A stretch of DNA of 64,000 nt from an uncultured Chloroflexota bacterium (GTDB lineage Bacteria > Chloroflexota > Anaerolineae > Anaerolineales > Anaerolineaceae), in assembly GCA_902774215.1 (NCBI GenBank), contig CACYHU010000050.1, positions 1 to 64,000 of the forward strand, in the 5' to 3' direction. Under the pieces are notes generated by a model, which saw only the letters and a list, made by a program, of their open reading frames with translations, was not told the origin of the DNA and did no database searches. Shown piece by piece: positions 1 to 64,000 of this stretch (positions are counted from its first letter, which is position 1; each line of letters starts with the position of its first letter). The translations under genes were made by a program, and so were the position numbers.

Positions 1-793
1 TGCGGGACTGGCTTTTCTCCTGATGGCTCTGCTGAAAAAAATCAGAATGCGGGATGAATGGATCCTTTTGCTGGGTGTTGTGATGAATTTTCTGATGATC
101 CCAGTGGCTAACGCGGCGATTTTCCCTGAGAACTACTGGGTAAACCGGATCCTCGGCATGTTTATTGTGCTTGACAATGCCTTGTTTCCGCTTTGCCAGT
201 ACTTTGTGTTTGCCGCTTTTGGATATTTCATCGGGGGATTTTATAAGAGGATCACAGACAAGGATGCACTGGCAAAACGGGTGCTTTTGATTTGTGTTCC
301 TATCGTTACGGTCTATTTTGCACTTCGTTTTTCCGTGCCGTTTCCGTTCATGCCGGAATTCATTCCGGAGGATGAACCGGGATTGGGGACGGACGCTTTG
401 GCGGTATGTCTGGATACGCTGATCATGATCGCAGTGATGTATAAAATATCTGCGCGGATTGGCGGAAAAACACCTGCTTTTGTGAACCACCTGTCCCGGC
501 ATATTAACAGTTACTACTGTACCAGCGATGTACTGATCGGATGCGCCAGAGCGCTGCTGCTAGTTCTCACCGGTGAATTACTGCATAACTCGCTGATTCC
601 CTTCCTGTTCGGTTTGCTTGTGACAGCTGCATGTTACTTTCTCATTGAGATCAATGAAAAGTATATTCACTTTACGATGTCAGGACTGCGGGGAACAAAA
701 CGGATCGTCGTATATGCCGCTGTATGGGCAGCTTCCATCGGCATTACACTCTATGTTTTGAGACTGATACCGAATGTGTCAGAAATAATATAA
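1..793 (+). CDS. Multi-pass membrane protein, C-terminal part (possible acyltransferase-3-like)
   Basis: The reading frame is open to the left edge, so the gene starts outside the window; the first internal ATG is at 23. About 256 residues are visible, with roughly seven hydrophobic segments separated by short charged loops such as the YKRITDKDALAKR loop. No catalytic motif is certain. The pattern of short helices and a Tyr-rich segment before a late helix (HINSYYCTSDVL) reminds me of acyltransferase-3 family proteins, but this is weak. It lies 65 bases before the MATE exporter on the same strand and could belong to the peptide synthetase locus, for example by acylating a product; that is inference from position only. 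Confidence 0.5.
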   Translation, partial: AGLAFLLMALLKKIRMRDEWILLLGVVMNFLMIPVANAAIFPENYWVNRILGMFIVLDNALFPLCQYFVFAAFGYFIGGFYKRITDKDALAKRVLLICVPIVTVYFALRFSVPFPFMPEFIPEDEPGLGTDALAVCLDTLIMIAVMYKISARIGGKTPAFVNHLSRHINSYYCTSDVLIGCARALLLVLTGELLHNSLIPFLFGLLVTAACYFLIEINEKYIHFTMSGLRGTKRIVVYAAVWAASIGITLYVLRLIPNVSEII

Positions 794-858
794 TTCCATG
801 AGACAGTTTTGTTATTATCGGGCTTAAGATAAAAATTCGATTACATAAAGAGGCTCAA

Positions 859-2220
859 ATGAAACGCATACAGTTATCAGACCATTTCAATATAAAAAAG
901 ATACTCCTGTTTTCGCTGCCCTCCATCGGCATGCAGATCGTGGACAATACCTATCAAATAGCGGATGGATACTTTATTTCCAACTATATAGGAGAAGCTG
1001 CATTTGATGGTGAAAATCTGATTTTTCCTGCTCTTCTGATCGTGATGTATATAGGACTCATGTTTGGTACCGGCGCCAGTGCACTGATATCCAAAGAACT
1101 GGGAGAAGACCGGAGGGAAAAAGCAAACCGGATACTCAGCATGTCCATTCTGGTTCTTGTCATCGCAGGGATCGTTTTGTCTGCCCTGCTGTACTTTTTG
1201 ATGCCTTCGATCACCCGATGGATGGGTGCTGCGGATGAAATTGCCTCATATTGCGTGACCTATGGCAGGATCCTGGCTATCTTTATGACCTTCCAGATGT
1301 TGTCTATGGCTTTCCATCCGCTGCTCATCACAGCAGAAAGACCAAAACTGGGACTGGCTGTGACAATTATTAATGCCGTTGTCAACATTCTGCTGGACTG
1401 GGCCTTTGTTGTCGGGTTCAAATGGGGTCTGCGGGGAGCCGCGATGGCCACCGCCATATCCTGGATCATCAGTGCGGTGATCCCTTTCATATTTTTCATG
1501 GATCAAAAACGTCCTCTGCACTTCACACGTCCTTCCTTCGATTTCCATGCCCTGGGAAGGGTGATGTACAATGGTGCCTCGGAAATGATGGATGGGGTTT
1601 CCTATGCGGTCGTAGCCCTGATTTTCAATCTGCGGATGATGTTTTATCTGGGTGAACAAGGTATCGGCGCATATGCGGTAAGCGAATATGTGAGCGGTCT
1701 GTTTTCCGCGGTGTTTTATGGTATCAGCATGAGTATGGTGCCGGTGGTGGGCTACCATCTGGGACAGCAAAACAAAGAGGAACTGCACAGTCTCCGGAAA
1801 AACGGAATGTTTCTGATGACCATTTTCGGTATTGTGATGACAGGACTGAGCATGTTATTTGCCGAGATTATTTCCCGGACTTTTGTCGGATACAATGAAG
1901 AGCTTACCGCTCTGGCCGCACAGGGAATGCGGCTGATCTCACTGTCCTATCTGCTGGCGGGAAACACGGTATTCAGCTCATCCTATTTCACCGGTCTTAA
2001 CCAGGGATCTGCTTCCCTCATTATTGCGGCGATGAAAGGTTTTATCGGACCGTTGGTGGGAGTCAGTCTGCTGCCGCTGGTGATCGGTTCTACCGGTTTA
2101 TGGCTTGCCACGCCTTTTGCTGAAATGCTGGCCATGATCGCCGCTCTGATATGCTTCATGTGGTGGTACAAAGATGAGGATCAGAAGATGCGGAATGCGG
2201 TCGCAGAAGACGCGGCCTGA
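859..2220 (+). CDS. MATE family efflux transporter
   Basis: A 453-residue protein with about twelve membrane helices in two halves, the usual MATE size. The N-terminus has the typical MATE opening (SLPSIGMQIVDNTYQIADGY) and the first half ends with the conserved stretch HPLLITAERPKLG leading to NAVVNILLDW. It should use an ion gradient to export small organic molecules across the cytoplasmic membrane. A weak AGAGG-type ribosome site precedes the ATG. It is 123 bases upstream of the peptide synthetase on the same strand, so export of the synthetase product or self-protection is a reasonable inference. DinF/MepA-like drug export is the alternative. Confidence 0.9.
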   Translation: MKRIQLSDHFNIKKILLFSLPSIGMQIVDNTYQIADGYFISNYIGEAAFDGENLIFPALLIVMYIGLMFGTGASALISKELGEDRREKANRILSMSILVLVIAGIVLSALLYFLMPSITRWMGAADEIASYCVTYGRILAIFMTFQMLSMAFHPLLITAERPKLGLAVTIINAVVNILLDWAFVVGFKWGLRGAAMATAISWIISAVIPFIFFMDQKRPLHFTRPSFDFHALGRVMYNGASEMMDGVSYAVVALIFNLRMMFYLGEQGIGAYAVSEYVSGLFSAVFYGISMSMVPVVGYHLGQQNKEELHSLRKNGMFLMTIFGIVMTGLSMLFAEIISRTFVGYNEELTALAAQGMRLISLSYLLAGNTVFSSSYFTGLNQGSASLIIAAMKGFIGPLVGVSLLPLVIGSTGLWLATPFAEMLAMIAALICFMWWYKDEDQKMRNAVAEDAA

Positions 2221-2343
2221 TATGATCACATTTCATAAATATGGTGTCAGAAGTATTTATTGAAAATTTATTATTTATCTATTAGTAAATACAGGCTTAA
2301 TAAGTTTATATGTAACTAATACCGGTTCAGGAGATTGAGAAAT

Positions 2344-5300
2344 ATGGCGACTATTATTCAGCAATTTTTGAAACAGGCAGAAAAACAACCGGATCATGTG
2401 GCTGTACTGGACAGCCAGGGTGCGATCACTTATGATCGAATGAATAATCTTTCCGCATATATGGCAGAACGGATACTCGACCGCATCGGCGGAAAAGACA
2501 GGCGCGGACGCATCGCATTGCTTCTGTCCCGGACAAAGGCTTTCGTTGTTGCCCAGTTTGCCGTCCTGCGTGCCGGATGTGCTGTCGTACCCATTGACGC
2601 GGAATATCCCGCGGACCGGGTGCAGATGATCCTCGAGGATGTGGACTGTGCGTTATGCGTCACCACTGAAGCCTTCTCTGAAAAGGCAGCGGGCTTCCCG
2701 GTGCTGAAGATCGAAGAAATACAACCGGCAGACGGACATGATCCGGCAGGGGATAAAACACTGGATCTCTCTGATCCGGACGCGGAAGGTTATATCCTCT
2801 ATACTTCCGGCTCAACCGGAAAACCCAAGGGCGTGGTCCATCGTCAGGAATTGCTGAACTTTCCTGTGGAAGCGCTTCACGATATCATCAAGCCTTCAGG
2901 CAGTTCCCGAACACTGAACATTGCCGGTTTCAGCTTTATTGCCGGACTGGTGGATATTATGCCGATGCTGACCGGCGGGGGCAGTGTCTACATTGCCAAT
3001 GAGACCGAGCGGAAGAATATGGACATGATCTATAAGCTGTTCTCAAAGCGTCAGATCACCGGCATGTTTATTCCGCCCAAGATGTATGATGTTCTCCGGA
3101 AGCTCCACGGTCCTCTGCCGCTGGAATGGGCTATTCTCGGAGGTGAAAAAGTTCCGGAAGGGCTGAATGATCCGGGAACATATGAGGTTTATGGTGCAAG
3201 CGAGACCGGTAATGTTCTGATACATCCTCTGGGAGTCGGCGGACCTCTTTCCGTAGGGAAGCCGTGCATCAAAACCAGAGTTTATCTGGTGGATGAGGAC
3301 GGAAAACTGATCACCGAACCCGGAGCCATTGGAGAACTGTGCGTGAGCAGTCCCTGGCTGGCCTTGAAATACAATAATCTGCCGGAAGAAACTGCCCGGC
3401 GGTTTACAGACAATCCTTTTGAACCGGGGCAGCGCATGTATCATACGGGTGACTGTATGGCATGGGATGAAAACGGCAGTCTGGTTTTCCGCGGCAGGAA
3501 CGACCGGATGGTCAAGGTTCGCGGCTACCGTGTTGAATTGGACGAGATCGACCAGGTCATGCGCCGAAAGGAAGGGATCACTGAATCCGCCAGCGTCAAT
3601 GTCCTTGTTCATGGCGGAGATCTTATCTGCTGTTACTATACGGGTGAAGAGTTTCCTCCGGAAGAACTGAAGGCTTATGTCGGAACTTCCCTGCCGGATT
3701 ATATGGTGCCGGAATACTTCATCCATCTGGATACCATGCCCCGGAATGACCGGAACAAGGTAAATTATGGAGCGCTGAAGGCACTGGAAATCCGGACGGA
3801 CGAGGCGGAATATGAAGCGCCGAGGACGGAGACAGAGAAAAAGATCTGTGATGCATTTGCCGGTGTACTGGATATGTCAAAGGTCAGCGTTCTGGCGGAT
3901 TTCTTTGAATGCGGAGGTACTTCCCTGAGCGCTGCTGTGCTGATCAGCCGGCTGAGCGATGAGGGATTCACACTATCCTTCCAGGACGTTTCCGCTCATC
4001 CCACGCCCCGGGATCTGGCTGTATTTCTTGACTCGAAACGGGATCCATCGATCCCTGCGATGGACCGGGAATTTTATCCGCTGACCAGGACGCAGATGGG
4101 TATTTATCTTGAAAGCCTCACCGGCGGCAGCAAAGCAACATATACCGCTCCATACCTTACAAAAGCGGCAGCGGGAATCACAGCTGAACAGCTGATCGAT
4201 GCCGTGGTTCAGGTGTTTGATGCACACCCGGGGCTGAAGTATGTCATTCGCACAGATGAAAACGGTATGCCTGGAATGGTTCCCGTTCCGGATGCGAAGG
4301 TGGAAGTTCCCGTCTTTGAGGGAACCGAGGAAGGCCGGCTGGAATTTATGCAAAAGTTTATGCCGGTCGTTCCCATGATGGATCAGATCCTGGTTCATCC
4401 GGCGGTATACCGGACACCGGAGCGCTGTTATCTGGCGCTAAAGACACACCTGATCTGCCTTGACGGCACCGCTATCAGCATGTTTATCGCGGAAATGAAC
4501 CGGGCACTGGCCGGACAGACGCTGCTGGGAGAAGACTGCACGATCCAGCAGGCTGCCCTTTATGAGGAACGGCTGATGTTTGATGGTTCCCATGAAAAAG
4601 CCAAAGAATATTATTTGAACCTGTTCCGAAATATGGAAGATATTCCTGCCCTATCCGGCGACCTGAACGGTCCGCTGACACCCGGTGTGAGCCAGAACAT
4701 TCGCTATGAGCCCGGAACACTCACCGTGGAGCGCGTGAAGGAGTTCTGTGAGAAGATCCATATTTCTGAAAGCAGCTTCTTTATGGGCACCATGGCGCTG
4801 ATGCTCGGCAAATACCTGAACAGCAGGCATGTCTCCTTCTCCACCGTATATAATGGTCGTCCTCTGGCGGAAATGAGCCGGACGATTGGTACGCTGATCA
4901 AGCGGCTCCCCGTATATGGTGACCTGAGCAAAGATTTGCCCACAGAAGAATTCCTGCGGGGAATCAGCCGACAAATCTTCAGCAGCATGGCAAATGATAT
5001 TTATTCCTTTGATGAGGTGCTAAAGACCTGTCCTGTAAATGAGGATGTGGAATTCATCTATCAGGGCGACCTGTTCACAGACAACATGGGTAAATCAGCC
5101 GGAGAGGACCTGCTTCAGGGCGACAAATGGTTCATGGAGCATTATCATACCGGTATGGTGACCGGCTGCATGTCGATACAGTTCTTTGCAACAAACGGCC
5201 TGTACAACATGACCCTTGAATACCGGAATGAGAAATTCTCGAAAGAACAGGATCTGTTCACGACCGCGGAAGGATTACTCACCGCGGAAAAGATCAGTGA

Positions 5301-8300
5301 AGTCTCCCTGTTGACGGAAGCGGACAGAGAACAACTGAAAGCCTTCAACAATACCGCGGTTCCGATTGACTTCGTCCCCGTGCATGAACAGATCAACCGG
5401 CAGGCACAGCGGGACCCGGACAAAACTGCGGTTATCGCTGCCGGAAAGAAGCTCACTTTCCGTGAAATGGATCTGCTGAGCAATCAGCTGGCAAAGGTCC
5501 TGATCTCAAAAGGCGCCGGAAAAGATCAGATGATCGGTGTGCTCTTTGACCGGGAGGTCTGGGCATATGTGGCGGAAAATGCCATTCTGAAAGCAGGGGC
5601 TGCCTTCCTGCCGTTTATTCCGGAGTATCCGGATGCCCGGGTCGAATTTTGTCTGGAAGACGGAGCCTGTCCGATGCTGCTGACGACGGAAGAACAGAAG
5701 AAAGACCGTTCACTTACGCAAAACGGTTATCAGATACTGACGCTGGAAGAAGCATTCGGTGTATCCGCAATGGATGAGATCTGTCCGGATAAGCGGTATG
5801 CGGAGATGCCCGCGGTCACGGTCAGCCCGAATGATCTGGCTTACTGCATCTATACTTCCGGGTCTACCGGTCATCCCAAAGGCGTTATGATCGAACACCG
5901 GAATATTGCCAATTATGTAAACCGTAACGAAAAATCAATCGAGATCGTGCACTATGCAATGCCGGGACGTGTGAACCTCGCGCTGGCCTCATTCTCATTC
6001 GATGTTTCTGTGGTGGAACAGTTTGTACCGCTGTGCAACGGCAATACTGTGGTGATCGCCACGGAAAACGAGATCCATGATCCGGTACAGTTCGCACAGC
6101 TGGTGACAGATACCGGCGCGAATGGCATTACCTGTACGCCGACCTATCTGCTGAGCCTTCTGGATATTCCGGAGAGCCGGGAAGCTATCCGGCAGTTCAC
6201 CTTCTTCGATATCGGAGCCGAAGCTTTCCCCAGACAGCTGTACGATCGTCTGCGTGAACTGAGGGAGGACAGTGTTATCCTGAACGTTTACGGTCCGACG
6301 GAATGTACGATGGGCTGTTCCGCCGCGCTGATGACCGGGACGGAGCATGTGACAGTGGGACCGCCAATGGCCAATACAGTCTTTTATACTGCGGATCAGT
6401 TCGGGAATGAACTGCCGGTCGGGTTGAGAGGTGAACTCATCATCTGCGGTGACCAGGTGGGCAGAGGCTATGTGAATCTGCCTGATAAGACTGCCGCCGC
6501 TTTCTTCACACATAACGGTCTGCGGGCATATCACAGCGGAGACCTGGCTGCATGGACAGATAACGGAGAGGTCCGCATTTTCGGGCGAATTGACAACCAG
6601 ATCAAACTGCGCGGGTTCCGTATCGAACTTGATGAGATCGAAAAGGTTATGGCCGAATTTCCGGGGGTTTCAAGCAGCGCAGCTGCAGTGCGGAAAGTCT
6701 ATGGAACCGAATACCTGATCGGATACTACACCGTAAAGGAACCGGTCCAAGTTGACAGTTTAAAATTATATATGCAGGAAAAACTGCCGGAATACATGGT
6801 GCCCAGTGTCCTGATGAAAATAGCTGAGATGCCGATGACAAGCAACGGGAAGGTCAACCGCAAGGCGCTGCCGAATCCGGATCTGAAGGAACTCAAGGCT
6901 GAATATGTACCTCCGAAAACGGAGACAGAGAAGATCCTCTGCGCCGCCTTTGCCCGGACACTGAAATTGGAGGAAAACCAGGTCGGACTGATGGATGATT
7001 TCTTCGACCTGGGAGGTGATTCCCTGAAAGCCATGGTGGCAATGTCCGAGGCAAAGCTGGACGGACTGACGCCGGCGGATGTGTTCCAGCTGCGCACGCC
7101 GGGTGCCATCGCGAAAGCACTTGAAGAGAGAGCCGGCCAGGAGAGCCTGGATGAGCGGGAGGAAAAAGCCCGTCTGGTTCCCCACAGGCTTTCGCCGCTG
7201 CAGCAGCAGATGCTCGACTATCAGCTTTTTGAACCGGAATCCACCATGTGGAACAACATGTGTTTTCTGATCCGCTTTACGGACATGGATGCAGAAAAGC
7301 TTTGTGATGCGGTGAACCGTGCGCTGAAAAACCATCCTTCGCTTTCCGTTGCCTTTTTCATTGATAAGACGAGAGAATTTAAGCAGCAGTACAGACCCGG
7401 ATTGCTGCCGGAAGTGAAAGTGGAGGATATTGATCCGCAAACCGAGGATGCCCTTGGAGATACGCTGCTGAAGCCTTTCGACAGGATCCTGAATGCCTGT
7501 CTTTGCAAGGCCAGGGTTTTCCGGGGACGTAAGGGCTGTTATCTGTTTTTTGATGTCCATCATCTGCTTATGGACGGCAGCTCGTTCAGTGTTCTGCTTG
7601 GAGATATCGTGAACGCAATTTTCGGCAGGGAGCTTAAAAAGGACTATTACTTCGCGATCCTGGCAGAAACGGAAAGACGCAAGGATGAAGGAGCGTTTGA
7701 AAAGGACCGGGCTTATTTTTATAATTATTATGGCGATACGAAGGACTGGACAAATATCCTTCCTCCGGACCACGAGAGTGTCAATATCGGTCAGGCCAGC
7801 AGGGGACATCGTCTTGCCTTCAACGCGGAACAGGTGAAAGCCGCTGAGGAATATTGGGGCGTTTCCCACTCTGTTATGGCGATCACCTCGGGACTCCTGG
7901 TACTGTCCCGCTTCACGGGGAAAAAGCACGTGATGATCAACTGGATCTTTAACAATCGTCTTGCACCGGAAGCGGCAGGTGTGGTTGGTATGCTGATCCG
8001 CAATCTTCCGGCTGCCGCCCGGATGGAGGAGTTTAACTCCATACGGAACCTTCTCCATTCCGTGAAAGAGCAGGTTTCAGGCGGCATTGCTCACTGTGAC
8101 TATGATTTTATGATGGATACACTTCAGGCATTTAAGAACGACTGCATGGAGGTGAACCTCGAGATAGGCATTAACGGTGATGAATTGGACGAGCTGCCTT
8201 ACGAAAGGATCGAACTGAAAAATGATTACCTCGCCGCCGAGGCCCGGATGAATTTTGAACTGCTGGAAAATGAATACGGTGACGGTGGTTTTGATATCGA

Positions 8301-8409
8301 TTTAGAATGGGCGGAAGGGTTGTTTGATCAGAAAAAGATGGAGGCTTTCCATGAACAATACATAGAGATTCTGGAAAGTCTGGTGCTGAAGAGAGAGGAA
8401 TTACTCTGA
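2344..8409 (+). CDS. Nonribosomal peptide synthetase, A-T-C-A-T-C
   Basis: A roughly 2,021-residue assembly line. Order by motifs: A1 (residues ~1-490, nucleotide loop YTSGSTGKPKG near 155), T1 (GGTSLSA, phosphopantetheine Ser near 527), C1 (~575-985), A2 (~1010-1510, YTSGSTGHPKG near 1170), T2 (GGDSLKA, Ser near 1560), C2 (~1615-2021, HHLLMDG near 1739). No thioesterase, reductase or epimerase follows. A1 lacks the Asp that binds the substrate amino group, while A2 keeps it (FSFDVSVVE). C1 reads HLICLDG instead of HHxxxDG, so the second, catalytic His is Leu. An AGGAG at 2329-2333 sits 10 bases before the ATG at 2344; a TTG at 2335 is too close to be the start. It probably makes a small acylated or dipeptide-like product that C2 passes to a free amine or alcohol; the product is unknown. 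Confidence 0.95.
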   Translation: MATIIQQFLKQAEKQPDHVAVLDSQGAITYDRMNNLSAYMAERILDRIGGKDRRGRIALLLSRTKAFVVAQFAVLRAGCAVVPIDAEYPADRVQMILEDVDCALCVTTEAFSEKAAGFPVLKIEEIQPADGHDPAGDKTLDLSDPDAEGYILYTSGSTGKPKGVVHRQELLNFPVEALHDIIKPSGSSRTLNIAGFSFIAGLVDIMPMLTGGGSVYIANETERKNMDMIYKLFSKRQITGMFIPPKMYDVLRKLHGPLPLEWAILGGEKVPEGLNDPGTYEVYGASETGNVLIHPLGVGGPLSVGKPCIKTRVYLVDEDGKLITEPGAIGELCVSSPWLALKYNNLPEETARRFTDNPFEPGQRMYHTGDCMAWDENGSLVFRGRNDRMVKVRGYRVELDEIDQVMRRKEGITESASVNVLVHGGDLICCYYTGEEFPPEELKAYVGTSLPDYMVPEYFIHLDTMPRNDRNKVNYGALKALEIRTDEAEYEAPRTETEKKICDAFAGVLDMSKVSVLADFFECGGTSLSAAVLISRLSDEGFTLSFQDVSAHPTPRDLAVFLDSKRDPSIPAMDREFYPLTRTQMGIYLESLTGGSKATYTAPYLTKAAAGITAEQLIDAVVQVFDAHPGLKYVIRTDENGMPGMVPVPDAKVEVPVFEGTEEGRLEFMQKFMPVVPMMDQILVHPAVYRTPERCYLALKTHLICLDGTAISMFIAEMNRALAGQTLLGEDCTIQQAALYEERLMFDGSHEKAKEYYLNLFRNMEDIPALSGDLNGPLTPGVSQNIRYEPGTLTVERVKEFCEKIHISESSFFMGTMALMLGKYLNSRHVSFSTVYNGRPLAEMSRTIGTLIKRLPVYGDLSKDLPTEEFLRGISRQIFSSMANDIYSFDEVLKTCPVNEDVEFIYQGDLFTDNMGKSAGEDLLQGDKWFMEHYHTGMVTGCMSIQFFATNGLYNMTLEYRNEKFSKEQDLFTTAEGLLTAEKISEVSLLTEADREQLKAFNNTAVPIDFVPVHEQINRQAQRDPDKTAVIAAGKKLTFREMDLLSNQLAKVLISKGAGKDQMIGVLFDREVWAYVAENAILKAGAAFLPFIPEYPDARVEFCLEDGACPMLLTTEEQKKDRSLTQNGYQILTLEEAFGVSAMDEICPDKRYAEMPAVTVSPNDLAYCIYTSGSTGHPKGVMIEHRNIANYVNRNEKSIEIVHYAMPGRVNLALASFSFDVSVVEQFVPLCNGNTVVIATENEIHDPVQFAQLVTDTGANGITCTPTYLLSLLDIPESREAIRQFTFFDIGAEAFPRQLYDRLRELREDSVILNVYGPTECTMGCSAALMTGTEHVTVGPPMANTVFYTADQFGNELPVGLRGELIICGDQVGRGYVNLPDKTAAAFFTHNGLRAYHSGDLAAWTDNGEVRIFGRIDNQIKLRGFRIELDEIEKVMAEFPGVSSSAAAVRKVYGTEYLIGYYTVKEPVQVDSLKLYMQEKLPEYMVPSVLMKIAEMPMTSNGKVNRKALPNPDLKELKAEYVPPKTETEKILCAAFARTLKLEENQVGLMDDFFDLGGDSLKAMVAMSEAKLDGLTPADVFQLRTPGAIAKALEERAGQESLDEREEKARLVPHRLSPLQQQMLDYQLFEPESTMWNNMCFLIRFTDMDAEKLCDAVNRALKNHPSLSVAFFIDKTREFKQQYRPGLLPEVKVEDIDPQTEDALGDTLLKPFDRILNACLCKARVFRGRKGCYLFFDVHHLLMDGSSFSVLLGDIVNAIFGRELKKDYYFAILAETERRKDEGAFEKDRAYFYNYYGDTKDWTNILPPDHESVNIGQASRGHRLAFNAEQVKAAEEYWGVSHSVMAITSGLLVLSRFTGKKHVMINWIFNNRLAPEAAGVVGMLIRNLPAAARMEEFNSIRNLLHSVKEQVSGGIAHCDYDFMMDTLQAFKNDCMEVNLEIGINGDELDELPYERIELKNDYLAAEARMNFELLENEYGDGGFDIDLEWAEGLFDQKKMEAFHEQYIEILESLVLKREELL

Positions 8410-8445
8410 CAATATCCGGCAGTTTGCGGATGGAGTGTTGCCCGG

Positions 8446-9432
8446 ATGAGAAGATTTGCGGTTTTTATCCTTTTCCTTGTATTGTTTATTGTTTTAACTG
8501 TCCCCGTTATGGCGGAATGTACGGAAAAGTTGTCGGTAGATGAGCGTTCACTGACCGAATCGCAGAAATGGTGGGATACTGAAATGGGTTTGTATATCCA
8601 CTTATGGGATCCCTTTACGCTTGTTGAACTGCCGGATCAGCACTGGTTCAAAGTATTTGAGCTGCCCGGAAATGTATATGCGCTCTTTGAATACAAACAG
8701 AGTGAGCTTGTTATTTCCTATCTGATTCCGGGAGAAAAGTCAGCACTGCTTTGGGATACAGGGCTCGGGATCGATAATATCCGCAAATGTGCGGAAGAAT
8801 TGACAGAACTTCCGATCATCGTACTGAATTCGCACTCTCACCCTTATCATATCGGGGGAAATTCACTGTTTGACACGGTCATGTGCTATGATATCGATTC
8901 AGCAATTGAAGAGCTGACACTGGGCATTTCCCATGAAAAAACGGTGGAGTATTTTCCGCCGGACGCGTTCATCGATCCGCCAGAAGATTTTTCCCCGGAT
9001 GATTATTCGATCGTAGGAAAAGCGCCCACAGCGACTGTGGAGGATGGTCAGATCATTGATCTGGGGAACAGATATCTGGAGGTGTTCTATACACCCGGTC
9101 ATGACGACAATTCCATCATGCTGATCGACGAAGAAAACAGATTGGTGTTTACCGGAGATACATGGTATCCCGGTCCGTTGTATGCTTTTCTGAAACATTC
9201 CTCTTTTTCCGATTATGTGGAAAGCATGAAAATAATCAAAAACGTCATAGAGCAAAGAAATATCCAATGGATCTATGGCTCCCATAACGGGATCGTACCC
9301 GGTACGGAGCTCTTCTTTGAGACGGCAGCTTTTCTTGAAGATGTTCAGGACGGAGACTTTTATAATTACACCATAGAGGACGATCATCTGGTTTACAGCA
9401 TGGATGATTTCATCACTGTAGAGCTTCCGTAG
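8446..9432 (+). CDS. Secreted metallo-beta-lactamase-fold hydrolase with altered metal motif
   Basis: A 328-residue protein with a signal peptide (hydrophobic core residues 4-22, likely cut after VMA). Metallo-beta-lactamase-fold landmarks follow: the first metal motif reads HSHPYHIGG, the second His is in YTPGHDDN, the bridging Asp in TGDTW and the last His in YGSHNG. The usual motif is HxHxDH, but the Asp is Tyr here, so the second zinc site is probably changed or lost. It starts 37 bases after the synthetase stop and is probably co-transcribed. Being exported, it may process or destroy the peptide product outside the cell, or protect the producer. It is not a type II thioesterase because it carries an export signal. 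The substrate is unknown. Confidence 0.85.
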   Translation: MRRFAVFILFLVLFIVLTVPVMAECTEKLSVDERSLTESQKWWDTEMGLYIHLWDPFTLVELPDQHWFKVFELPGNVYALFEYKQSELVISYLIPGEKSALLWDTGLGIDNIRKCAEELTELPIIVLNSHSHPYHIGGNSLFDTVMCYDIDSAIEELTLGISHEKTVEYFPPDAFIDPPEDFSPDDYSIVGKAPTATVEDGQIIDLGNRYLEVFYTPGHDDNSIMLIDEENRLVFTGDTWYPGPLYAFLKHSSFSDYVESMKIIKNVIEQRNIQWIYGSHNGIVPGTELFFETAAFLEDVQDGDFYNYTIEDDHLVYSMDDFITVELP

Positions 9433-9481
9433 GAATAGGAAAATCAGCATCATTCGAAAAAAACACAGGGAAACAGATGAA

Positions 9482-10126
9482 ATGGAAATCATGCCGGTCT
9501 ATGCGATCTCTGCGGAAACCGTCCAGCAGCTGGATCAGACACATCTTCTCCGGCGTATGCCGGAGCGGATGAGGCAGGCTGAAAAATACAGGTTCGAAAA
9601 AGACCGCCTGCTGTGTATCGGTGGGGGTATTTTGATGAAGCATGTCGTCGGGATCCGGGATGAGTCTGAGATCCGTCAGGGTCAATATGGAAAACCCTAT
9701 GCTACCGGATATCCCGGTTTTAATTTATCCCACAGCGGCGAGTGGTGTATTCTTTCAAAAGGAGACTGCGAGATTGGTGTGGACATCGAAATAATCGATG
9801 AAAAGAACCTGTCTGCTGCCTCCGCAGTTTATACCCCGCGTGAGCTGAACTGGATGAATGATGATCTGCTTGAACGGTTTTATCAGCTTTGGACATGGAA
9901 GGAGAGCCTGATTAAGGCTCTCGGGACAGGCATGTCCCTGGAACCGAAAACTTTTACCGTACTGCCTTTCATAGAGGGTCAGCCTGTTCATATGTATGGA
10001 AAGTCATGGTTCCCGGCTTCGGGCTCTATCGCCGGATATCGTTTCAGCGTGTGCGCCTCTGCTCCGGTCGGCAGCCTGAAATGGATTGAATTGCGTATAA
10101 CCGATCTTAAAAACAGCTTGCTGTAA
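9482..10126 (+). CDS. Sfp-type 4'-phosphopantetheinyl transferase
   Basis: A 214-residue protein, close to the size of Sfp. It shows the family motifs in order: KPYATGYPGFNLSHS, the Mg-binding GVDIE near residue 100, and the WTWKESLIKALGTG motif near residue 140. It moves phosphopantetheine from coenzyme A onto the Ser of carrier domains and should activate T1 and T2 of the synthetase that begins at 2344. It lies 49 bases after the hydrolase on the same strand and is probably the last gene of this operon. An AGGGA sits about ten bases before the ATG. A role for fatty acid synthase carrier protein is possible but the size and location favour the peptide locus. Confidence 0.93.
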   Translation: MEIMPVYAISAETVQQLDQTHLLRRMPERMRQAEKYRFEKDRLLCIGGGILMKHVVGIRDESEIRQGQYGKPYATGYPGFNLSHSGEWCILSKGDCEIGVDIEIIDEKNLSAASAVYTPRELNWMNDDLLERFYQLWTWKESLIKALGTGMSLEPKTFTVLPFIEGQPVHMYGKSWFPASGSIAGYRFSVCASAPVGSLKWIELRITDLKNSLL

Positions 10127-10475
10127 GCGGTTTAAAAATCCCGGAGTGATTCTTCAATGGAGCGGGTTGGTCAGATGTGAAAGGTGTTTACGCTGCTGAA
10201 GAATGATTGCCATGTCACCGGTTGACGGTTCCGCGTGCCGAACAACAGCTGTGAAGATGAGCTGCCGCCCGTGCACGCCTAACCGTCCCCTGACCCAGGT
10301 ATGGGTCAGTTTAATCAGTGTTTTCATGAAACTATTCCGTGAACAATGTATAATCAAATGAAAGCCCGGTTATAAATGGCGTGAGATACTGTACGCAGGG
10401 CGTTCCGTGAAATCCGTGAGAATGACGTCAGCAAAGCTGATGGTTTTGTTCTGATTCTTTCAATTAAGGGGAGAA
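10127..10475 (+). other. Intergenic region with a possible -10 box
   Basis: 349 bases without a convincing gene. A TATAAT at 10349-10354 lies 120 bases before the next start codon but no good -35 is visible at the right distance. A short hairpin (TGACCC/GGGTCA, 10291-10308) is present without a strong U-tract. A 67-codon frame on the other strand has no recognisable protein features. Confidence 0.4.
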
Positions 10476-10478
10476 ATG

Positions 10479-11879
10479 ATGAAAAGAAAATTGTTATGTC
10501 TTTTTTCCGTCTTATTGGCCGTCCTGAATGTGGTCAGCCTGGCGGCGGCAGCGGCGGATACCGCTGGAAATGTGTTTCTCAGTGACAGTGCTCCTGTGGC
10601 GCAGAGCGTGGAAAGGGATCTCTATTGGACCGGCGGCAGCCGTACCTTCAATGGATACAAGATCGGGAAAAGCCTGCTCGCCGCAGGGTGGGATATTACG
10701 ATCAACAATTCATCTGTCGGCGGCAGTCTGCGGGCAGGGGCGTATTCCATTGTGATGAACGGTGTGGAAGTGGAGGATAACATCAATGCCGCGGCTATGG
10801 AACTCAAGCTGTCCGATGTAGAAACGTCCGGTGCGTATCTCTACGGGAATGCGGTGAACTTCAGCGGTTCCGCGGACTATTTGCTCATTTCTGCCGGTAA
10901 CGTTACGCTTGACGGCAAGATCAGCGGCAATGCGGAAATTTACGGTAACCGTGTGGTCCTGGGCGATCATCTGAGGGTGGAAGGTACGCTGACAGTTCAT
11001 TCCGACAAGAAGCCGAATGTTCCTTCCGGCGCGCAGATCGGGACGCTGAATTTTGTTGAATCAAAATCCAGCGGCAAAATCGGAACAAATCCGTTTAAAC
11101 TGCCTGTACAGACAAGTCCGACAAAAGCGCCTGTTCAGGCCGTTCCCACAAAAGCCCCCGTTAAGACTGATCCTACAACAGCGCCCGCTCAGACCAATCC
11201 CACAGCGGTTCCTGCCAAGACCGGTACCACGACGGATAATGTTCCTGTTCAGACAGATACCACGGCAGATAATGTTCCTACTCAGACCGGTACGGTAACG
11301 GATAATGCTTCTGTCCAGGCTGATACCACCACAGATAACGCTCCTGCACAGAGTGAAGTCACCACTGAAGCAGCTCCTGCGGAAAAACCCGCAGACTCAC
11401 GTGTCAAAGATATTTTATTTGGTGTGCTTGGTGCATTACTGCTGGGTACAGTAATCTATCTGCTGCTGGGCGGAAAAGAGCTCCGCAGATCCGGTATGAT
11501 GCTGAAAGAACGGACGATCCCGATGCTGTGCACCGGATTCGCTTCACTGTTTGTGGTTCCCGGGGTTTTGCTGATCCTGTTGCTTTCCGGGTTCGGCGGG
11601 CGAAGTGCGGGACTGCTGGCAATGCTGTTTGTGATGGTTTGCATTTATTGCGTGACTTATACCGGGGTCAGTCTGGCAAATACCCTGCTGCCGCGGATCG
11701 CAAAAATCCGTGTGCTGAAAAATTCATGGGTCTGCTCAATGATCGGCGCGCTGTTGTTCTGGCTGCTGCGGCAGATCCCCGGCTTCGGTATCGTCCTGAT
11801 GATCTTTTCGATTATTTATACGATGGGGTATTTCCTTCAGACCATCTACCTGCGCATGAAGGCAGAGAAACGTCGTTAA
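10479..11879 (+). CDS. Exported beta-helix (bactofilin-like) protein with Thr/Pro repeats and C-terminal membrane domain
   Basis: About 466 residues. A signal peptide (residues 1-25, cut near AAAADTAG) leads to a beta-rich region (~35-195) with short alternating Gly/Asn strands such as SGNAEIYGNRVVLGDH, typical of polymer-forming bactofilin-like beta-helices. Residues ~205-310 are nine Thr/Pro/Ala repeats of 9 to 11 residues (types QTxPTxAP and QTDTTADNVP). The C-terminus holds about four membrane helices. I infer an envelope protein whose outer beta-helix is held off the membrane by a flexible stalk. AAGGGGAG ends five bases before the second of two adjacent ATGs, so the start at 10479 is preferred over 10476. 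Function not known; link to the peptide locus is unproven. Confidence 0.75.
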   Translation: MKRKLLCLFSVLLAVLNVVSLAAAAADTAGNVFLSDSAPVAQSVERDLYWTGGSRTFNGYKIGKSLLAAGWDITINNSSVGGSLRAGAYSIVMNGVEVEDNINAAAMELKLSDVETSGAYLYGNAVNFSGSADYLLISAGNVTLDGKISGNAEIYGNRVVLGDHLRVEGTLTVHSDKKPNVPSGAQIGTLNFVESKSSGKIGTNPFKLPVQTSPTKAPVQAVPTKAPVKTDPTTAPAQTNPTAVPAKTGTTTDNVPVQTDTTADNVPTQTGTVTDNASVQADTTTDNAPAQSEVTTEAAPAEKPADSRVKDILFGVLGALLLGTVIYLLLGGKELRRSGMMLKERTIPMLCTGFASLFVVPGVLLILLLSGFGGRSAGLLAMLFVMVCIYCVTYTGVSLANTLLPRIAKIRVLKNSWVCSMIGALLFWLLRQIPGFGIVLMIFSIIYTMGYFLQTIYLRMKAEKRR

Positions 11880-11957
11880 TTAGGTATTGGGTATTAGTTA
11901 TTAGGTTTTAGGTGATTTTGAATGCGGAATGAATGATTCCGAATTCCGCATTCACAC
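11880..11957. repeat. Heptamer-type repeat plus 11-bp inverted repeat
   Basis: The left part is built of degenerate 7-mers (GGTATTG, GGTATTA, GTTATTA, GGTTTTA). The right part is a perfect inverted pair, GAATGCGGAAT at 11920-11930 and ATTCCGCATTC at 11943-11953. It sits between convergent genes and could also act as a weak terminator. Related heptamer arrays occur near 28.3 and 50.1 kb. Confidence 0.6.
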
Positions 11958-12572
11958 TTATTTATGGGGAGCGGTTAAACGCTGCCCCTTTTTTCTTAAA
12001 ATCGAATTCAGCCATTTTTCGGATTCACGGCCGGGACGGACGTCAGGGGAGATCCATTGGTCTTCGATGAGGAGCTCCGGGAATTGCTGTAAAAATGGAT
12101 GAAAGGTTTCCTCTGTGAAATCCGTGTACCAGCGGCCGGTCCGTTCACCCTCAAAGGTTCCGTATTTGAAAGACGCGTAAATGATCCCTCCGGGATTGAG
12201 CGCGGTGATCATTCGCCGGAAAATATCCGGCAGTTCCCCGGAGGGCACATGCAGGACAGATGCGCTCGCCCAGATGCCGTCATATATCGCCTGGTCGTCA
12301 AGCTCTTCGAACAGCATCTGCCGCACCGGAATGCCGGTATATGCCGAGGCCAGTGCGCAGAGCTCAGGTGACCCATCGATAGGCGTGACGCGAAAACTCC
12401 GATCCAGAAACGCCTTTGTATCCCGTCCAGAACCGCAGCCGAGATCCAGAATATGAGCAGCAGGGGGAAGTATTGCCAGAAACCGGTCCTGTGCCGCGGA
12501 GAAATCAACCGCAGCCGTGTCAGCTGCAAATTGATCCGCGTTTTTTGCATAATATTGAAGTGTGTCAGTCAT
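11958..12572 (-). CDS. Class I SAM-dependent methyltransferase
   Basis: A 204-residue Rossmann-type methyltransferase. Motif I is ILDLGCGSGRDTKAF near residue 42; an acidic residue after the second strand (PIDGSP) and the loop ASASVLHVP match methyltransferase-11/25 type proteins acting on small molecules. The substrate is not evident. Its ATG overlaps the stop of the upstream zinc-ribbon gene by 8 bases, so the two are translationally coupled. Family assignment is firm, function open. Confidence 0.88.
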   Translation of the reverse strand: MTDTLQYYAKNADQFAADTAAVDFSAAQDRFLAILPPAAHILDLGCGSGRDTKAFLDRSFRVTPIDGSPELCALASAYTGIPVRQMLFEELDDQAIYDGIWASASVLHVPSGELPDIFRRMITALNPGGIIYASFKYGTFEGERTGRWYTDFTEETFHPFLQQFPELLIEDQWISPDVRPGRESEKWLNSILRKKGQRLTAPHK

Positions 12573-12963
12573 GTTTCACTGCCTTTCGTCCGGCCTGGCA
12601 TTCACGGCAATAATTCGGCCAGTGCCAGACATCCGAAGGAAAGGTGAATTCCTTCCCGCAGCCACGGCACTTTCTCGTGATCTGTTCGACGATGTGATAT
12701 TTCTTTCTGCACTCCTGACAGTAATCCGGCCAGTGCTGGACTTCCTCCGGAAGGGTAAAGGTCTTTCCGCATTTTTTGCATGTCCTCGTGATCATTCCGC
12801 GTTTCGACGAGGTTTTTTCCCTGTACTCCGGGCAGTAATCCGGGACCTGATTCCCGGAGGAATCGCAGGTTCTGGATAGCGTTGTCTGGTTCCGGGGTGT
12901 ATCCGCAGCTGTTTTTGTATCCTGTGTATTCCGGCTAAATAATTTCTTTATCCTGTCAAACAT
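12565..12963 (-). CDS. Small protein with three tandem zinc-ribbon repeats
   Basis: Starting at the ATG at 12963, which has GGGAGA about nine bases upstream, the protein is 132 residues. After a basic N-terminus (MFDRIKKLFSRN) come three similar units. The second and third carry two CxxC pairs (TCKKCGKTFTLP with DYCQECRKK; KCRGCGKEFTFP with NYCRECQAG) and share HWPxYC. The first unit (TCDSSGNQVPDYCPEY) has lost most zinc-binding Cys. It resembles the probable zinc-ribbon family found in many Clostridia. A longer frame reaches upstream to 13053 but lacks a ribosome site. It is coupled to the methyltransferase that follows. Possibly a nucleic-acid or protein-binding adaptor; no function can be given. 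Confidence 0.75.
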   Translation of the reverse strand: MFDRIKKLFSRNTQDTKTAADTPRNQTTLSRTCDSSGNQVPDYCPEYREKTSSKRGMITRTCKKCGKTFTLPEEVQHWPDYCQECRKKYHIVEQITRKCRGCGKEFTFPSDVWHWPNYCRECQAGRKAVKHD

Positions 12964-13336
12964 ATGTATATTCTCCCGCATGAAGTAAGAAAAGCATCGA
13001 ATAATTGCGTATAGACGAAAGGCGTTTTCAATTTTCAAATGATCTCTTATCATTTGATTTCAATTCTAACAAAAAATTTCAGGGATACAGCTTATCTGAG
13101 GAGAAATAAGGTTTCAATGGGAAATGACTGCGCAAAGGTAAGCAGTTATCGTGTGTTTTCATGAGCTGGAAAGCTGATATTTTGATTATTCTCATATCAT
13201 AATTCGCAATAGAAACTAAATTTATGAGTGGAATTCGTAATAAAATGAATATGGGTTGCGTCAACACAAATCATGATTATCGTGTTTTCAATTTAACAGC
13301 CTGACCAGGCAAATTTTTGAAAAACGGGGGTCTAAT
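12964..13336. other. Divergent intergenic region upstream of the magnesium pump
   Basis: 373 AT-rich bases between divergent genes, so it should hold promoters for both. I do not see a clear sigma-A promoter or a magnesium-riboswitch core. A GGGGG sits about five bases before the pump start. A 62-codon frame on the minus strand has no ribosome site and no protein character. Confidence 0.4.
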
Positions 13337-15955
13337 ATGGCAGAAAAACAATCAAACAACCAGTATCAGGTGGAAAAAAAGCTTACAGAAATCAGCCGCC
13401 TTACGGATGAAGAGATCCTGAAGCTTCTTGATACCGACCCGGAAGGGATCAACCAGGTGGAAGCAAGTGCCCGTCTTGAAGAATACGGGAAAAACATCAT
13501 CGATTCCGGTAATGAAAACAACCTGCTGGGACGGGTTAAAGAGGCGATCATCAATCCCTTTAATATCGTCCTGCTTGGTGTCGCCGGAATAACATTGGTG
13601 ACCGATGTCATCATCGCGGAAAAGCCGAGCTGGTCTACTTTCCTGATGCTGGTGGCTGTGATCCTCATTTCCGGGATCATATCCTTTGTGCAGACGGAAA
13701 AATCTAATAATGCGGCGCAGAAGCTGCAGAAAATGATCAGCAACCGTATCGACGTGATCCGCAACGGTATCGTTATGGATATCGATATATCAGAAGTCGT
13801 TCCCGGTGATATCGTAAAGCTGGCATCCGGTGACATGATCCCAGGTGATGTCCGCTTTATTGAGGCAAAGGATCTTTTTATCGACCAGTCACAACTGACG
13901 GGGGAGAGTAATCCCATTGAAAAATTTGCCGGTCCTGACCCGGAAGGAGATACGATTTCCGAACTGGACAACCTGGGATTCCTGGGAAGCAACATTGTTT
14001 CCGGCAGCGCGAAAGCCGTTGTTATTGCAACAGGCAACAAGACATACTTCGGCAGCATGGCGCGGAGCCTGAGTACGTTCCAGGAAAAAAGCAAATATGA
14101 ACAGAATATCGATTCCATAAGCAGACTTCTGATCAGGTTCATGATCGTTATGGTTCCGATCATTTTTATCGCCAACTTCATAACAAAAGGAAACTGGCTC
14201 GAATCTCTGATGTTCGGCATCACGATCGCGGTCGGGATCATGCCGGAAATGCTCCCGGTCATCATGACATCCTGCCTGGCCAAAGGTGCTGTAAATATGT
14301 CCGAAAAGCAGACGATCGTCAAGCGTCTCGGAGCGATCCAGATTTTCGGCGAAATGGATGTGCTTTGTACGGACAAAACCGGGACACTTACACAGGATGA
14401 GATCGTCCTCGAAAAATATATGGATGTTCTTGGCCGGGAAGACAAGCGGGTGCTGCGTCACGCGTTCCTGAACAGTTTTTTCCAGACAGGTTTGAAGAAC
14501 CTGATGGATGTGGCTATCATCAACCGTGCCGAGCGCGAAGAGCTGGGACACCTCAAGGAAGCATATATCCGGGAAGATGAGATTCCCTTTGATTTCAGCC
14601 GCAGACGTATGAGTGTGGTATTACGGGATAAAACGGGAAAACGTCAGCTGATCACCAAGGGCGCAGTCGAGGAGATCCTTTCCTGCTGCAGCTATATCGA
14701 AATTGAAGGCGAAGTTAAACCGATCACACAGGAACTGATCGAAAACGCGTTGAAAATCGCAACTGAAAACAACCTGGAAGGTATCCGCGTTATCGCGGTT
14801 GCTCAAAAGAACCGCGTACGGGAGGCAGGAGCTTTTAGTGTGGAAGATGAAAAGGATATGGTCCTCATCGGATTTGTAGGCTTTCTTGACCCGCCGAAGC
14901 CTTCCGCGGAATCCGCTATCAAGGCTTTAACCAGGAACGGTGTAAGCACTGTTGTTCTTACCGGAGACTCTGAAGGTGTTGCCATCAATATCTGCGGCCG
15001 TCTGGGAATTCCGACAGATTATACACTTACCGGGGCTCAGGTAGAGGAAATGGATGATACAGCGCTGCAGGAAGCCTGCGAGAAATGCCGCATCTTCTCC
15101 AAGCTTTCTCCTTATCAGAAACAGCGGGTCGTGAAAGCTTTTCAGACAAACGGTCATACCGTCGGGTATATGGGGGACGGCATCAATGACAGCCTGCCGC
15201 TGAAGCAGGCCGATGTCGGTATATCCGTTGACACAGCGGTGGATATCGCAAAAGAAGTCGCGGATATTATTCTGCTGGAAAAGGATCTGAATGTACTGGA
15301 TGAGGGCGTTATTGAAGGACGCAGGACCTTCGCCAACATGAATAAATACCTGAAGATGTCAGTCAGCGGTAATTTCGGGAATATGTTCTCGGTACTGATC
15401 GCATCGATTTTTCTGCCATTCCTGCCGCTGCTCCCGCTGCACATTCTTGTTCAGAATATTCTGAATGACTTTGCCCAATTGGGGATGCCTTTCGACCATG
15501 TGGAAGAAGAATATATTCAGCTTCCCAAAAAGTGGGACATCAGCGGGATCAGGAAATTTATGGTGTATTTCGGACTGCTCAGTACGGTTCTGGATGTGCT
15601 GTGTTTCCTTGCAATGTGGTATATCTACAAGTTCAACAGTGTTGAAATGGCGGGATTCTTCCAATGCGGCTGGTTCATGTTTGGCGTGATTTCCCAGACC
15701 TTCGTGATCCATACCATCCGGACGCCGAAGATCCCGTTTATCCAGGACCGTGCCTCAGGGCAGCTGATACTTTCTACTTCGCTGGTTGTCCTTGTAACAT
15801 TGATCATTGGCTTTACGGGAATTGCGAACTGGTTCGATTTACCGGTCATGATTCCGTCCTTTGGATGGTGCCTGGTCATACTGATGATCGTCTATATGGT
15901 GCTTGCACAGATCCTTAAGATCATTTATATCAAGATCAACAAGGAATGGGTATGA
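13337..15955 (+). CDS. mgtA: Magnesium-translocating P-type ATPase
   Basis: An 872-residue P-type ATPase, near the MgtA/MgtB length. Landmarks: actuator motif LTGES near residue 188, phosphorylated Asp in CTDKTGTLT near 346, GDGIND near 613, and about ten membrane helices. The stretch GIMPEMLPVIMTSCLAKGA before the DKTGT loop and NDFAQLGMPFDHVEEE near the C-terminus are typical of MgtA-like pumps rather than calcium pumps. It should import Mg2+ (or move a similar cation) at the cost of ATP in the cytoplasmic membrane. It stands alone, with a divergent neighbour and its own terminator. No mgtC or leader peptide was recognised. Confidence 0.9.
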   Translation: MAEKQSNNQYQVEKKLTEISRLTDEEILKLLDTDPEGINQVEASARLEEYGKNIIDSGNENNLLGRVKEAIINPFNIVLLGVAGITLVTDVIIAEKPSWSTFLMLVAVILISGIISFVQTEKSNNAAQKLQKMISNRIDVIRNGIVMDIDISEVVPGDIVKLASGDMIPGDVRFIEAKDLFIDQSQLTGESNPIEKFAGPDPEGDTISELDNLGFLGSNIVSGSAKAVVIATGNKTYFGSMARSLSTFQEKSKYEQNIDSISRLLIRFMIVMVPIIFIANFITKGNWLESLMFGITIAVGIMPEMLPVIMTSCLAKGAVNMSEKQTIVKRLGAIQIFGEMDVLCTDKTGTLTQDEIVLEKYMDVLGREDKRVLRHAFLNSFFQTGLKNLMDVAIINRAEREELGHLKEAYIREDEIPFDFSRRRMSVVLRDKTGKRQLITKGAVEEILSCCSYIEIEGEVKPITQELIENALKIATENNLEGIRVIAVAQKNRVREAGAFSVEDEKDMVLIGFVGFLDPPKPSAESAIKALTRNGVSTVVLTGDSEGVAINICGRLGIPTDYTLTGAQVEEMDDTALQEACEKCRIFSKLSPYQKQRVVKAFQTNGHTVGYMGDGINDSLPLKQADVGISVDTAVDIAKEVADIILLEKDLNVLDEGVIEGRRTFANMNKYLKMSVSGNFGNMFSVLIASIFLPFLPLLPLHILVQNILNDFAQLGMPFDHVEEEYIQLPKKWDISGIRKFMVYFGLLSTVLDVLCFLAMWYIYKFNSVEMAGFFQCGWFMFGVISQTFVIHTIRTPKIPFIQDRASGQLILSTSLVVLVTLIIGFTGIANWFDLPVMIPSFGWCLVILMIVYMVLAQILKIIYIKINKEWV

Positions 15956-15981
15956 CGCCTTGATAACCGTCTGAAGATATA

Positions 15982-16013
15982 AAAACAGTCTCCTGATTCG
16001 GGAGACTGTTTTT
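15982..16013 (+). terminator. Intrinsic terminator after mgtA
   Basis: Perfect stem AACAGTCTCC / GGAGACTGTT with a six-base loop followed by a run of T, 27 bases after the stop codon. The A-run on the other side would allow some bidirectional use. Confidence 0.9.
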
Positions 16014-16129
16014 ATAGTATGATAAATTTTTCCGTCTGTAAATTATTGAACGGGAATTAATCATAAATAACTTTTGCACAAATGAAAAAATGATATTATT
16101 TAAAAAAACTTGAAAAAGGAGTTGTATAA

Positions 16130-16841
16130 ATGGCAAAAACAGCAATTATTACCGGCGGTTCCCGCGGTATCGGTGAATAATTACCGCAGTGCCTCTTCAA
16201 AGGCGCTTTCTGACGCAATCGCGGAAAAACTTGAAAAACAATATGGTGTGGAAGCACTTGTTGTGAAAGCTGATGTCAGCAAATATGAAGACTGCGAAGC
16301 ACTTGTGAAGGCTGCTGTTGAACGTTTCGGCGACAAAATCGATGTACTGGTGAACAATGCCGGTATCACCAACAACTGCAACTGGATCGATATCACTCAT
16401 GAAGCATATGAGAATGTAATCAACACCAACCTGATGAGTTTCCTGCACATGACTCATCTGGTACTGCCTTATATGATCAATCACAGCAGCAAAGATAACC
16501 AGTGCTGCATCGTCAACACCTCTTCCGTTGGTGGTCTGACCGGCGTTATCAACCAGGCTGACTACTGTGCGTCTAAATCCGGTATTATCGGTTTATCCCG
16601 TGCTTTGGCATTGGAATTTGCCGGACGCGGTGTTCGCGTGAACGTTATTGCCCCGGGGATGATCATGACTGATATGCTGCGCGGCGTAAACCAGGATGAA
16701 TTGAATGCTTTGGCCGCAACGATTCCGGAAGGATATATCGGTGATGTTTCTGATATTGCCGGCGCACTTGAATATCTGCTGACTGCGCCGTATGTGACAG
16801 GACAGATCATTTCCCCGAACGGCGGTTTTGTTCTGCAGTAA
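16130..16841 (+). pseudogene. fabG: FabG-type short-chain dehydrogenase, broken by an internal deletion
   Basis: The true start is the ATG at 16130, behind AAAAAGGAG, giving MAKTAIITGGSRGIGE, the cofactor loop of 3-oxoacyl-ACP reductases, and then a stop at 16178. The rest of the protein continues in another frame from about 16176 (NNYRSASS) to 16841 and contains NNAG, the catalytic Ser (NTSSVGG) and YCASK. Compared with FabG proteins, the helix and strand between GIG and the NYRS segment, about 15 residues, are missing. The frame change fits loss of 44 or 47 bases. A complete downstream part with active-site residues suggests a recent event or an assembly error. An intact copy would be an NADPH-dependent ketoacyl or sugar reductase; no fatty acid genes are nearby. 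Confidence 0.8.
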
Positions 16842-16898
16842 AAAAAGGGCCTGATCAGGGACAGATCCGATTTTTATCCTGTTACTGATCCGGATTTA

Positions 16899-16946
16899 AA
16901 AAAACGGAGCTGCCGCACATTTTTCTGTGTGACAGCTCCGTTTGTG
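16899..16946. terminator. Bidirectional terminator between convergent genes
   Basis: An 11-bp perfect outer stem (AAACGGAGCTG / CAGCTCCGTTT) with a partly paired inner part, T-rich after it on the plus strand and A-rich before it. It lies between the broken fabG and the aldolase gene. Confidence 0.85.
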
Positions 16947-16984
16947 TTCTATCTGTAAATTCCGAATAGACCGGACGGGATTTT

Positions 16985-17830
16985 TCAGGCTTTTCCAACG
17001 GAGCCAAAGAGGGTGATTTTCTCCCTTACGACAGCTTTCATAGCGTTGATCTCATAGGCGATCAGATCACTGATGAAGCGGGCACCGGCGCTCAGTCCGT
17101 TTTCGATACCGATTTTTCCGGCACGGTCGATATCGGTGAAAATATTGACCTTGCAGATTCCTCGCCGGGCTGCTTCCCGAAAATCAAGATCAGAAAGGCC
17201 GCTGCCACCGTGCAGCACAAGAGGGACACCTGTCAATTGTGATATTTCAGAGATGCGGTCAAAATCAAGCTTTGGCGGGAATTTGTAATCTCCGTGAGCA
17301 TTGCCTACTGCTACAGCCAGACAATCAACGCCTGTTTTCTCCACAAAGTCCAAAGCAGTTTTCGGATCGGTGTAATAATCCTCAGGTTTTGCAAGACGTC
17401 CTTTGCCTTCGTTGTCCCCGACGTGGCCAAGTTCTCCTTCTACGGTGACGCCCATTGCGTGACATATTTTCACCATTTCAGCTACATTGTTCAGATTATC
17501 TCCATAAGATGCAGTTGAACAGTCATACATGATGGAGGTATAACCCAGCTTCAGTGCTTCCATGCAGCGATCAAAGGTAAGGCCGTGATCGTAATGGACC
17601 GCTACCGGAACATTTACCTGCTGCGCCATGGGGATCAGAAATTCAGCTACGCGGTTCAGTTCCATTTTGGGAAGAAGGATCTCAGCGGTACCAACGATCA
17701 CAGGCGCATTGAGCTCTTCTGCTTCTTCAATAACAGCGCGCGCCATTTCCACATTTACAGTATCGAAAAAGCCGACAGCATATTGGCCGATACGGGCTTT
17801 TTCAAGCATTTCTTTCATATTTACTAACAT
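16985..17830 (-). CDS. Class II fructose/tagatose-bisphosphate-type aldolase
   Basis: A 281-residue zinc aldolase, the length of GatY/KbaY-type enzymes. Visible motifs: HYDHG (catalytic Asp and first zinc His, near residue 82), EGELGHVG, GNAHGDY, LHGGSG and KVNIFTD for zinc and phosphate binding. It splits a ketose (bis)phosphate into dihydroxyacetone phosphate and an aldehyde in the cytoplasm. It starts 6 bases after the PfkB kinase stop, and its AAGGAG lies inside the end of that gene, so the two are coupled: the kinase probably makes the phosphorylated sugar that this enzyme cleaves. Whether the substrate is fructose, tagatose or a deoxyketogluconate cannot be told from sequence. Confidence 0.9.
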   Translation of the reverse strand: MLVNMKEMLEKARIGQYAVGFFDTVNVEMARAVIEEAEELNAPVIVGTAEILLPKMELNRVAEFLIPMAQQVNVPVAVHYDHGLTFDRCMEALKLGYTSIMYDCSTASYGDNLNNVAEMVKICHAMGVTVEGELGHVGDNEGKGRLAKPEDYYTDPKTALDFVEKTGVDCLAVAVGNAHGDYKFPPKLDFDRISEISQLTGVPLVLHGGSGLSDLDFREAARRGICKVNIFTDIDRAGKIGIENGLSAGARFISDLIAYEINAMKAVVREKITLFGSVGKA

Positions 17831-17836
17831 AAATTA

Positions 17837-18955
17837 TTAATTCTCCTTGGTTTTCCAACCGGCATCAATGCGCCGGGTCAATTCATCCAACTGAAGCAGC
17901 CCGCTGAGTGCGTCATAGGCGGTCACTGAAGAGGCACCCTCAGCAGCCGCTAATTTGCAGCAAATTTGCGGATCGTCTCCTTTAAGTACAGCTGACAGGA
18001 AAGCAGCGATACTCACGTCGCCGGCACCGGTGCCGGAGCGTACAATATCCACTTCAAAGCATGGCTGCGTTCCTTCTTTTGCGATCCAGTCTTCCCGGTT
18101 GAACGCCAGATTGGAACCGATTGCGGCAATGCGGTCTTTTCCCGCTGTTTTATAACAAATGCCTGACGTTCCGCATTTGATCATGATTGAAGCACAGCCC
18201 AGGTCAATGCATTTTTCAGCAAGCGGTTTTGCATATTGTTCCAGGTCCAGACCGTTTGTGATATCGTCGCGGGAATCGGAAAGCGACTGCCAGGTGTGAC
18301 GATCCAGGATCCAGCAGAGTTCTTCAAAGCTTGGCGTAAAAAAGTCTACATAAGGCAGCGTTTTTTCCAGTATCATTTCCCAGTCAGCTTTTCCTGCCGG
18401 GCTTTGCGGATCGATGGCCGCCAAATCCAGTGCTGTGGCAATATTCTTTTCCTTGAGGCGGTGATACATAGTGCATAATTCGTCACCATTGTCTTCATAC
18501 ATTTTTTTCATGATAGGCGGATAACCGAAGTGGAATAGTGCTGTATCGCCGATCTCATCCCAGGGAATATCTTCACAGGAAAAACTGTCATTGGCACCCG
18601 GGTCATGGAGGAAGATGCGGTCGATACCGGGAATGGCCAGAACAACCGAATAGGAAGTGCTGGCACCTTCTACTTCAATCAGGCCGCCTGCTCCATAGCC
18701 GGCAAAGATATCCCGTATCATGTGTCCAAAAGAATCACATCCGATTTTCCCCATCAGACGAACATCATTTCCCAACAGCTTCATAGCGAGGCCTGTGTTG
18801 GCGACACATCCTCCGGTATTGATTTTCACATTGTTCATGTGGATCAGTTTCCCGGGCTCAAGAATGTCAGTAATTTTGTTCACATTCTTCTGTTGTGCGA
18901 AAACCGGTGTGATATCTATGCAGACATGACCGGCACATATTACTTTTGGTTTCAT
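17837..18955 (-). CDS. PfkB-family sugar kinase
   Basis: A 372-residue ribokinase-fold kinase. The N-terminal substrate-binding motif is seen in GGCVANTGLAMKLLG near residue 47, and the C-terminal signature with the catalytic base in RSGTGAGDVSIAAF near residue 310. It is 40 to 60 residues longer than typical PfkB proteins, mainly in the middle. It phosphorylates a sugar or sugar phosphate with ATP. It is the first gene of the kinase-aldolase operon, with AAGGAA before the ATG, and diverges from the topoisomerase gene. Substrate unknown; a ketose pathway is likely because of the aldolase. Confidence 0.87.
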   Translation of the reverse strand: MKPKVICAGHVCIDITPVFAQQKNVNKITDILEPGKLIHMNNVKINTGGCVANTGLAMKLLGNDVRLMGKIGCDSFGHMIRDIFAGYGAGGLIEVEGASTSYSVVLAIPGIDRIFLHDPGANDSFSCEDIPWDEIGDTALFHFGYPPIMKKMYEDNGDELCTMYHRLKEKNIATALDLAAIDPQSPAGKADWEMILEKTLPYVDFFTPSFEELCWILDRHTWQSLSDSRDDITNGLDLEQYAKPLAEKCIDLGCASIMIKCGTSGICYKTAGKDRIAAIGSNLAFNREDWIAKEGTQPCFEVDIVRSGTGAGDVSIAAFLSAVLKGDDPQICCKLAAAEGASSVTAYDALSGLLQLDELTRRIDAGWKTKEN

Positions 18956-19085
18956 CTTATCGTTCCTTTTCCGCTTGATCCTTATTTCAATAATTATAAA
19001 TTGTTTTATCGGAATTTGTATAAATATTCTTGTGTAAAACCTCTTTCATTTCAATAGTGAATAATCAGAACCAATAGTAAAAATA

Positions 19086-19094
19086 TGCTATAAT
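19086..19094 (+). promoter_or_regulatory. Extended -10 promoter of the topoisomerase gene
   Basis: TGCTATAAT, a perfect extended -10 box, 32 bases before the ATG at 19126. No good -35 hexamer is seen, as is normal for this promoter type. The same TGCTATAAT occurs at 51733. Confidence 0.75.
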
Positions 19095-19125
19095 ATTCCA
19101 TTTGGAAAGAATAGACGGAGGCTTT

Positions 19126-21696
19126 ATGGAAAATACGGGACGGGGAATCAGACAAGTCGATATTGATAAGGAGATGCAGCAGTCCTATCTGGATTATGCG
19201 ATGAGCGTGATCATCTCACGTGCTCTGCCTGATGCCAGGGACGGAATGAAGCCGGTTCAGCGCCGGATCCTTTATGCGATGTATGACATGGGTATCCGTC
19301 CGGAACTGCCTTACAAAAAGTCTGCCCGTATTGTCGGTGAAGTACTCGGTAAATATCATCCGCACGGTGATGCAGCGGTATACGATGCCATGGCCCGTCT
19401 GGCTCAGGATTTTACCATTCGCTATCCGCTGGTTGATGGTCAGGGAAATTTTGGGTCTATTGATGGCGATCCTCCGGCTGCCATGCGTTATACTGAAGCC
19501 AGGCTCGACAAGATCTCAATGGAGATCCTGAAGGATATCGATGAAGAGACAGTCGGATTTACCGGTAACTTTGACGACACGCTGAAGGAGCCTGAAGTGC
19601 TTCCGGCTATTGTCCCGAACCTGCTGGTGAACGGTGCCAGCGGGATCGCTGTCGGAATGGCAACGAACATTCCGCCTCATAATCTGGGGGAGATCTGTGA
19701 CGCGGTGATCTATCTGCTCCATGAATGGGAGCGTTATGATGATATCACTGTCGAAGACCTGATGAAATATGTCAAAGGTCCGGACTTCCCGACCGGCGGT
19801 ATTGTTGTGCTGGAAGATGCACGGAATGAGCTTGTTTCCGCCTATGCGACCGGCAGAGGGCGTCTGATGGTCCGCGGCAGGGTCCATTTGGAGGATATGG
19901 GCCGAGGCCGCAGCCGGCTGATCATCACAGAGATACCATATCAGATCAACAAAACCGGGCTGATCGAACGAATTGCACAGCTTGTGCGGGACGGGATCAT
20001 AGAGGGGATTGTTGACCTCCGTGATGAATCCGACCGCCAGGGTATGCGTGTAGTTATTGAACTTTCCAAGACAGCTGATCCGGATACGATCCTGAGGGAT
20101 CTCTACAAACGTACTCCGCTTCAGACAACTTTCGGTATCATTCTGCTGGCGCTTGTGGAAAACAAACCAAGGATACTGAGTCTCAAGGAAGCACTGAAGG
20201 TTTATGCTGACCATCAATTGGAAGTGATCCGCCGAAAGACTGAGTTCGAACTGGCAAAGGCAAAAAAACGTGCCCACATTCTTGAAGGACTTTTGATCGC
20301 TATTGATAACCTGGATGAAGTTATCCATATCATTCGGTCCTCTGAAAATGAAGCCGCAGCCCGTGATGCTATCATGGCAAGGTTCAAACTCGACCGAGAA
20401 CAGACTCAGGCTATTCTTGATATGCCGCTGAAACGTCTGACCCATCTGGAATATGATAAGCTGCTGGCTGAACTGGAATCATTGCGTCAGGCTATAAGGG
20501 ACATGGAGGAACTGCTGGCTTCTCCGCTGAAGATGCGTGAATTACTCGCATCCAAGCTGCGTGATTTGATACAAACCTATGGTGACGCACGCCGTACACA
20601 AATCGCCCTGTTGGGTGAAGGGGTTTCTTCGAAGGAAATGCTGACTGCCAACGCTCTGATACAGGCCGAAGACTGCTTTGTCGGACTTACGCGTGACGGA
20701 AAAATCGGACGTGTTGAAATTGAAACCGTGAAGCAGCGCGGGTTTGCAATTCCGGAATGGATCGTCCGATCTGATACACAGCAGACGGTCTATGTGGTCA
20801 GTGAGACCGGTAAGACCTGCGGTATTTATGTTGAAACACTGCCGAAAGTGGATGATTTTTCTGCCGGTATTGATTTCAACGGTGTATCTGGCTGGAGCTC
20901 TGCAGATAAACCGGTGACGATCTTTACCATGCCGTCAAGGGATAAAATGGGTGATTCGGCATCTGTGATCACTGTCACTGAAAAGGGTATGCTGAAACGC
21001 TCTCTTGTTGGAGATGTGCCCTTCGCGTCTTCACAATCCTTTAACTTATGCAAAATAAATTCCGGAGACCGGTTGCTCAATGTTCTGGTAAGTGAATCTG
21101 AAGATCTTGATATCATGCTGGTAACGCGGAACGGGATGGGAATTCGTTTCGGTCAGGATGATCTGAGACCGATGGGACTGGTGGCTGCCGGTGTGAACGG
21201 TATCAAATTTAAAGGGGATGATGCTGTGGTCGGCGCTTCACTGGTTACAGAAAAAGACAGCTGCTGTTTTGTGCTAAATGACTGGTCCCTCGGACAGATC
21301 GCGGTTGCTGATTTCCCGAAACAGGGCCGGTACGGACAGGGTGTGATCGCGCTGCGTCTGAAAGATAATACACGGGTCGTAGGCTTCTTTAATATGAATA
21401 CCACGAATGCTCTGCTTTTTGTCCGCTTCGGAACAGGACGCTTCCGATCGCTGAAACCTGCTGCAGCAAAGCCCGGCCGAAGGGCGCGTTCACTGGAACC
21501 GGTAACACAGAATCTGCTGCACGAGGCTGTCGGTGTGATCTGGCTGCCGATGGAGCAGGCGCAAGCGGAATCAGAGAAAAAAGACAGCGGTGATAAGCCG
21601 AAAGAACCGAAAATTTCACAAAAGCAGGAAAAAGAAGAGGAAAAACCTTCCCTCGGAAAAGAAGGTTCTTCTCCGGAACAGGCTTCATTGTTTTAG
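19126..21696 (+). CDS. gyrA: DNA gyrase / topoisomerase IV subunit A
   Basis: A type IIA topoisomerase A subunit of 856 residues. The N-terminal winged-helix and tower domains are standard, with the DNA-cleaving Tyr122 in AAMRYTE and the quinolone region [13 protein letters not shown]. Position 83 (E. coli numbering) is Ala, not Ser. The C-terminal beta-pinwheel is present, but at the place of the GyrA box I see [11 protein letters not shown] rather than QRRGGKG. The tail is an acidic/Lys-rich stretch. GGAGG at 19117-19121 fixes the start at 19126; a TTG at 19102 is in frame but unsupported. No gyrB or parE is adjacent. The missing box leaves gyrase versus topo IV-like activity open. Confidence 0.9.
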
Positions 21697-21725
21697 AAAT
21701 ATAAAAATCAAAGCCATCCGCAAAT

Positions 21726-21787
21726 GAGTCGAAGCAGCCTGTTCTGTTGACTCAAAATGAGTCAGCGAAAACAAGTCACTTCGACTC
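21726..21787. repeat. Nested inverted repeat between convergent genes
   Basis: Outer arms GAGTCGAAG (21726-21734) and CTTCGACTC (21779-21787) enclose an inner perfect palindrome TGACTCA-AAA-TGAGTCA (21748-21764). No T-run follows, so it is not a classic terminator. It may stop transcription weakly from both sides or bind a protein. Confidence 0.6.
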
Positions 21788-21822
21788 GGAAAAATCTATG
21801 ATTTATGATGTTTTTCTTTGAT

Positions 21823-23790
21823 TTATATCTCTGATTTTTCATCCAATAATTTATTTTTGATGCCCACCAGACTGACCAGGATTAGCAGCCAGCCGATCAG
21901 GCAGAATATTTCCGTGCTGTAAATATAGCGTCTTTCAGGCTGATTTACGATGAAGATAAACAGGTGTGCTATATGCATCAGCGAGATGGTAAAGCCTGTT
22001 AATGAATCCGTATTTACGTTTACGGCAAAAAGGATAAGGAATAAAACCGCAAGACCGGCAAAAGGAACCGGACCAAGCTGCAGGCGTGTTCTGGCAAGTG
22101 CTGTTTTCAGCGATTCTGCAAGCGCTGATACGAATTCCCTCGGGTGCAGTTTAAATATATGCCTGCTGATTTTACCGAGTATCGGACTGCAGCTGATGAG
22201 GTCATAGCCGTATTCCTGTGCCGTGGCAATGGCGGCCTCCCACATATAGGTATTTTGATCTGCCTCACCGAGCTCTGCTTTTTTCTTCATCAGGTCGGCG
22301 CAAAATTCGCGGAGTTCCGGATCTTCGAAGGTATCTTCATCTCCCGGCTGCATAAGTTCGACGGCACGGGCCGCATCCACATAACCTGAAGTGGGCATCC
22401 ATACAAAAACTTTGTATTGCCTGTAAATCGTAACAGCCGGAATGGCGGTGATGCCGATAAAAGCCAGCACTCCGATCACAGGGAGCAGTAAATTTATTTT
22501 TTCGCGCAACAACATCAGAAAACAGATGCCGATCGGAATGACGAGGAAAATATTGGCAGGACGGATCAGCATACCGAACCCGGCGAGTATACATAAGAAC
22601 AGAAAGAAAACGCTGTTCTTTTCTTTCATGCATAGAATAAAAAGAGCGGTGATAATGAGGCAGACAGCCTGGGACAGACACTCGGTCATGATATAGCTGT
22701 TATCGACCCCCAGAAATCCGCCGCAGAGGATGATCTGTGCGGCGAAGGTAAACCATGAAAGCGGATAATAACGGGCGTAAACCGCAAAGAGGATCAAAAA
22801 TGCCGCGGCAAGAACAATTTTCTGAGCCCGGGCTATATGGATCAGTCCTCTGCTGTCTGTTTTTGTTCCGTCTGTCAGGCGTTCATCCGGTTGGGTATCT
22901 CTTTCAAGCCGGATCTCACCAAGCCCGCCGCTGCCTGTCAGGGAGTAAATCGTTTCTATGAAGACAGGATATCCCGGTGTTCTGATGGAGGATGCTGTGT
23001 AGTGTTCAATGTAATCGGCAGAATCAGCGCGCTGTCCGAAATAATTCCATTCCGGAATGAAATAATAAACCGTGTTGAGAAGAACAACGGCGGCGGCAAG
23101 AACGGCAAGGAATCTGCTCTTTCCTGCAAGCAGTGTATTCAGCAAAAGCAGCACAAACAGCAGACAGATGAAAATGAGATTCCGCTGAAGAAGCGGTTTG
23201 ATTATATAGGAACCGAAAGCTTTCGGAGCGGATGAAAAGATCATCAGGTCCCATGGCAGCAACATCAGTATAAACAAGAGTATGGTTCCGAATCGAACCG
23301 GATTTATAGCCGCTTTTTTGTCCTTTGATTTATGTATTTGGAACATAAGCACCACAGCGGAGAGTACGGCAAGGCAGAACAAAACCAGAAGATAGCGGTT
23401 CCGGATAATGACCGGGCTGATAATACTGTATTCATGGTTTTCCGGACGGTTATCTGACGCCGAAAAATACAGGTCATTATTTTCCATTATTTTATGCGCA
23501 CCGAGCCCCCGGTCTTTGATCGTGGCGATAATATCTTCATTTACAGAAAGCGGCGGATTGCTGAGGAGTGTTTCATCTTCTTTCAGATAAAACGGAAGAC
23601 CAAGCCTGCTGATATTTTCATCACGGACAAACGCGTAATAACCGTTCCCGGTATCATGGGTGATGCTGCCAAGAGGTTCTTCTTTCCACAGTAAAATCAG
23701 ACTGCCGGCACGGTTCAAAGCCGCAAGCAGAAATATAAATATAAAGAAGGCTGAAATCAAAGAAACAGTTTTTTGAAATGTCGATTTCAT
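21823..23790 (-). CDS. Polytopic membrane glycosyltransferase-like protein (GT-C / GT39-like)
   Basis: A 655-residue membrane protein with about twelve helices. After an N-terminal helix comes an extracellular region of about 100 residues, and later a loop with RADSADYIEHY followed by IRTPGYPVFI, the acidic loop plus RTPGYP signature of many bacterial GT-C proteins that use lipid-linked sugars. It probably transfers or handles a sugar outside the membrane. It stands alone: the upstream neighbour is the opp system behind a terminator and the downstream one is convergent gyrA. Donor and acceptor unknown. Confidence 0.7.
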   Translation of the reverse strand: MKSTFQKTVSLISAFFIFIFLLAALNRAGSLILLWKEEPLGSITHDTGNGYYAFVRDENISRLGLPFYLKEDETLLSNPPLSVNEDIIATIKDRGLGAHKIMENNDLYFSASDNRPENHEYSIISPVIIRNRYLLVLFCLAVLSAVVLMFQIHKSKDKKAAINPVRFGTILLFILMLLPWDLMIFSSAPKAFGSYIIKPLLQRNLIFICLLFVLLLLNTLLAGKSRFLAVLAAAVVLLNTVYYFIPEWNYFGQRADSADYIEHYTASSIRTPGYPVFIETIYSLTGSGGLGEIRLERDTQPDERLTDGTKTDSRGLIHIARAQKIVLAAAFLILFAVYARYYPLSWFTFAAQIILCGGFLGVDNSYIMTECLSQAVCLIITALFILCMKEKNSVFFLFLCILAGFGMLIRPANIFLVIPIGICFLMLLREKINLLLPVIGVLAFIGITAIPAVTIYRQYKVFVWMPTSGYVDAARAVELMQPGDEDTFEDPELREFCADLMKKKAELGEADQNTYMWEAAIATAQEYGYDLISCSPILGKISRHIFKLHPREFVSALAESLKTALARTRLQLGPVPFAGLAVLFLILFAVNVNTDSLTGFTISLMHIAHLFIFIVNQPERRYIYSTEIFCLIGWLLILVSLVGIKNKLLDEKSEI

Positions 23791-23885
23791 TGGTATGATC
23801 CCGTGATAAATATGGATATCAAAGAAAGAGGTATAAGGTCTTTGATAATTCTGATACTGAATCCAAACATATTATTATTGTACCT

Positions 23886-23925
23886 AAAAAAGACGCATAT
23901 AAAAATAATCTATATGCGTCTTTTA
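23886..23925 (-). terminator. Terminator of peptide transporter operon 1
   Basis: Perfect stem GACGCATATA / TATATGCGTC with a short AT loop, followed on the minus strand by six T, just 25 bases after the stop of the fused ATPase gene. Confidence 0.9.
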
Positions 23926-23949
23926 CTTCTTGTTATTTATTTTGCAGGA

Positions 23950-26010
23950 TCAGATGCCCAATTCCTTCCGATATCCATCCAGTTCTGACTGATTGCCGTA
24001 AATATAGTGATCCGGCAGGATCTCTACCCAAACCGGTTTGTCAGTTTCATAGTGATGGACTGACGGATCGTAAACCAGAAGCTTCTTTGAACGCTCCAGA
24101 TAGGGATTCGGATTCGGGACAGCCGAAAGCAGTGCTTTCGTGTAGGGGTGGAGCGGATGGAGGAAGAGCTCTTCGGCTTCTGCCAGCTCAACAATGCGTC
24201 CCTTGTGGATGACCGCAATACGGTCAGATATAAAGCGGACAACTGAAAGATCATGGGCGATGAACATGTAAGTGAGTCCGCGGCTCTTCTTCAGATCATT
24301 CAGCAGGTTAAGCACCTGCGCACGGATGGAAACATCCAGCGCGGAAATCGGTTCATCCGCCACAACAAATTTCGGCTGCATGATCAGCGCACGGGCAATA
24401 CCGATACGCTGACGCTGCCCGCCGGAAAATTCATGCGGGAAGCGGCTGGAAAATTCCGGCAGCAAGCCGACTTCCTGCAGCGCTTTCTGAACCTTATCCT
24501 GGCGGTCATGCTCATCTTTATAAAGGTGATGGTTGATCAGGCCTTCGGAAACGATATAGTCCACTTTGGCACGTTCATTTAATGAAGCCATCGGATCCTG
24601 GAAGATCATCTGGCAGGAGCGGATCACATTCAGGTCCTGTTCCCTGCTGATCTTGCCATTGATCTTGTTCCCTTCAAGGAAAACTTCACCGGCAGTAATC
24701 GGATTGATGCGGACCAATGCCCGGCCGATAGTAGTTTTACCGGAACCGGATTCACCAACAAGCGCGAAGGTTTCGCCTTTGTAGATCGTAAAATTCACAT
24801 GGTCGACCGCGATAAATTTCTTCCGTCCGGAACCGAAGGTGACCTGCATATCTTTGACTTCGATCAATGCTTCGCGGTTCGGATCAAGGTGCGGATGGTA
24901 GGCGTTTGGATCAGTGCCTTTGGATTTATTGTCATTCGTTTCCAGCATCTTGATGGCCTGAGGCTGTTCGATGTGCGGAGCGCGCGGGTCGCGGATCCAC
25001 GCCTTGACCATATGAGTTGAAGTCACTTCATACATCGGCGGTTCTTCGAGAAAGTCGATGTTGAGAGCCTTTTTATTGCGGGGAGCGAAAGCATCACCAC
25101 GGATCTTGTTGAAGAGGTTCGGAGGCGTACCATCGATTGCAGGGAGCTTTTCACCTTTGGTACCCAGCTGCGGCAGTGCGGAGAGCAATGCCCAGGTGTA
25201 GGGATGCCAGGGGTCGAAGAAAACCTCATTTGCCATACCAACTTCGATCACCTGACCTGCGTACATGACTGCTACACGGTCTGCCACGTTTGCGACCACA
25301 CCCAGGTCATGGGTGATGTAGATGATGGTCATGTTCTGCTCTTTTTGAAGCCTTCGGATCAGGTCGAGGATCTGAGCCTGGATCGTCACATCCAAAGCTG
25401 TGGTGGGTTCATCGCAGATCAGGATCTGCGGTTTGCAGGCAACAGCGATAGCGATAACGACACGCTGGCGCATACCGCCGGAGAATTCATGCGGGTACTG
25501 CTTGTAGCGGCGTTCCGGATCCGGAATGCCCACAGCGTCAAGAATGCGGATAGTTTCTTCTTTGGCTGCCCTGCCGCGAAGACCCTGATGGAGCTCTACG
25601 GATTCCTGTATCTGATAACCGACAGTCTTCAGCGGATTCAGAGATGTCATCGGATCCTGTGTGACCATGGCGATCTTTTTACCGCGGATCTTCAGCCATT
25701 CCTTTTCCGTCAGTTTCGTCAGGTCTTTCCCGTCATATTCAATGGAGCCGTGAGTAATGGAGCCGTTTTTATCCAGCATACCGACAAAACACTTGGTGAA
25801 AACACTTTTTCCGGAACCGGATTCGCCAACGATAGCCAGCGTTTCCCCTTCATACAAGTCCAGAGAAGCCCGGCGGATGGCGGTCAGCTGGTTGCCGCGC
25901 AAAGAAAAGGTGACTTCAAGTTCCTTTGCGGAAAGCAGAGGCTTTTGTGATAAAACCTGACGCGCGCGGGCATCAAAATCAACAACATGGATATCTTTGT
26001 TATCACTCAT
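23950..26010 (-). CDS. oppDF: Fused oligopeptide ABC transporter ATPase (OppD-OppF)
   Basis: A 686-residue protein with two full ABC ATPase domains in one chain. Domain 1: Walker A GESGSGKS near residue 63, signature FSGGMRQR, Walker [12 protein letters not shown]. Domain 2: GESGSGKT near 415, [19 protein letters not shown]. Each is followed by the OppD/F-type C-terminal extension; a linker of about 50 residues joins them. It powers uptake through the OppBC pair encoded upstream. On the coding strand GGAGG is only two bases before the first ATG (26016) but eight before the second, so 26010 is the likelier start. The other opp system here keeps oppD and oppF separate. Confidence 0.93.
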
Positions 26011-26025
26011 TGTCATGCCCTCCTT

Positions 26026-27084
26026 TTATACATGGTTGCGCGGGTCGCAGGCATCGGAAAAAGCGTTCCCGACCAGATAAAACGTGATCGTAATAACCGA
26101 AACGATGATGGCAGGGAATATCAGTGTATAGGAAGCCCGCGGGAACACGGAGCGGGCGCTGGACAGCAGCATTCCAAGGGAAGGCTTTGTGACATCCATC
26201 AGCCCTAAATATGTAAGTGTTGTCTCATATGCGATCGTGTTCGGGATCGCGAGTGCCAGTCTAAGGATGATTACGGAAACCAGATATGGGAAAATATTCC
26301 GGAAAAGGATCCTTCCAAGACCGGTCCCAAGACATCTGGAAGCCAGATTATATTCGCGGTCGCGGTACATGAACACCAGATTGCGGACATTGCGTGCAGT
26401 AGCGAGCCAGCCGAATGCAACCATTGCGATCCCCATCGTAACCATATTTTTCCCGACCATCAGTGCGATAAGTGTCATATAAATGATGGTTGGAATATTG
26501 TCGATCAGGTTATACAGTTCGGTGAAGAAGCGGTCCAGCGGACGGACATACCCCCAGACCAAACCGATCAGCACACCAAGGGTGATCTGTCCAAGAGAGA
26601 CCAGTACAGCCAGCAAAATGGATGCACGGGTTGCATACCAGACCTGTGCCCAGTAGTCCTGACCGATCGCGTTAGTCCCGAACCAGAATTCGCTGTTCGG
26701 CGGAATATAAGACCTGTTGATCGGGTCCGGCGCCATGTTGATATCATATTTCCCAATGGCACTCGCAATAAATGTGAAAATGAAGAGAAGAATGAACACA
26801 ATGGACATAAAAACAGCAGACTTTTTCTTCAAAAAGTTTTGCCAGACGCTTTTCCAATAGGAATAATTGGAATATCCAATGCGTTCAGCTTCCATCGGTT
26901 TGTATTCAGCAAAGTCAAAGAGCTGTTTTTCAGGAAGATTAAAACGGGAAGAAACATACTCCCGGCCCTTTGGGCGTTCTTCATACAGCTTTGTATCTAT
27001 TTTTTCCGGTTTTAAATCCAGGTTCGGAACCGGCTGCTCCATTTCCTGAACAGTCTTCTTTTGAGAATTATCTTTATTACTCAT
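26026..27084 (-). CDS. oppC: Oligopeptide ABC transporter permease OppC
   Basis: A 352-residue permease with a cytoplasmic N-terminal extension of about 90 charged residues, a first helix (SAVFMSIVFILLFIFTFIAS) and five more helices with the typical coupling-loop region near RNVRNLVFMYRDREYNLASR. It forms the membrane channel with OppB for peptide import. Its ATG overlaps the oppB stop by one base (TGATG), so the two are translationally coupled, and the fused ATPase follows after 15 bases. Confidence 0.93.
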   Translation of the reverse strand: MSNKDNSQKKTVQEMEQPVPNLDLKPEKIDTKLYEERPKGREYVSSRFNLPEKQLFDFAEYKPMEAERIGYSNYSYWKSVWQNFLKKKSAVFMSIVFILLFIFTFIASAIGKYDINMAPDPINRSYIPPNSEFWFGTNAIGQDYWAQVWYATRASILLAVLVSLGQITLGVLIGLVWGYVRPLDRFFTELYNLIDNIPTIIYMTLIALMVGKNMVTMGIAMVAFGWLATARNVRNLVFMYRDREYNLASRCLGTGLGRILFRNIFPYLVSVIILRLALAIPNTIAYETTLTYLGLMDVTKPSLGMLLSSARSVFPRASYTLIFPAIIVSVITITFYLVGNAFSDACDPRNHV

Positions 27085-28274
27085 CAGCGCACCCCTTCTT
27101 TCCCGGTCAGCGTAATACGTGGATCGATCAGCGTCATAAGCAGGTCACCAAGGAAAACCCCCATGATACCCATCGTAGCGTAAAGCAGGACGATCCCCTG
27201 AACGAGGGTGAGGTCATACCGGCCGATCGCCATTGTCAGTTCCGGCCCCATTCCGGGAACCGCGAAGAATGTCTCTGTCAAAAGAGAACCGCCAACTGTC
27301 AGGAGAATCGAATAAGGCAGGTACTGTGCCAGCGGGACGAAGGCATTTTTCAAAACATGCCGGAACATTACCTGCTGGTCAGTCAGGCCTTTGAGCTTGG
27401 CAAGACGAATATAATCCTTGTTCAATTCATCCACCATGTAGCGGCGGGTCCAGAGCATATAACCGGCAGTAGAACCGATAGAGAGACAAATAATCGGGAG
27501 AACCATGGTCAGACTGGGATTCTTCGCTGTTGCGTCATAACGCATCGGCAGTCCGAAGAAGGTGGCACCGGCGATCATGATCACGGTATAAATGACCAGA
27601 TGCGGCACCGCGTTGACAATAACGGTATAAGCGGTTCCGATGTGATCGAAGAGCTGGTCTTTATATCTTGCCTGCAGAACACCGAAAACGACACCGAGAA
27701 CAAGAGAAATTCCCAGCGAAATAAGACCGATTTTCATTGAGACAGCCATTTTTGTGGCAATCACATCTGTAACATACTGGTTTTTTTCAAGACGGATGCT
27801 TTTGCCGAGATTGAACTTCAGCCTGGCACTATAACCATCTTTCAGTTTGCCGGCAAAAGGATCCTCACCTTTCAATTTCATCGAAAGGTATTTCCAGATA
27901 TTTACTGAATCAATCGTTTTTACCTCTTTCCCCTTTTCATTATAAACACGCATCTGGAACATGTCGCGGAAAAAATCTCCCAACTGTGCCAGAACAGAGC
28001 GGTTCACATAACCTGTGCCATGAGATTCGCCATGACTGCAGGATTCACAGGGATGGCCGTCAATTTCACCTTTTCCGCCGCACTCGCGGCAGATCTGCAT
28101 GATCCCCAGACGCTCCAGTTTTGCATATTTCTGGGATTCAGTGAATTTCATCAATTCATCTTCCGTGAAGAAATAGTCACTGGGCATCAGCCGCAGCAGA
28201 AAAAAAACAATGCAGACGACTAACAGGATAACGAGGATCGATTGAAAAAAACGTTTCAGAATGTATTTGACCAT
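27084..28274 (-). CDS. oppB: Oligopeptide ABC transporter permease OppB with a Cys-rich extracellular insert
   Basis: A 396-residue OppB/DppB-type permease, about 80 residues longer than usual. The first helix (residues 10-30) is followed by a long outer loop that contains CRECGGKG at residues 62-69 and CESC at 76-79, spacing like one DnaJ zinc repeat (CxxCxGxG plus a second CxxC). The rest has the usual five helices and the conserved C-terminal LTETFFAVPGMG. The loop faces outward in the normal OppB topology, so a metal site or disulfides near the binding protein dock is inferred. It is coupled to oppC and lies downstream of two binding-protein genes. Confidence 0.92.
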   Translation of the reverse strand: MVKYILKRFFQSILVILLVVCIVFFLLRLMPSDYFFTEDELMKFTESQKYAKLERLGIMQICRECGGKGEIDGHPCESCSHGESHGTGYVNRSVLAQLGDFFRDMFQMRVYNEKGKEVKTIDSVNIWKYLSMKLKGEDPFAGKLKDGYSARLKFNLGKSIRLEKNQYVTDVIATKMAVSMKIGLISLGISLVLGVVFGVLQARYKDQLFDHIGTAYTVIVNAVPHLVIYTVIMIAGATFFGLPMRYDATAKNPSLTMVLPIICLSIGSTAGYMLWTRRYMVDELNKDYIRLAKLKGLTDQQVMFRHVLKNAFVPLAQYLPYSILLTVGGSLLTETFFAVPGMGPELTMAIGRYDLTLVQGIVLLYATMGIMGVFLGDLLMTLIDPRITLTGKEGVR

Positions 28275-28307
28275 GTGTCCTTTCCTCCTTTGTTTATTTA
28301 TTTGGCC

Positions 28308-28406
28308 GGTAGTTGGTAGTTATTAGTTAATGTCAGGATCATTGATTTTTCTGTTTAAAATATTCAAAAGCATCTGTCAACTACTAACTGCCAACTACTA
28401 ACTGCT
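28308..28406. repeat. Heptamer arrays in inverted arrangement
   Basis: Left array GGTAGTT GGTAGTT ATTAGTT (28308-28328) and right array of CAACTAC/TAACTGC units (28378-28405), which read as inverted copies of each other around a 50-base AT-rich spacer. CATCTG marks the inner edge of the right array. It sits between oppB and the first binding-protein gene. Confidence 0.6.
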
Positions 28407-28410
28407 CTAA

Positions 28411-28451
28411 TAAAAATCCGGAGCAGTCCCTTTTTGGGGGAACTGCCCCGG
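28411..28451 (-). terminator. Hairpin terminator/attenuator between binding protein and permease genes
   Basis: Stem CCGGAGCAGTCCC against GGGGAACTGCCCCGG with one mismatch and a bulge, followed on the minus strand by a T-rich run. It lies 47 bases after the binding-protein stop and may make permease levels lower than binding-protein levels. Confidence 0.75.
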
Positions 28452-28497
28452 AGGCAGTTCATAATACCGGCGTCATCAGACACCGGAGGTATAACAA

Positions 28498-30414
28498 TTA
28501 TTCAGCCGCGTAGGCAGCAGCATTTGCTTCAGCCTGTTCGGTGGTCAGCAGATCGGTGGAAGTTTCCCAATCAGTGTAGCGGTATGCCTGCATACCGTAC
28601 ATGCTGTAAACCTTGGAGAAAGCATTGATCTTTGTCAGTTCCCATTGGACTTCATAGAACCACGGGATGACCAGAGCATGATCAAGCATGCAGGCTTCGG
28701 CTTTAGCGAAAGCAGCGTAACGAGCATCGATGTCATCGGTGATAGCTTTTGCTTCCGTAACGAGTTCGGTAAATTCTTCGTAAGCGGCGATCAGATCCGG
28801 ATCGGTAGCTTCATTAATGATGCTATATGCATTGGAATAATATGCAGCAGTATCATCATAGGTTTCCTGACCAAGGAAGTTGATCGGGTCAGCAAAGTCA
28901 GCGCCCCAGCCATTGATGTAGATGGAAGCTTTATGCGGTTTGCGGACTTCATTTGCAAGTGAAGAAATATAAGTGCCGATCTTCAGAGTGATATAATCAC
29001 TGCCCATGGTTTCAGCAACGATGTTTTCAAGAACTTTATAAGTCTGGATCAGTACATCATTGGAACCTGCGACATAGATTTCCATCGTTACAGGGAATGT
29101 GACGCCTTTTGCACTGAGTTCTTCCATCGCCTTGGCTTTGTATTCAGCAGCCAGGTCAGGATTGCGGCGGGCGTAGGTTTCATAATTGTACTGCAGGCCG
29201 ATCTCGTCGCGGACCAGCTGGGTATAGTCGGTACCGTCAGAGGTGAAAGAAACGCCGTTGCCGGTATAACCAAAGTTCTGGCAATTCAGAGGATTGATCG
29301 GATTGTAGCGGGCAAAGTAATTGACCGGATCCAGACCATAATAGAGACTCTTTCTGAAGTTCTCATTGGCAACAGCCAGATTCCAGTTTTCATCCGGGGT
29401 TTCACCGTCTTCAAGATTCTTGCTGTAGACCAGATGGATCTGATAAGAATATTTGGTCGGGCGCATTTCAACAAGGTTGTTATGATATTTGTTTGCCGGA
29501 TCGTTGTAAATTTCCTGCAGGGTAGCAGCATCAAGGCTGACATGGTCAAGTTCACCCTTATCAAACAGCTGGAAAGCGGTAGCTGCGGATTCAACGATCT
29601 TAATAGTGACAGTGTCGAAGCGCTTAACATTGGCGTCGTTCCAGTAGTTCGGGCTCTTGGTCAGGACTTTCTGGTTGTCTTTTTCAAAATAGGTGATGGT
29701 ATAAGGACCTGAATACCACAGATCTTCCCAGGTGATGTCGCGGTAGCCTTCAACACCGATTTCTTCGATGAGTTCAGCAGAGAGCGGATACAGGCAGTTA
29801 TAAGTGGCGACGGACGGGAAATACGGCAGGCTGTCGACCAGATAATAGGTGATGGTTCCTTCTAAATCATCACATTCAATGCCAACCATTTCAGCAAACT
29901 TGGAATCCTCATCAGCGGTAAGCTCATAAGCGGCTTCCGGACCATCGGATTCGGTAAGTTCTTTGGTATATTCATAATATTCTGCAGCACCGGCGATCAT
30001 TTCCATCGGCATGGAAGAGTTATAGGAATCGTTCTTCGCATAGTTCAGAACCCATTCAAGACCGGTTGCCCAGTCGGAAGCGACAACATCAGCCTGAACT
30101 TCGCCGTCTTTGTCGAACCAGGTCATGCCTTCATTGAGGGTGAAGACCCAGGTATGTCCGCCATCCGGGCTTTCGTAGGATTTAGCGGCATTCAGCTTCA
30201 GATTACCATGATTGTCGTTGGTCAACAGACCATCAATCAGGTTGTTCAAAACATTCAGGTCCTGAGCAGCCTGGGAATAGTGAATATTCCAGGTTTCAAC
30301 TTCACGGCCCTTTGTTTCGTAGGTGTTGAGGTTTGTCAGTTCATCAGCCATTGCCATGGAGACAGCACTGAGGATCATGACGAACGCTAACACGACAGCA
30401 AGCATTTTCTTCAT
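28498..30414 (-). CDS. oppA: Peptide-binding protein of ABC system 1, copy 1 (no lipobox)
   Basis: A 638-residue family-5 solute-binding protein. The N-terminus is a clear signal peptide ending AMADEL, but there is no lipobox Cys, so it is not a standard lipoprotein. The mature part has the family opening (NTYETKGREVETWN), the WVFTLNEGMTWFDKDG strand pair and a closing domain with a conserved GWGADFADPINFLGQ segment. It should capture oligopeptides for OppBC-DF. GGAGG is eight bases before the ATG and the gene has its own promoter at 30462-30490. It is about three quarters identical by eye to the next gene upstream, so the two arose by tandem duplication. Confidence 0.92.
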   Translation of the reverse strand: MKKMLAVVLAFVMILSAVSMAMADELTNLNTYETKGREVETWNIHYSQAAQDLNVLNNLIDGLLTNDNHGNLKLNAAKSYESPDGGHTWVFTLNEGMTWFDKDGEVQADVVASDWATGLEWVLNYAKNDSYNSSMPMEMIAGAAEYYEYTKELTESDGPEAAYELTADEDSKFAEMVGIECDDLEGTITYYLVDSLPYFPSVATYNCLYPLSAELIEEIGVEGYRDITWEDLWYSGPYTITYFEKDNQKVLTKSPNYWNDANVKRFDTVTIKIVESAATAFQLFDKGELDHVSLDAATLQEIYNDPANKYHNNLVEMRPTKYSYQIHLVYSKNLEDGETPDENWNLAVANENFRKSLYYGLDPVNYFARYNPINPLNCQNFGYTGNGVSFTSDGTDYTQLVRDEIGLQYNYETYARRNPDLAAEYKAKAMEELSAKGVTFPVTMEIYVAGSNDVLIQTYKVLENIVAETMGSDYITLKIGTYISSLANEVRKPHKASIYINGWGADFADPINFLGQETYDDTAAYYSNAYSIINEATDPDLIAAYEEFTELVTEAKAITDDIDARYAAFAKAEACMLDHALVIPWFYEVQWELTKINAFSKVYSMYGMQAYRYTDWETSTDLLTTEQAEANAAAYAAE

Positions 30415-30461
30415 ATTTTTTCCTCCAAATTAAAATTTAACATTTAAAAAATGTTTCAATT

Positions 30462-30490
30462 ATTTTACCGTTTTCATAAATTGACGTCAA
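30462..30490 (-). promoter_or_regulatory. Sigma-A-type promoter of binding-protein copy 1
   Basis: On the minus strand TTGACG (30490-30485), a 17-base spacer and TAAAAT (30467-30462), about 48 bases before the start codon. Confidence 0.8.
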
Positions 30491-30531
30491 GAAAATTAAA
30501 AAAATGAATGATATACGATATAGTTTTTAAT

Positions 30532-30565
30532 AAAAAAACGGGACAGCGCAGATACTGTCCCGTTC
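30532..30565 (-). terminator. Terminator after binding-protein copy 2
   Basis: Stem AACGGGACAG / CTGTCCCGTT with an eight-base loop, followed on the minus strand by seven T. It separates the transcription of the two binding-protein genes. Confidence 0.9.
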
Positions 30566-30582
30566 GAGTGAATTGTTTTTTC

Positions 30583-32496
30583 CTATTCGGCAGCCCAGAC
30601 GGCGGCGTTTGCGGCAGCTTCAGCTGTGGTGAGCGGTTCGGTATTTACTTCCCAGCCGACATAGCGGTAAGTCTGCATGCCATACATGGCATAAACGCGG
30701 CTGTAATCATTGATCTTGGTCAGTTCCCATTCAATGACGTAATGGGTGGGAATCACCAGCGCGTGGTCAAGGAAGCAGGCTTCAGCCTTTGCGAAGGCGG
30801 CATAACGCTCATCCAGATCGTCGGTGATGGCATCGGCAGCTTTTGTGAGTTCCGTGAATTCCTGATACGCAGCGATGAGGTCCAGATCAGTGACTTCATT
30901 CACATGGCTGTATACGGTGGAAAAATAAGCGGAAGTATCGTCATATGTCTCCTGCCCGAGGAAGTTGATCGGATCAGCAAAGTCAGCGCCCCAGCCGGTA
31001 ACATAGAAGGAAGCTTTACGGGGTGTGCGGACTTCATTGGCAAGTGAAGAAATATAGGTGTTGGTCTTCAGGACAACAAAATCATCACCCAGACCGTCAC
31101 GGAAGATGTTTTCAAGCACCTTGGCAGTCTGAGCCTCAACGTCATTGGAGCCGTTGATGTAATAATCAATTGTGACCGGGAAGGTAACGCCCTTTGCGCT
31201 CAGTTCTTCGATCGCTTTGGCTTTATATTCTGCAGTCGCTTCAGGATCATAGCGATTATAGACGGAATAATCGTAGTCAACGCCCATTTCTTCGCGTACA
31301 AGCTTTGTGTAGTCCGTACCGTCAGAAGTGAAGGATACACCGTTACCGGTATAGACATAGTTCTGAGAGTTCAGCGGGTTGATGGCGTTCGTACGGGCGA
31401 AATAATTCGTCAGGTCCAGACCGTAGTAAAGTGCCTTGCGGAAGTTTTCATTGGCAATGGCCAGATTCCAGTTGGTGTCCGGGGTAGTTCCGTCTTCCAG
31501 ATTCTTTGCAAAATCGAAGTGGAAGTGATAAGCGTATTTGGTCGGGCGCATTTCTACAAGATTATTATGATACTTGTGATTTTCGTCCTTGTAGATTTCC
31601 TGCAAAGTAGCCTGGTCAAGAGAGACATGGTCAAGTTCTCCCTGTGTAAACAGCTGGTAAGCGACAGCATTGGAATCAACGATCTTGAGTGTGATCGAGT
31701 CGAGACGGTCAACATTGGCGTCGTTCCAGTAGTTCGGGCTCTTGGTGAAGACCTTCTGGTTATCGTATTCAAAATAGGTGATCGTGTACGCACCGGAGTA
31801 CCACATATCTTCCCAGGTCACATCACGGTAGCCTTCCACACCGAGTTCTTCCAGCATGGAAGCTGAGGCCGGATACAGGCAGTTGTAGGTTGCCACGGAC
31901 GGGAAATAGGGAAGCTTCCCGACGAGCGTATAGGTGATGGTACCGGCTTCATCGTCACATTCGATGCCTACCATCTCATCAAAAACAGAACCTTCTTCAG
32001 CAGTAAGAGCCCAGGCAGCTTCATTGCCTTCTTTGTCGGCAAGATCTTTTGTGTAATCGTAATATTCCTGCGCTCCGGCGATCATCTGGTTCGGCATGGA
32101 TGTATTGTATGAATCATTTTTCGCATAGTTCAATACCCATTCCAGACCGGTCGCCCAGTCAGACGCCAAAACATCGGCCTGATATTCGCCATCCTTATTG
32201 AACCAGGTCATTCCTTCGTTCAATGTGAAGACCCAGGTCTGCCCGCCATCGGTGGTCTCATAGGATTTCGCGGCATTCAGCTGCATATCGCCATGATTAT
32301 CGTTGGTCATCAAACCATCGATCAGGTTGACCAGGACGTTGTTATCCACAGCGCGCTGAGACATGTGAACATTCCAGGTTTCGAGTTCACGGCCTCTGGT
32401 CTCATAGGTGGTCAGCGTATTCTGTCGTTCTGCAAAAGAGACCGAGACGGTGACGAGCAAAATAAGCACCAGCACAGGAAACAAATATTTCTTCAT
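30583..32496 (-). CDS. oppA: Peptide-binding protein of ABC system 1, copy 2 (no lipobox)
   Basis: A 637-residue paralogue of the gene at 28498, with the same domain layout. The signal peptide ends SVSFAERQ and again has no lipobox Cys. Differences from copy 1 are spread along the chain, which may alter peptide preference. AAGGAGGG precedes the ATG at good spacing. It has its own promoter (32542-32570) and terminator, so it can be made alone. Both copies probably feed the single permease downstream. How an unlipidated binding protein stays near the membrane of a single-membrane cell is unclear. Confidence 0.92.
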   Translation of the reverse strand: MKKYLFPVLVLILLVTVSVSFAERQNTLTTYETRGRELETWNVHMSQRAVDNNVLVNLIDGLMTNDNHGDMQLNAAKSYETTDGGQTWVFTLNEGMTWFNKDGEYQADVLASDWATGLEWVLNYAKNDSYNTSMPNQMIAGAQEYYDYTKDLADKEGNEAAWALTAEEGSVFDEMVGIECDDEAGTITYTLVGKLPYFPSVATYNCLYPASASMLEELGVEGYRDVTWEDMWYSGAYTITYFEYDNQKVFTKSPNYWNDANVDRLDSITLKIVDSNAVAYQLFTQGELDHVSLDQATLQEIYKDENHKYHNNLVEMRPTKYAYHFHFDFAKNLEDGTTPDTNWNLAIANENFRKALYYGLDLTNYFARTNAINPLNSQNYVYTGNGVSFTSDGTDYTKLVREEMGVDYDYSVYNRYDPEATAEYKAKAIEELSAKGVTFPVTIDYYINGSNDVEAQTAKVLENIFRDGLGDDFVVLKTNTYISSLANEVRTPRKASFYVTGWGADFADPINFLGQETYDDTSAYFSTVYSHVNEVTDLDLIAAYQEFTELTKAADAITDDLDERYAAFAKAEACFLDHALVIPTHYVIEWELTKINDYSRVYAMYGMQTYRYVGWEVNTEPLTTAEAAANAAVWAAE

Positions 32497-32541
32497 AATG
32501 ATTTCCCTCCTTATGAATAATGAAAAAAAATTGATTGGCTT

Positions 32542-32570
32542 ATTTTACCTTTATGGTAATAAGCGGTCAA
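32542..32570 (-). promoter_or_regulatory. Sigma-A-type promoter of binding-protein copy 2
   Basis: On the minus strand TTGACC (32570-32565), a 17-base spacer and TAAAAT (32547-32542), about 46 bases before the start codon. Layout and bases flanking the -10 box match the promoter of copy 1. Confidence 0.8.
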
Positions 32571-32675
32571 GAAATTTATTACACAGTCAATATTACACAG
32601 TCGATAGAAGATATAAAGTAAACATACTTCCGTTTGTCTGGTAAAATTGGTTATTACAAGTGCTGAGGAGGAAAA

Positions 32676-33092
32676 TTGAAAAAGATCAAAGAAATATATG
32701 AGCCCTATATGCTTCGGCCGATGATCTATATGACCTTTACCCGTTTTGTGCTGGGTTTGTTCATCACACTGCTGGCGGATTTTTTCATCTCACAGAACGT
32801 CGGGCATTCCGTGAAAAAAGACGGCTTTTTTATTTGTGCTTTTATATTTGCTCTTCTTACCGTGATCGCATGGCTGCGGATGGATGGCGTCAGGCTGCCG
32901 CAGCTGATGATGCTGCGTGTCAATCCTTCGAAAAAGCCTTCACGAATGTATGGCGATATGATCGATTTTGTAGAAGAACGTCCGGGAATCGATTTCAATG
33001 ACCTTGATGACCGGGAGAAGGACCTTTGTATTTTTGCAGCGAATTTTTTTTGTTTTCTCGTTTTTCTATTGACAGCCCTGATCATAAAATAA
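32676..33092 (+). CDS. Small membrane protein of unknown function (TTG start)
   Basis: A 138-residue protein starting at a TTG with a strong GAGGAGG five bases upstream; no ATG fits. It has about three hydrophobic segments (residues ~18-38, ~50-66, ~118-137) and a charged stretch with EERPGIDFNDLDDREKD before the last helix. I do not recognise a family. It lies between two divergent peptide transporter operons but has no clear link to either. Confidence 0.65.
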   Translation: MKKIKEIYEPYMLRPMIYMTFTRFVLGLFITLLADFFISQNVGHSVKKDGFFICAFIFALLTVIAWLRMDGVRLPQLMMLRVNPSKKPSRMYGDMIDFVEERPGIDFNDLDDREKDLCIFAANFFCFLVFLLTALIIK

Positions 33093-33331
33093 GCGCCTCC
33101 TCATACACTTGATTGTGCTAAAGTAATGAAAGAACAGTCTTTATTGGCATAAAAAATGAAATTGTGGTATAGTTTTTCTTCGTAAAATAATTTAGGTTAT
33201 AAGATTTTATTTTGATCGAGCTTCAGAATTTGAAACGACGAATTTTTCAGAAACAAGGGTAATTACATGACAGCAGGCTTGTAAAGGCGCTGGCATGTTT
33301 TTTTAGTTATTTTCAGGAGGTGAAACACATT

Positions 33332-34243
33332 ATGCTGCGATATTTTGTCACTCGTATTTTGCTGGCAATCGTAACTGTGTTCATCATCATCACGATCACG
33401 TTTTTCGCAATGAATGCGATCCCGGGAGGACCTTTCGCGTCTGAGAAGGCTCCTTCAGCAGCGGTCAAGGCTGTGCTTGAGGAGCGCTATAATCTGGATA
33501 AACCGGTCGGAACGCAGTTCATCTTATATCTAAAAAATATTCTTCACGGAGATTTTGGCGTTTCATTAAAAACAGGCCGTCCGATCACAACGGTTATCTC
33601 GGAGTCATTCGGAATATCTGCAAGGCTTGGCCTTATGGCCGCACTAGTCGCGATTGTTTTCGGACTGACATTCGGAAGTATTGCGGCGCTGACACGCAGC
33701 GGGATCTCTGACAGACTGATCATTTTTTTTACAACGCTGCTGGTTTCGGTGCCAAGTTTTGTGCTCGCAACATTGCTTCTTCTGGTCTTCTGTCTGCAGC
33801 TAAAATGGTTCCCTGTCTGGAGCTCCTCCAACCCCAATTATGTTCTGCCGGTAATTTCTCTTGCAATGTCTCCGATGGCATATATTACACGGCTGACCAA
33901 ATCTTCCATGCTTGATGTGTTGGGACAGGACTATATCCGTACCGCGGTTTCCAAAGGTGTTTCCCAATTCTGGGTCATTGCCAAGCATGCCCTCCGCAAC
34001 GCTCTGATCCCGGTTATCACGTATGTCGGACCGATGGTTGCGTATATTATTACCGGTTCTCTGGTTGTGGAATCAGTTTTCACTATCGGCGGACTTGGCG
34101 GCAAATTTGTATCTTCGATCAACAATCAGGATTACCCGATGATCATGGCCACGACAATATTTCTGGCTGTTTTGATGGTCCTTGCAACTCTGATTTCCGA
34201 TCTGGTTTACAAGCTTGTTGACCCACGGATCTCATTTGATTAA
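33332..34243 (+). CDS. oppB: Oligopeptide ABC transporter permease OppB, system 2
   Basis: A 303-residue permease of normal OppB/DppB length, six helices, with NAIPGGPF after helix 1 and the conserved YIRTAVSKGVSQFWV coupling region and SVFTIGGLGG near the end. The AGGAGG at 33315-33320 points to the ATG at 33332; a GTG at 33320 overlaps the ribosome site and is not the start. First gene of a five-gene operon oppBCDF-oppA. Unlike the other OppB of this window it has no Cys-rich insert. Confidence 0.93.
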   Translation: MLRYFVTRILLAIVTVFIIITITFFAMNAIPGGPFASEKAPSAAVKAVLEERYNLDKPVGTQFILYLKNILHGDFGVSLKTGRPITTVISESFGISARLGLMAALVAIVFGLTFGSIAALTRSGISDRLIIFFTTLLVSVPSFVLATLLLLVFCLQLKWFPVWSSSNPNYVLPVISLAMSPMAYITRLTKSSMLDVLGQDYIRTAVSKGVSQFWVIAKHALRNALIPVITYVGPMVAYIITGSLVVESVFTIGGLGGKFVSSINNQDYPMIMATTIFLAVLMVLATLISDLVYKLVDPRISFD

Positions 34244-34258
34244 GAGGAGGATTTGAAG

Positions 34259-35332
34259 ATGGATGAGAGCAAAGGATTCCCAAAAAAACAACTTCTGAGC
34301 CTCCAATTGGATCTTTCCAAATTTGAACAGGTTTCGGATGAGGAAAAAGCGCAGGCTGTTATTATGCGGGAGTCAACCACCTTTTTCAAGGATGGTATGA
34401 GAAAACTGAGAAAGAATCCTCTCGCGATGGGCAGCCTGGTTGTACTTGTTTTAATTATCCTGCTGATCGTTATCGCACCGAGGATCGTTCCCTACAGCTA
34501 TGATCAGATGATCACGGTCGATGGTAAACGTGACAAGACCGCTAAAAACCTGGCTCCATTTACATATTCAAAAAATGAACAGGCAGCTATTGACAAAGGT
34601 GAAAAAATATTCCCTCATATTTTCGGTACGGATGAGCTTTGCCGTGATTATTTTATGCGTGTTATCTATGGAACGCGGGTTTCCCTCTCGGTCGGTCTCT
34701 TCGCAAGCCTTATCGTTTTGGTGATTGGATTGCTTTACGGTTCGATTTCCGGTTATGCGGGGGGAAAAGTTGATATTATCATGATGCGTATCGTGGATAT
34801 CATTTATTCCCTGCCGGATACGCTGATGGTTATTTTGCTTTCTGTGATCCTCTCAACTGTTCTTACCGAAAAGCTTCAGGGTACGATTTTCCAGAAGCTT
34901 GGCGTAAACATGATCAGTTTGTTTATTGTGTTCGGATTGCTTTACTGGGTCGGTATGGCTCGTCTGGTCCGCGGACAAATACTGACAATTAAAAACAACG
35001 AATATGTACTTGCTGCCAAGGCTTTGGGTTCCGGGTCCGCACGAATCATCCTCAAACATATCCTGCCAAACTGTATGAGTGTGATCTTTATTTCGACCGC
35101 GCTGCAGGTGCCTTCCGCGATCTTTACGGAAAGCTACCTCTCATTCATTGGTCTCGGGGTACAGGCACCGATGCCTTCACTGGGTTCCCTGGCAAATGCT
35201 GCCCGCGGCGGACTTTCCAGCTACCCTTATAAGCTCGTATTTCCGGCTGTTATGATTTGTCTGATCGTTCTCTCCTGCAACCTGCTGGGTGACGGACTGC
35301 GCGATGCTTTTGATCCGAAATTAAGGAGGTAA
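34259..35332 (+). CDS. oppC: Oligopeptide ABC transporter permease OppC, system 2
   Basis: A 357-residue permease with a 65-residue charged N-terminal tail, first helix MGSLVVLVLIILLIVIA and a long outer loop before five more helices. The coupling region ALGSGSARIILKHILPN and the C-terminal ARGGLSSYPYKLVFPA are family typical. GAGGAGG eight bases upstream selects the ATG at 34259 over a TTG at 34253. It pairs with the OppB just upstream and is followed after two bases by oppD. Confidence 0.93.
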   Translation: MDESKGFPKKQLLSLQLDLSKFEQVSDEEKAQAVIMRESTTFFKDGMRKLRKNPLAMGSLVVLVLIILLIVIAPRIVPYSYDQMITVDGKRDKTAKNLAPFTYSKNEQAAIDKGEKIFPHIFGTDELCRDYFMRVIYGTRVSLSVGLFASLIVLVIGLLYGSISGYAGGKVDIIMMRIVDIIYSLPDTLMVILLSVILSTVLTEKLQGTIFQKLGVNMISLFIVFGLLYWVGMARLVRGQILTIKNNEYVLAAKALGSGSARIILKHILPNCMSVIFISTALQVPSAIFTESYLSFIGLGVQAPMPSLGSLANAARGGLSSYPYKLVFPAVMICLIVLSCNLLGDGLRDAFDPKLRR

Positions 35333-35334
35333 AT

Positions 35335-36336
35335 ATGACAGAGAGACTTTTGGAAGTAAAAGATCTGCATACATCCTTCTTTACAGACGCAGGTGAAGTA
35401 AAAGCTGTAAACGGATTATCATTCAATCTGGATGAAGGAGAGGTTTTAGGGATCGTCGGTGAGTCAGGTTCCGGTAAAAGCGTAACCGCTTATTCGATCA
35501 TGCGCATTCTGACAAATCCCGGAACAATAAAAAGCGGTCAGATCCTTTATAAAGGACAGGATATTTCAAAGATCCCGGAAAAGGAAATGCGGAAAATTCG
35601 CGGAGCAAAGATTTCCATTATTTTCCAGGATCCGATGACTTCGCTGAATCCTACATATACGATCGGGAACCAGATCGAGGAAGCAATTTTACTGCATACA
35701 AATCGGACAAAGTCAGAAGCCCGTGAACGCGCAATTGAAATGCTGAAGCTGGTTGGTGTCAATGAGCCGGAAAAACGCGTAAGGCAATATCCTCACGAGC
35801 TTTCCGGCGGTATGCGGCAGCGTGTGATGATAGCGATGGCACTGGCCTGCGAGCCGGACATCCTGATTGCCGATGAGCCGACAACAGCTCTGGATGTGAC
35901 GATACAGGCTCAGATTCTTGAACTGATGCAGAATCTGCAGAAGGAATTGGGAATGGCGATCATCATTATCACACATGATCTGGGTGTGATTGCAGATATG
36001 TGCGACACCATCATCGTGATGTATGGCGGACGTGCCTGTGAACGCGGTACGGCCGATGAGATTTTCTATAACCCGTGCCATGAATATACAAAAGGTCTGA
36101 TGCGGTCGATCCCGAGTATTGTCGGAAAGCGGGAGCGACTGATACCGATCTCGGGTACACCGATCGATCAATTGAATCTGCCGAAAGGCTGTGCCTTTGC
36201 ACCCCGTTGTGATAATGCTATGCGGATCTGCATGGAAGCTCAGCCGGATGAGATAATGATCAATCAGGATCATTCGGCAGCATGCTGGATGAATGTGAAA
36301 AAAGTCTACGAAGAAGCCGGAAAGGAGAAAGCCTGA
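35335..36336 (+). CDS. oppD: Oligopeptide ABC transporter ATPase OppD
   Basis: A 333-residue ABC ATPase. Walker A GESGSGKS near residue 42, Q-loop [10 protein letters not shown], signature LSGGMRQR, Walker [12 protein letters not shown], and a C-terminal peptide-transporter extension with the Cys-bearing [14 protein letters not shown]. Its ribosome site AAGGAGG overlaps the end of oppC. It should pair with OppF to drive import; the neighbouring oppF is damaged. Confidence 0.95.
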
Positions 36337-36337
36337 T

Positions 36338-37220
36338 ATGAGTACACAGCCTCTGGTTGATGTGAGACACTTGAAACAGTATTTTCCGATTCGTACCGGA
36401 TTCTTTGAAACAACACCGCTCAAAGCTGTGGATGATATTTCATTCTATGTAAATGAGGGCGAAACGCTTGGCCTGGTCGGTGAATCAGGCTGCGGTAAAA
36501 CAACCGCGGGACGTACGATTCTGCATCTCTACAAACCGACTGCAGGTGAGATTTATTATGATGGCAATCTGATCACAGAAAAGAATATCAAGAATTACCG
36601 CAAAGAAATGCAGATCGTTTTTCAGGATCCCTATTCTTCTCTTGATCCTCGTATGACCGTTGCGGATATTATCGGTGAGCCGCTTGATATTCATCATTTA
36701 TACAGCAATAAAGCAGAAAGAACTGATAAGGTTCGTCATTTGATGGATCTGGTCGGATTGAATTCCGAACAGGCGAACCGATATGCACATGAATTTTCAG
36801 GCGGTCAGCGTCAGCGTATCGGGATCGCCAGGGCACTTGCTGTAGACCCGAATTTTATCGTCTGCGATGAGCCGGTTTCCGCGCTGGATGTTTCCATTCA
36901 GGCTCAAATAATCAATACCTTTGAAGATCTGCAGAAAAAACTGAATATTGCTTATCTGTTTATTGCCCATGATCTGTTAGTGGTAAGACATATGTCCAAC
37001 AGGATCGCGGTAATGTATCTGGGAAGGATCGTTGAGACCGCGGATGCCTCATTCCCGCAAACGTATCCCTTTGGAGGGTGACGTTCCAAGTCCTTTACAT
37101 ATGCCATCCGGATGTTCTTTCCGAACGCGCTGCCGCTATGCGACAGAAAAATGTGCACAGGAAAGGCCTGAACTTCGTGAAGTTTCTCCGGGACATCAGG
37201 TGGCCTGCCACATTATTTAA
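36338..37220 (+). pseudogene. oppF: Oligopeptide ABC transporter ATPase OppF, interrupted by deletion/frameshift
   Basis: The first 240 residues are a good OppF: GESGCGKTT near 48, [19 protein letters not shown], up to GRIVETADA. The frame then ends at 37081. The lost C-terminal extension is found in another frame from about 37050 to 37220 ([13 protein letters not shown], then Cys-rich [17 protein letters not shown]). Between the parts the segment with the usual [10 protein letters not shown] motif, roughly 30 residues, is absent. The remaining catalytic domain is complete, so a shortened protein could still hydrolyse ATP. Without it the system would need another OppF, such as the fused OppDF. 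Sequencing or assembly error is possible. Confidence 0.82.
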
Positions 37221-37345
37221 TTCTGAAATCAGAAATAAATTATATCTGACTTCAATTGCTGTAGTCTGAAGACTGATTTCTAAAATGGTGTATCAACTAT
37301 TTGGGAAAGATCCCGGATAGAAATTTATATAGGAGAAGATAAATA

Positions 37346-39634
37346 ATGAAGAAATTTTATCTGATTTTGTCCGTACTGGCCATAGCACTGCTGTTAAGCG
37401 CCTGTGGCTCAAACCAGCCAGCTCCGACCGCTGCGCCCGCTGCGACTGAAGTTCCTACTGATACTGTGATGGAAGAAGCTATCAAAGATTCAGCAGAAGC
37501 CGTTTCAGATACTGTCAATGAGGCTGGAAAAGCTGTAGAGGAAGCGGTCTCTGATGTTGCTGAAACCAAAGCCGAAGCAGATAAAGCAGTTGAAGAAGCT
37601 GTTACAGATGCTGTTCAGTCCGTTTCTGAAACCTACGATGAAGCTGAAAAAGCCGTAGCAGAATCTGTTGAAGCTGCTGCTGCGTCTGTTTCTGAAACCT
37701 ACGCTGAAGCCGAACAAGCTGTAAAAGATGCTATCGCTGATGGTTCTGATGCCGAGACAATTGCTGAAACCTACAAAGAAGCTGAAAAAGCAGTAGAAGA
37801 AGCTGTTGCAGATGCTGTTCAGTCTGTTTCTGATACTTACGATGAAGCTGAAAAAGCCGTAAGCGAAGCTGCTGCCGATGCTGTTGCTGCCGTTGATGAT
37901 ACCTCCAAGGAAGCTGCAAGTGTTGTTGAAGATGCTAAAGCTGACGCCGCTGAAGTCGTTAAAGATGCAGTTGCCGAAGTTGGATCCGCTGTGGAGGAAG
38001 GTTATGAAAATGTTCTTGCCAACAGCCCGTATCCGGACTGGAGAGAGTATGATGCCTTCATCAAGGAAATCAAGTCCACAACCGATTTTGCCGAACGTGC
38101 GGAGATGATGCATGAGGCTGAAGATATGCTGATGGATACCGGTGCCCTGCTGCCGATCTACTATTACAACGATTATTATATGCAGTCCTCCAAGGTTAGC
38201 GGTATTTACAGCTCCCTGTTCGCGACCAAGTATTTCTACTACGCAACCAAAGAAGGCGACAACACTCTGAAGATCAACCTCTCTTCCGAACCGGATCATC
38301 TGGATCCTGCTCTGAACAGCTCTGTTGACGGTGCCTGTCTGGCAGCCAACTCATTCAGCGGTCTGTATGCCTACAATGCAGATGGCGAACTTGCCCCGCA
38401 GCTTGCCGAAGGTTACACACTTTCCGAAGATGGTCTGACCTACACCTTCACCCTGAAGGACGGCCTGAAATGGTCCGATGGTTCCGACCTGACTGCTGAA
38501 GACTTTGTCTACAGCTGGAAACGCGCTTCCGATCCGATGACCGGAGCCGACTATGCATACATGTTCGACGTTATCGCCGGCTACGATGAATTCCAGGCCG
38601 GTGACGCGGATGCCCTGAAGGTTTCCGCTCCGGATGCGAAGACCATCGTTGTCACGCTGAAGAGCCCCTGCGCCTATATGCTTGACCTGGTAGCCTTCCC
38701 GACCTACTTCCCTGTGAAGCAGTCTGTTGTGGAAGCGAAGGAAGACTGGGAAACCAACCCGGGTTCCTGGGCACAGGAAGCCGGCTTCGTCTCCAACGGT
38801 GCCTACACACTGGAAAGCTGGAACCATGATGAATCCATGGTTTACGTAAAGAACCCGTACTGGTATGACGCTGACAAGGTGTCTATCGAACGCATCGAAT
38901 ACATGCTGTCCGCAGATGACACCGCGATCTACGCTGCATACCGCGCCGGCGATCTTGATTTCGCCGATACCGTTCCTACCGATGAGATCGCATCACTGAT
39001 CGAAAACAAGGATCCGGAATTCCACATCGTTGACGAACTGGGTACCTACTATGTGATCTTCAACGTGAAGAGCCCGCTGTTTGACGGAAAGACCGCTGAA
39101 CAGGCCAGTGCCATGCGCAAAGCCTTCGGTCTGCTTGTTGACCGCCAGTACATCATCGATACTGTCGGACAGACCGGACAGAAGATCGCCACATCCTTCC
39201 TGCCTGCCGGTATGGCAGACGGCAACGGCGGCATCTTCAAGGATGCAGAAGCCTGGGATTACCCGGTGGATGACGGCTACTATGGTACCGAAGTTGATGT
39301 TGACGGTGCCCGCGAACTGCTCGAATTTGCCGGATTCGAATTCGGTGAAGATGGCAAGCTTTCCCCGGAAACCCCGATCAGCTTTGAATATCTGACCAAT
39401 CAGACCTCCGCTCATGTTGCGATTGCAGAATGTATCCAGCAGGATCTTGCGGAAGTCGGTATTGAAATGACCATCCGCTCCATTGACTGGAACGTGTTCC
39501 TCAATGAACGTAAGGAAGGCAACTACGATATCGCCCGCAACGGTTGGATCGCTGACTTCAACGACCCGATCAACATGCTGGAAATGTGGACCACCGACTC
39601 CGGCAATAACGATGCCCAGTTCGGCCGCTACTAA
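37346..39634 (+). CDS. oppA: Circularly permuted, stalked peptide-binding lipoprotein
   Basis: A 762-residue protein in four parts. Residues 1-20 are a lipoprotein signal with lipobox LSAC. Residues ~40-218 are an Ala/Glu/Val-rich helical stalk with repeats such as SETYDEAEKAV and EKAVEEAV. Residues ~219-302 (PDWREYDAFIKEIKS, EAEDMLMDTGALLPIYYY, KYFYYATK) match the C-terminal end of family-5 binding proteins. From ~304 on comes the normal start (NTLKINLSSEPDHLDPAL) and body, which stops at GNNDAQFGRY, exactly where that C-terminal end should follow. So the domain is circularly permuted. It is the last gene of the opp system 2 operon and should bind peptides; folding of the permuted form is inference. 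A terminator begins 17 bases after the stop. Confidence 0.88.
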   Translation: MKKFYLILSVLAIALLLSACGSNQPAPTAAPAATEVPTDTVMEEAIKDSAEAVSDTVNEAGKAVEEAVSDVAETKAEADKAVEEAVTDAVQSVSETYDEAEKAVAESVEAAAASVSETYAEAEQAVKDAIADGSDAETIAETYKEAEKAVEEAVADAVQSVSDTYDEAEKAVSEAAADAVAAVDDTSKEAASVVEDAKADAAEVVKDAVAEVGSAVEEGYENVLANSPYPDWREYDAFIKEIKSTTDFAERAEMMHEAEDMLMDTGALLPIYYYNDYYMQSSKVSGIYSSLFATKYFYYATKEGDNTLKINLSSEPDHLDPALNSSVDGACLAANSFSGLYAYNADGELAPQLAEGYTLSEDGLTYTFTLKDGLKWSDGSDLTAEDFVYSWKRASDPMTGADYAYMFDVIAGYDEFQAGDADALKVSAPDAKTIVVTLKSPCAYMLDLVAFPTYFPVKQSVVEAKEDWETNPGSWAQEAGFVSNGAYTLESWNHDESMVYVKNPYWYDADKVSIERIEYMLSADDTAIYAAYRAGDLDFADTVPTDEIASLIENKDPEFHIVDELGTYYVIFNVKSPLFDGKTAEQASAMRKAFGLLVDRQYIIDTVGQTGQKIATSFLPAGMADGNGGIFKDAEAWDYPVDDGYYGTEVDVDGARELLEFAGFEFGEDGKLSPETPISFEYLTNQTSAHVAIAECIQQDLAEVGIEMTIRSIDWNVFLNERKEGNYDIARNGWIADFNDPINMLEMWTTDSGNNDAQFGRY

Positions 39635-39650
39635 TATCTGTTAGAATTTG

Positions 39651-39683
39651 AAAAAAGCCGCTCCTGAAAAGGAGCGGTTTTTT
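39651..39683 (+). terminator. Terminator of peptide transporter operon 2
   Basis: Stem CCGCTCCT / AGGAGCGG with a short A-rich loop, A-run before and six T after. Confidence 0.92.
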
Positions 39684-39745
39684 CAATAACAGGAATAATG
39701 TATTGCCTGGAACTTAGACGATCAGGAACTTATTCTGAAAAAATA

Positions 39746-39808
39746 AAGCAGCTGTGTTATCTGCGCTTCACCGGTTTCACGGATGTAGTGTGAATAAAAC
39801 AGCTGCTT
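39746..39808 (-). terminator. Long-loop hairpin downstream of the GlsB-like gene
   Basis: Arms AAGCAGCTGTGTTAT (39746-39760) and ATAAAACAGCTGCTT (39794-39808) pair with one mismatch over a loop of about 33 bases; T-rich sequence follows on the minus strand. Probably the terminator of the small gene at 39832. Confidence 0.55.
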
Positions 39809-39831
39809 GTTTTTGAATGGATAAACGGTTT

Positions 39832-40071
39832 TTATTTTTTTATAAATTTGTTGTAAATAAACAGTATCAGGCAGGCGCCGGCAAGCGAAAAAGCAATGTC
39901 TCCGACTAAACTGTCACTGGAGATTTTCAGCAGATCTGCGATAAATTTACCCAGGATGGAACCGCCCCAGCCAAGAAGAAAATTGATCAGCAATCCATGA
40001 TCGCTTTTCATGATTTTTCCGGCAAGCCAACCAACAAGAGTACCTATAATTATTGAAGCAAGCCAACCCAT
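39832..40071 (-). CDS. GlsB/YeaQ/YmgE family small membrane protein
   Basis: A 79-residue protein with three hydrophobic segments and the family layout: GWLASIIIGTLVGWLAGKIM, a Gly-rich middle (GWGGSILGKFI) and a last helix. The family, often called transglycosylase-associated protein, is stress related in several bacteria; its molecular role is not established. GGAGG is close before the ATG on the minus strand. It stands alone between two plus-strand units. Confidence 0.85.
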   Translation of the reverse strand: MGWLASIIIGTLVGWLAGKIMKSDHGLLINFLLGWGGSILGKFIADLLKISSDSLVGDIAFSLAGACLILFIYNKFIKK

Positions 40072-40465
40072 ATTTCCCTCCTTATAAATGATATATGATA
40101 TATAGTGATTATACTCAATAAAAATAAATCAATGGGTTTATATGAATATAAATATATTACCTGAAATAACAAAAATTAATACAAAATTAATAAGATATTT
40201 GCATATTATGAAAAAGTTGTTCCCAATTTTAACTTAATAAAACAATATTTCCTTATTTCTAATTGTAACATGAACCGGAAATAAATTCGTAATTATTTTG
40301 AATGAAGAAAGCAAACCCGGATATCTGTTTTCAACAAGAAAACACAGCGAAGATAACAGTTTATACCTGTAGAATTCGAAGCAAGCCCACAATGTACTGT
40401 ACTGCGGACTGAATTAAATATGAATTAAATCGTATTATAATTAATTAAACAACAAGGAGGTATTT
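40072..40465. other. AT-rich intergenic region before the sulfatase gene
   Basis: About 394 bases, very AT rich. A TATAAT at 40436-40441 lies 24 bases before the ATG at 40466, without a clear -35. No gene, tRNA or strong hairpin seen. Confidence 0.4.
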
Positions 40466-42414
40466 ATGCAAAAAACACAATCATATAAAATGACTTTTAT
40501 TTTATGTCTGCTTTTGCTCATGCTCTGTACGCCGCTGCGAACGCGGCCTGGTATGACACATTGGATTTCAGCGACGAGACTGAGAAGGAGAATGCTCTCC
40601 GCGGACTGATCGAAGCACCGGAAAGTGTAGTGATCTACCGGGACGATGGCGTTGTCGCATGGAGTGTCGATTCATTTGATTTTGTCCGTGATGCGGAAGC
40701 TCCGGAAACTGTGAACCCGAGTTTATGGCGCCATACACAGCTGAACACCTATGCCGGCCTTTTTGAAGTAACAGACGGGATCTATCAGGTACGCGGCTAC
40801 GATATGGCCAATGCAACATTTATTCGTACCGATAACGGTTGGATCGTCTTTGATGTACTGATGTGCAAGGAAGACATGGAAGCCGCCAAAGCGCTGATGG
40901 AAAAGCATTTCGGCCCGATCGATGTAAAAGCTGTCCTTTACAGTCATTCACATATCGATCATTATGGCGGTATCTTTGGACTGATTAATGAGGAAGATGC
41001 GGCAGACGCTTCGCTTTCACTTGAAGAACAGCTGGCTTCCGGTAAGGTCGTTGTATTAGCGCCGCAGGGATTCCTGGAACATGCTGTCAGTGAAAACCTT
41101 TATGCCGGACCTGCAATGGGAAGAAGAGCACAGTACCAATATGGCGCGCTCATGAACCCGGGAGAAACCGGACGCATGGCAATCGGTATCGGACTTGGAC
41201 AGTCTGTCGGCACTGTTGGATTGCTTGCTCCGACATACGAAGTCTGCAGCAATGAAACGATCGTTATCGACGGACTTGAAATACAGTTCCAGCTGACACC
41301 GGGAACGGAAGCTCCCGCGGAAATGAACGCCTGGTTCCCGCGCTACAAAGGTCTTTGGCTTGCTGAAAACTGCACCGGTACCATGCACAATATTTATACG
41401 TTGCGCGGTGCACAGGTGAGAGATGCGGCTGCATGGGCAAAATATATTCTGGAAGCTGAATATCTGTTTGGCGATGAGGTAGAGGTGGTGTTCCAGAGCC
41501 ACAACTGGCCGCATTGGGGAAATGAAACCATTCATAATTATATGGAAGATACCGCGGCTGTCTATCAGTACATCAATAACCAGACACTGCATTACATCAA
41601 CCAGGGTATGACTTCGGCTGAGATTTCCCGGACACTCACACTGCCGGAACGTCTGAATAAAGTATGGTATACACGTCAATATTACGGAACGCTCTCCCAT
41701 AACATCAAAGCTGTATACCAGCGCTATATGGGATGGTATGATGCGAATCCTGTGAACCTTAATCCGCTTATGCCGGAAGATACGGCGAAAAAATGGGTCG
41801 AATATCTGGGTGATGTGGACGCAGTACTGGAAAAGGCCCGGGCTGATTATGAAAAGGGTGAATATCAGTGGGTGGCGCAGATCACAAAAGAACTGGTTTT
41901 CGCTGATCCGACAAATCAGGCTGCACGCGACCTGTGCGCGGATGCTCTGGAGCAGATGGGATATCAGGCTGAAAGCGGTCCATGGCGCAGTGCCTATCTG
42001 ATGGGCGCCTGGGAACTTCGGGAAGGCAACCAGGCTGATAAGGAAGGCACTGTTCTTGGACGTGAAAAAACGATCCTGGGCATGACAGTTGAAATGGTCC
42101 TGACTTATATTGACATCATGACAGATGCTTTGGCAGCCCAGAACGATGATTTTTCGCTGAAGCTCAATATCGCGGATACAGGAGAAGTATTCAGGGTCAT
42201 CCGCCGCGATGGTGTCCTGATGGTATATAAGGGTGAAACTGATATCGAAACTGACTGCACGATGACCTGCGGAAGGCTTCAGCTACTGGCTCTGATGAAC
42301 GGAAATATGGATGTCACTGCCAATATGAAGATCGAAGGAGATGAAACGGTTCCCGTCAGATTGGTGAAGTATATGACACCGATCAACCGTAATTTCAATA
42401 TCATCGAACCGTAA
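40466..42414 (+). pseudogene. Exported alkylsulfatase-type metallohydrolase with a frameshift in the signal peptide
   Basis: The body (from about 40510) is a full alkylsulfatase: metal motif SHSHIDHYGG near residue 160, TMHNIYTLRGA, FQSHNWPHWG, a helical dimerisation region, and a C-terminal SCP2-like domain ending NRNFNIIEP. It cleaves alkyl sulfate esters. A strong AGGAGG at 40455-40460 and ATG at 40466 begin MQKTQSYKMTFILCLL, which goes out of frame; one extra T in the TTTT near 40511-40514 would join it to FAHALYAAANAAW and give a proper signal peptide. An in-frame ATG at 40504 has no ribosome site. So this is a one-base deletion: error, phase-variable tract or true decay. The mature enzyme is intact, including all metal ligands. 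Confidence 0.8.
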
Positions 42415-42491
42415 CCGGTATGACAAACATAAAGGTGCATATGCCTTCAGGCGATGCACCTTCATGGCTTGATCCAGCCGAAAAATGAAAA

Positions 42492-42526
42492 GACCACCGG
42501 TCATCAGGCCGGTGGTCAGTTTTTAA
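42492..42526. terminator. Bidirectional terminator between sulfatase and pckA
   Basis: Stem GACCACCGG / CCGGTGGTC with an eight-base loop, T-run on the plus side and A-run on the other. A second hairpin (AAGGTGCAT / ATGCACCTT, 42432-42462) lies just upstream without a T-run. Confidence 0.85.
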
Positions 42527-42539
42527 TTATCTGTTATGC

Positions 42540-44156
42540 TCAGTCAAGCTTCGGACCGGCGGCGACAAGGGCCTTGCCGGCTTCATTGGTTTCGTATTTC
42601 TTGAAGTTCTTAATGAAGCGGCCGGCCAGATCCTTTGCCTTGGTTTCCCATTCGGAAGCATCGGCATAGGTGTCGCGGGGATCGAGAATGGCAGGATCCA
42701 CACCCGGCAGTTCGGTCGGAACTTCGAAATCGAAGTACGGGATCTGCTTTGTGGGGGCTTTCAGAACATCGCCGTTCAGGATAGCATCGATAATACCGCG
42801 GGTATCTTTGATGGAGATGCGCTTGCCGGTACCGTTCCAGCCGGTGTTGACCAGATAAGCCTTTGCGCCGGACTGCTGCATGCGTTTCACAAGTTCTTCA
42901 CCGTATTTGGTCGGATGCAGTTCCAGGAAGGCCTGGCCGAAGCAGGCGGAGAAGGTCGGTGTAGGTTCAGTAATACCGCGTTCCGTACCTGCCAGTTTGG
43001 CGGTGAAACCGGAAAGGAAGTAGTACTGGGTCTGTTCCGGGGTCAGGATAGAGACAGGAGGCAGAACACCGAAGGCGTCCGCGGAAAGGAAGATCACGTT
43101 TTCAGCTGCCGGACCTGCAGAGATCGGGCGGACATTCTTGACGATCTTTTCAATGTGTTCGATAGGATAGGAAACACGTGTGTTTTCGGTGACGGATTTG
43201 TCTGCGAAATCGATCTTGCCGTTTTCGTCAACAGTGACATTTTCCAGCAGGGCATCGCGGCGGATAGCGTTATAGATGTCAGGTTCGGAATCCTTATCCA
43301 GATTGATAACTTTCGCATAGCAGCCGCCTTCGAAGTTGAAGACGCCTTCATCATCCCAGCCGTGTTCGTCATCACCGATGAGCAAGCGCTTCGGATCGGT
43401 TGAAAGGGTAGTCTTACCGGTGCCGGAGAGACCGAAGAAGATGGCGGTGTGATTGCCATCCATATCGGTGTTGGCTGAGCAGTGCATTGCTGCGATACCC
43501 TTCAGCGGCAGGTAGTAGTTCATCATGGAGAACATACCCTTCTTCATTTCGCCGCCGTACCAGGTGTTGATGATGACCTGTTCACGGGTGGAGATGTTGA
43601 AGGCAACAGCTGTTTCGGAGTTAAGACCCATTTCCTTATAGTTCTCAACTTTGGCCTTGGAAGCGCAGTAGACAGTGAAATCCGGAGTGAATTCAGCTTC
43701 TTCTTCAGCAGTCGGTTTGATGAACATATTGCGGACAAAGTGAGCCTGCCAGGCAACTTCCATAATGAAGCGGACAGCCATACGGGTGTCATGGTTTGCA
43801 CCGCAGAAAGCATCCACGACAAAGAGACGTTTGCCGGAAAGCTGGTTGATAGCGATGTCTTTTAATGCAGCCCAGTTTTCCATGCTCAGGACATGGTTGT
43901 CATTCGGATACTCCGGTGTGGTCCACCAGACAGTATTTTTGGAGTTCTCGTCCATGACAATATATTTGTCCTTAGGAGAACGTCCGGTGTAGATGCCGGT
44001 CATGACATTGACTGCGCCGAGTTCAGTCAGCTGGCCTTTTTCATAGCCGGTCAGTTCAGGTTTCAGTTCTTCTTCGTAAAGAAAATCATACGAAGGATTG
44101 TAAACAATTTCGGTTGTCCCGGTGATCCCTAATTTCTCGAGATTCAATTCTGCCAT
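42540..44156 (-). CDS. pckA: Phosphoenolpyruvate carboxykinase (ATP)
   Basis: A 538-residue ATP-type PEP carboxykinase. Substrate-binding YTGRSPKDK near residue 60, the kinase loop [11 protein letters not shown] near 245, and the metal-site stretch [19 protein letters not shown] are all present. It interconverts oxaloacetate plus ATP with PEP, CO2 and ADP; in gut anaerobes it often runs toward oxaloacetate for succinate. AGAGGA lies seven bases before the ATG at 44156; the GTG before it is not needed. Single gene with a terminator behind it. Confidence 0.97.
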
Positions 44157-44344
44157 CACTAATTCCTCTTTCTTTTGTGATGAAAATATTACAAAATTAT
44201 GTTTTATTGATATTTATTAACTCTCAATGCCCGGATATCGGATGCAATGAAGAATATAATATTTATCGCCTTATAATATTCTATCATTATTCACAGACAT
44301 CTGAAATAAAAATGTTATTTGTGAACAAATTATTAACAAATAAA

Positions 44345-45964
44345 TTATCTACTGTCTTTTTTTGTGCGTTTGTGCGTATACATATTTTTATCAGCACGGC
44401 GGATGATATCGCTAACAAGATGATCTGTATTATGATCAAATTCCGAAAGTCCCACGGCGAGATGAACTTCTTCCCATTTGTTGATAGCAGAACCAGAGAT
44501 TTCCTTTTCGGATTTTTCAAGGTGGCGAAGAAGTTCTTCCCGGTTCTGATAATCATCATTCTGCAGGATTACGACGAATTCATCTCCGCCGATACGGAAA
44601 ACCGGACTGTGCTGGAAAACCTGACAAATCAACCGGCAGGCAGTTTTCAAATAGATATCACCTTTATCATGTCCGAAATTATCATTGATGGACTTGAGGT
44701 CATCGCAGTCAAACATACAGATCGCAAATTCCGTGTTTTCGCTGTTATTATCTATTTCAGACTGCAGAGCGTTGACAGCATCTGAAAAAGCACCTTTGTT
44801 TTTTACGGATGTAAGGGCGTCGACATATACACGTTTATTCAGGTCGGAGATATGCTCCTTCATATGATTTGTAAGATTATTGAAGGTTCTTGTAAGACGT
44901 CCAACTTCATTGTCATCATCATATGATAATGAAATGTCATAATTTCCTTTATCCACCTTTTCCGCGGCATTGATCAGATCTTCAAGCGGTTTTGTGATAT
45001 GTCCCATATAAGTCAAGGTGACGATACTCATTATCAGCAATACAATGAGAGATGCGAAAATGTTTTCCCGGATCAGCCTCTGCCAGTCTCCTTCTGTCTC
45101 GGTTATCGGAACTGAAACAGTCAGGCGCATACCATTGCAAAGAGGCAGCCATGCAGCCTGTTTTTTTACACCGTCAAAAGTATACTGGAAAAAAGTGCTG
45201 CTGCTGTCAATTCCGTCAGGTATTTCGATAGCTTTCTCTTCTGTCAGAAGTGCAACATCTGTCCGCGGATGATAAAAAATCATTCCCTTTTCATCACTTA
45301 AAAATGCATAACCATTTTTGTGAAGTCTGATGCTGGTAACCTGTTCCGCCATGGTGGCGTAATCAATTTCGATCCCTACAACACCTACAAACTGCGTTTT
45401 CCAGTAAATCGGGACATTGTACGAAATAACACGCTTATCGAGATTATCCGTAATATACGGCGGCAGCCAGACAGGTTTTCCTTCATATTTGGGAACCGTA
45501 AACCAGACAAGCTGTGATGTATCTTTTGTATCATACAGTGTAATATCGGTGACTTCATGTTCAACGAACCCGTTTCCATCAAGATTGGTATACCAGAAGC
45601 CTTTCACGCTGTCAGAAATTTCGGGGTCGATTCGGTAATAGTAAGTCAGCACACCTTGGGTTCTGTACGCAATGGTCTCAAAAAAATCCGAAACGCGTTT
45701 GATATGCTGCTGCAATTGCCCTGTTTCCAAACCATCCAGGTCGTATTCGACATAAGATGATACCTTTTCGACTGATTTCTGTACATTGTCAAAGTAATAA
45801 TCAAGGTTTCGCTTACCGGTCTCACACAATAAAAGAAGTGTCTGGCTCGATTCAATACGTTCATTTTTTCGAATAAACAAAACACTGAGGAACGTTACGA
45901 ACGCAACAGAGATCGCAATCATAAAAATTGTCATTAATGTTATTTTAGACCGCAGTGAATGCAT
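44345..45964 (-). CDS. Membrane diguanylate cyclase, Cache-HAMP-GGDEF
   Basis: A 539-residue sensor. Helix 1 (residues 9-31), an outer Cache-type sensor domain (~35-300, with FVGVVGIEIDY and HKNGYAFLSDEKGMIFYHP), helix 2 (~305-325), HAMP (ITKPLEDLINAAEKVDKGN) and a GGDEF domain with intact FRIGGDEFVV. The RxxD inhibitory site that normally stands five residues before GGDEF is absent, so product inhibition may be missing. It should make c-di-GMP in response to an external ligand. It starts 22 bases after the phosphodiesterase gene, with AAGGAAA as ribosome site, so both form one operon of opposing enzymes. Confidence 0.92.
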   Translation of the reverse strand: MHSLRSKITLMTIFMIAISVAFVTFLSVLFIRKNERIESSQTLLLLCETGKRNLDYYFDNVQKSVEKVSSYVEYDLDGLETGQLQQHIKRVSDFFETIAYRTQGVLTYYYRIDPEISDSVKGFWYTNLDGNGFVEHEVTDITLYDTKDTSQLVWFTVPKYEGKPVWLPPYITDNLDKRVISYNVPIYWKTQFVGVVGIEIDYATMAEQVTSIRLHKNGYAFLSDEKGMIFYHPRTDVALLTEEKAIEIPDGIDSSSTFFQYTFDGVKKQAAWLPLCNGMRLTVSVPITETEGDWQRLIRENIFASLIVLLIMSIVTLTYMGHITKPLEDLINAAEKVDKGNYDISLSYDDDNEVGRLTRTFNNLTNHMKEHISDLNKRVYVDALTSVKNKGAFSDAVNALQSEIDNNSENTEFAICMFDCDDLKSINDNFGHDKGDIYLKTACRLICQVFQHSPVFRIGGDEFVVILQNDDYQNREELLRHLEKSEKEISGSAINKWEEVHLAVGLSEFDHNTDHLVSDIIRRADKNMYTHKRTKKDSR

Positions 45965-45986
45965 AACAATTTCCTTTCACTACTGT

Positions 45987-48923
45987 TTACTTACCGGCTT
46001 GTTGATCAGAATCCCTGTTTGACAGGAATTTTTTTTCAAAATCTGACGCTTGAAGCGGTTTGGAGAAATAATACCCCTGTACCAAAGCACATCCCAGATC
46101 CTTTAAAAGCCTGATTTGTTCTTCTGTCTCGACACCTTCGGCAATCACAGGGATATTCATATTTTTTGCAATATCAAGGATCAAACCAACAAGCTGGATG
46201 TCTTTTTCACTATGTTCGATATTGCGAACAAAAGCTCTGTCCATTTTCAGAACATCGATTGGCATGGAAGAAAGCATATTCAGTGAGGAGTACCCCGTAC
46301 CGAAATCATCCATTTCTACTTTATATCCTTTATTGCGCAGGTTTTCCACAACGCGGATCACATGGTCGGCGTTTTCTGTATAGGCGGATTCAGTGACTTC
46401 CAGTTTGATGTCATCGTGATCCAGATCATTATATATCAGGATCTCATCAAGTGTATTCTCAAGCATCGGGTTGAAAACGTCCAGCCTTGACAAATTGACA
46501 GAGACAGGAATCGTTATACCGTACTGCTCCTTCCAGCGTGCGATCTGCTTTGCCGCCTCTTCCCATACGTATTTATCGACTATACTGATACGTCCGTTTT
46601 TCTCAAACAGGGGAATGAAATCATCCGGAGAGATCATACCAAATTCAGGATGCCGCCAGCGGACAAGCGCTTCTGCGCTTACAAGCTTTGGCGGCATGGT
46701 TTGAATATTATATTTAGGCTGATAAAATACTTCAAACTCATATGAATCAAGAGCACGGCGCAAATCGTTCAGCAGCCGCTGTTCAAAGATTTCACGATCG
46801 CGGACCTTCTCATCAAAGATGATCAAATGCTCCTTATAATGTCCGCGCGCCATGGTGCAGGCGATCCGGGCTCTGTCAAAAAGCTGCCATGGTTCGATCT
46901 TCTCCTGCCATGGCATAACACCCATTCGCAGCCGGATGCTTGTATTCGGCGCCGATTCTTCCAGTTTCTTCTGCAGCCGGTCATATATTACCTGATACAT
47001 ATCCGTATGAGGACAATATATATCAAAACGGTCTGCTTCAAATCTGCCGGCAATTCCGCCTGCTTCTTTCGCAACAGCCTGAATCTCTTTACCGAGTGTA
47101 CGCAGGACCTGGTCCCCAAAATCCCGGCCGTACAGGGCATTAACCGAATGAAATTGCTCGATATTCAGTACAATTGCATCCATCGGAGTATCCGGATGTT
47201 CACGGTAAATGCGATTGGCATACTGGAAAAAGAAGCTCCGGTTATACAAGCCGGTCAAATCGTCAGTTTCAGTTGCGGAGATCAGTTTCCGGGCTTTTCT
47301 TTCCGAACGCATGCTTTGTATCAGTAGAATAATGATGATCAGAAGCACGACAAAAACTACAGCACCCACAATGACAATATTGTCTGTGATGAAATCCGAG
47401 AGGCTTAGTCTGGCGTCTTCAGTGATGTAATAAGAAAGGGCTGCATTTGCGATTGAATCGGGAATTCTGCTGATCGCCTTGGTCAATATGGAATATAAAG
47501 CTGTTTCTCCGTTTTTGACCGCAAACGAGAAACCTAATCCTGTTCCGGTGGAAAGCGGTATCAGATGGTATTTCTTGCTCAGCCTTGAGAGATTGTTATA
47601 GCGAAAATTACTGATCAGAACACAATCTGCAACACCGTCTGATACTGCTTTCATACAATCCAGTGTGGTCGGATAATAAACTGTCCTCCAATCGGGATAA
47701 TGCGTAAGAAGAAATGAATCATAATTCGGATTTCCCTCGTTGACTGCTACGATCACATGGTCCTTTTTCACGAATAAATTCTGGTCAGCCTGACGAATGA
47801 TAGCATATACCTCTGTACTCATCAGCGGTGATGTAAGGGTGACATTCAGCATTTCTCCGTCATATACGCTGAGGCTGGAAGGGAACATGCAGTCTATATC
47901 CCCGTTTTGCACCGCTTTTATCGCTTCAGATGCGGTGGGATATGCAACGGGCTCAAAATCAAGATGCACATTTACCATACTGTCAGATGCGTACGCCAGA
48001 TAGTCTTTCAAAGCACCGGTAAGCTCTCCGGTGGCTTTATCCGTACCGGAGAACGCAAGATAGTTGTCAAGGTATCCCACACGGATTTTATCGTGGGTAT
48101 TGAGCCAGTCAACCTCTTCCAATGTCAGAAATGCGTTGGCTCCGGCTCTTTTGATGTATTTTTCAAACATCTGCTGGTTGTAATAACGGTTTTCATCCTG
48201 TATCCTGTTGAGTGCTTCATTCAGTTCCTTCAGAAGATCAGGGCGGCTTTTGCTGACAGCAAAATAAAAGTCTGAAGAACCGACTTTACAGACAGGAATT
48301 GCAAGTTCCGGGTGAACAAAGGAATCTACCGTGACATATGCATCAAGATCACCGTTTACAAGCCTGCGGAGAGATTCGTCCTCGGAAAATGTCACTTCAA
48401 TAACCTCTGCTTTAACATCATTTTTTTCTGCCCATTCACGATAAAAATCGGCTTGAACAGAGTCTTTGTTTACTCCTACCTTTTTCCCGTTAAGCGTAGA
48501 ATAATCTGCCTGAGAAATTTCACTGTTGTTCGGAGCGATAAAAAGGTAATATTCCTCAGTTCCCATGGGAAGAGAAGGATAAAACATGTTTTCTGCGCGT
48601 TTTTCTGTATAGGAGACATCGCTCATCAGATCAATATCTCCATCTTCCAGCATTTGAAGCAAAACAGACCAGCTGCCTTTTACGTATTCGTAAGTCCAGC
48701 CCGTATATGCGGAAATTTTCAGCTGATATTCATAGGCATAACCGGATCTGCGTCCGATCGGATCCAGTTGGTTATAGGAGGAATCGTACCATCCGACGCG
48801 TACGATTTTCCCTTCGTCTTTTGACTGGGCATTGATTGGCAGAGACAAAGAAACAGCAAATATAAGAAAAAGAAGGAGAAAAACGGAAATTTTATTTCGA
48901 AATTGAGGAATAAATTCTGTCAT
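45987..48923 (-). CDS. c-di-GMP phosphodiesterase with two periplasmic-binding sensor domains (PBPb-PBPb-TM-GGDEF*-EAL)
   Basis: A 978-residue protein. Signal/helix at the N-terminus, two tandem SBP-3 domains (~30-265 and ~275-510) like amino-acid-binding proteins, one helix (~515-540), a GGDEF domain whose signature has become FEADRF (inactive as a cyclase), and an EAL domain with EALVRW, NLSR, DDFGTGYSSL, KMD and AEGVE, the metal and catalytic set of active phosphodiesterases. It should break down c-di-GMP under control of an outside solute. GGGGG lies five bases before the ATG at 48923; an ATG at 48935 overlaps that site. First gene of the operon. Confidence 0.92.
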   Translation of the reverse strand: MTEFIPQFRNKISVFLLLFLIFAVSLSLPINAQSKDEGKIVRVGWYDSSYNQLDPIGRRSGYAYEYQLKISAYTGWTYEYVKGSWSVLLQMLEDGDIDLMSDVSYTEKRAENMFYPSLPMGTEEYYLFIAPNNSEISQADYSTLNGKKVGVNKDSVQADFYREWAEKNDVKAEVIEVTFSEDESLRRLVNGDLDAYVTVDSFVHPELAIPVCKVGSSDFYFAVSKSRPDLLKELNEALNRIQDENRYYNQQMFEKYIKRAGANAFLTLEEVDWLNTHDKIRVGYLDNYLAFSGTDKATGELTGALKDYLAYASDSMVNVHLDFEPVAYPTASEAIKAVQNGDIDCMFPSSLSVYDGEMLNVTLTSPLMSTEVYAIIRQADQNLFVKKDHVIVAVNEGNPNYDSFLLTHYPDWRTVYYPTTLDCMKAVSDGVADCVLISNFRYNNLSRLSKKYHLIPLSTGTGLGFSFAVKNGETALYSILTKAISRIPDSIANAALSYYITEDARLSLSDFITDNIVIVGAVVFVVLLIIIILLIQSMRSERKARKLISATETDDLTGLYNRSFFFQYANRIYREHPDTPMDAIVLNIEQFHSVNALYGRDFGDQVLRTLGKEIQAVAKEAGGIAGRFEADRFDIYCPHTDMYQVIYDRLQKKLEESAPNTSIRLRMGVMPWQEKIEPWQLFDRARIACTMARGHYKEHLIIFDEKVRDREIFEQRLLNDLRRALDSYEFEVFYQPKYNIQTMPPKLVSAEALVRWRHPEFGMISPDDFIPLFEKNGRISIVDKYVWEEAAKQIARWKEQYGITIPVSVNLSRLDVFNPMLENTLDEILIYNDLDHDDIKLEVTESAYTENADHVIRVVENLRNKGYKVEMDDFGTGYSSLNMLSSMPIDVLKMDRAFVRNIEHSEKDIQLVGLILDIAKNMNIPVIAEGVETEEQIRLLKDLGCALVQGYYFSKPLQASDFEKKFLSNRDSDQQAGK

Positions 48924-49030
48924 CCTAACCCCCATGATCTTAGATGAAGACTTGTGACCTTATTATTCAAAAATGATTATGCATTTAATCATAACATAAT
49001 TTTGTCAAATATTATGAACCATTTTTATAA

Positions 49031-49060
49031 AAAAACTGCATCCTGAATCATGCAGTTTTT
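49031..49060 (-). terminator. Terminator after the YgiT-type gene
   Basis: Perfect stem AAAAACTGCAT / ATGCAGTTTTT with an eight-base loop; the T-run on the minus strand is part of the arm. It may work in both directions. Confidence 0.85.
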
Positions 49061-49083
49061 CGAATCTTTTGAATATTTCGATA

Positions 49084-49383
49084 TTATAAGGCAGACCGGT
49101 GAGCCTTTGATTTCCTGATCGATTTATCTTTCTCACTGTTTGCGCCGGAAGGAATGTTGGCGATACGGTCAAAGGCGGGAGTACCGGCAGCGGGGGATAA
49201 AATCATCCCGAGGTTGAAGACTGCTCCCTGGTCCCAATCCCGGTGGCCGCAAACATCACAGACCCAGCATGGGAAATCAGGTACGATCACCATTTCATTT
49301 TCAATCCAGGTGTAATAAGTGCCTTTTTTGCGCTGAATCAGGCCTACCTGACATTCCGGACAGTAACGTTTTTCTTCATTCAT
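49084..49383 (-). CDS. YgiT-type zinc-finger protein
   Basis: From the ATG at 49383, which has AAGGAAG at good spacing, the protein is 99 residues. It has CPEC near the start and CDVCGH near residue 43, the two CxxC pairs of the YgiT/MqsA zinc domain, and a basic C-terminal tail. MqsA-type antitoxins have a DNA-binding domain after the zinc part; here only a short tail follows and no toxin gene is adjacent. It is 10 bases downstream of signal peptidase I and co-directional. Function unknown. Confidence 0.75.
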   Translation of the reverse strand: MNEEKRYCPECQVGLIQRKKGTYYTWIENEMVIVPDFPCWVCDVCGHRDWDQGAVFNLGMILSPAAGTPAFDRIANIPSGANSEKDKSIRKSKAHRSAL

Positions 49384-49393
49384 AAAAACTTCC

Positions 49394-49996
49394 TTATTTG
49401 GCTGTATCACTGCTCAATTCAATTTTATCACGGATGATACTGATTCGATTCAAAGGCCAATAGCGGAAAAATGCGTTTCCGATAAGATTTGCCTTTGGAA
49501 CGCCGCCCCAGACATGTGAATCAGAGGAGTGATTGCGGTTATCTCCCAAAACGAAATATTCTCCTTCTGCCACATCCCATGTCCCGGAATACTGGATCGG
49601 TTCATGCAGCCAGGGTTCCTCTATTTTTTCACCGTTTATATAAAGTTCACCTTCGGTGACTTCAACATGGTCCCCCGGGAGACCGATCATTCGTTTTATA
49701 TAATCTTTGCCGGGATCGACCGGAGAGTGAAAAATAACAACATCCCCCCTGCGCGGTTCACTGAATTTGTAATTCAGTTTATTTACCATTACCAGCTGGC
49801 CTTCATGGAAAGTGGTTTCCATGGAAATATTTTCAACACGGAATCGGCCGATGCAGAAATCAATTGCGAAGTAAAGGACAACCGCAAGCAGTATGTCTTC
49901 TACAATCTCACGCCATTTGGGTTTCTGTTTCGGTTTTTCCGCCTCATGTATTTCTTTTGTGTAGGATTTTCTGTTTTTTGAATTATTCTTTGACAT
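49394..49996 (-). CDS. lepB: Signal peptidase I
   Basis: A 200-residue type I signal peptidase with one N-terminal helix (residues ~33-50). Catalytic Ser58 is in VENISMETTF and the base Lys101 in YIKRMIGLPGD; GDNRNHSSDSH follows near 155. It removes signal peptides from exported proteins outside the membrane. Box B reads SMETT where SMxPT is usual, so a Pro is replaced by Thr. The many exported proteins without lipobox in this window would be its substrates. Confidence 0.95.
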   Translation of the reverse strand: MSKNNSKNRKSYTKEIHEAEKPKQKPKWREIVEDILLAVVLYFAIDFCIGRFRVENISMETTFHEGQLVMVNKLNYKFSEPRRGDVVIFHSPVDPGKDYIKRMIGLPGDHVEVTEGELYINGEKIEEPWLHEPIQYSGTWDVAEGEYFVLGDNRNHSSDSHVWGGVPKANLIGNAFFRYWPLNRISIIRDKIELSSDTAK

Positions 49997-50067
49997 CTAA
50001 AAGTACCTCTATTCTCCTAATCATACACCTGAAATGTAAAAATGCAATTAATATGTTTTATTTTAGT

Positions 50068-50262
50068 GGGGTCAGTGGTCGGTATTCAGTAGTCGGTGGT
50101 CAGTGGTCAGTGGTCAGCAGATGGATATTCTTTAATCAGCCAAAATACAAAAACATCTGACCTATTATAACCTATATCCTATATCCTACATATTATCCTC
50201 TATCCACTATATCCTAAATACTCACTATCCCCTATCACCTATATCCTATTCCCTAAACACAC
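50068..50262. repeat. Two heptamer arrays, GTCAGTG-type and CCTATAT-type
   Basis: Left array (50070-50118) of degenerate 7-mers GTCAGTG, GTCGGTA, TTCAGTA. Right array (50161-50256) of CCTATAT-like 7-mers with drift. CAGATG (50118) and CATCTG (50154) flank a spacer between them, as in the locus near 28.3 kb. No gene is in this gap, which separates lepB and der. Confidence 0.65.
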
Positions 50263-50263
50263 C

Positions 50264-51631
50264 CTATCTCCTCGCCTTGAATACAAAGCGGATCGGTGTA
50301 CCGATAAATCCAAAACGTTCACGCAGCTGGTTTTCCAGATAACGTTTGTATGTGAAATGCGCCAGGTCCGGATCATTGACATAGATCATGAAGGTTGGCG
50401 GGTCGGAACGAACCTGTGTCGCGTAATACATCTGCAGGGACCGTCCGGATTTTGATGTGGCATGATGTTTATCCTGAGCTTCATGGATTGCGTCATTCAG
50501 CGCTGAAGTCGGAATGCGGACCAGACGCTGTTCCTGAACCTGCAGAGCGGTCGTCAGGATTTGATTGGTGCGCTGCCCGGTTTTAGCGGAAACGAAGAGA
50601 ATCGGAACGTAATCCAGAAAATTCAGGTCCTTGCGGATTTTTTCTGTAAACTGCTGCATGGTATAGGTGTCTTTTTCGATTGCGTCCCATTTATTGACAA
50701 CAACGACAACACTTTTCCAGGCTTCCAGGATATATCCGGCAATATGCGCTTCCTGCGTGGAAACACCCTGTGTAGCATCAATAACAAGGAGAGAGACATC
50801 GGCCTCTTCGATCACGCGCATCGAACGGATGACTGAATATTTTTCAACGCCTGCCTCTACCTTGCCCTTACGCCGGATGCCGGCAGTGTCTACCAGTGTG
50901 ACAGGAACATCGCCGACCATCAGTTTCGTGTCAATGGCATCACGTGTAGTTCCCGGAATATTGCTGACTATAACACGATCTTCGCCGCAAAGCCGGTTCA
51001 AAAGACTGGATTTACCCACATTCGGACGTCCGACAATAGCGATTTTCACACTGTCATCCGGTTCCTCTTCTTCCTGTTCAGGAAACAGGGCGCAGAGAGC
51101 ATCCAGCAAATCTCCCGTTTCGGTGCCATGGATAGCTGAAATCGGGTATGGATCGCCCATGCCGAGTTCGTAGAATTCAGGAACGTTGGCGCGGAGATTA
51201 TCGGAATCAGCCTTATTGACTACCAGCAAAACAGGCGGGGTTCGTTTCCCGTTTTCGTTCTTTTGAAGGCGTCGAAGGATCTGCGCAATTTCACGGTCAG
51301 CGGTGGTAACACCTGTGGAAGCATCTGTCAGAAAAAGAACGACATCTGCCTCTTCAACTGCAAGGATGGCCTGAGTCTTGATCTCGGAGATAAAATCGGC
51401 AGACCCTACGGAAAGTGGAGTCTTTTGTCCTGCGGCCTCCGGGTCAATACCGCCGGTGTCAATGATATCGAATTCTGTTCCGCACCATTCGGCATGGCCA
51501 AAAAGACGATCACGGGTAGTACCGGGAACGTCATCAACGATCGCATCCCGTGTCCCCGAGAGACGATTGAATAAGGTACTTTTCCCGACATTGGGACGGC
51601 CGACCAAAGCCACAACAGGTTTTCGTGTCAT
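50264..51631 (-). CDS. der: Ribosome biogenesis GTPase Der (EngA)
   Basis: A 455-residue protein with two GTPase domains and a C-terminal KH-like domain. G1 motifs GRPNVGKST (near residue 8) and GRPNVGKSS (near 203), G3 DTGG and DTAG, G4 NKAD and NKWD. Der is essential for assembly of the 50S ribosomal subunit. GGGAGG is well placed before the ATG. It is divergent from the glycosyltransferase gene, with a promoter between them. Normal length, nothing missing. Confidence 0.97.
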   Translation of the reverse strand: MTRKPVVALVGRPNVGKSTLFNRLSGTRDAIVDDVPGTTRDRLFGHAEWCGTEFDIIDTGGIDPEAAGQKTPLSVGSADFISEIKTQAILAVEEADVVLFLTDASTGVTTADREIAQILRRLQKNENGKRTPPVLLVVNKADSDNLRANVPEFYELGMGDPYPISAIHGTETGDLLDALCALFPEQEEEEPDDSVKIAIVGRPNVGKSSLLNRLCGEDRVIVSNIPGTTRDAIDTKLMVGDVPVTLVDTAGIRRKGKVEAGVEKYSVIRSMRVIEEADVSLLVIDATQGVSTQEAHIAGYILEAWKSVVVVVNKWDAIEKDTYTMQQFTEKIRKDLNFLDYVPILFVSAKTGQRTNQILTTALQVQEQRLVRIPTSALNDAIHEAQDKHHATSKSGRSLQMYYATQVRSDPPTFMIYVNDPDLAHFTYKRYLENQLRERFGFIGTPIRFVFKARR

Positions 51632-51676
51632 CTTTACCTCCCATTTCCAGCCCGTAAAGGCCTTAACTGACAGTTT

Positions 51677-51706
51677 ATTTTACCATGAAGGCCCTTTTCT
51701 AATCAA
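51677..51706 (-). promoter_or_regulatory. Probable promoter of der
   Basis: On the minus strand TTGATT (51706-51701), 18-base spacer, TAAAAT (51682-51677), 46 bases before the start codon. Confidence 0.6.
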
Positions 51707-51732
51707 AAGTCAGGAGCAATCAGGCTATTATA

Positions 51733-51741
51733 TGCTATAAT
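51733..51741 (+). promoter_or_regulatory. Extended -10 promoter of the glycosyltransferase gene
   Basis: TGCTATAAT, identical to the box before gyrA, 31 bases before the ATG at 51773. Confidence 0.7.
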
Positions 51742-51772
51742 TTATACATATAATTTATATTAATGAGCCGTT

Positions 51773-52522
51773 ATGAAAAAAGTATTGGTCTACCTTCCAT
51801 GTTACAACGAATCACCGAATATCATTCCGTTGGTTGAAAAATGGTTTGACATAGCTTCTGATTTCAATGCTGCAGGTTATGAATTGCATGTAAGCTGTAT
51901 TGATGATAAAAGTACAGACGATACAGCGGCAAAAATTAAAATACTGACAGAACGGTTCTCTGAATGTGAATTGATTTCACATGAGCACAATAAAGGTTTA
52001 GGCGGTGTATTAAACACGGCATTCAATTTGTTTTTGAAAAACGGACAGGAAGGCGATCTGTGTGTTCTGATGGACGGAGACAATTCTCATGATCCGATAT
52101 ATTCCCTTTCCATGTTGCCGAAAATAGAAGCCGGTGCGGATGTGGTAATTGCTTCACGCTATCAGAGCGGAGCTGCAGTTAAAGGTCTGTCAGGAATCAG
52201 ACAGTTTATGAGTAATGGGGCCGGGGTATTCTACAAATTGATCCTGGGCGTTAAAAATGTAAAAGATTATACCTGCGGCTACAGGATGTATACTTACAAT
52301 ATTATACAAAAAGCCCGGGATACCTATGGTGAAAATATCGCGGAACGCAGAACCTTCGCGTGTATGATGGAAGTGCTGTATAAACTGGCAAAAATCGGTG
52401 CAAAGTTTGATGAGGTTCCCTTTGTCCTTCGTTACGATCATAAACAGGGTGACAGTAAAATGCGCGTCTTTAAAACCGCAAAAGACAGCATTCTTACTGC
52501 TTTTTCACTGCGTTTTTCGTGA
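51773..52522 (+). CDS. DPM1-like family 2 glycosyltransferase
   Basis: A 249-residue GT-A enzyme. It opens with VYLPCYNESPNIIPLVEKW, then CIDDKSTDDT and the metal-binding LMDGDNSHDP, as in dolichol/polyprenol-phosphate mannose synthases, but has no C-terminal membrane helices. It probably loads a sugar onto polyprenol phosphate at the inner membrane face. Its last 29 bases overlap the end of the YfhO-family gene on the other strand; a lipid-linked sugar made here could be used by that protein or by the GT-C protein at 21.8 kb. That link is inference. Confidence 0.9.
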   Translation: MKKVLVYLPCYNESPNIIPLVEKWFDIASDFNAAGYELHVSCIDDKSTDDTAAKIKILTERFSECELISHEHNKGLGGVLNTAFNLFLKNGQEGDLCVLMDGDNSHDPIYSLSMLPKIEAGADVVIASRYQSGAAVKGLSGIRQFMSNGAGVFYKLILGVKNVKDYTCGYRMYTYNIIQKARDTYGENIAERRTFACMMEVLYKLAKIGAKFDEVPFVLRYDHKQGDSKMRVFKTAKDSILTAFSLRFS

Positions 52523-55500
52523 GATATCTGCGTTCGATCAATAAACCGGAAAAAGCGCAAATAATTGAGATGATGCTGAATGCCAATCCTGCGGTCAGTC
52601 CGCGGGGCTCATATTTAAGCAGGATCTGATGTTCACCGGCGGTAAGGTTTGCCGAGAGGAACATATCAAATGCCGGAATTAATTCTGTTTTTTGTTCATC
52701 CACAAAAAGTTCCCAGCCTTTGTCATATGGAATACTGAAAAACAGTTTTCCGTCCTCCCATGCGGTGATATTTCCGGTGATACGGGTATCCGTGTGTTCG
52801 CTGACACTGAGCGATTCGGATTTCATACGACTGGTTTCCGAAAGAAGAAGGAACGGATTTTCAAAGAAGAGTTGAGCTTTTGAAAGATGCAAAGCTTCTT
52901 CCGTGTCATATGCTCTGAGCGTGACTGAAATATCTTCCCCGTCTACAAAAGACCCGAGACGCAGCAGCGGCAGCCCCCGGCCGTCAAAATAATCGCCGAT
53001 CCGTTTTCCGTTTACTTCAATTGAAGAAAGTGTTTTTTCAGGACTTTCAAAATATGCGTATAGTGTGCCGGTATGTTCACATTTCAGATCCCATGTGATT
53101 TCATTTTCGGAGCTTTCTGTTTTTATAATTATTGCTTCCGTGAAAAGGGGATCAGCATTGCCGCTCAAAGCACTGAACATTAAGTTCTGCATGCTGAAAT
53201 GATCCGGGGCAGATAAAATATCTTCATAAAGTCCGGACCCTTTCGGTACCAGGAAACCAATCGGAAGACTGTACGGATTGCTGTATACGGTTTTGTTTCC
53301 CCTGCTGAATATCGCGTTATAAGGTTTCCCGATCCTTCCCTGATCCGTAACAAGATACCGGATCCCGAGAATACTGTCCATTGTGACTGTTGACCCTTCC
53401 CCGTATTCAAAGCGGGTCGGATAGAACCTGTATCCCGCGGCAGGAAGGAACTGCATTATTTTATATTTGAGCGTGGAGGAAAAATGGCTGATGCCGCTGT
53501 AATCAAGCAGAAAAGCGTCATTTGCGTCGTGAAAATAAGTCTTTTCCAAACGGTAAAAATCGCGGTCTTTCCTCTTGATCTCATCGATCAGCGCTTTATT
53601 CTCCGCGTAAAAATCATTGAATGATGTCCGTGTTTCCGAACGGTCATAAGCGGATTTGTTCCCGAGGATCATCCATCCGTTCAAAAACAGGTCAAAAGCG
53701 ACCAACAGGAATACAACTGTTTTTGCGCGGGTTCCGCTGTCTGTTATGTAGAAAATGCCGGAAAAGAAAAGGATCAGCAGCAGATTCAGGAGGAAAGCGC
53801 TTGTCGTGAACCAGGAAAAGCCTTGTAACTGGACAAGCACAAGCAGCAGGACAGTCAGAACGGCACAAATCAAAAAGTGGATCCCCGTGCTGCCTTTATT
53901 ATTCTGAAAACAGCGCAGTGCCGGCAGAAGCAGCAGAAAACTCACGGCAAAAGAGTAGCGGTATGGCCACCAGACCGGCTCGTTAAAACCATGAATGACA
54001 AGATTCAGCGCATTGATCCACATCGCAAAGAAACATACAGCCAGCAGAACGAAAACGGATATTTTTTCTTTTCGTGAGATTTTGCTGTTCATCAGGAAAA
54101 GCGTAATGCAGAAAGGTATCATGACGCCGCAGAAGATGTTGGGAAGTCCGGAAGTCAGGGTTTGTGTCTGATCAAATGCGCTGTTGAACATTTTCCCGAT
54201 CAATTCGATGATGCGGAAATTACGCGTAAAGGTGAAAACAGACAGATCAAAGGTCTTCATTCCGCCGCCAAGCTGAAGGGCTACCGGGATCAGCAATGCC
54301 GCACAGCTTCCGGCTGAAAGCAGTGACCACAGGATAAAACGGAAAAATGTCCATCCCTTTTGCCGTTGGTCAGAAAGATAGAGCCGGCAGAAAAAGTATG
54401 GTATTGCAAAACAGCAGATCTGAAAACCGGAATAATAATTCAGGAGCATCGCAGCGCACAGGGAGATGTAATATACCCATCCGCTTTTACGGGCAATGAT
54501 GCGGTCGATACCAAGAAAAACCAGCGGGAGAATCAAAGCTCCGTTTCGAAGCTGGGTATGTTCGGCGATGACGAAATTGAAAGACATCAGCGCATACCCG
54601 GTGGAAAACAGCAGCGTTTCGCCATTGGTTCTGAAAGTCTTCCGGAAATAAACCGCAGCAGTCAAACCGCAAATGGCGTAGCGCAGGATAACGAGCAGCG
54701 TAACAGCTTCAGGTATACGGTCCTCAGGGGAAAAAGCAATAAGCCAGTCCAGCGGATTTGAGATGTAATATGCGAAGAGGGAAAGATAATCGTCTCCGAG
54801 AGATTTGCTGAAGGAATAAAACAGGCTGCGTCCATCCCGGAGCAGCGTCCTGATGTGAACAAGAAAATCCACATACTGGCACTGCATATCTGAAATCAGG
54901 AATGATTTTTCACCAAAGGGAGTTATCTTCAGAATGAGGCAGATGATGAGCAGAAGAATACCCGGGATAAGAAAAGCAGCAGGGAAAAGCAGCCATTCCC
55001 GGATCTCACGGGGTGTACTTTCCTTCTTCCGCAGAAATGCTGCCGGAAACGAAAACAGACAGCACAAAACACCGCACAGAGAAAACACGAGCACGGCAAA
55101 GATGAGCTGGCGTGAGATATTCATCCCTGAAACAAATACCGGTGTTACGATATTTGGATTTACGTCATAAGGATGTGCCCCTGCGTAAACCACTGTAGGG
55201 GTTTCCGAATGAAAGGAGAGTATCGGCTGATGCAGATGAAGACCGGTTGGAAAATCGATCGAACAGTTCCCGCTGCAGACCATTGTTTTGCCGTCCTGCT
55301 CCCAGTTTTCGCTGAATTTCAGACTGTCAGGCTTTATATCCCGCCAGCCTTTCCAGTCATAAATATTTATATCCAAATCGGCCGGTGTCTCAGCCCAGTA
55401 AGCCCAGTTAAGCCTGACAGGAGAATCTTCCGCTTCAACGGAAAGATGCGTGTCATCCGGAAAAAAAACATAAACCGGATGAGTATATTCGAGAAGAAAA

Positions 55501-55733
55501 ACAGCGGAAAATGACAGGAGCAGCGCGGTACTGAAGGCCCATTTAAGAGAATTTCCGGAGACGATTTTTATTGAAAACCAACTCAAAACAGCAGCTGCTG
55601 TCAGAACTCCTGCAGTCAGGAGCAATTCCTTACGGGAAAGGATCTCATCATTGAAGAGGAATATCGCACAGGTCAGAAGAAGAAAGGATAAAACATACCA
55701 GGTTATGATCATAGCTTTTTTCATAATTTGCAT
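52494..55733 (-). CDS. YfhO-family polytopic membrane protein (GT-C type)
   Basis: A 1,079-residue protein. About fourteen helices fill the first two thirds, with a long outer loop after helix 4 and the YfhO-like stretch DMQCQYVDFLVHIRTLLRDG. The last third is an outer beta-rich domain with a final helix near the C-terminus, ending in a basic tail. YfhO proteins add sugars to cell-surface polymers such as lipoteichoic acid in some Bacilli. An in-frame ATG at 55724 could also be the start; neither has a strong ribosome site. It overlaps the convergent DPM1-like gene. Confidence 0.85.
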   Translation of the reverse strand: MQIMKKAMIITWYVLSFLLLTCAIFLFNDEILSRKELLLTAGVLTAAAVLSWFSIKIVSGNSLKWAFSTALLLSFSAVFLLEYTHPVYVFFPDDTHLSVEAEDSPVRLNWAYWAETPADLDINIYDWKGWRDIKPDSLKFSENWEQDGKTMVCSGNCSIDFPTGLHLHQPILSFHSETPTVVYAGAHPYDVNPNIVTPVFVSGMNISRQLIFAVLVFSLCGVLCCLFSFPAAFLRKKESTPREIREWLLFPAAFLIPGILLLIICLILKITPFGEKSFLISDMQCQYVDFLVHIRTLLRDGRSLFYSFSKSLGDDYLSLFAYYISNPLDWLIAFSPEDRIPEAVTLLVILRYAICGLTAAVYFRKTFRTNGETLLFSTGYALMSFNFVIAEHTQLRNGALILPLVFLGIDRIIARKSGWVYYISLCAAMLLNYYSGFQICCFAIPYFFCRLYLSDQRQKGWTFFRFILWSLLSAGSCAALLIPVALQLGGGMKTFDLSVFTFTRNFRIIELIGKMFNSAFDQTQTLTSGLPNIFCGVMIPFCITLFLMNSKISRKEKISVFVLLAVCFFAMWINALNLVIHGFNEPVWWPYRYSFAVSFLLLLPALRCFQNNKGSTGIHFLICAVLTVLLLVLVQLQGFSWFTTSAFLLNLLLILFFSGIFYITDSGTRAKTVVFLLVAFDLFLNGWMILGNKSAYDRSETRTSFNDFYAENKALIDEIKRKDRDFYRLEKTYFHDANDAFLLDYSGISHFSSTLKYKIMQFLPAAGYRFYPTRFEYGEGSTVTMDSILGIRYLVTDQGRIGKPYNAIFSRGNKTVYSNPYSLPIGFLVPKGSGLYEDILSAPDHFSMQNLMFSALSGNADPLFTEAIIIKTESSENEITWDLKCEHTGTLYAYFESPEKTLSSIEVNGKRIGDYFDGRGLPLLRLGSFVDGEDISVTLRAYDTEEALHLSKAQLFFENPFLLLSETSRMKSESLSVSEHTDTRITGNITAWEDGKLFFSIPYDKGWELFVDEQKTELIPAFDMFLSANLTAGEHQILLKYEPRGLTAGLAFSIISIICAFSGLLIERRYLTKNAVKKQ

Positions 55734-55830
55734 CCGGTAAAGCCAATAAAGATACTTTATTATTGAAATTTTATACGAAAACTAAAAATCTTGCCTTAAT
55801 TATTAAGAAAATTTGTGTAGATTTGAATTC

Positions 55831-55858
55831 TTGACGGTATAACAGATTTCATTATAAT
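55831..55858 (+). promoter_or_regulatory. Sigma-A promoter of iron-type ABC system 1
   Basis: TTGACG (55831-55836), 16-base spacer, TATAAT (55853-55858), about 56 bases before the start codon. Confidence 0.8.
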
Positions 55859-55914
55859 TAAAGCAAGAGGATTATCTCGTTCGTATAATTTCTGAAAAAT
55901 TCTGGAGGATTTTA

Positions 55915-57090
55915 ATGAAACGTGCTTTATCTTTACTTATTGTTTTTATGCTTTTTCTCACCATCAGTGCCGCTGTCATGGCAGAAACGGTTGAAGATGC
56001 GCTGAAGGCTGCTGTTTCAATGAGCAATGAAGAACTCTATGAAAAGGCCAAAGAAGAAATCGCTGCCGGTGCGCAGATGAATTTCTACTCAACCACCAGC
56101 TTCGCTGAAAAGGCAGCTTCCAACTTTATGGCTGATTTTCCTGAACTGGCTGATAAAGTCATTTATGCTGAAATCGATGATGGCGAAACCTACACGATTC
56201 TGACAAGCATTATCGGCTCCGGTGTGAAAGATGCCGCTGATATGGCTCTGGTTCAGAACGGTCCGGATCTCAAGACCTACCTGCTTGATGAAGGCCTTTC
56301 CTATTCCTACTTCCCTGAAGCGATGAAGGAAAATGTGGATGAAGCCAACCAGGATCCTGCGGTCGTGACTTTCATCAACTCCCTGTTTATCTACCACAAC
56401 GGCAATGGTTCAATCAACCTGAACAATGTCTGGCAGCTGACAGAACCGGAATGGGACGGCAAAGTCTTCTTCAAAGATCCGACCAAAGAAACAGTGAACC
56501 TCAACTTCCTGATGATGCTCACGAGCCCGGAATGGAGCGAACGTCTGGCTAAGGCTTATGAAGACTATTATGGGAAACCATTCGAAGCCGGTGAATTCAA
56601 GAATGCCGGATACGCATGGATCGACGGATTCCTGAAGAACGTAAACTACACCTATACATCCGCATCAAAGATCGCGACCGGTATCGCCTCCGGTAATCCC
56701 GGCAACCTCGGCCTGTTTGTCTTCTCAAAACTGCGCAAGGTTGATGAAGCTGACCGCGGTAACCTGAGTGTCGTTCAGTTTGAGAACGAAGTGGACGGCT
56801 TCTCCGGATTCATGTATCCTATTTATGCAACTGTTGCCAACGATACGGATTGCCCGTATACCTGTGCGCTTTTCATCAACTACCTGCTTAGTGAAGCCGG
56901 TTTTGGCGGTGAAAAGTCCTGGAACTCCAATCAGGGTTACTACTCTCCGAACAAGACCATTCTCAAACCGGAAGGTCTGGAAGATGAACCGTATGAATAC
57001 TGGAGCACCCGCCTGGTCTTCGAAGATCTGGAATACATCGATGAAAATTACGCCGATGCTTATGAATTCATCGCTGTTCGTGTAGGATAA
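55915..57090 (+). CDS. Iron-type ABC transporter solute-binding protein
   Basis: A 391-residue binding protein of the Fe3+/spermidine-phosphonate group. The signal peptide ends AVMAETVED with no lipobox Cys. The mature part has NFYSTTSFAEKAASNF near the start, and ADMALVQNGPDL and WDGKVFFKDPTKET further on, typical of FbpA-like proteins. The metal-binding Tyr pair of FbpA is not clear to me, so the ligand may be something else. TGGAGG precedes the ATG. First gene of a three-gene operon, followed by a hairpin that may limit read-through. Confidence 0.88.
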   Translation: MKRALSLLIVFMLFLTISAAVMAETVEDALKAAVSMSNEELYEKAKEEIAAGAQMNFYSTTSFAEKAASNFMADFPELADKVIYAEIDDGETYTILTSIIGSGVKDAADMALVQNGPDLKTYLLDEGLSYSYFPEAMKENVDEANQDPAVVTFINSLFIYHNGNGSINLNNVWQLTEPEWDGKVFFKDPTKETVNLNFLMMLTSPEWSERLAKAYEDYYGKPFEAGEFKNAGYAWIDGFLKNVNYTYTSASKIATGIASGNPGNLGLFVFSKLRKVDEADRGNLSVVQFENEVDGFSGFMYPIYATVANDTDCPYTCALFINYLLSEAGFGGEKSWNSNQGYYSPNKTILKPEGLEDEPYEYWSTRLVFEDLEYIDENYADAYEFIAVRVG

Positions 57091-57108
57091 AACATTTATA
57101 AATCATTT

Positions 57109-57144
57109 ATCAGGTCATCCTGGTTTGGGATGACCTGATATTTT
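57109..57144 (+). terminator. Attenuator-like terminator between binding protein and permease
   Basis: Perfect 12-bp stem ATCAGGTCATCC / GGATGACCTGAT with a seven-base loop, then ATTTT. The short T-run fits partial termination, giving more binding protein than permease. Confidence 0.8.
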
Positions 57145-57219
57145 AAGCAGATGTCAATTTCCGGTTTATTTAGCAGAAATTATCCGGAAACCGGACACTG
57201 ACAGCTGGAAGGAGACTTC

Positions 57220-59043
57220 ATGACACAGAATTATCAGGAAGTAAATAAAGAACCGCTGAAATACCGCATAAAGGCTTTCTTTGCAAAACCGGCAAACATC
57301 CTGCTGGTGATTTTCCTGGTGACGTTGATCGTCCTGTCACTGATCCCTTTAATCACCATGCTTTCCAATATGTTCACGGTTCATATTGGTACAGAAAAAA
57401 AGCTTTACCGCCTCGAGGTTGGTTCCTTTACGCTGAAGCATTTTCAGCGGCTTTTTGCCGGAGATGACTGGAGCCGTGTTAATTTCTGGACGCCGCTGCT
57501 GAATTCCTTTATCGTTGCCTGCGGTTCCGGTGTCCTTGGCATCGTTGTCGGCGGAACGGTAGCCTGGTTTATCACACGGTCGGATCTGAAATGCAAAAGC
57601 TTTATATCATCGGTATTTGTATTTCCTTACATGATGCCGGCATGGACTTTGGCACTTTTCTGGACGAATATGTTCCAAAACAGCAAAGTCGGAGGCGGTA
57701 ATATCGGGATGGTTGAATCTGTCTTCGGTATATGTATGCCGGAATGGTTCGTTTACGGAATTTTCCCGATGATCATCGTTATCGGTCTGCATTATTCACC
57801 TTTCGCTTACCTGCTGATCGGCGGTATTCTAAAGAACATGGATGCCACGCTTGAAGAAAGTGCGACGATACTGAAAGCATCACGTTGGACCATCATTAAA
57901 CGTATTACGGTGCCGATCGTCGTTCCTGCGATCCTTTCTACGTTTCTGCTGATCTTTTCATCCGGCTTCAGTTCATACACTGTGCCGGTATTTCTCGGTT
58001 CTGCGGTGAAAATGTTCACGCTTTCCACCAAGATGAGGGCACTCATACAGGCCGGATACCAGGGACAGGGGTACATCATTGCTTTTGTTTCCATTGCCAT
58101 GGGATGCTTCATTTTGGGGATCAACCAGTGGTTTACCGGTAAACGGAAGTCTTTCACAACAGTCACCGGTAAATCCGGACAGGTTTCACTGGTGAAGCTG
58201 CGCGGGGCAAACTGGCCGATTTCGATCTTCATGATCATCTTTACAATATTTTTCGCTATTGTTCCGCTGATCTCCTTCGCTCTGGAAAGTATTATCAAGC
58301 AGCCGGGAAATTACAGCCTTTCTAATATGACATTGGACTTCTGGATCGGTACAGAAGGATCGACCTATGAGACGGGGATGATCTCCGGTATATTGCTGAA
58401 TCCTACAATGTGGAAAGCGCTCGGGCGGCAGGTGCTGCTGGCATTGGTGGTGGCGATGATAGTCGGGACCAGCGGCATGCTGATCGGTTATGCCTGTGTT
58501 CAGCGGCGCGGTACAAAGCTCTCACAGGCGGTTGAGAGTCTGGCGTTCTTCCCTTACCTGATGCCGGCCATGTCATTTGGAACGATCTACCTTGCGGTGG
58601 CAACGTCGCCTTCGTTCAAATTCCTTTACGGGACATTCGGACTGCTGGTGCTGGTGGCATCTGTCAAGTTCCTTCCTTTTGCATCTCGGTCCGGGGTCAA
58701 CAGCATGCTGCAGATCGCTCCTGAGATCGAGGAATCTGCGATAATTTTCGGCACCCCCTGGGTGAAACGCATGACGCGTATCCTATTCCCGATCCAAAAA
58801 AGCTCGATCCTTTCTGGCTATTTGCTGCCGGTAATGTCTGTGATGCGTGAAGTGGCATTGTTTACGCTTCTGGTGCCCTATGCACGGTATCTGCTGACGA
58901 CAATGCTGTTCTCATTTAATGAAACGGGTTACGCGCAATATGGAAGTGCTGTGACACTGCTGATAATTGTAGTGATCATTATTATCAACAATCTGACAAA
59001 CAAGCTTACAGGGGCTTCGTTTGACAAGGGAATCGGAGGGTAA
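57220..59043 (+). CDS. Iron-type ABC transporter permease, fused double domain
   Basis: A 607-residue permease with about twelve helices, two BPD-type halves as in FbpB. Coupling motifs occur in both halves (EESATILKASRWTIIKRITVP near 215; EESAIIFGTPWVKRMTRILFP near 510). It should form the whole channel for the binding protein upstream. GGAG is eight bases before the ATG and the ATPase follows after two bases. Confidence 0.92.
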   Translation: MTQNYQEVNKEPLKYRIKAFFAKPANILLVIFLVTLIVLSLIPLITMLSNMFTVHIGTEKKLYRLEVGSFTLKHFQRLFAGDDWSRVNFWTPLLNSFIVACGSGVLGIVVGGTVAWFITRSDLKCKSFISSVFVFPYMMPAWTLALFWTNMFQNSKVGGGNIGMVESVFGICMPEWFVYGIFPMIIVIGLHYSPFAYLLIGGILKNMDATLEESATILKASRWTIIKRITVPIVVPAILSTFLLIFSSGFSSYTVPVFLGSAVKMFTLSTKMRALIQAGYQGQGYIIAFVSIAMGCFILGINQWFTGKRKSFTTVTGKSGQVSLVKLRGANWPISIFMIIFTIFFAIVPLISFALESIIKQPGNYSLSNMTLDFWIGTEGSTYETGMISGILLNPTMWKALGRQVLLALVVAMIVGTSGMLIGYACVQRRGTKLSQAVESLAFFPYLMPAMSFGTIYLAVATSPSFKFLYGTFGLLVLVASVKFLPFASRSGVNSMLQIAPEIEESAIIFGTPWVKRMTRILFPIQKSSILSGYLLPVMSVMREVALFTLLVPYARYLLTTMLFSFNETGYAQYGSAVTLLIIVVIIIINNLTNKLTGASFDKGIGG

Positions 59044-59045
59044 AT

Positions 59046-60041
59046 ATGCCTGAAATCATTCTGGAAAATGTAACCAAGCGCTTTGATAAATTCGTGGCGG
59101 TTGATAATCTTAACCTGAAAATCGAAGACCGGGGATTTGTGACCCTGCTGGGACCCTCCGGCTGCGGGAAAACCACGACACTTCGTATGATCGCGGGGCT
59201 TGAGACACCTACGACAGGACGGATCCTGATTGACGGTCAGCCGGTTTACGATTCATCAAAAGGGATCAACCTGCCGCCGAACAAACGTGATATCGGCTTC
59301 CTGTTTCAAAACTACGCACTCTGGCCGCATATGACGGTTTTTGAAAATATTTCCTTCGGTCTCGAGATGCTGAAGTGGGACAAGGCGCGGATAAGAAAGC
59401 GTGTTGATGAGCTGCTTGCCCTTCTTCGCATCGAACAATTTGAGAAGCGTTACCCAGCGGAGCTTTCAGGCGGGCAGCAGCAGCGTGTGGCGATCGCAAG
59501 GACACTGGCGCCGAGCCCAAAGGTGCTGTTCATGGATGAACCGCTCTCCAACCTCGATGCGAAGCTGAGACAGGAAATGCGGGCGGAGCTAAAGCGTCTG
59601 CATTCCGATACCAACAGCACTTTTGTCTATGTTACGCATGACCAGCTGGAAGCGATGACTCTTTCGACGCGTGTCTGCCTGATGGAAAACGGCTTGCTGC
59701 AGCAATATGATCCGCCGCTCACGGTTTACAATAAACCGGCGAACCGCTTCGTGGCAAGTTTTGTCGGCCCGGACCAGATGATCATTGGTGTCCGTCCTGA
59801 ATTTATGCCGATCAAAGAAACCGGTCAGATCGAAGGGAGGATTTATTCCACGCTTCCGACAGGAATGGAAACCACTGTTCAGGTGATATGTGACGGAACA
59901 ATGCTGACAGGGGTAGTGTTTGGATCTGTAGACTTTCCGATCGATTCCGCTGTTAAATTGGATCTTACCGGTGACTCGCTTGTTCTCTTCGATGCCGAAA
60001 CAGGGAGTGCACTTGGTTACGGGGCAGTACAGTTCAGATAA
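59046..60041 (+). CDS. Iron-type ABC transporter ATPase
   Basis: A 331-residue ABC ATPase. Walker A GPSGCGKTT near residue 37, signature LSGGQQQR near 142, Walker B VLFMDEPLSNLD, followed by a TOBE-like C-terminal region of about 90 residues, shorter than usual. It powers the fused permease upstream. GGAGG ends four bases before the ATG, inside the end of the permease gene. It resembles the ATPase at 60410 on the opposite strand. Confidence 0.93.
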   Translation: MPEIILENVTKRFDKFVAVDNLNLKIEDRGFVTLLGPSGCGKTTTLRMIAGLETPTTGRILIDGQPVYDSSKGINLPPNKRDIGFLFQNYALWPHMTVFENISFGLEMLKWDKARIRKRVDELLALLRIEQFEKRYPAELSGGQQQRVAIARTLAPSPKVLFMDEPLSNLDAKLRQEMRAELKRLHSDTNSTFVYVTHDQLEAMTLSTRVCLMENGLLQQYDPPLTVYNKPANRFVASFVGPDQMIIGVRPEFMPIKETGQIEGRIYSTLPTGMETTVQVICDGTMLTGVVFGSVDFPIDSAVKLDLTGDSLVLFDAETGSALGYGAVQFR

Positions 60042-60106
60042 TATAAAATAGAAGGGGCTGCCGCAAATTAAAATTTTGAAAAGCCATCGGGAGGGAGTGC
60101 TTCGCA

Positions 60107-60155
60107 GGGACGCGGAATAAGCGTCAGCTGGGAGCGAAAGTGATTCCCGCGTCCC
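60107..60155. repeat. GC-rich imperfect inverted repeat in the convergent gap
   Basis: GGGACGCGGAAT (60107-60118) and ATTCCCGCGTCCC (60143-60155) pair with a one-base bulge. The gap 60042-60409 holds no gene. The stretch after 60050 (AAGGGGCTGCCGCAAAT) looks a little like an insertion-sequence end, but no matching second end was found, so a mobile element is not claimed. Confidence 0.5.
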
Positions 60156-60281
60156 GGTTAATTCAGTCGGGGGACGATTATTCAGATGATTTTCCAAAAC
60201 AAAAAGATGAGCCGTTTTCTGCAGCAATAGCGAGTTATATCTATTAATACAAAAATGAAAGCATCTGGGCTAAAACAAACT

Positions 60282-60313
60282 GGATGCCACCCTCAAAGTA
60301 TCGGGTGGCATCC
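60282..60313 (-). terminator. Hairpin downstream of iron-type ABC system 2
   Basis: Perfect 11-bp stem GGATGCCACCC / GGGTGGCATCC with a ten-base loop and a T-rich stretch after it on the minus strand. It lies about 97 bases after the ATPase stop. Confidence 0.65.
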
Positions 60314-60409
60314 ATGTGCTAAGCATTCGCTAAATTTCAATGTGTTCAGTTTTCCGGGTACATATTATGTACGACAGCCCTTACTTAAAGAAAATGATTA
60401 TTCTGGAAT

Positions 60410-61528
60410 TTATTTAAGCACGCGAACACATTGTTCGATGAGTTTCAGAGAGACCTTTTCCCCTGTTCGGAATCGTTCTGTAAGCTGGGGATTGTAAACC
60501 TCAACGATTATCGGCTGACCGTTCAAATCCACTTCATATTCGATTTTCGTTCCGTAATAAGTCACCCGATCGATCGTACCCATCAGCGGGCCAGTTTCCT
60601 TGCTGAGATGGATCGATTCAGGGCGTATCGTCAGAAAGCAGGGAGCTCCTGCTTCAACACCGGGCATCACTCCCGGTTTCGGGATAACGAATCTGTTATC
60701 TCTGATCTCAACGACGGCTGAATTACCGTCCTTTCCCTTGAAGACGCCTTCAATAAAATTCGCTTTCCCGATGAAGTTTGCGACAAAACGGTTGACGGGC
60801 TGTTCGTAAATCTCATCCGGTGAACCCTGCTGGACAATGTTGCCGTCTTTCATAATGACGACACGGTCGGATATTGCCATCGCTTCAGATTGGTCATGCG
60901 TGACATAAAGGGACGTGATCCCCAGCCGCTGCTGCAGCGCACGCAGGTCATCGCGCATGCTCTCACGCAGTTTTGCATCCAGATTGCTCAATGGTTCGTC
61001 GAACAGCAATACACTCGGTTCGATAACCACAGCACGGGCAAGCGCGACGCGCTGCTGCTGGCCGCCTGAAAGCTGATTGGGGAAGCGGCGTTCCATGCCT
61101 TTAAGCTGCATCATTTCCATCACTCTTTCCGTACGGCTGATCATCTCATCTTTTGAGACCCTGGCGACATCCAGACCATAAGCGACATTGTCCCAGACGT
61201 TCATATGCGGGAACAGAGCGTAACTCTGAAAAACCATGGAAATTCCGCGTTTATTCGGCGGCACTTTGGCTACGTCACGCCCTCCGATCATCACGCTGCC
61301 GCTGGTGGGATATTCAAATCCTGATACCATACGGAGTGTGGTCGTTTTACCACAGCCGGAAGGGCCGAGTAAGGTGACCATTTCACCGTCTTTGATTTCA
61401 AGGTTGATATGATTGACAGCTACAAAATCCTTGCCGGTATCAGGCTGCTGAAAAATTTTGGTTATGTCTTTTAGAATGACGTTCGAACTCTTTTTGCTGA
61501 ATTCAGAGGTGTAATTTGCCTGACTCAT
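60410..61528 (-). CDS. Iron/polyamine-type ABC transporter ATPase
   Basis: A 372-residue ABC ATPase of the PotA/FbpC group. Walker A GPSGCGKTT near residue 58, LSGGQQQR near 158, LLFDEPLSNLD, and a full C-terminal TOBE domain (FLTIRPESIHLS, IDRVTYYGTKIEYEV). Its ATG overlaps the permease stop by four bases (ATGA), so the genes are coupled. It is longer than the ATPase of system 1 and keeps the regulatory TOBE part. Confidence 0.93.
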   Translation of the reverse strand: MSQANYTSEFSKKSSNVILKDITKIFQQPDTGKDFVAVNHINLEIKDGEMVTLLGPSGCGKTTTLRMVSGFEYPTSGSVMIGGRDVAKVPPNKRGISMVFQSYALFPHMNVWDNVAYGLDVARVSKDEMISRTERVMEMMQLKGMERRFPNQLSGGQQQRVALARAVVIEPSVLLFDEPLSNLDAKLRESMRDDLRALQQRLGITSLYVTHDQSEAMAISDRVVIMKDGNIVQQGSPDEIYEQPVNRFVANFIGKANFIEGVFKGKDGNSAVVEIRDNRFVIPKPGVMPGVEAGAPCFLTIRPESIHLSKETGPLMGTIDRVTYYGTKIEYEVDLNGQPIIVEVYNPQLTERFRTGEKVSLKLIEQCVRVLK

Positions 61529-63261
61529 TTATTTTCCTCCGCTTTCTTTACTGATTGCGGCACCTTTGATTTCGGTGCAAGCAACAGATTGATCAATGTA
61601 TTAAATATGCCGATAAATATGAGCAAAATGGCGATCAGCATCGTCACAAAGGCTGAAGCCTGACCGTATTTTGCCAGGTCAAACAATCCGTAGATCTTGC
61701 TGGTAACCAGTGTCCAGCGCGGTGAAACCAGGAAAATTACGGCGCTGACGGCGGTAATTGCTTTTGTGAAAGAATAGACAATTCCGGAGAAGAACGCGTT
61801 TCTCAGGAGCGGCAGCGTGATCCTGCGGAAAGAATAACCGCTGTTTGCCCCGAGGATGGTAGAAGCTTCTTCAATGGAATTGTCGATTTGCAAAAGCGTG
61901 GTCGTACCGGATTCAATTGCGACAGGCATATTTCGGAAAGTAAAGACAATGACAAGAATTGCTGCCGTACCGGTCAGAAGGATCGGTTTCGTGTTGAATG
62001 CCAGAATATAGGAGATACCCAAAACCGTACCTGGAACAGCGAACATCAGCACAGAAGAGACCTCGATAAATTTTTTGCCGTAATAATCCCGTTTGGCGGT
62101 GATGTAGGCAATGATCATGCCCAGCATACCGCCGATGATTGCGGAAATAACTGCCAGAATGATCGAATTTTCAAGGCTCCCGAATCCATACTGAAGCGCA
62201 CGGCGGTATTGATCCAGTGTCAAAGAGAAATCAATGCCCCAGGTGCGGACGAATGAGCCGTAAATTACCGTACCGTAGAACATCAAAATGACAACTGAAA
62301 AAAGCATGCAGATTATGAACAGGGGCCATTTAATATGAGCTTCTTCGATCATTTTCCGGGCTTGTGTGGGTTTGCCGGTCACTGTGACGAAACTCTTCTT
62401 GTTGACCCAGTATTTATTGAGCAGGTAAGCGATGACAGCAGGGACCAGCAGCAGTATCGCAAGCACAGAACCCTTTCGCATATCATAGCTCCCGGTAATG
62501 ATGTTATAAACCTCAATAGAAAGCGTCGTGTATTCTCCGCCGATCGTGGCCGGATTGGAAAAGTCTTCAAGCGACTGGATGAACACAAGCAGTGCTCCTG
62601 AAATGATGCCGGGCAGGGACAGCGGGAATGTCACTGACCAGAAGGTCTTCCATCTGCCGGCACCCATGTTGCAGGCGGCATCCTCCACAGAAGCATCGAT
62701 CGAAGATAAAATTCCTGACAAAGTCAGATAGGCAATCGGGAAAAAGCTCATCACCTGAACAACGATCAGGCTTGGCATGCCATAAACGTTGTTTCCCTTG
62801 ATGCCGAGAAGATTTTTTGTGATAAGTCCCTGTTTCCCGAAAAGAAAGATAACAGACAAACTGAGCACAAAAGGCGGTGATAAGATCGGCAGGGTGGCGA
62901 TGGTTCTCAGAAAGCCTTTCATGGGAACGTTGACCCGGGTGATCGTATAGGCAAATATATAACCGATCGTTGTAGCCAGCAGGGCAACGATCAGTCCTAG
63001 CAGCATGGTTCTTCCAAAAACCTTTAAATATCTCGATGAAGTTACAATGTTCCTGAGATTTTCTATTGAAAAACCACCGGTTTCATCGGTCAGACTGAAG
63101 ATGAAAACTTTAACCAGAGGATATACCACAAACAATAGAAGCAGAATGATCGTTGCTATGACGGCGAAAAGCAAAATCGGCTGCCGCAAAATGGTTTTGG
63201 TATCGTTTATGCGTTTCATTTGAGCGGCGGATTTTCCCGGACCGTCTGAGGTAACTTCCAT
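61525..63261 (-). CDS. Iron/polyamine-type ABC transporter permease, fused double domain
   Basis: A 578-residue permease with about twelve helices and two coupling regions (VEDAACNMGAGRWKTFWSVTFP near 200; EEASTILGANSGYSFRRITLP near 480). GGGGGA five bases upstream supports the ATG at 63261; the ATG at 63273 overlaps that site, the same layout as in the phosphodiesterase gene at 48923. It follows the binding-protein gene after a hairpin and precedes the ATPase. Confidence 0.92.
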   Translation of the reverse strand: MEVTSDGPGKSAAQMKRINDTKTILRQPILLFAVIATIILLLLFVVYPLVKVFIFSLTDETGGFSIENLRNIVTSSRYLKVFGRTMLLGLIVALLATTIGYIFAYTITRVNVPMKGFLRTIATLPILSPPFVLSLSVIFLFGKQGLITKNLLGIKGNNVYGMPSLIVVQVMSFFPIAYLTLSGILSSIDASVEDAACNMGAGRWKTFWSVTFPLSLPGIISGALLVFIQSLEDFSNPATIGGEYTTLSIEVYNIITGSYDMRKGSVLAILLLVPAVIAYLLNKYWVNKKSFVTVTGKPTQARKMIEEAHIKWPLFIICMLFSVVILMFYGTVIYGSFVRTWGIDFSLTLDQYRRALQYGFGSLENSIILAVISAIIGGMLGMIIAYITAKRDYYGKKFIEVSSVLMFAVPGTVLGISYILAFNTKPILLTGTAAILVIVFTFRNMPVAIESGTTTLLQIDNSIEEASTILGANSGYSFRRITLPLLRNAFFSGIVYSFTKAITAVSAVIFLVSPRWTLVTSKIYGLFDLAKYGQASAFVTMLIAILLIFIGIFNTLINLLLAPKSKVPQSVKKAEENK

Positions 63262-63301
63262 AAATCCCCCCATAACTGAAAATACATTGTTTTGATTGAA
63301 A

Positions 63302-63329
63302 GGCTCCCTTCCGAAAAAGGAGGGGAGCC
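63302..63329 (-). terminator. Hairpin between binding protein and permease, system 2
   Basis: GGCTCCC (63302-63308) pairs with GGGAGCC (63323-63329), with extra pairs inside; TTTC follows on the minus strand. Probably an attenuator. Confidence 0.6.
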
Positions 63330-63416
63330 CGGATTTATTGTTTCAAAGTTAATTTGAGCATACTGCCTGTCAGAATGATCTTTGCCTGACAGCTGCTCAC
63401 TGACAGCTGAAACCGG

Positions 63417-64000
63417 TTAGGATTCGGGCTTTGCTACGATGCGGTTTTCAAATTCTTCGCAGTACATTTTCTTGTTATTGGAAGCCCAGACGGCATCGTA
63501 ATCGATGACCGGAACCTGATCAAGCGTGACAAGACCGTCGGCAACAGGGGCCTTTGTGTTGGTCGGCACTCGGAAAGAGTCATTTTCGGCATAGGAACCC
63601 TGTCCGTCAATGGAGCAGATCCAGTCGATGAAGCGTTTGGCGTTTTCCTGTTCGTCCGCGGGACCGTTTTTGATCAGGGCAACAGCACCGACTTCGAAGC
63701 CTGTACCGTCTTCAGGGAAGGACAACGCAATATGATAGCCTTCCGGAGTAAGCTGCAGCGCGTCGTGAGAGAATGTCAGCGCGATTGCGGCTTCGCCAAG
63801 AGCAACAGCGTTCGGGGCAGCGGAACCGGATTTGGTGTACTGGCTCATATTTTCGCTAAGCTTGCCGAGGTAATCCCAGGCGCGTTCTTCGCCCATGAGC
63901 TGGATCAGGGTCGCGAGAACTGTGTAGGCGGTACCGGAGGTTGCCGGATGGGCCATGATGATTTCACCCTTGTATTTTTCATCAAGCAGATCTTCCCAGG
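63417..64000 (-). CDS. Iron-type ABC transporter solute-binding protein, C-terminal part
   Basis: The frame is open to the right edge, so the N-terminus lies outside the window. The visible 194 residues begin WEDLLDEKYKGEIIMAHPAT, the hinge region of FbpA/phosphonate-type binding proteins, followed by a conserved GEAAIALTFSHDA region and a C-terminal YDAVWASNNKKMYCEEFENR. It would be the first gene of iron-type system 2. Differences from the binding protein at 55915 are large, so the two systems are not recent duplicates. Confidence 0.88.
   Translation of the reverse strand, partial: WEDLLDEKYKGEIIMAHPATSGTAYTVLATLIQLMGEERAWDYLGKLSENMSQYTKSGSAAPNAVALGEAAIALTFSHDALQLTPEGYHIALSFPEDGTGFEVGAVALIKNGPADEQENAKRFIDWICSIDGQGSYAENDSFRVPTNTKAPVADGLVTLDQVPVIDYDAVWASNNKKMYCEEFENRIVAKPES

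Follow-up and report, generated by a model that had tools for sequence, protein, structure and literature searches.

At the beginning of the analyzed window, i.e., the whole 64,000-nucleotide stretch of DNA, five genes follow one another on the forward strand, encoding a membrane protein (23–793), a MATE-family exporter (859–2220), a two-module nonribosomal peptide synthetase (2335–8409), an MBL-fold protein (8446–9432) and a 4′-phosphopantetheinyl transferase (PPTase; 9482–10126). The membrane protein (256 aa, recognized by eye, without a Pfam family) is the product of the first gene of the contig, and since base 1 of the window is the end of this contig, further upstream genes may be missing. 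The exporter was recognized by PF01554 (4.4e-34) and by TIGR00797 (above its cut-off), and the PPTase, which would activate the synthetase, by PF01648 (1.6e-13). The MBL-fold gene is separated by 36 bases from the synthetase gene upstream and by 49 bases from the PPTase gene, and we infer that it is co-expressed with the peptide-synthetase operon.

The synthetase (2024 aa) gave two Pfam matches each for the AMP-binding, PP-binding and Condensation domains, and its domain order appears to read A-T-C-A-T-C. Its C-terminal domain is a Condensation domain, and no Pfam match to a thioesterase or reductase domain was found within 2335–8409. The first adenylation domain, inspected by eye, seems to lack the usual substrate-pocket Asp, hinting that the starter is perhaps no alpha-amino acid. 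A second large synthetase is encoded in the same genome at G000:C8:41249-45913; its open frame has 2957 aa, and its identity with the first synthetase over the match is 31%. Downstream of the PPTase gene, at 10476–11879, lies a gene for a 467-aa protein without a Pfam match, in which, as judged by eye, a bactofilin-like N-terminal part is followed by Pro/Thr-rich repeats and then by a membrane part at the other end. Within the window, neither Rfam families (gathering threshold) nor tRNA genes were found, PADLOC gave no match to anti-phage defence at 0.01, and the promoter and terminator scan found 15 and 15 signals versus means of 13.5 and 10.5 in shuffled sequences.

The MBL-fold gene (8446–9432, forward strand) is an open reading frame of 328 codons with an ATG start and no internal stops, and its product matches Lactamase_B (PF00753) with 51 bits versus a cut-off of 22.7. 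The N-terminus of this protein, MRRFAVFILFLVLFIVLTVPVMA, was recognized by eye as a Sec-type signal peptide (residues 1–23, 8446–8514), probably cut between VMA and EC, and residues 2–25 form a helix in the structural model. Residues 128–139 read N-S-H-S-H-P-Y-H-I-G-G-N, i.e., the motif H130-S-H132-P-Y134-H135 (8833–8850) stands in the place of HxHxDH, and Tyr134 is encoded by TAT (8845–8847), a single base away from an Asp codon. All the other ligand positions are retained: H130, H132 and H135 of the motif, H219 of TPGH (metal ligand position, 9100–9102), D238 of TGD (bridging ligand position, 9157–9159) and H280 of GSHN (second-metal ligand position, 9283–9285). The protein is thus still a homologue within the MBL-fold superfamily, but with an incomplete catalytic motif. 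The sequence-only reading of this DNA, which had described an exported MBL-fold protein next to a peptide synthetase, with Asp replaced by Tyr in the metal motif and the other ligands kept, was correct in this. With these ligands present, a first metal site at the least is to be expected, and the second one presumably retains three of the four protein ligands of a glyoxalase II-like site.

An AlphaFold2 model was calculated from an alignment of 44 sequences, i.e., the window protein and 43 relatives drawn from the 80 loci described below (mean pLDDT of 89.8). The predicted model has the alpha-beta/beta-alpha fold, and both Foldseek and VIA-align placed it within the MBL fold; in VIA-align, many class B enzymes reached Z values of about 21, and the match to 3fcz_A had a Z of 21.5 and an rmsd of 2.5 over 207 aligned residues. 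The D120S laboratory mutant of BcII (2uyx) was also among the structure matches. The leading profile matches to solved proteins were varied (2zo4, YcbL 2xf4, LACTB2 4ad9), with PqsE further down. The protein shares with the lactonase/glyoxalase II-like part of PF00753 the fold, the domain score, the TPGH and TGD motifs, the final His and the DTG motif, but differs from it by Tyr in the place of Asp, by the signal peptide and by an extra N-terminal region.

Several narrower assignments were rejected. The core model of class B beta-lactamases (NF012229) gave 26 bits versus a cut-off of 100, glyoxalase II (GloB, TIGR03413) gave 28.7 versus 200.8, and the models of SoxH-related PQQ metallohydrolases (PQQ-relay; TIGR04558 and TIGR04559) gave 40.2 and 37.3 bits versus cut-offs of 300 and 280. 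The SolJ model NF041804 was present neither among the five families matched to an E-value of 0.001 nor among the four matched to 1e-5; six of the 44 aligned proteins matched it, the window protein not being one of them. In view of its apparent export signal, the protein was also discarded as an in-trans thioesterase for the synthetase.

The residue at the place of Tyr134 was then read in relatives. The genome collection was scanned with two peptide patterns, one allowing Asp or Tyr at the motif place and the other without the motif, so that copies with Tyr were not shut out. At least 278 loci were confirmed, and within the best 80 of them Asp was found in 79 and His in one, L079 (7974–8891; assembly titled Symbiobacterium thermophilum), whose motif HADYHH is another natural departure from HxHxDH. 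Asp was also present in all 29 additional rows (28 distinct proteins) from other genomes, in 6/6 proteins of another set and, the window row aside, in every row of weaker relatives whose alignment reaches the motif. Seven further loci, without a tblastn match at the threshold used for these weaker relatives, were left out of the counts; five of them, read later, all have Asp, while L031 and L032, like L003 and L028, have no motif readable by the pattern. The sets read here can overlap in species and should not be taken as independent of each other. The genome of the window itself has 16 matches to PF00753, 15 of them with a pattern-readable motif, and Asp is found in 14, the window gene being the fifteenth.

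It should be stressed that the closest intact relatives are only about 30–41% identical to the window protein over the aligned part, with short stretches of 44–60 residues reaching 43–44%. No intact relative above approximately 41% identity was found in the set of relatives, in the genus, in the family, in 21 genomes of the family of G298, or in evenly drawn, overlapping samples of the order, class and phylum (400, 396, and 400 genomes, respectively), and single-protein scans of viral contigs and genome contigs gave no closer orthologues. Among plasmid records, 13 had a match, with identity not exceeding 39% among the 10 matches listed. The literature search brought up no recognizable report of Tyr naturally replacing this Asp, which is no proof of absence, and among the relatives read there was no other synthetase locus that carries a copy with Tyr. 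The sequence-only reading had itself named relatives with the normal Asp as pointing to a local mutation; the relatives read, distant as they are (about 30–41% identity), have Asp and, once, His, which by that criterion points to a local change. As Tyr occurs in no relative examined, it is better described as a local oddity of one gene than as the mark of a new enzyme class. The substitution, as seen in this one sequence, is real and most likely a local change, and closer orthologues may include a small clade with a conserved Tyr.

The departure does not result from noise of a poor alignment, since column 134 of the 44-sequence alignment is Asp in 42 of the 43 relatives. H219, D238 and H280 are each present in all 43, and none of the six ligand positions kept by the window protein is missing from more than one of them, in agreement with the earlier claim that the other ligands are retained. 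Of 25 columns with conservation in 80% or more of the relatives, 22 are kept in the window protein, which departs at Y134, N222, and V234; amongst the 13 conserved in at least 41 of the 43, it keeps 12 and departs at Y134 only, which argues against general or long decay. In a tree reported with long-branch warnings, its end branch is 1.67 versus a median of 0.72, which fits relaxed constraint, and together with L073, L074, L075, L076, L080, L094, L098, L137, L044, and L049 it forms a group (11 rows) with weak resolution.

The only near orthologue was found in another genome of the same genus (G013, L037:12111-13106), where a remnant of the MBL-fold gene is followed by a PPTase gene, in the same order as in the window. 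The remnant is truncated and has an internal stop, and it matches residues 223–328 with 56% identity, while the PPTase is 77% identical to that of the window. Neither the front of the MBL-fold gene, including the motif, nor a synthetase match was found in G013, and at 1e-100 the synthetase was matched only in the window's genome among 147 genomes of the family. Comparison of the remnant with the window gene over 98 codons gave point estimates of 0.27 for dN, 0.43 for dS, and 0.63 for dN/dS; the corresponding values for the PPTase pair (213 codons) were 0.13, 0.40, and 0.33. A ratio below one despite one broken line hints, in this small sample, at some constraint in the line of the window. To judge from these sequences, the G013 locus is a probable trace of operon loss, in which a single deletion may have removed both the synthetase gene and the 5′ part of the MBL-fold gene. 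The MBL-fold gene is broken where the synthetase match is absent, as one would expect if its job depended on the synthetase.

These data bear on the explanation in which a gene for a normal two-metal hydrolase was recently inactivated by the mutation to Tyr134, or in which the draft has a wrong base at this place. We hold this to be a real possibility, but less likely than not. In its favor are the single base separating the Tyr codon from an Asp codon, the strong prevalence of Asp (79/80 of the best loci, 28/28 distinct proteins, 6/6, and 14/15 of the PF00753 genes of the same genome), the broken state of the sole near orthologue and the nature of the assembly, a draft of 240 contigs that is 91% complete and 4% contaminated. 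On the other hand, the frame is open over 328 codons, the other positions conserved in at least 41 of the 43 relatives are kept and no further sign of decay is visible, although a recent event would likewise leave the rest of the gene intact.

The connection of the protein with the product of the synthetase was examined through the neighborhoods of relatives. Flanks of up to 8 kb around the 80 relatives were searched at 1e-5 for matches to the synthetase, the MATE exporter and the PPTase of the window, and matches were found in two of them, i.e., a weak synthetase match in L135 and matches to PPTase and MATE in L136; in this set, none of the relatives was seen to adjoin a synthetase comparable with that of the window. 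In L136 (Lachnospiraceae bacterium NK4A144, L136:8007-9396), an MBL-fold gene with the normal Asp and without an evident signal peptide overlaps the PPTase gene, and two MATE-matching genes follow, which makes it a second MBL-PPTase-MATE grouping, with no synthetase match in its flanks; it lies downstream of genes that, by eye, are phosphate butyryltransferase- and butyrate kinase-like. The proteins of L073, L074, and L080 (Acidobacteriota, Gemmatimonadota, and Bacteroidota; best-segment identities of 30%, 36%, and 31%, respectively) resemble the window protein in that, by eye, their N-terminus is of the export type and the domain is preceded by a W/C-rich stretch, but they differ in having the normal HxHxDH, a lipobox-like Cys (by eye) and no synthetase match in the flanks. 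As such exported relatives occur without a synthetase, and none was found near a comparable one, it is a single operon that connects the protein with the product.

Two published clusters offer partial parallels. In the solanimycin cluster, an MBL-fold hydrolase is encoded together with synthetases and a MATE exporter (SolJ, SolL), and SolJ is similar in setting to the window protein, but it has 241 aa and the sol cluster includes PKS and thioesterase parts (PMC9765074). Deletion of solJ left bioactivity unchanged, and solJ is missing from several sol clusters (PMC9765074), which suggests that genes of this kind can be dispensable. ThnS of the thienamycin cluster, an MBL-fold enzyme within a biosynthetic cluster, is a proposed antidote, but it is UlaG-like and its HxHxDH is conserved (PMC8115136). 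A role of the window protein in processing of the product or in resistance to it is a guess.

It is somewhat unlikely, and compatible with the other readings, that the protein is an exported hydrolase with a general role (e.g., lactone or thioester clean-up) that came into the operon by chance. The exported-type relatives L073, L074, and L080, with no synthetase match in their flanks, speak for such a passenger, as do L076 and L098 (Bacillota), which adjoin genes for a family 3 solute-binding protein, a permease and an ABC ATPase. The tight spacing of the gene between those of the synthetase and the PPTase, and the MBL-PPTase order retained in G013, speak against it.

Regarding the consequences of the substitution, Asp120 of class B enzymes ligates zinc 2, and the Asp120Asn mutant of BcII loses more than 100-fold of its activity with the binding of the second zinc unimpaired (PMC2422870). 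The BcII Asp120 mutants (including 2uyx) are comparable with the window protein in that the same motif position is changed and the other ligands are kept, but they were made in the laboratory and within a class B1 site with Cys221. Persulfide dioxygenases, which have the same fold, bind one iron by two His and one Asp; their motif Asp and third His are described as an ionic pair and are not listed as ligands, and in type III enzymes Phe or Tyr replaces the third motif His (PMC6060420). Positions corresponding to such a set of two His and one Asp are present in the window protein. Taken together, the BcII and dioxygenase precedents suggest metal binding that is reduced or altered rather than absent.

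The same precedents allow a working variant, in which Tyr134 would ligate or shield the second site and give a mononuclear enzyme comparable with persulfide dioxygenases. We consider it improbable. All the other ligands are kept, mononuclear dioxygenases and the Phe/Tyr exchange of their type III do exist in this fold (PMC6060420), and the long branch could reflect adaptive change; yet the long branch fits relaxed constraint equally, the exchange in the dioxygenases affects the neighboring residue and not the Asp, and no second sequence with Tyr was found among the relatives read. It is very doubtful, more specifically, that Tyr134 is functional and conserved in a small clade, in an enzyme with one metal or a tyrosinate ligand that would serve the exported product of this operon in particular.

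The best reading is that the peptide-synthetase operon includes a gene for an exported MBL-fold protein of an ordinary kind, changed at the second site in this lineage. In its full form, i.e., an exported metallohydrolase-fold protein of the synthetase operon that underwent the Asp to Tyr change in its lineage, still binds metal and acts on or in relation to the product, this explanation has, in our view, about an even chance of being correct. The protein would belong to the broad lactonase/glyoxalase II-like part of PF00753 and would be expressed together with the exporter, the synthetase and the activator of its carrier proteins. As far as the relatives show, the motif Asp would have become Tyr in the lineage of the window. 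The first metal site (H130, H132, and H219, with D238) appears intact and the second would retain H135, D238, and H280, so metal is most likely still bound. Activity, substrate and metal content being deduced, the protein would most likely act extracellularly as a hydrolase of low or altered activity, and its likeliest job, suggested by gene order and the export signal only, would be trimming or detoxifying the exported product.

The locus is of interest as a product locus in its own right, with a two-module synthetase that has no recognized release domain. Should the Tyr prove functional, nature would be able to exchange even the Asp that is most conserved in the MBL fold with the rest of the site unchanged, which would offer a way to study the transition from two-metal hydrolases to one-metal enzymes. 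Should it be local, to which the relatives point, the case is a caution that one deviating codon in one assembly does not make a new family.

Follow-up and report, generated by a model that had tools for sequence, protein, structure and literature searches.

Within the window, by which we mean the whole stretch of 64,000 nucleotides that was analysed, an open reading frame at 37346-39634 (coordinates that agree with those of the original prediction, which had been made from the letters alone) encodes a protein of 762 amino acids and lies downstream of genes for a dppBCDF importer (Table 1). The Pfam family SBP_bac_5 (PF00496) was found at residues 348-755 with an E-value of 5e-89, scoring 299 bits against a curated cut-off of 32.4, and the protein carries both an export signal, read directly as a lipobox, and a link to an Opp/Dpp transporter through the dppBCDF genes upstream. 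The stalk that follows the lipobox has a GC3 of 0.25 versus 0.63-0.64 in the binding domain, shows a periodicity of 3.6 residues and is partly made of 66-nt repeats; its GC3 and periodicity fit a separate helical spacer, and the full-length AlphaFold2 model gives it two long helices (40-131 and 136-225) with moderate confidence. The chain ends in GNNDAQFGRY, immediately followed by the stop codon, and a terminator scan placed the hairpin beyond it on the minus strand; such hits were not above the shuffled expectation. In the dppF region (36338-37250) an 80-nt deletion with a frameshift was found that is absent from the four congeners compared; it may be a true mutation or a local error of assembly. 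Since dppF is shortened in the window genome, the importer encoded here may be impaired or altered. Upstream of dppB, the minus strand codes for two adjacent and similar family-5 binding proteins of 637-638 aa (28498-32496).

Table 1. Coordinates of the permuted binding-protein gene, its parts and the importer genes next to it.
Feature	Position	Strand	Evidence
dppB/oppB-like permease	33320..34243	+	BPD_transp_1, E 1e-38; same place upstream of binding protein in relatives
dppC/oppC-like permease	34253..35332	+	BPD_transp_1 and OppC_N; synteny
dppD/oppD-like ATPase	35335..36336	+	ABC_tran and oligo_HPY; synteny
dppF/oppF-like ATPase, C-terminus lost	36338..37081	+	247 aa versus 320-336 aa in congeners; nucleotide alignment
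Lipoprotein signal peptide with lipobox LLSAC, Cys20	37346..37405	+	MKKFYLILSVLAIALLLSAC, direct reading
Ala/Glu/Val-rich stalk, residues 21-226, partly repetitive	37406..38023	+	AlphaFold2 helices, periodicity, GC3, repeats
Transposed C-terminal segment of family-5 fold, residues 227-302	38024..38251	+	Maps to OppA 8are 456-519 and DppE 8ay0 451-506
N-terminal and middle part of family-5 fold, residues 303-762	38252..39631	+	OppA 8are 17-450; VIA-align Z 29.3, rmsd 2.7, 422 residues
Stop codon at new C-terminus	39632..39634	+	Same end in congeners L038-L041; most others identical minus final Y
Terminator-like hairpin, GC-rich then T's, ~20 nt past stop	39656..39682	+	GCCGCTCCTGAAAAGGAGCGGTTTTTT, direct reading

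The two parts of the binding domain stand in swapped order. When the domain alone (residues 220-762) was searched with phmmer against the PDB, its residues 84-538 matched residues 17-450 of Bacillus subtilis OppA (8are, E 1.8e-70) and its residues 15-78 matched OppA 456-519. The front piece of 85 aa on its own found the C-terminus of DppE (8ay0, 451-506) with an E-value of 1.4e-9, and that of OppA as well, so the swapped match is not a matter of chance. The two pieces together account for the entire OppA fold a single time, the breakpoints being only some five residues apart, and the protein is thus a circular permutant in that two swapped homologous stretches in one chain make up the whole fold, as had been proposed from the observation that the C-terminal segment precedes the normal N-terminus and the gene stops where this segment should begin. 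The front segment, whose boundaries we set at residues 220/227-302 (38003/38024-38251), had been predicted from about residue 219; the segment is present, but its homologous start lies nearer 233 and residues 219-232 are linker. B. subtilis OppA (8are/8arn) and DppE (8ay0/8azb), which belong to cluster C, share fold and sequence family with the window protein (31-34% identity over ~420 aligned residues) and are components of Opp/Dpp peptide importers, a role that the window protein probably has too. Unlike them, it has rotated segments (the conventional order of the solved OppA and DppE is no part of the Pfam definition), its termini are found in a loop of domain III and not in domain I, and it carries a long helical stalk. 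In the alignment, its ADFNDP motif falls in the part of OppA where the ligand-binding Asp is located.

We found the same break in five species of the window genus, at the locus directly after dppBCDF, the four congeners G013, G005, G006 and G007 having identical order in the identical place. A stalkless paralogue group occurs at other loci in G000, G006 and G013, and two permuted relatives without stalk or lipobox (L041:8312-9994 and L043:7445-9127) have an apparently ordinary secretion signal. Outside the genus, a contig scan with an order test found the C-part before the N-part at 11 loci (L050-L058, L060, L068), including that of the isolate Blautia caecimuris DSM 29492, and a junction probe gave full-span matches in 24 of 299 sampled genomes of the Lachnospiraceae (the Blautia family), counts that are lower bounds given that the probe is blind to permutants cut inside it and that E-value limits drop distant families. 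The search of related genomes that the original prediction recommended was therefore positive within the genus, in the Blautia isolate and in part of the sampled Lachnospiraceae. That prediction had regarded misassembly as the main alternative, the permuted order arising where tandem or repetitive copies were wrongly joined, and both the draft state of the genome (240 contigs) and the frameshifting 80-nt deletion in the adjacent dppF would be compatible with it; the recurrence of the same breakpoints in these independent assemblies excludes it, and we give it practically no weight. The two observations that had been named as speaking jointly against a permutation came apart: an unpermuted gene does stand at the same locus in a relative (L059), but the breakpoints are not unique to the window assembly.

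Conventional orthologues in the Lachnospiraceae (L059, L186-L191) are 53-62% identical to the window protein, have dppBCDF upstream where this was checked (L059), as in the window, and differ in having the normal order, with a short linker (for example GKDPSNTAAPDW) exactly where the permuted chains are cut. The cut falls between GNNDxQFG and xPDWxxYD, in a variable loop that in conventional relatives holds linkers of varied length (GNNDTQFGKDPSNTAAPDWTKYDELI in L186, a longer insert GNNDVQFGKGAHKDYKGYSYGGKDNLTWAESYDKLI in L064), and permuted chains start and finish with the two halves of this same loop. Between the old C- and N-terminal segments the junction is direct (KYFYYATKEGDN-TLKINL), the short stretch KYFYYATKEGDNTLKINL bridging the old termini. 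One further candidate, L072, first looked permuted and proved to be two adjacent conventional genes; for L046 (G014), the match range in the search for relatives raised a suspicion of permutation.

With 19 permuted relatives as input, AlphaFold2 modelled the 543-residue domain with a pLDDT of 83.2 and a pTM of 0.81, so that the structure prediction advised at the outset yielded a confident OppA fold. The best solved match of the model was OppA 8are, whose chain 18-453 superposes on model residues 85-543 (Z 29.3, rmsd 2.7, 422 residues; Foldseek agrees), giving a three-domain OppA-like fold with the front 82 residues outside the superposition, since sequential aligners are unable to place them simultaneously with the rest. 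The front segment may well pack in its old C-terminal place. Conservation is strong over the 19 sequences, which argues for selection. A truncated and rearranged pseudogene, left by a deletion in a tandem binding-protein pair, would be in keeping with the truncation of the neighbouring dppF in the window genome and with a stalk composition strongly unlike that of the domain; we consider it highly unlikely, because the frame is open, the entire fold is present with no piece missing, and a well-predicted fold goes together with strong conservation over many species. Taking these lines of evidence together, the gene very probably encodes a family-5 (OppA/DppE-like) lipoprotein for peptide binding that is circularly permuted, genuinely so and in conserved form, and that supplies the dppBCDF importer encoded immediately upstream. 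Judging from its family, the conservation of its motifs and its operon context, the chain would fold as a normal bilobed binding protein, bind peptides and dock on the permeases as usual.

The termini of OppA lie in domain I, and the loop between GNNDxQFG and xPDWxxYD lies in domain III. The tether has therefore moved: the lipid anchor signal and the long stalk, predicted to be helical, are attached at a new site and would hold the protein by domain III rather than by domain I. This moved tether, the length of the stalk and the existence of congeners without stalk and lipobox (L041, L043) invite the reading that the protein no longer serves transport but is a receptor or sensor, its tether position tuned for signalling, as does the study of a permuted sugar-binding protein of Treponema pallidum, TpMglB-2, as a putative chemoreceptor (PMC4990184). 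We think this improbable, since outside the paralogue group the gene follows dppBCDF in the congeners, and it does so as well in the well-flanked loci of Lachnospiraceae type that were examined. Closure of the fold within one chain has its own alternative, in which the N-part of one molecule is completed by the front C-segment of another, so that domain-swapped oligomers form, or in which N1 and C2 of a fused double protein form a conventional domain across the linker. Both arrangements occur within the C-N-linker-C-N proteins of G006 and G007, and the PDB has an entry (8qlh) in which another family-5 protein, AliC, forms a domain-swapped dimer. Against such an exchange of partners, the short direct C-to-N junction permits intramolecular closure, the monomer model is confident and single-unit versions predominate, which leaves it a small chance.

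Circular permutation of a binding lipoprotein has a natural precedent in Tp0684 (TpMglB-2) of T. pallidum, a permuted glucose-binding protein described as "Type Ic / Cluster Bc", in which the authors saw membrane tethering as a possible driving force of the permutation (PMC4990184). Both it and the window protein are natural permutants of ABC-type binding lipoproteins, but TpMglB-2 is a Type I / cluster B sugar binder of an unrelated sequence family, its first strands were moved to the C-terminus whereas here a C-terminal segment was moved to the front, and its permuted part is only 13% identical to the E. coli counterpart (PMC4990184), whereas both pieces of the window protein are clearly homologous. 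The window protein falls outside the TpMglB-2-like class, defined by Type I / cluster B fold and sequence, as an SBP_bac_5 member with its best matches in OppA and DppE. Permutation of a binding protein is thus already published, and in family 5 its recurrence is the more novel part. In line with the earlier statement that no permuted OppA was known to have been described, literature searches, which covered open-access papers only, found no published permuted family-5 protein.

In a tree of 60 sequences, all rotated to one order, one clade (support 100/100) unites 41 permuted and 7 conventional genes, the conventional ones nesting at several places, and the starred branches force 4 changes of order. 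A single permuted clade was rejected with these 60 rows (log-likelihood 137 lower, AU p 6e-5), and an earlier, smaller tree had not rejected it (AU p 0.096). It follows from this rejection with 60 rows and from the nesting of the conventional genes that the order has changed several times at one loop, whether through reversions or through repeated permutations there. When the N-part was divided into two halves and each was treated separately, 4 changes were again required in both, and intragenic recombination was therefore discarded as the sole cause of the scattered order.

The presence of two permuted units fused in one chain (C-N-linker-C-N) in G006 and G007 (1290 and 1320 aa), and of a giant same-family protein in G017 that contains two conventional family-5 domains, makes tandem duplication, fusion and trimming the simplest route between the two orders. 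An in-frame tandem duplication with gene fusion would come first; the permuted order would then result once the leading N-part and the final C-part were lost, and the opposite trimming would restore the conventional one. Duplication and trimming of a tandem pair had already been put forward in the original prediction, and the fused double copies make it plausible. The dppBCDF genes stand directly upstream in permuted and conventional relatives alike, and their products are mostly 65-80% identical to the window proteins in the permuted relatives and 55-75% in the conventional ones. Within the samples of its own order and class, the permuted type is confined to the window genus, which suggests that the operon moved between lineages; we hypothesise that it came to the genus from Lachnospiraceae-like gut bacteria by horizontal transfer. 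Few natural circular permutants are known with the steps still visible, and here a single orthologous gene exists at one locus of related bacteria in permuted, conventional and fused double form, so that the route of duplication, fusion and trimming, and its direction, can be studied directly. Moreover, the moved tether makes it testable whether the attachment point matters for handing the peptide over to the ABC importer.

Probe searches brought up other family-5 proteins that are cut at some six additional positions, with matching starts and stops; these types, which we call B to G, are known from sequence reading and mapping. In type B, present in six genomes (L132, L135, L144-L147), the break lies at OppA 416/419 and a Cys is conserved beside both new termini (CxYNAYRMGW and xxCN), a pair that could perhaps act as a disulfide staple, a closure considered for the type-B relatives only. 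In type C (L136, L149, L151) the cut falls within the N-terminal third, at a point between about 103 and 151 of 4gl8, and in type D (L150, L157) at E. coli OppA 198/201, where long modules, which we take to be DUF11-like from our own reading, follow the permuted domain in chains of ~1450 and 2160 aa. Type E (L077:5824-7665, after dppBCDF) has its break near DppE 284/291, starts with EIRNAIALLFDR, ends with CWNINEPLLP before a terminator-like hairpin, and nests among conventional genes in the tree; it is the orthologous binding protein at this place, cut at a different point. Type F (L196 and L197, both in single-contig genomes) breaks at OppA 356/366, and type G (L199 and L200, from the window's own family) near DppA 268/302, close to the break of type E but in another subfamily. 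We lean towards regarding family-5 proteins as a natural hot spot of permutation, with about seven break positions, repeated two-way changes of order at one loop, fused tandem intermediates and a tether point that could be chosen anew. Break positions that are tolerated in nature are also guides for the design of peptide biosensors.

Family-5 domains were also met in other large architectures. The open frame L202 (G017:C56) spans 5229 aa, with two tandem conventional family-5 domains and repeated modules, and the open frames L203 and L204 fuse family-5 binding domains to regulators resembling protein kinases or ATPases.
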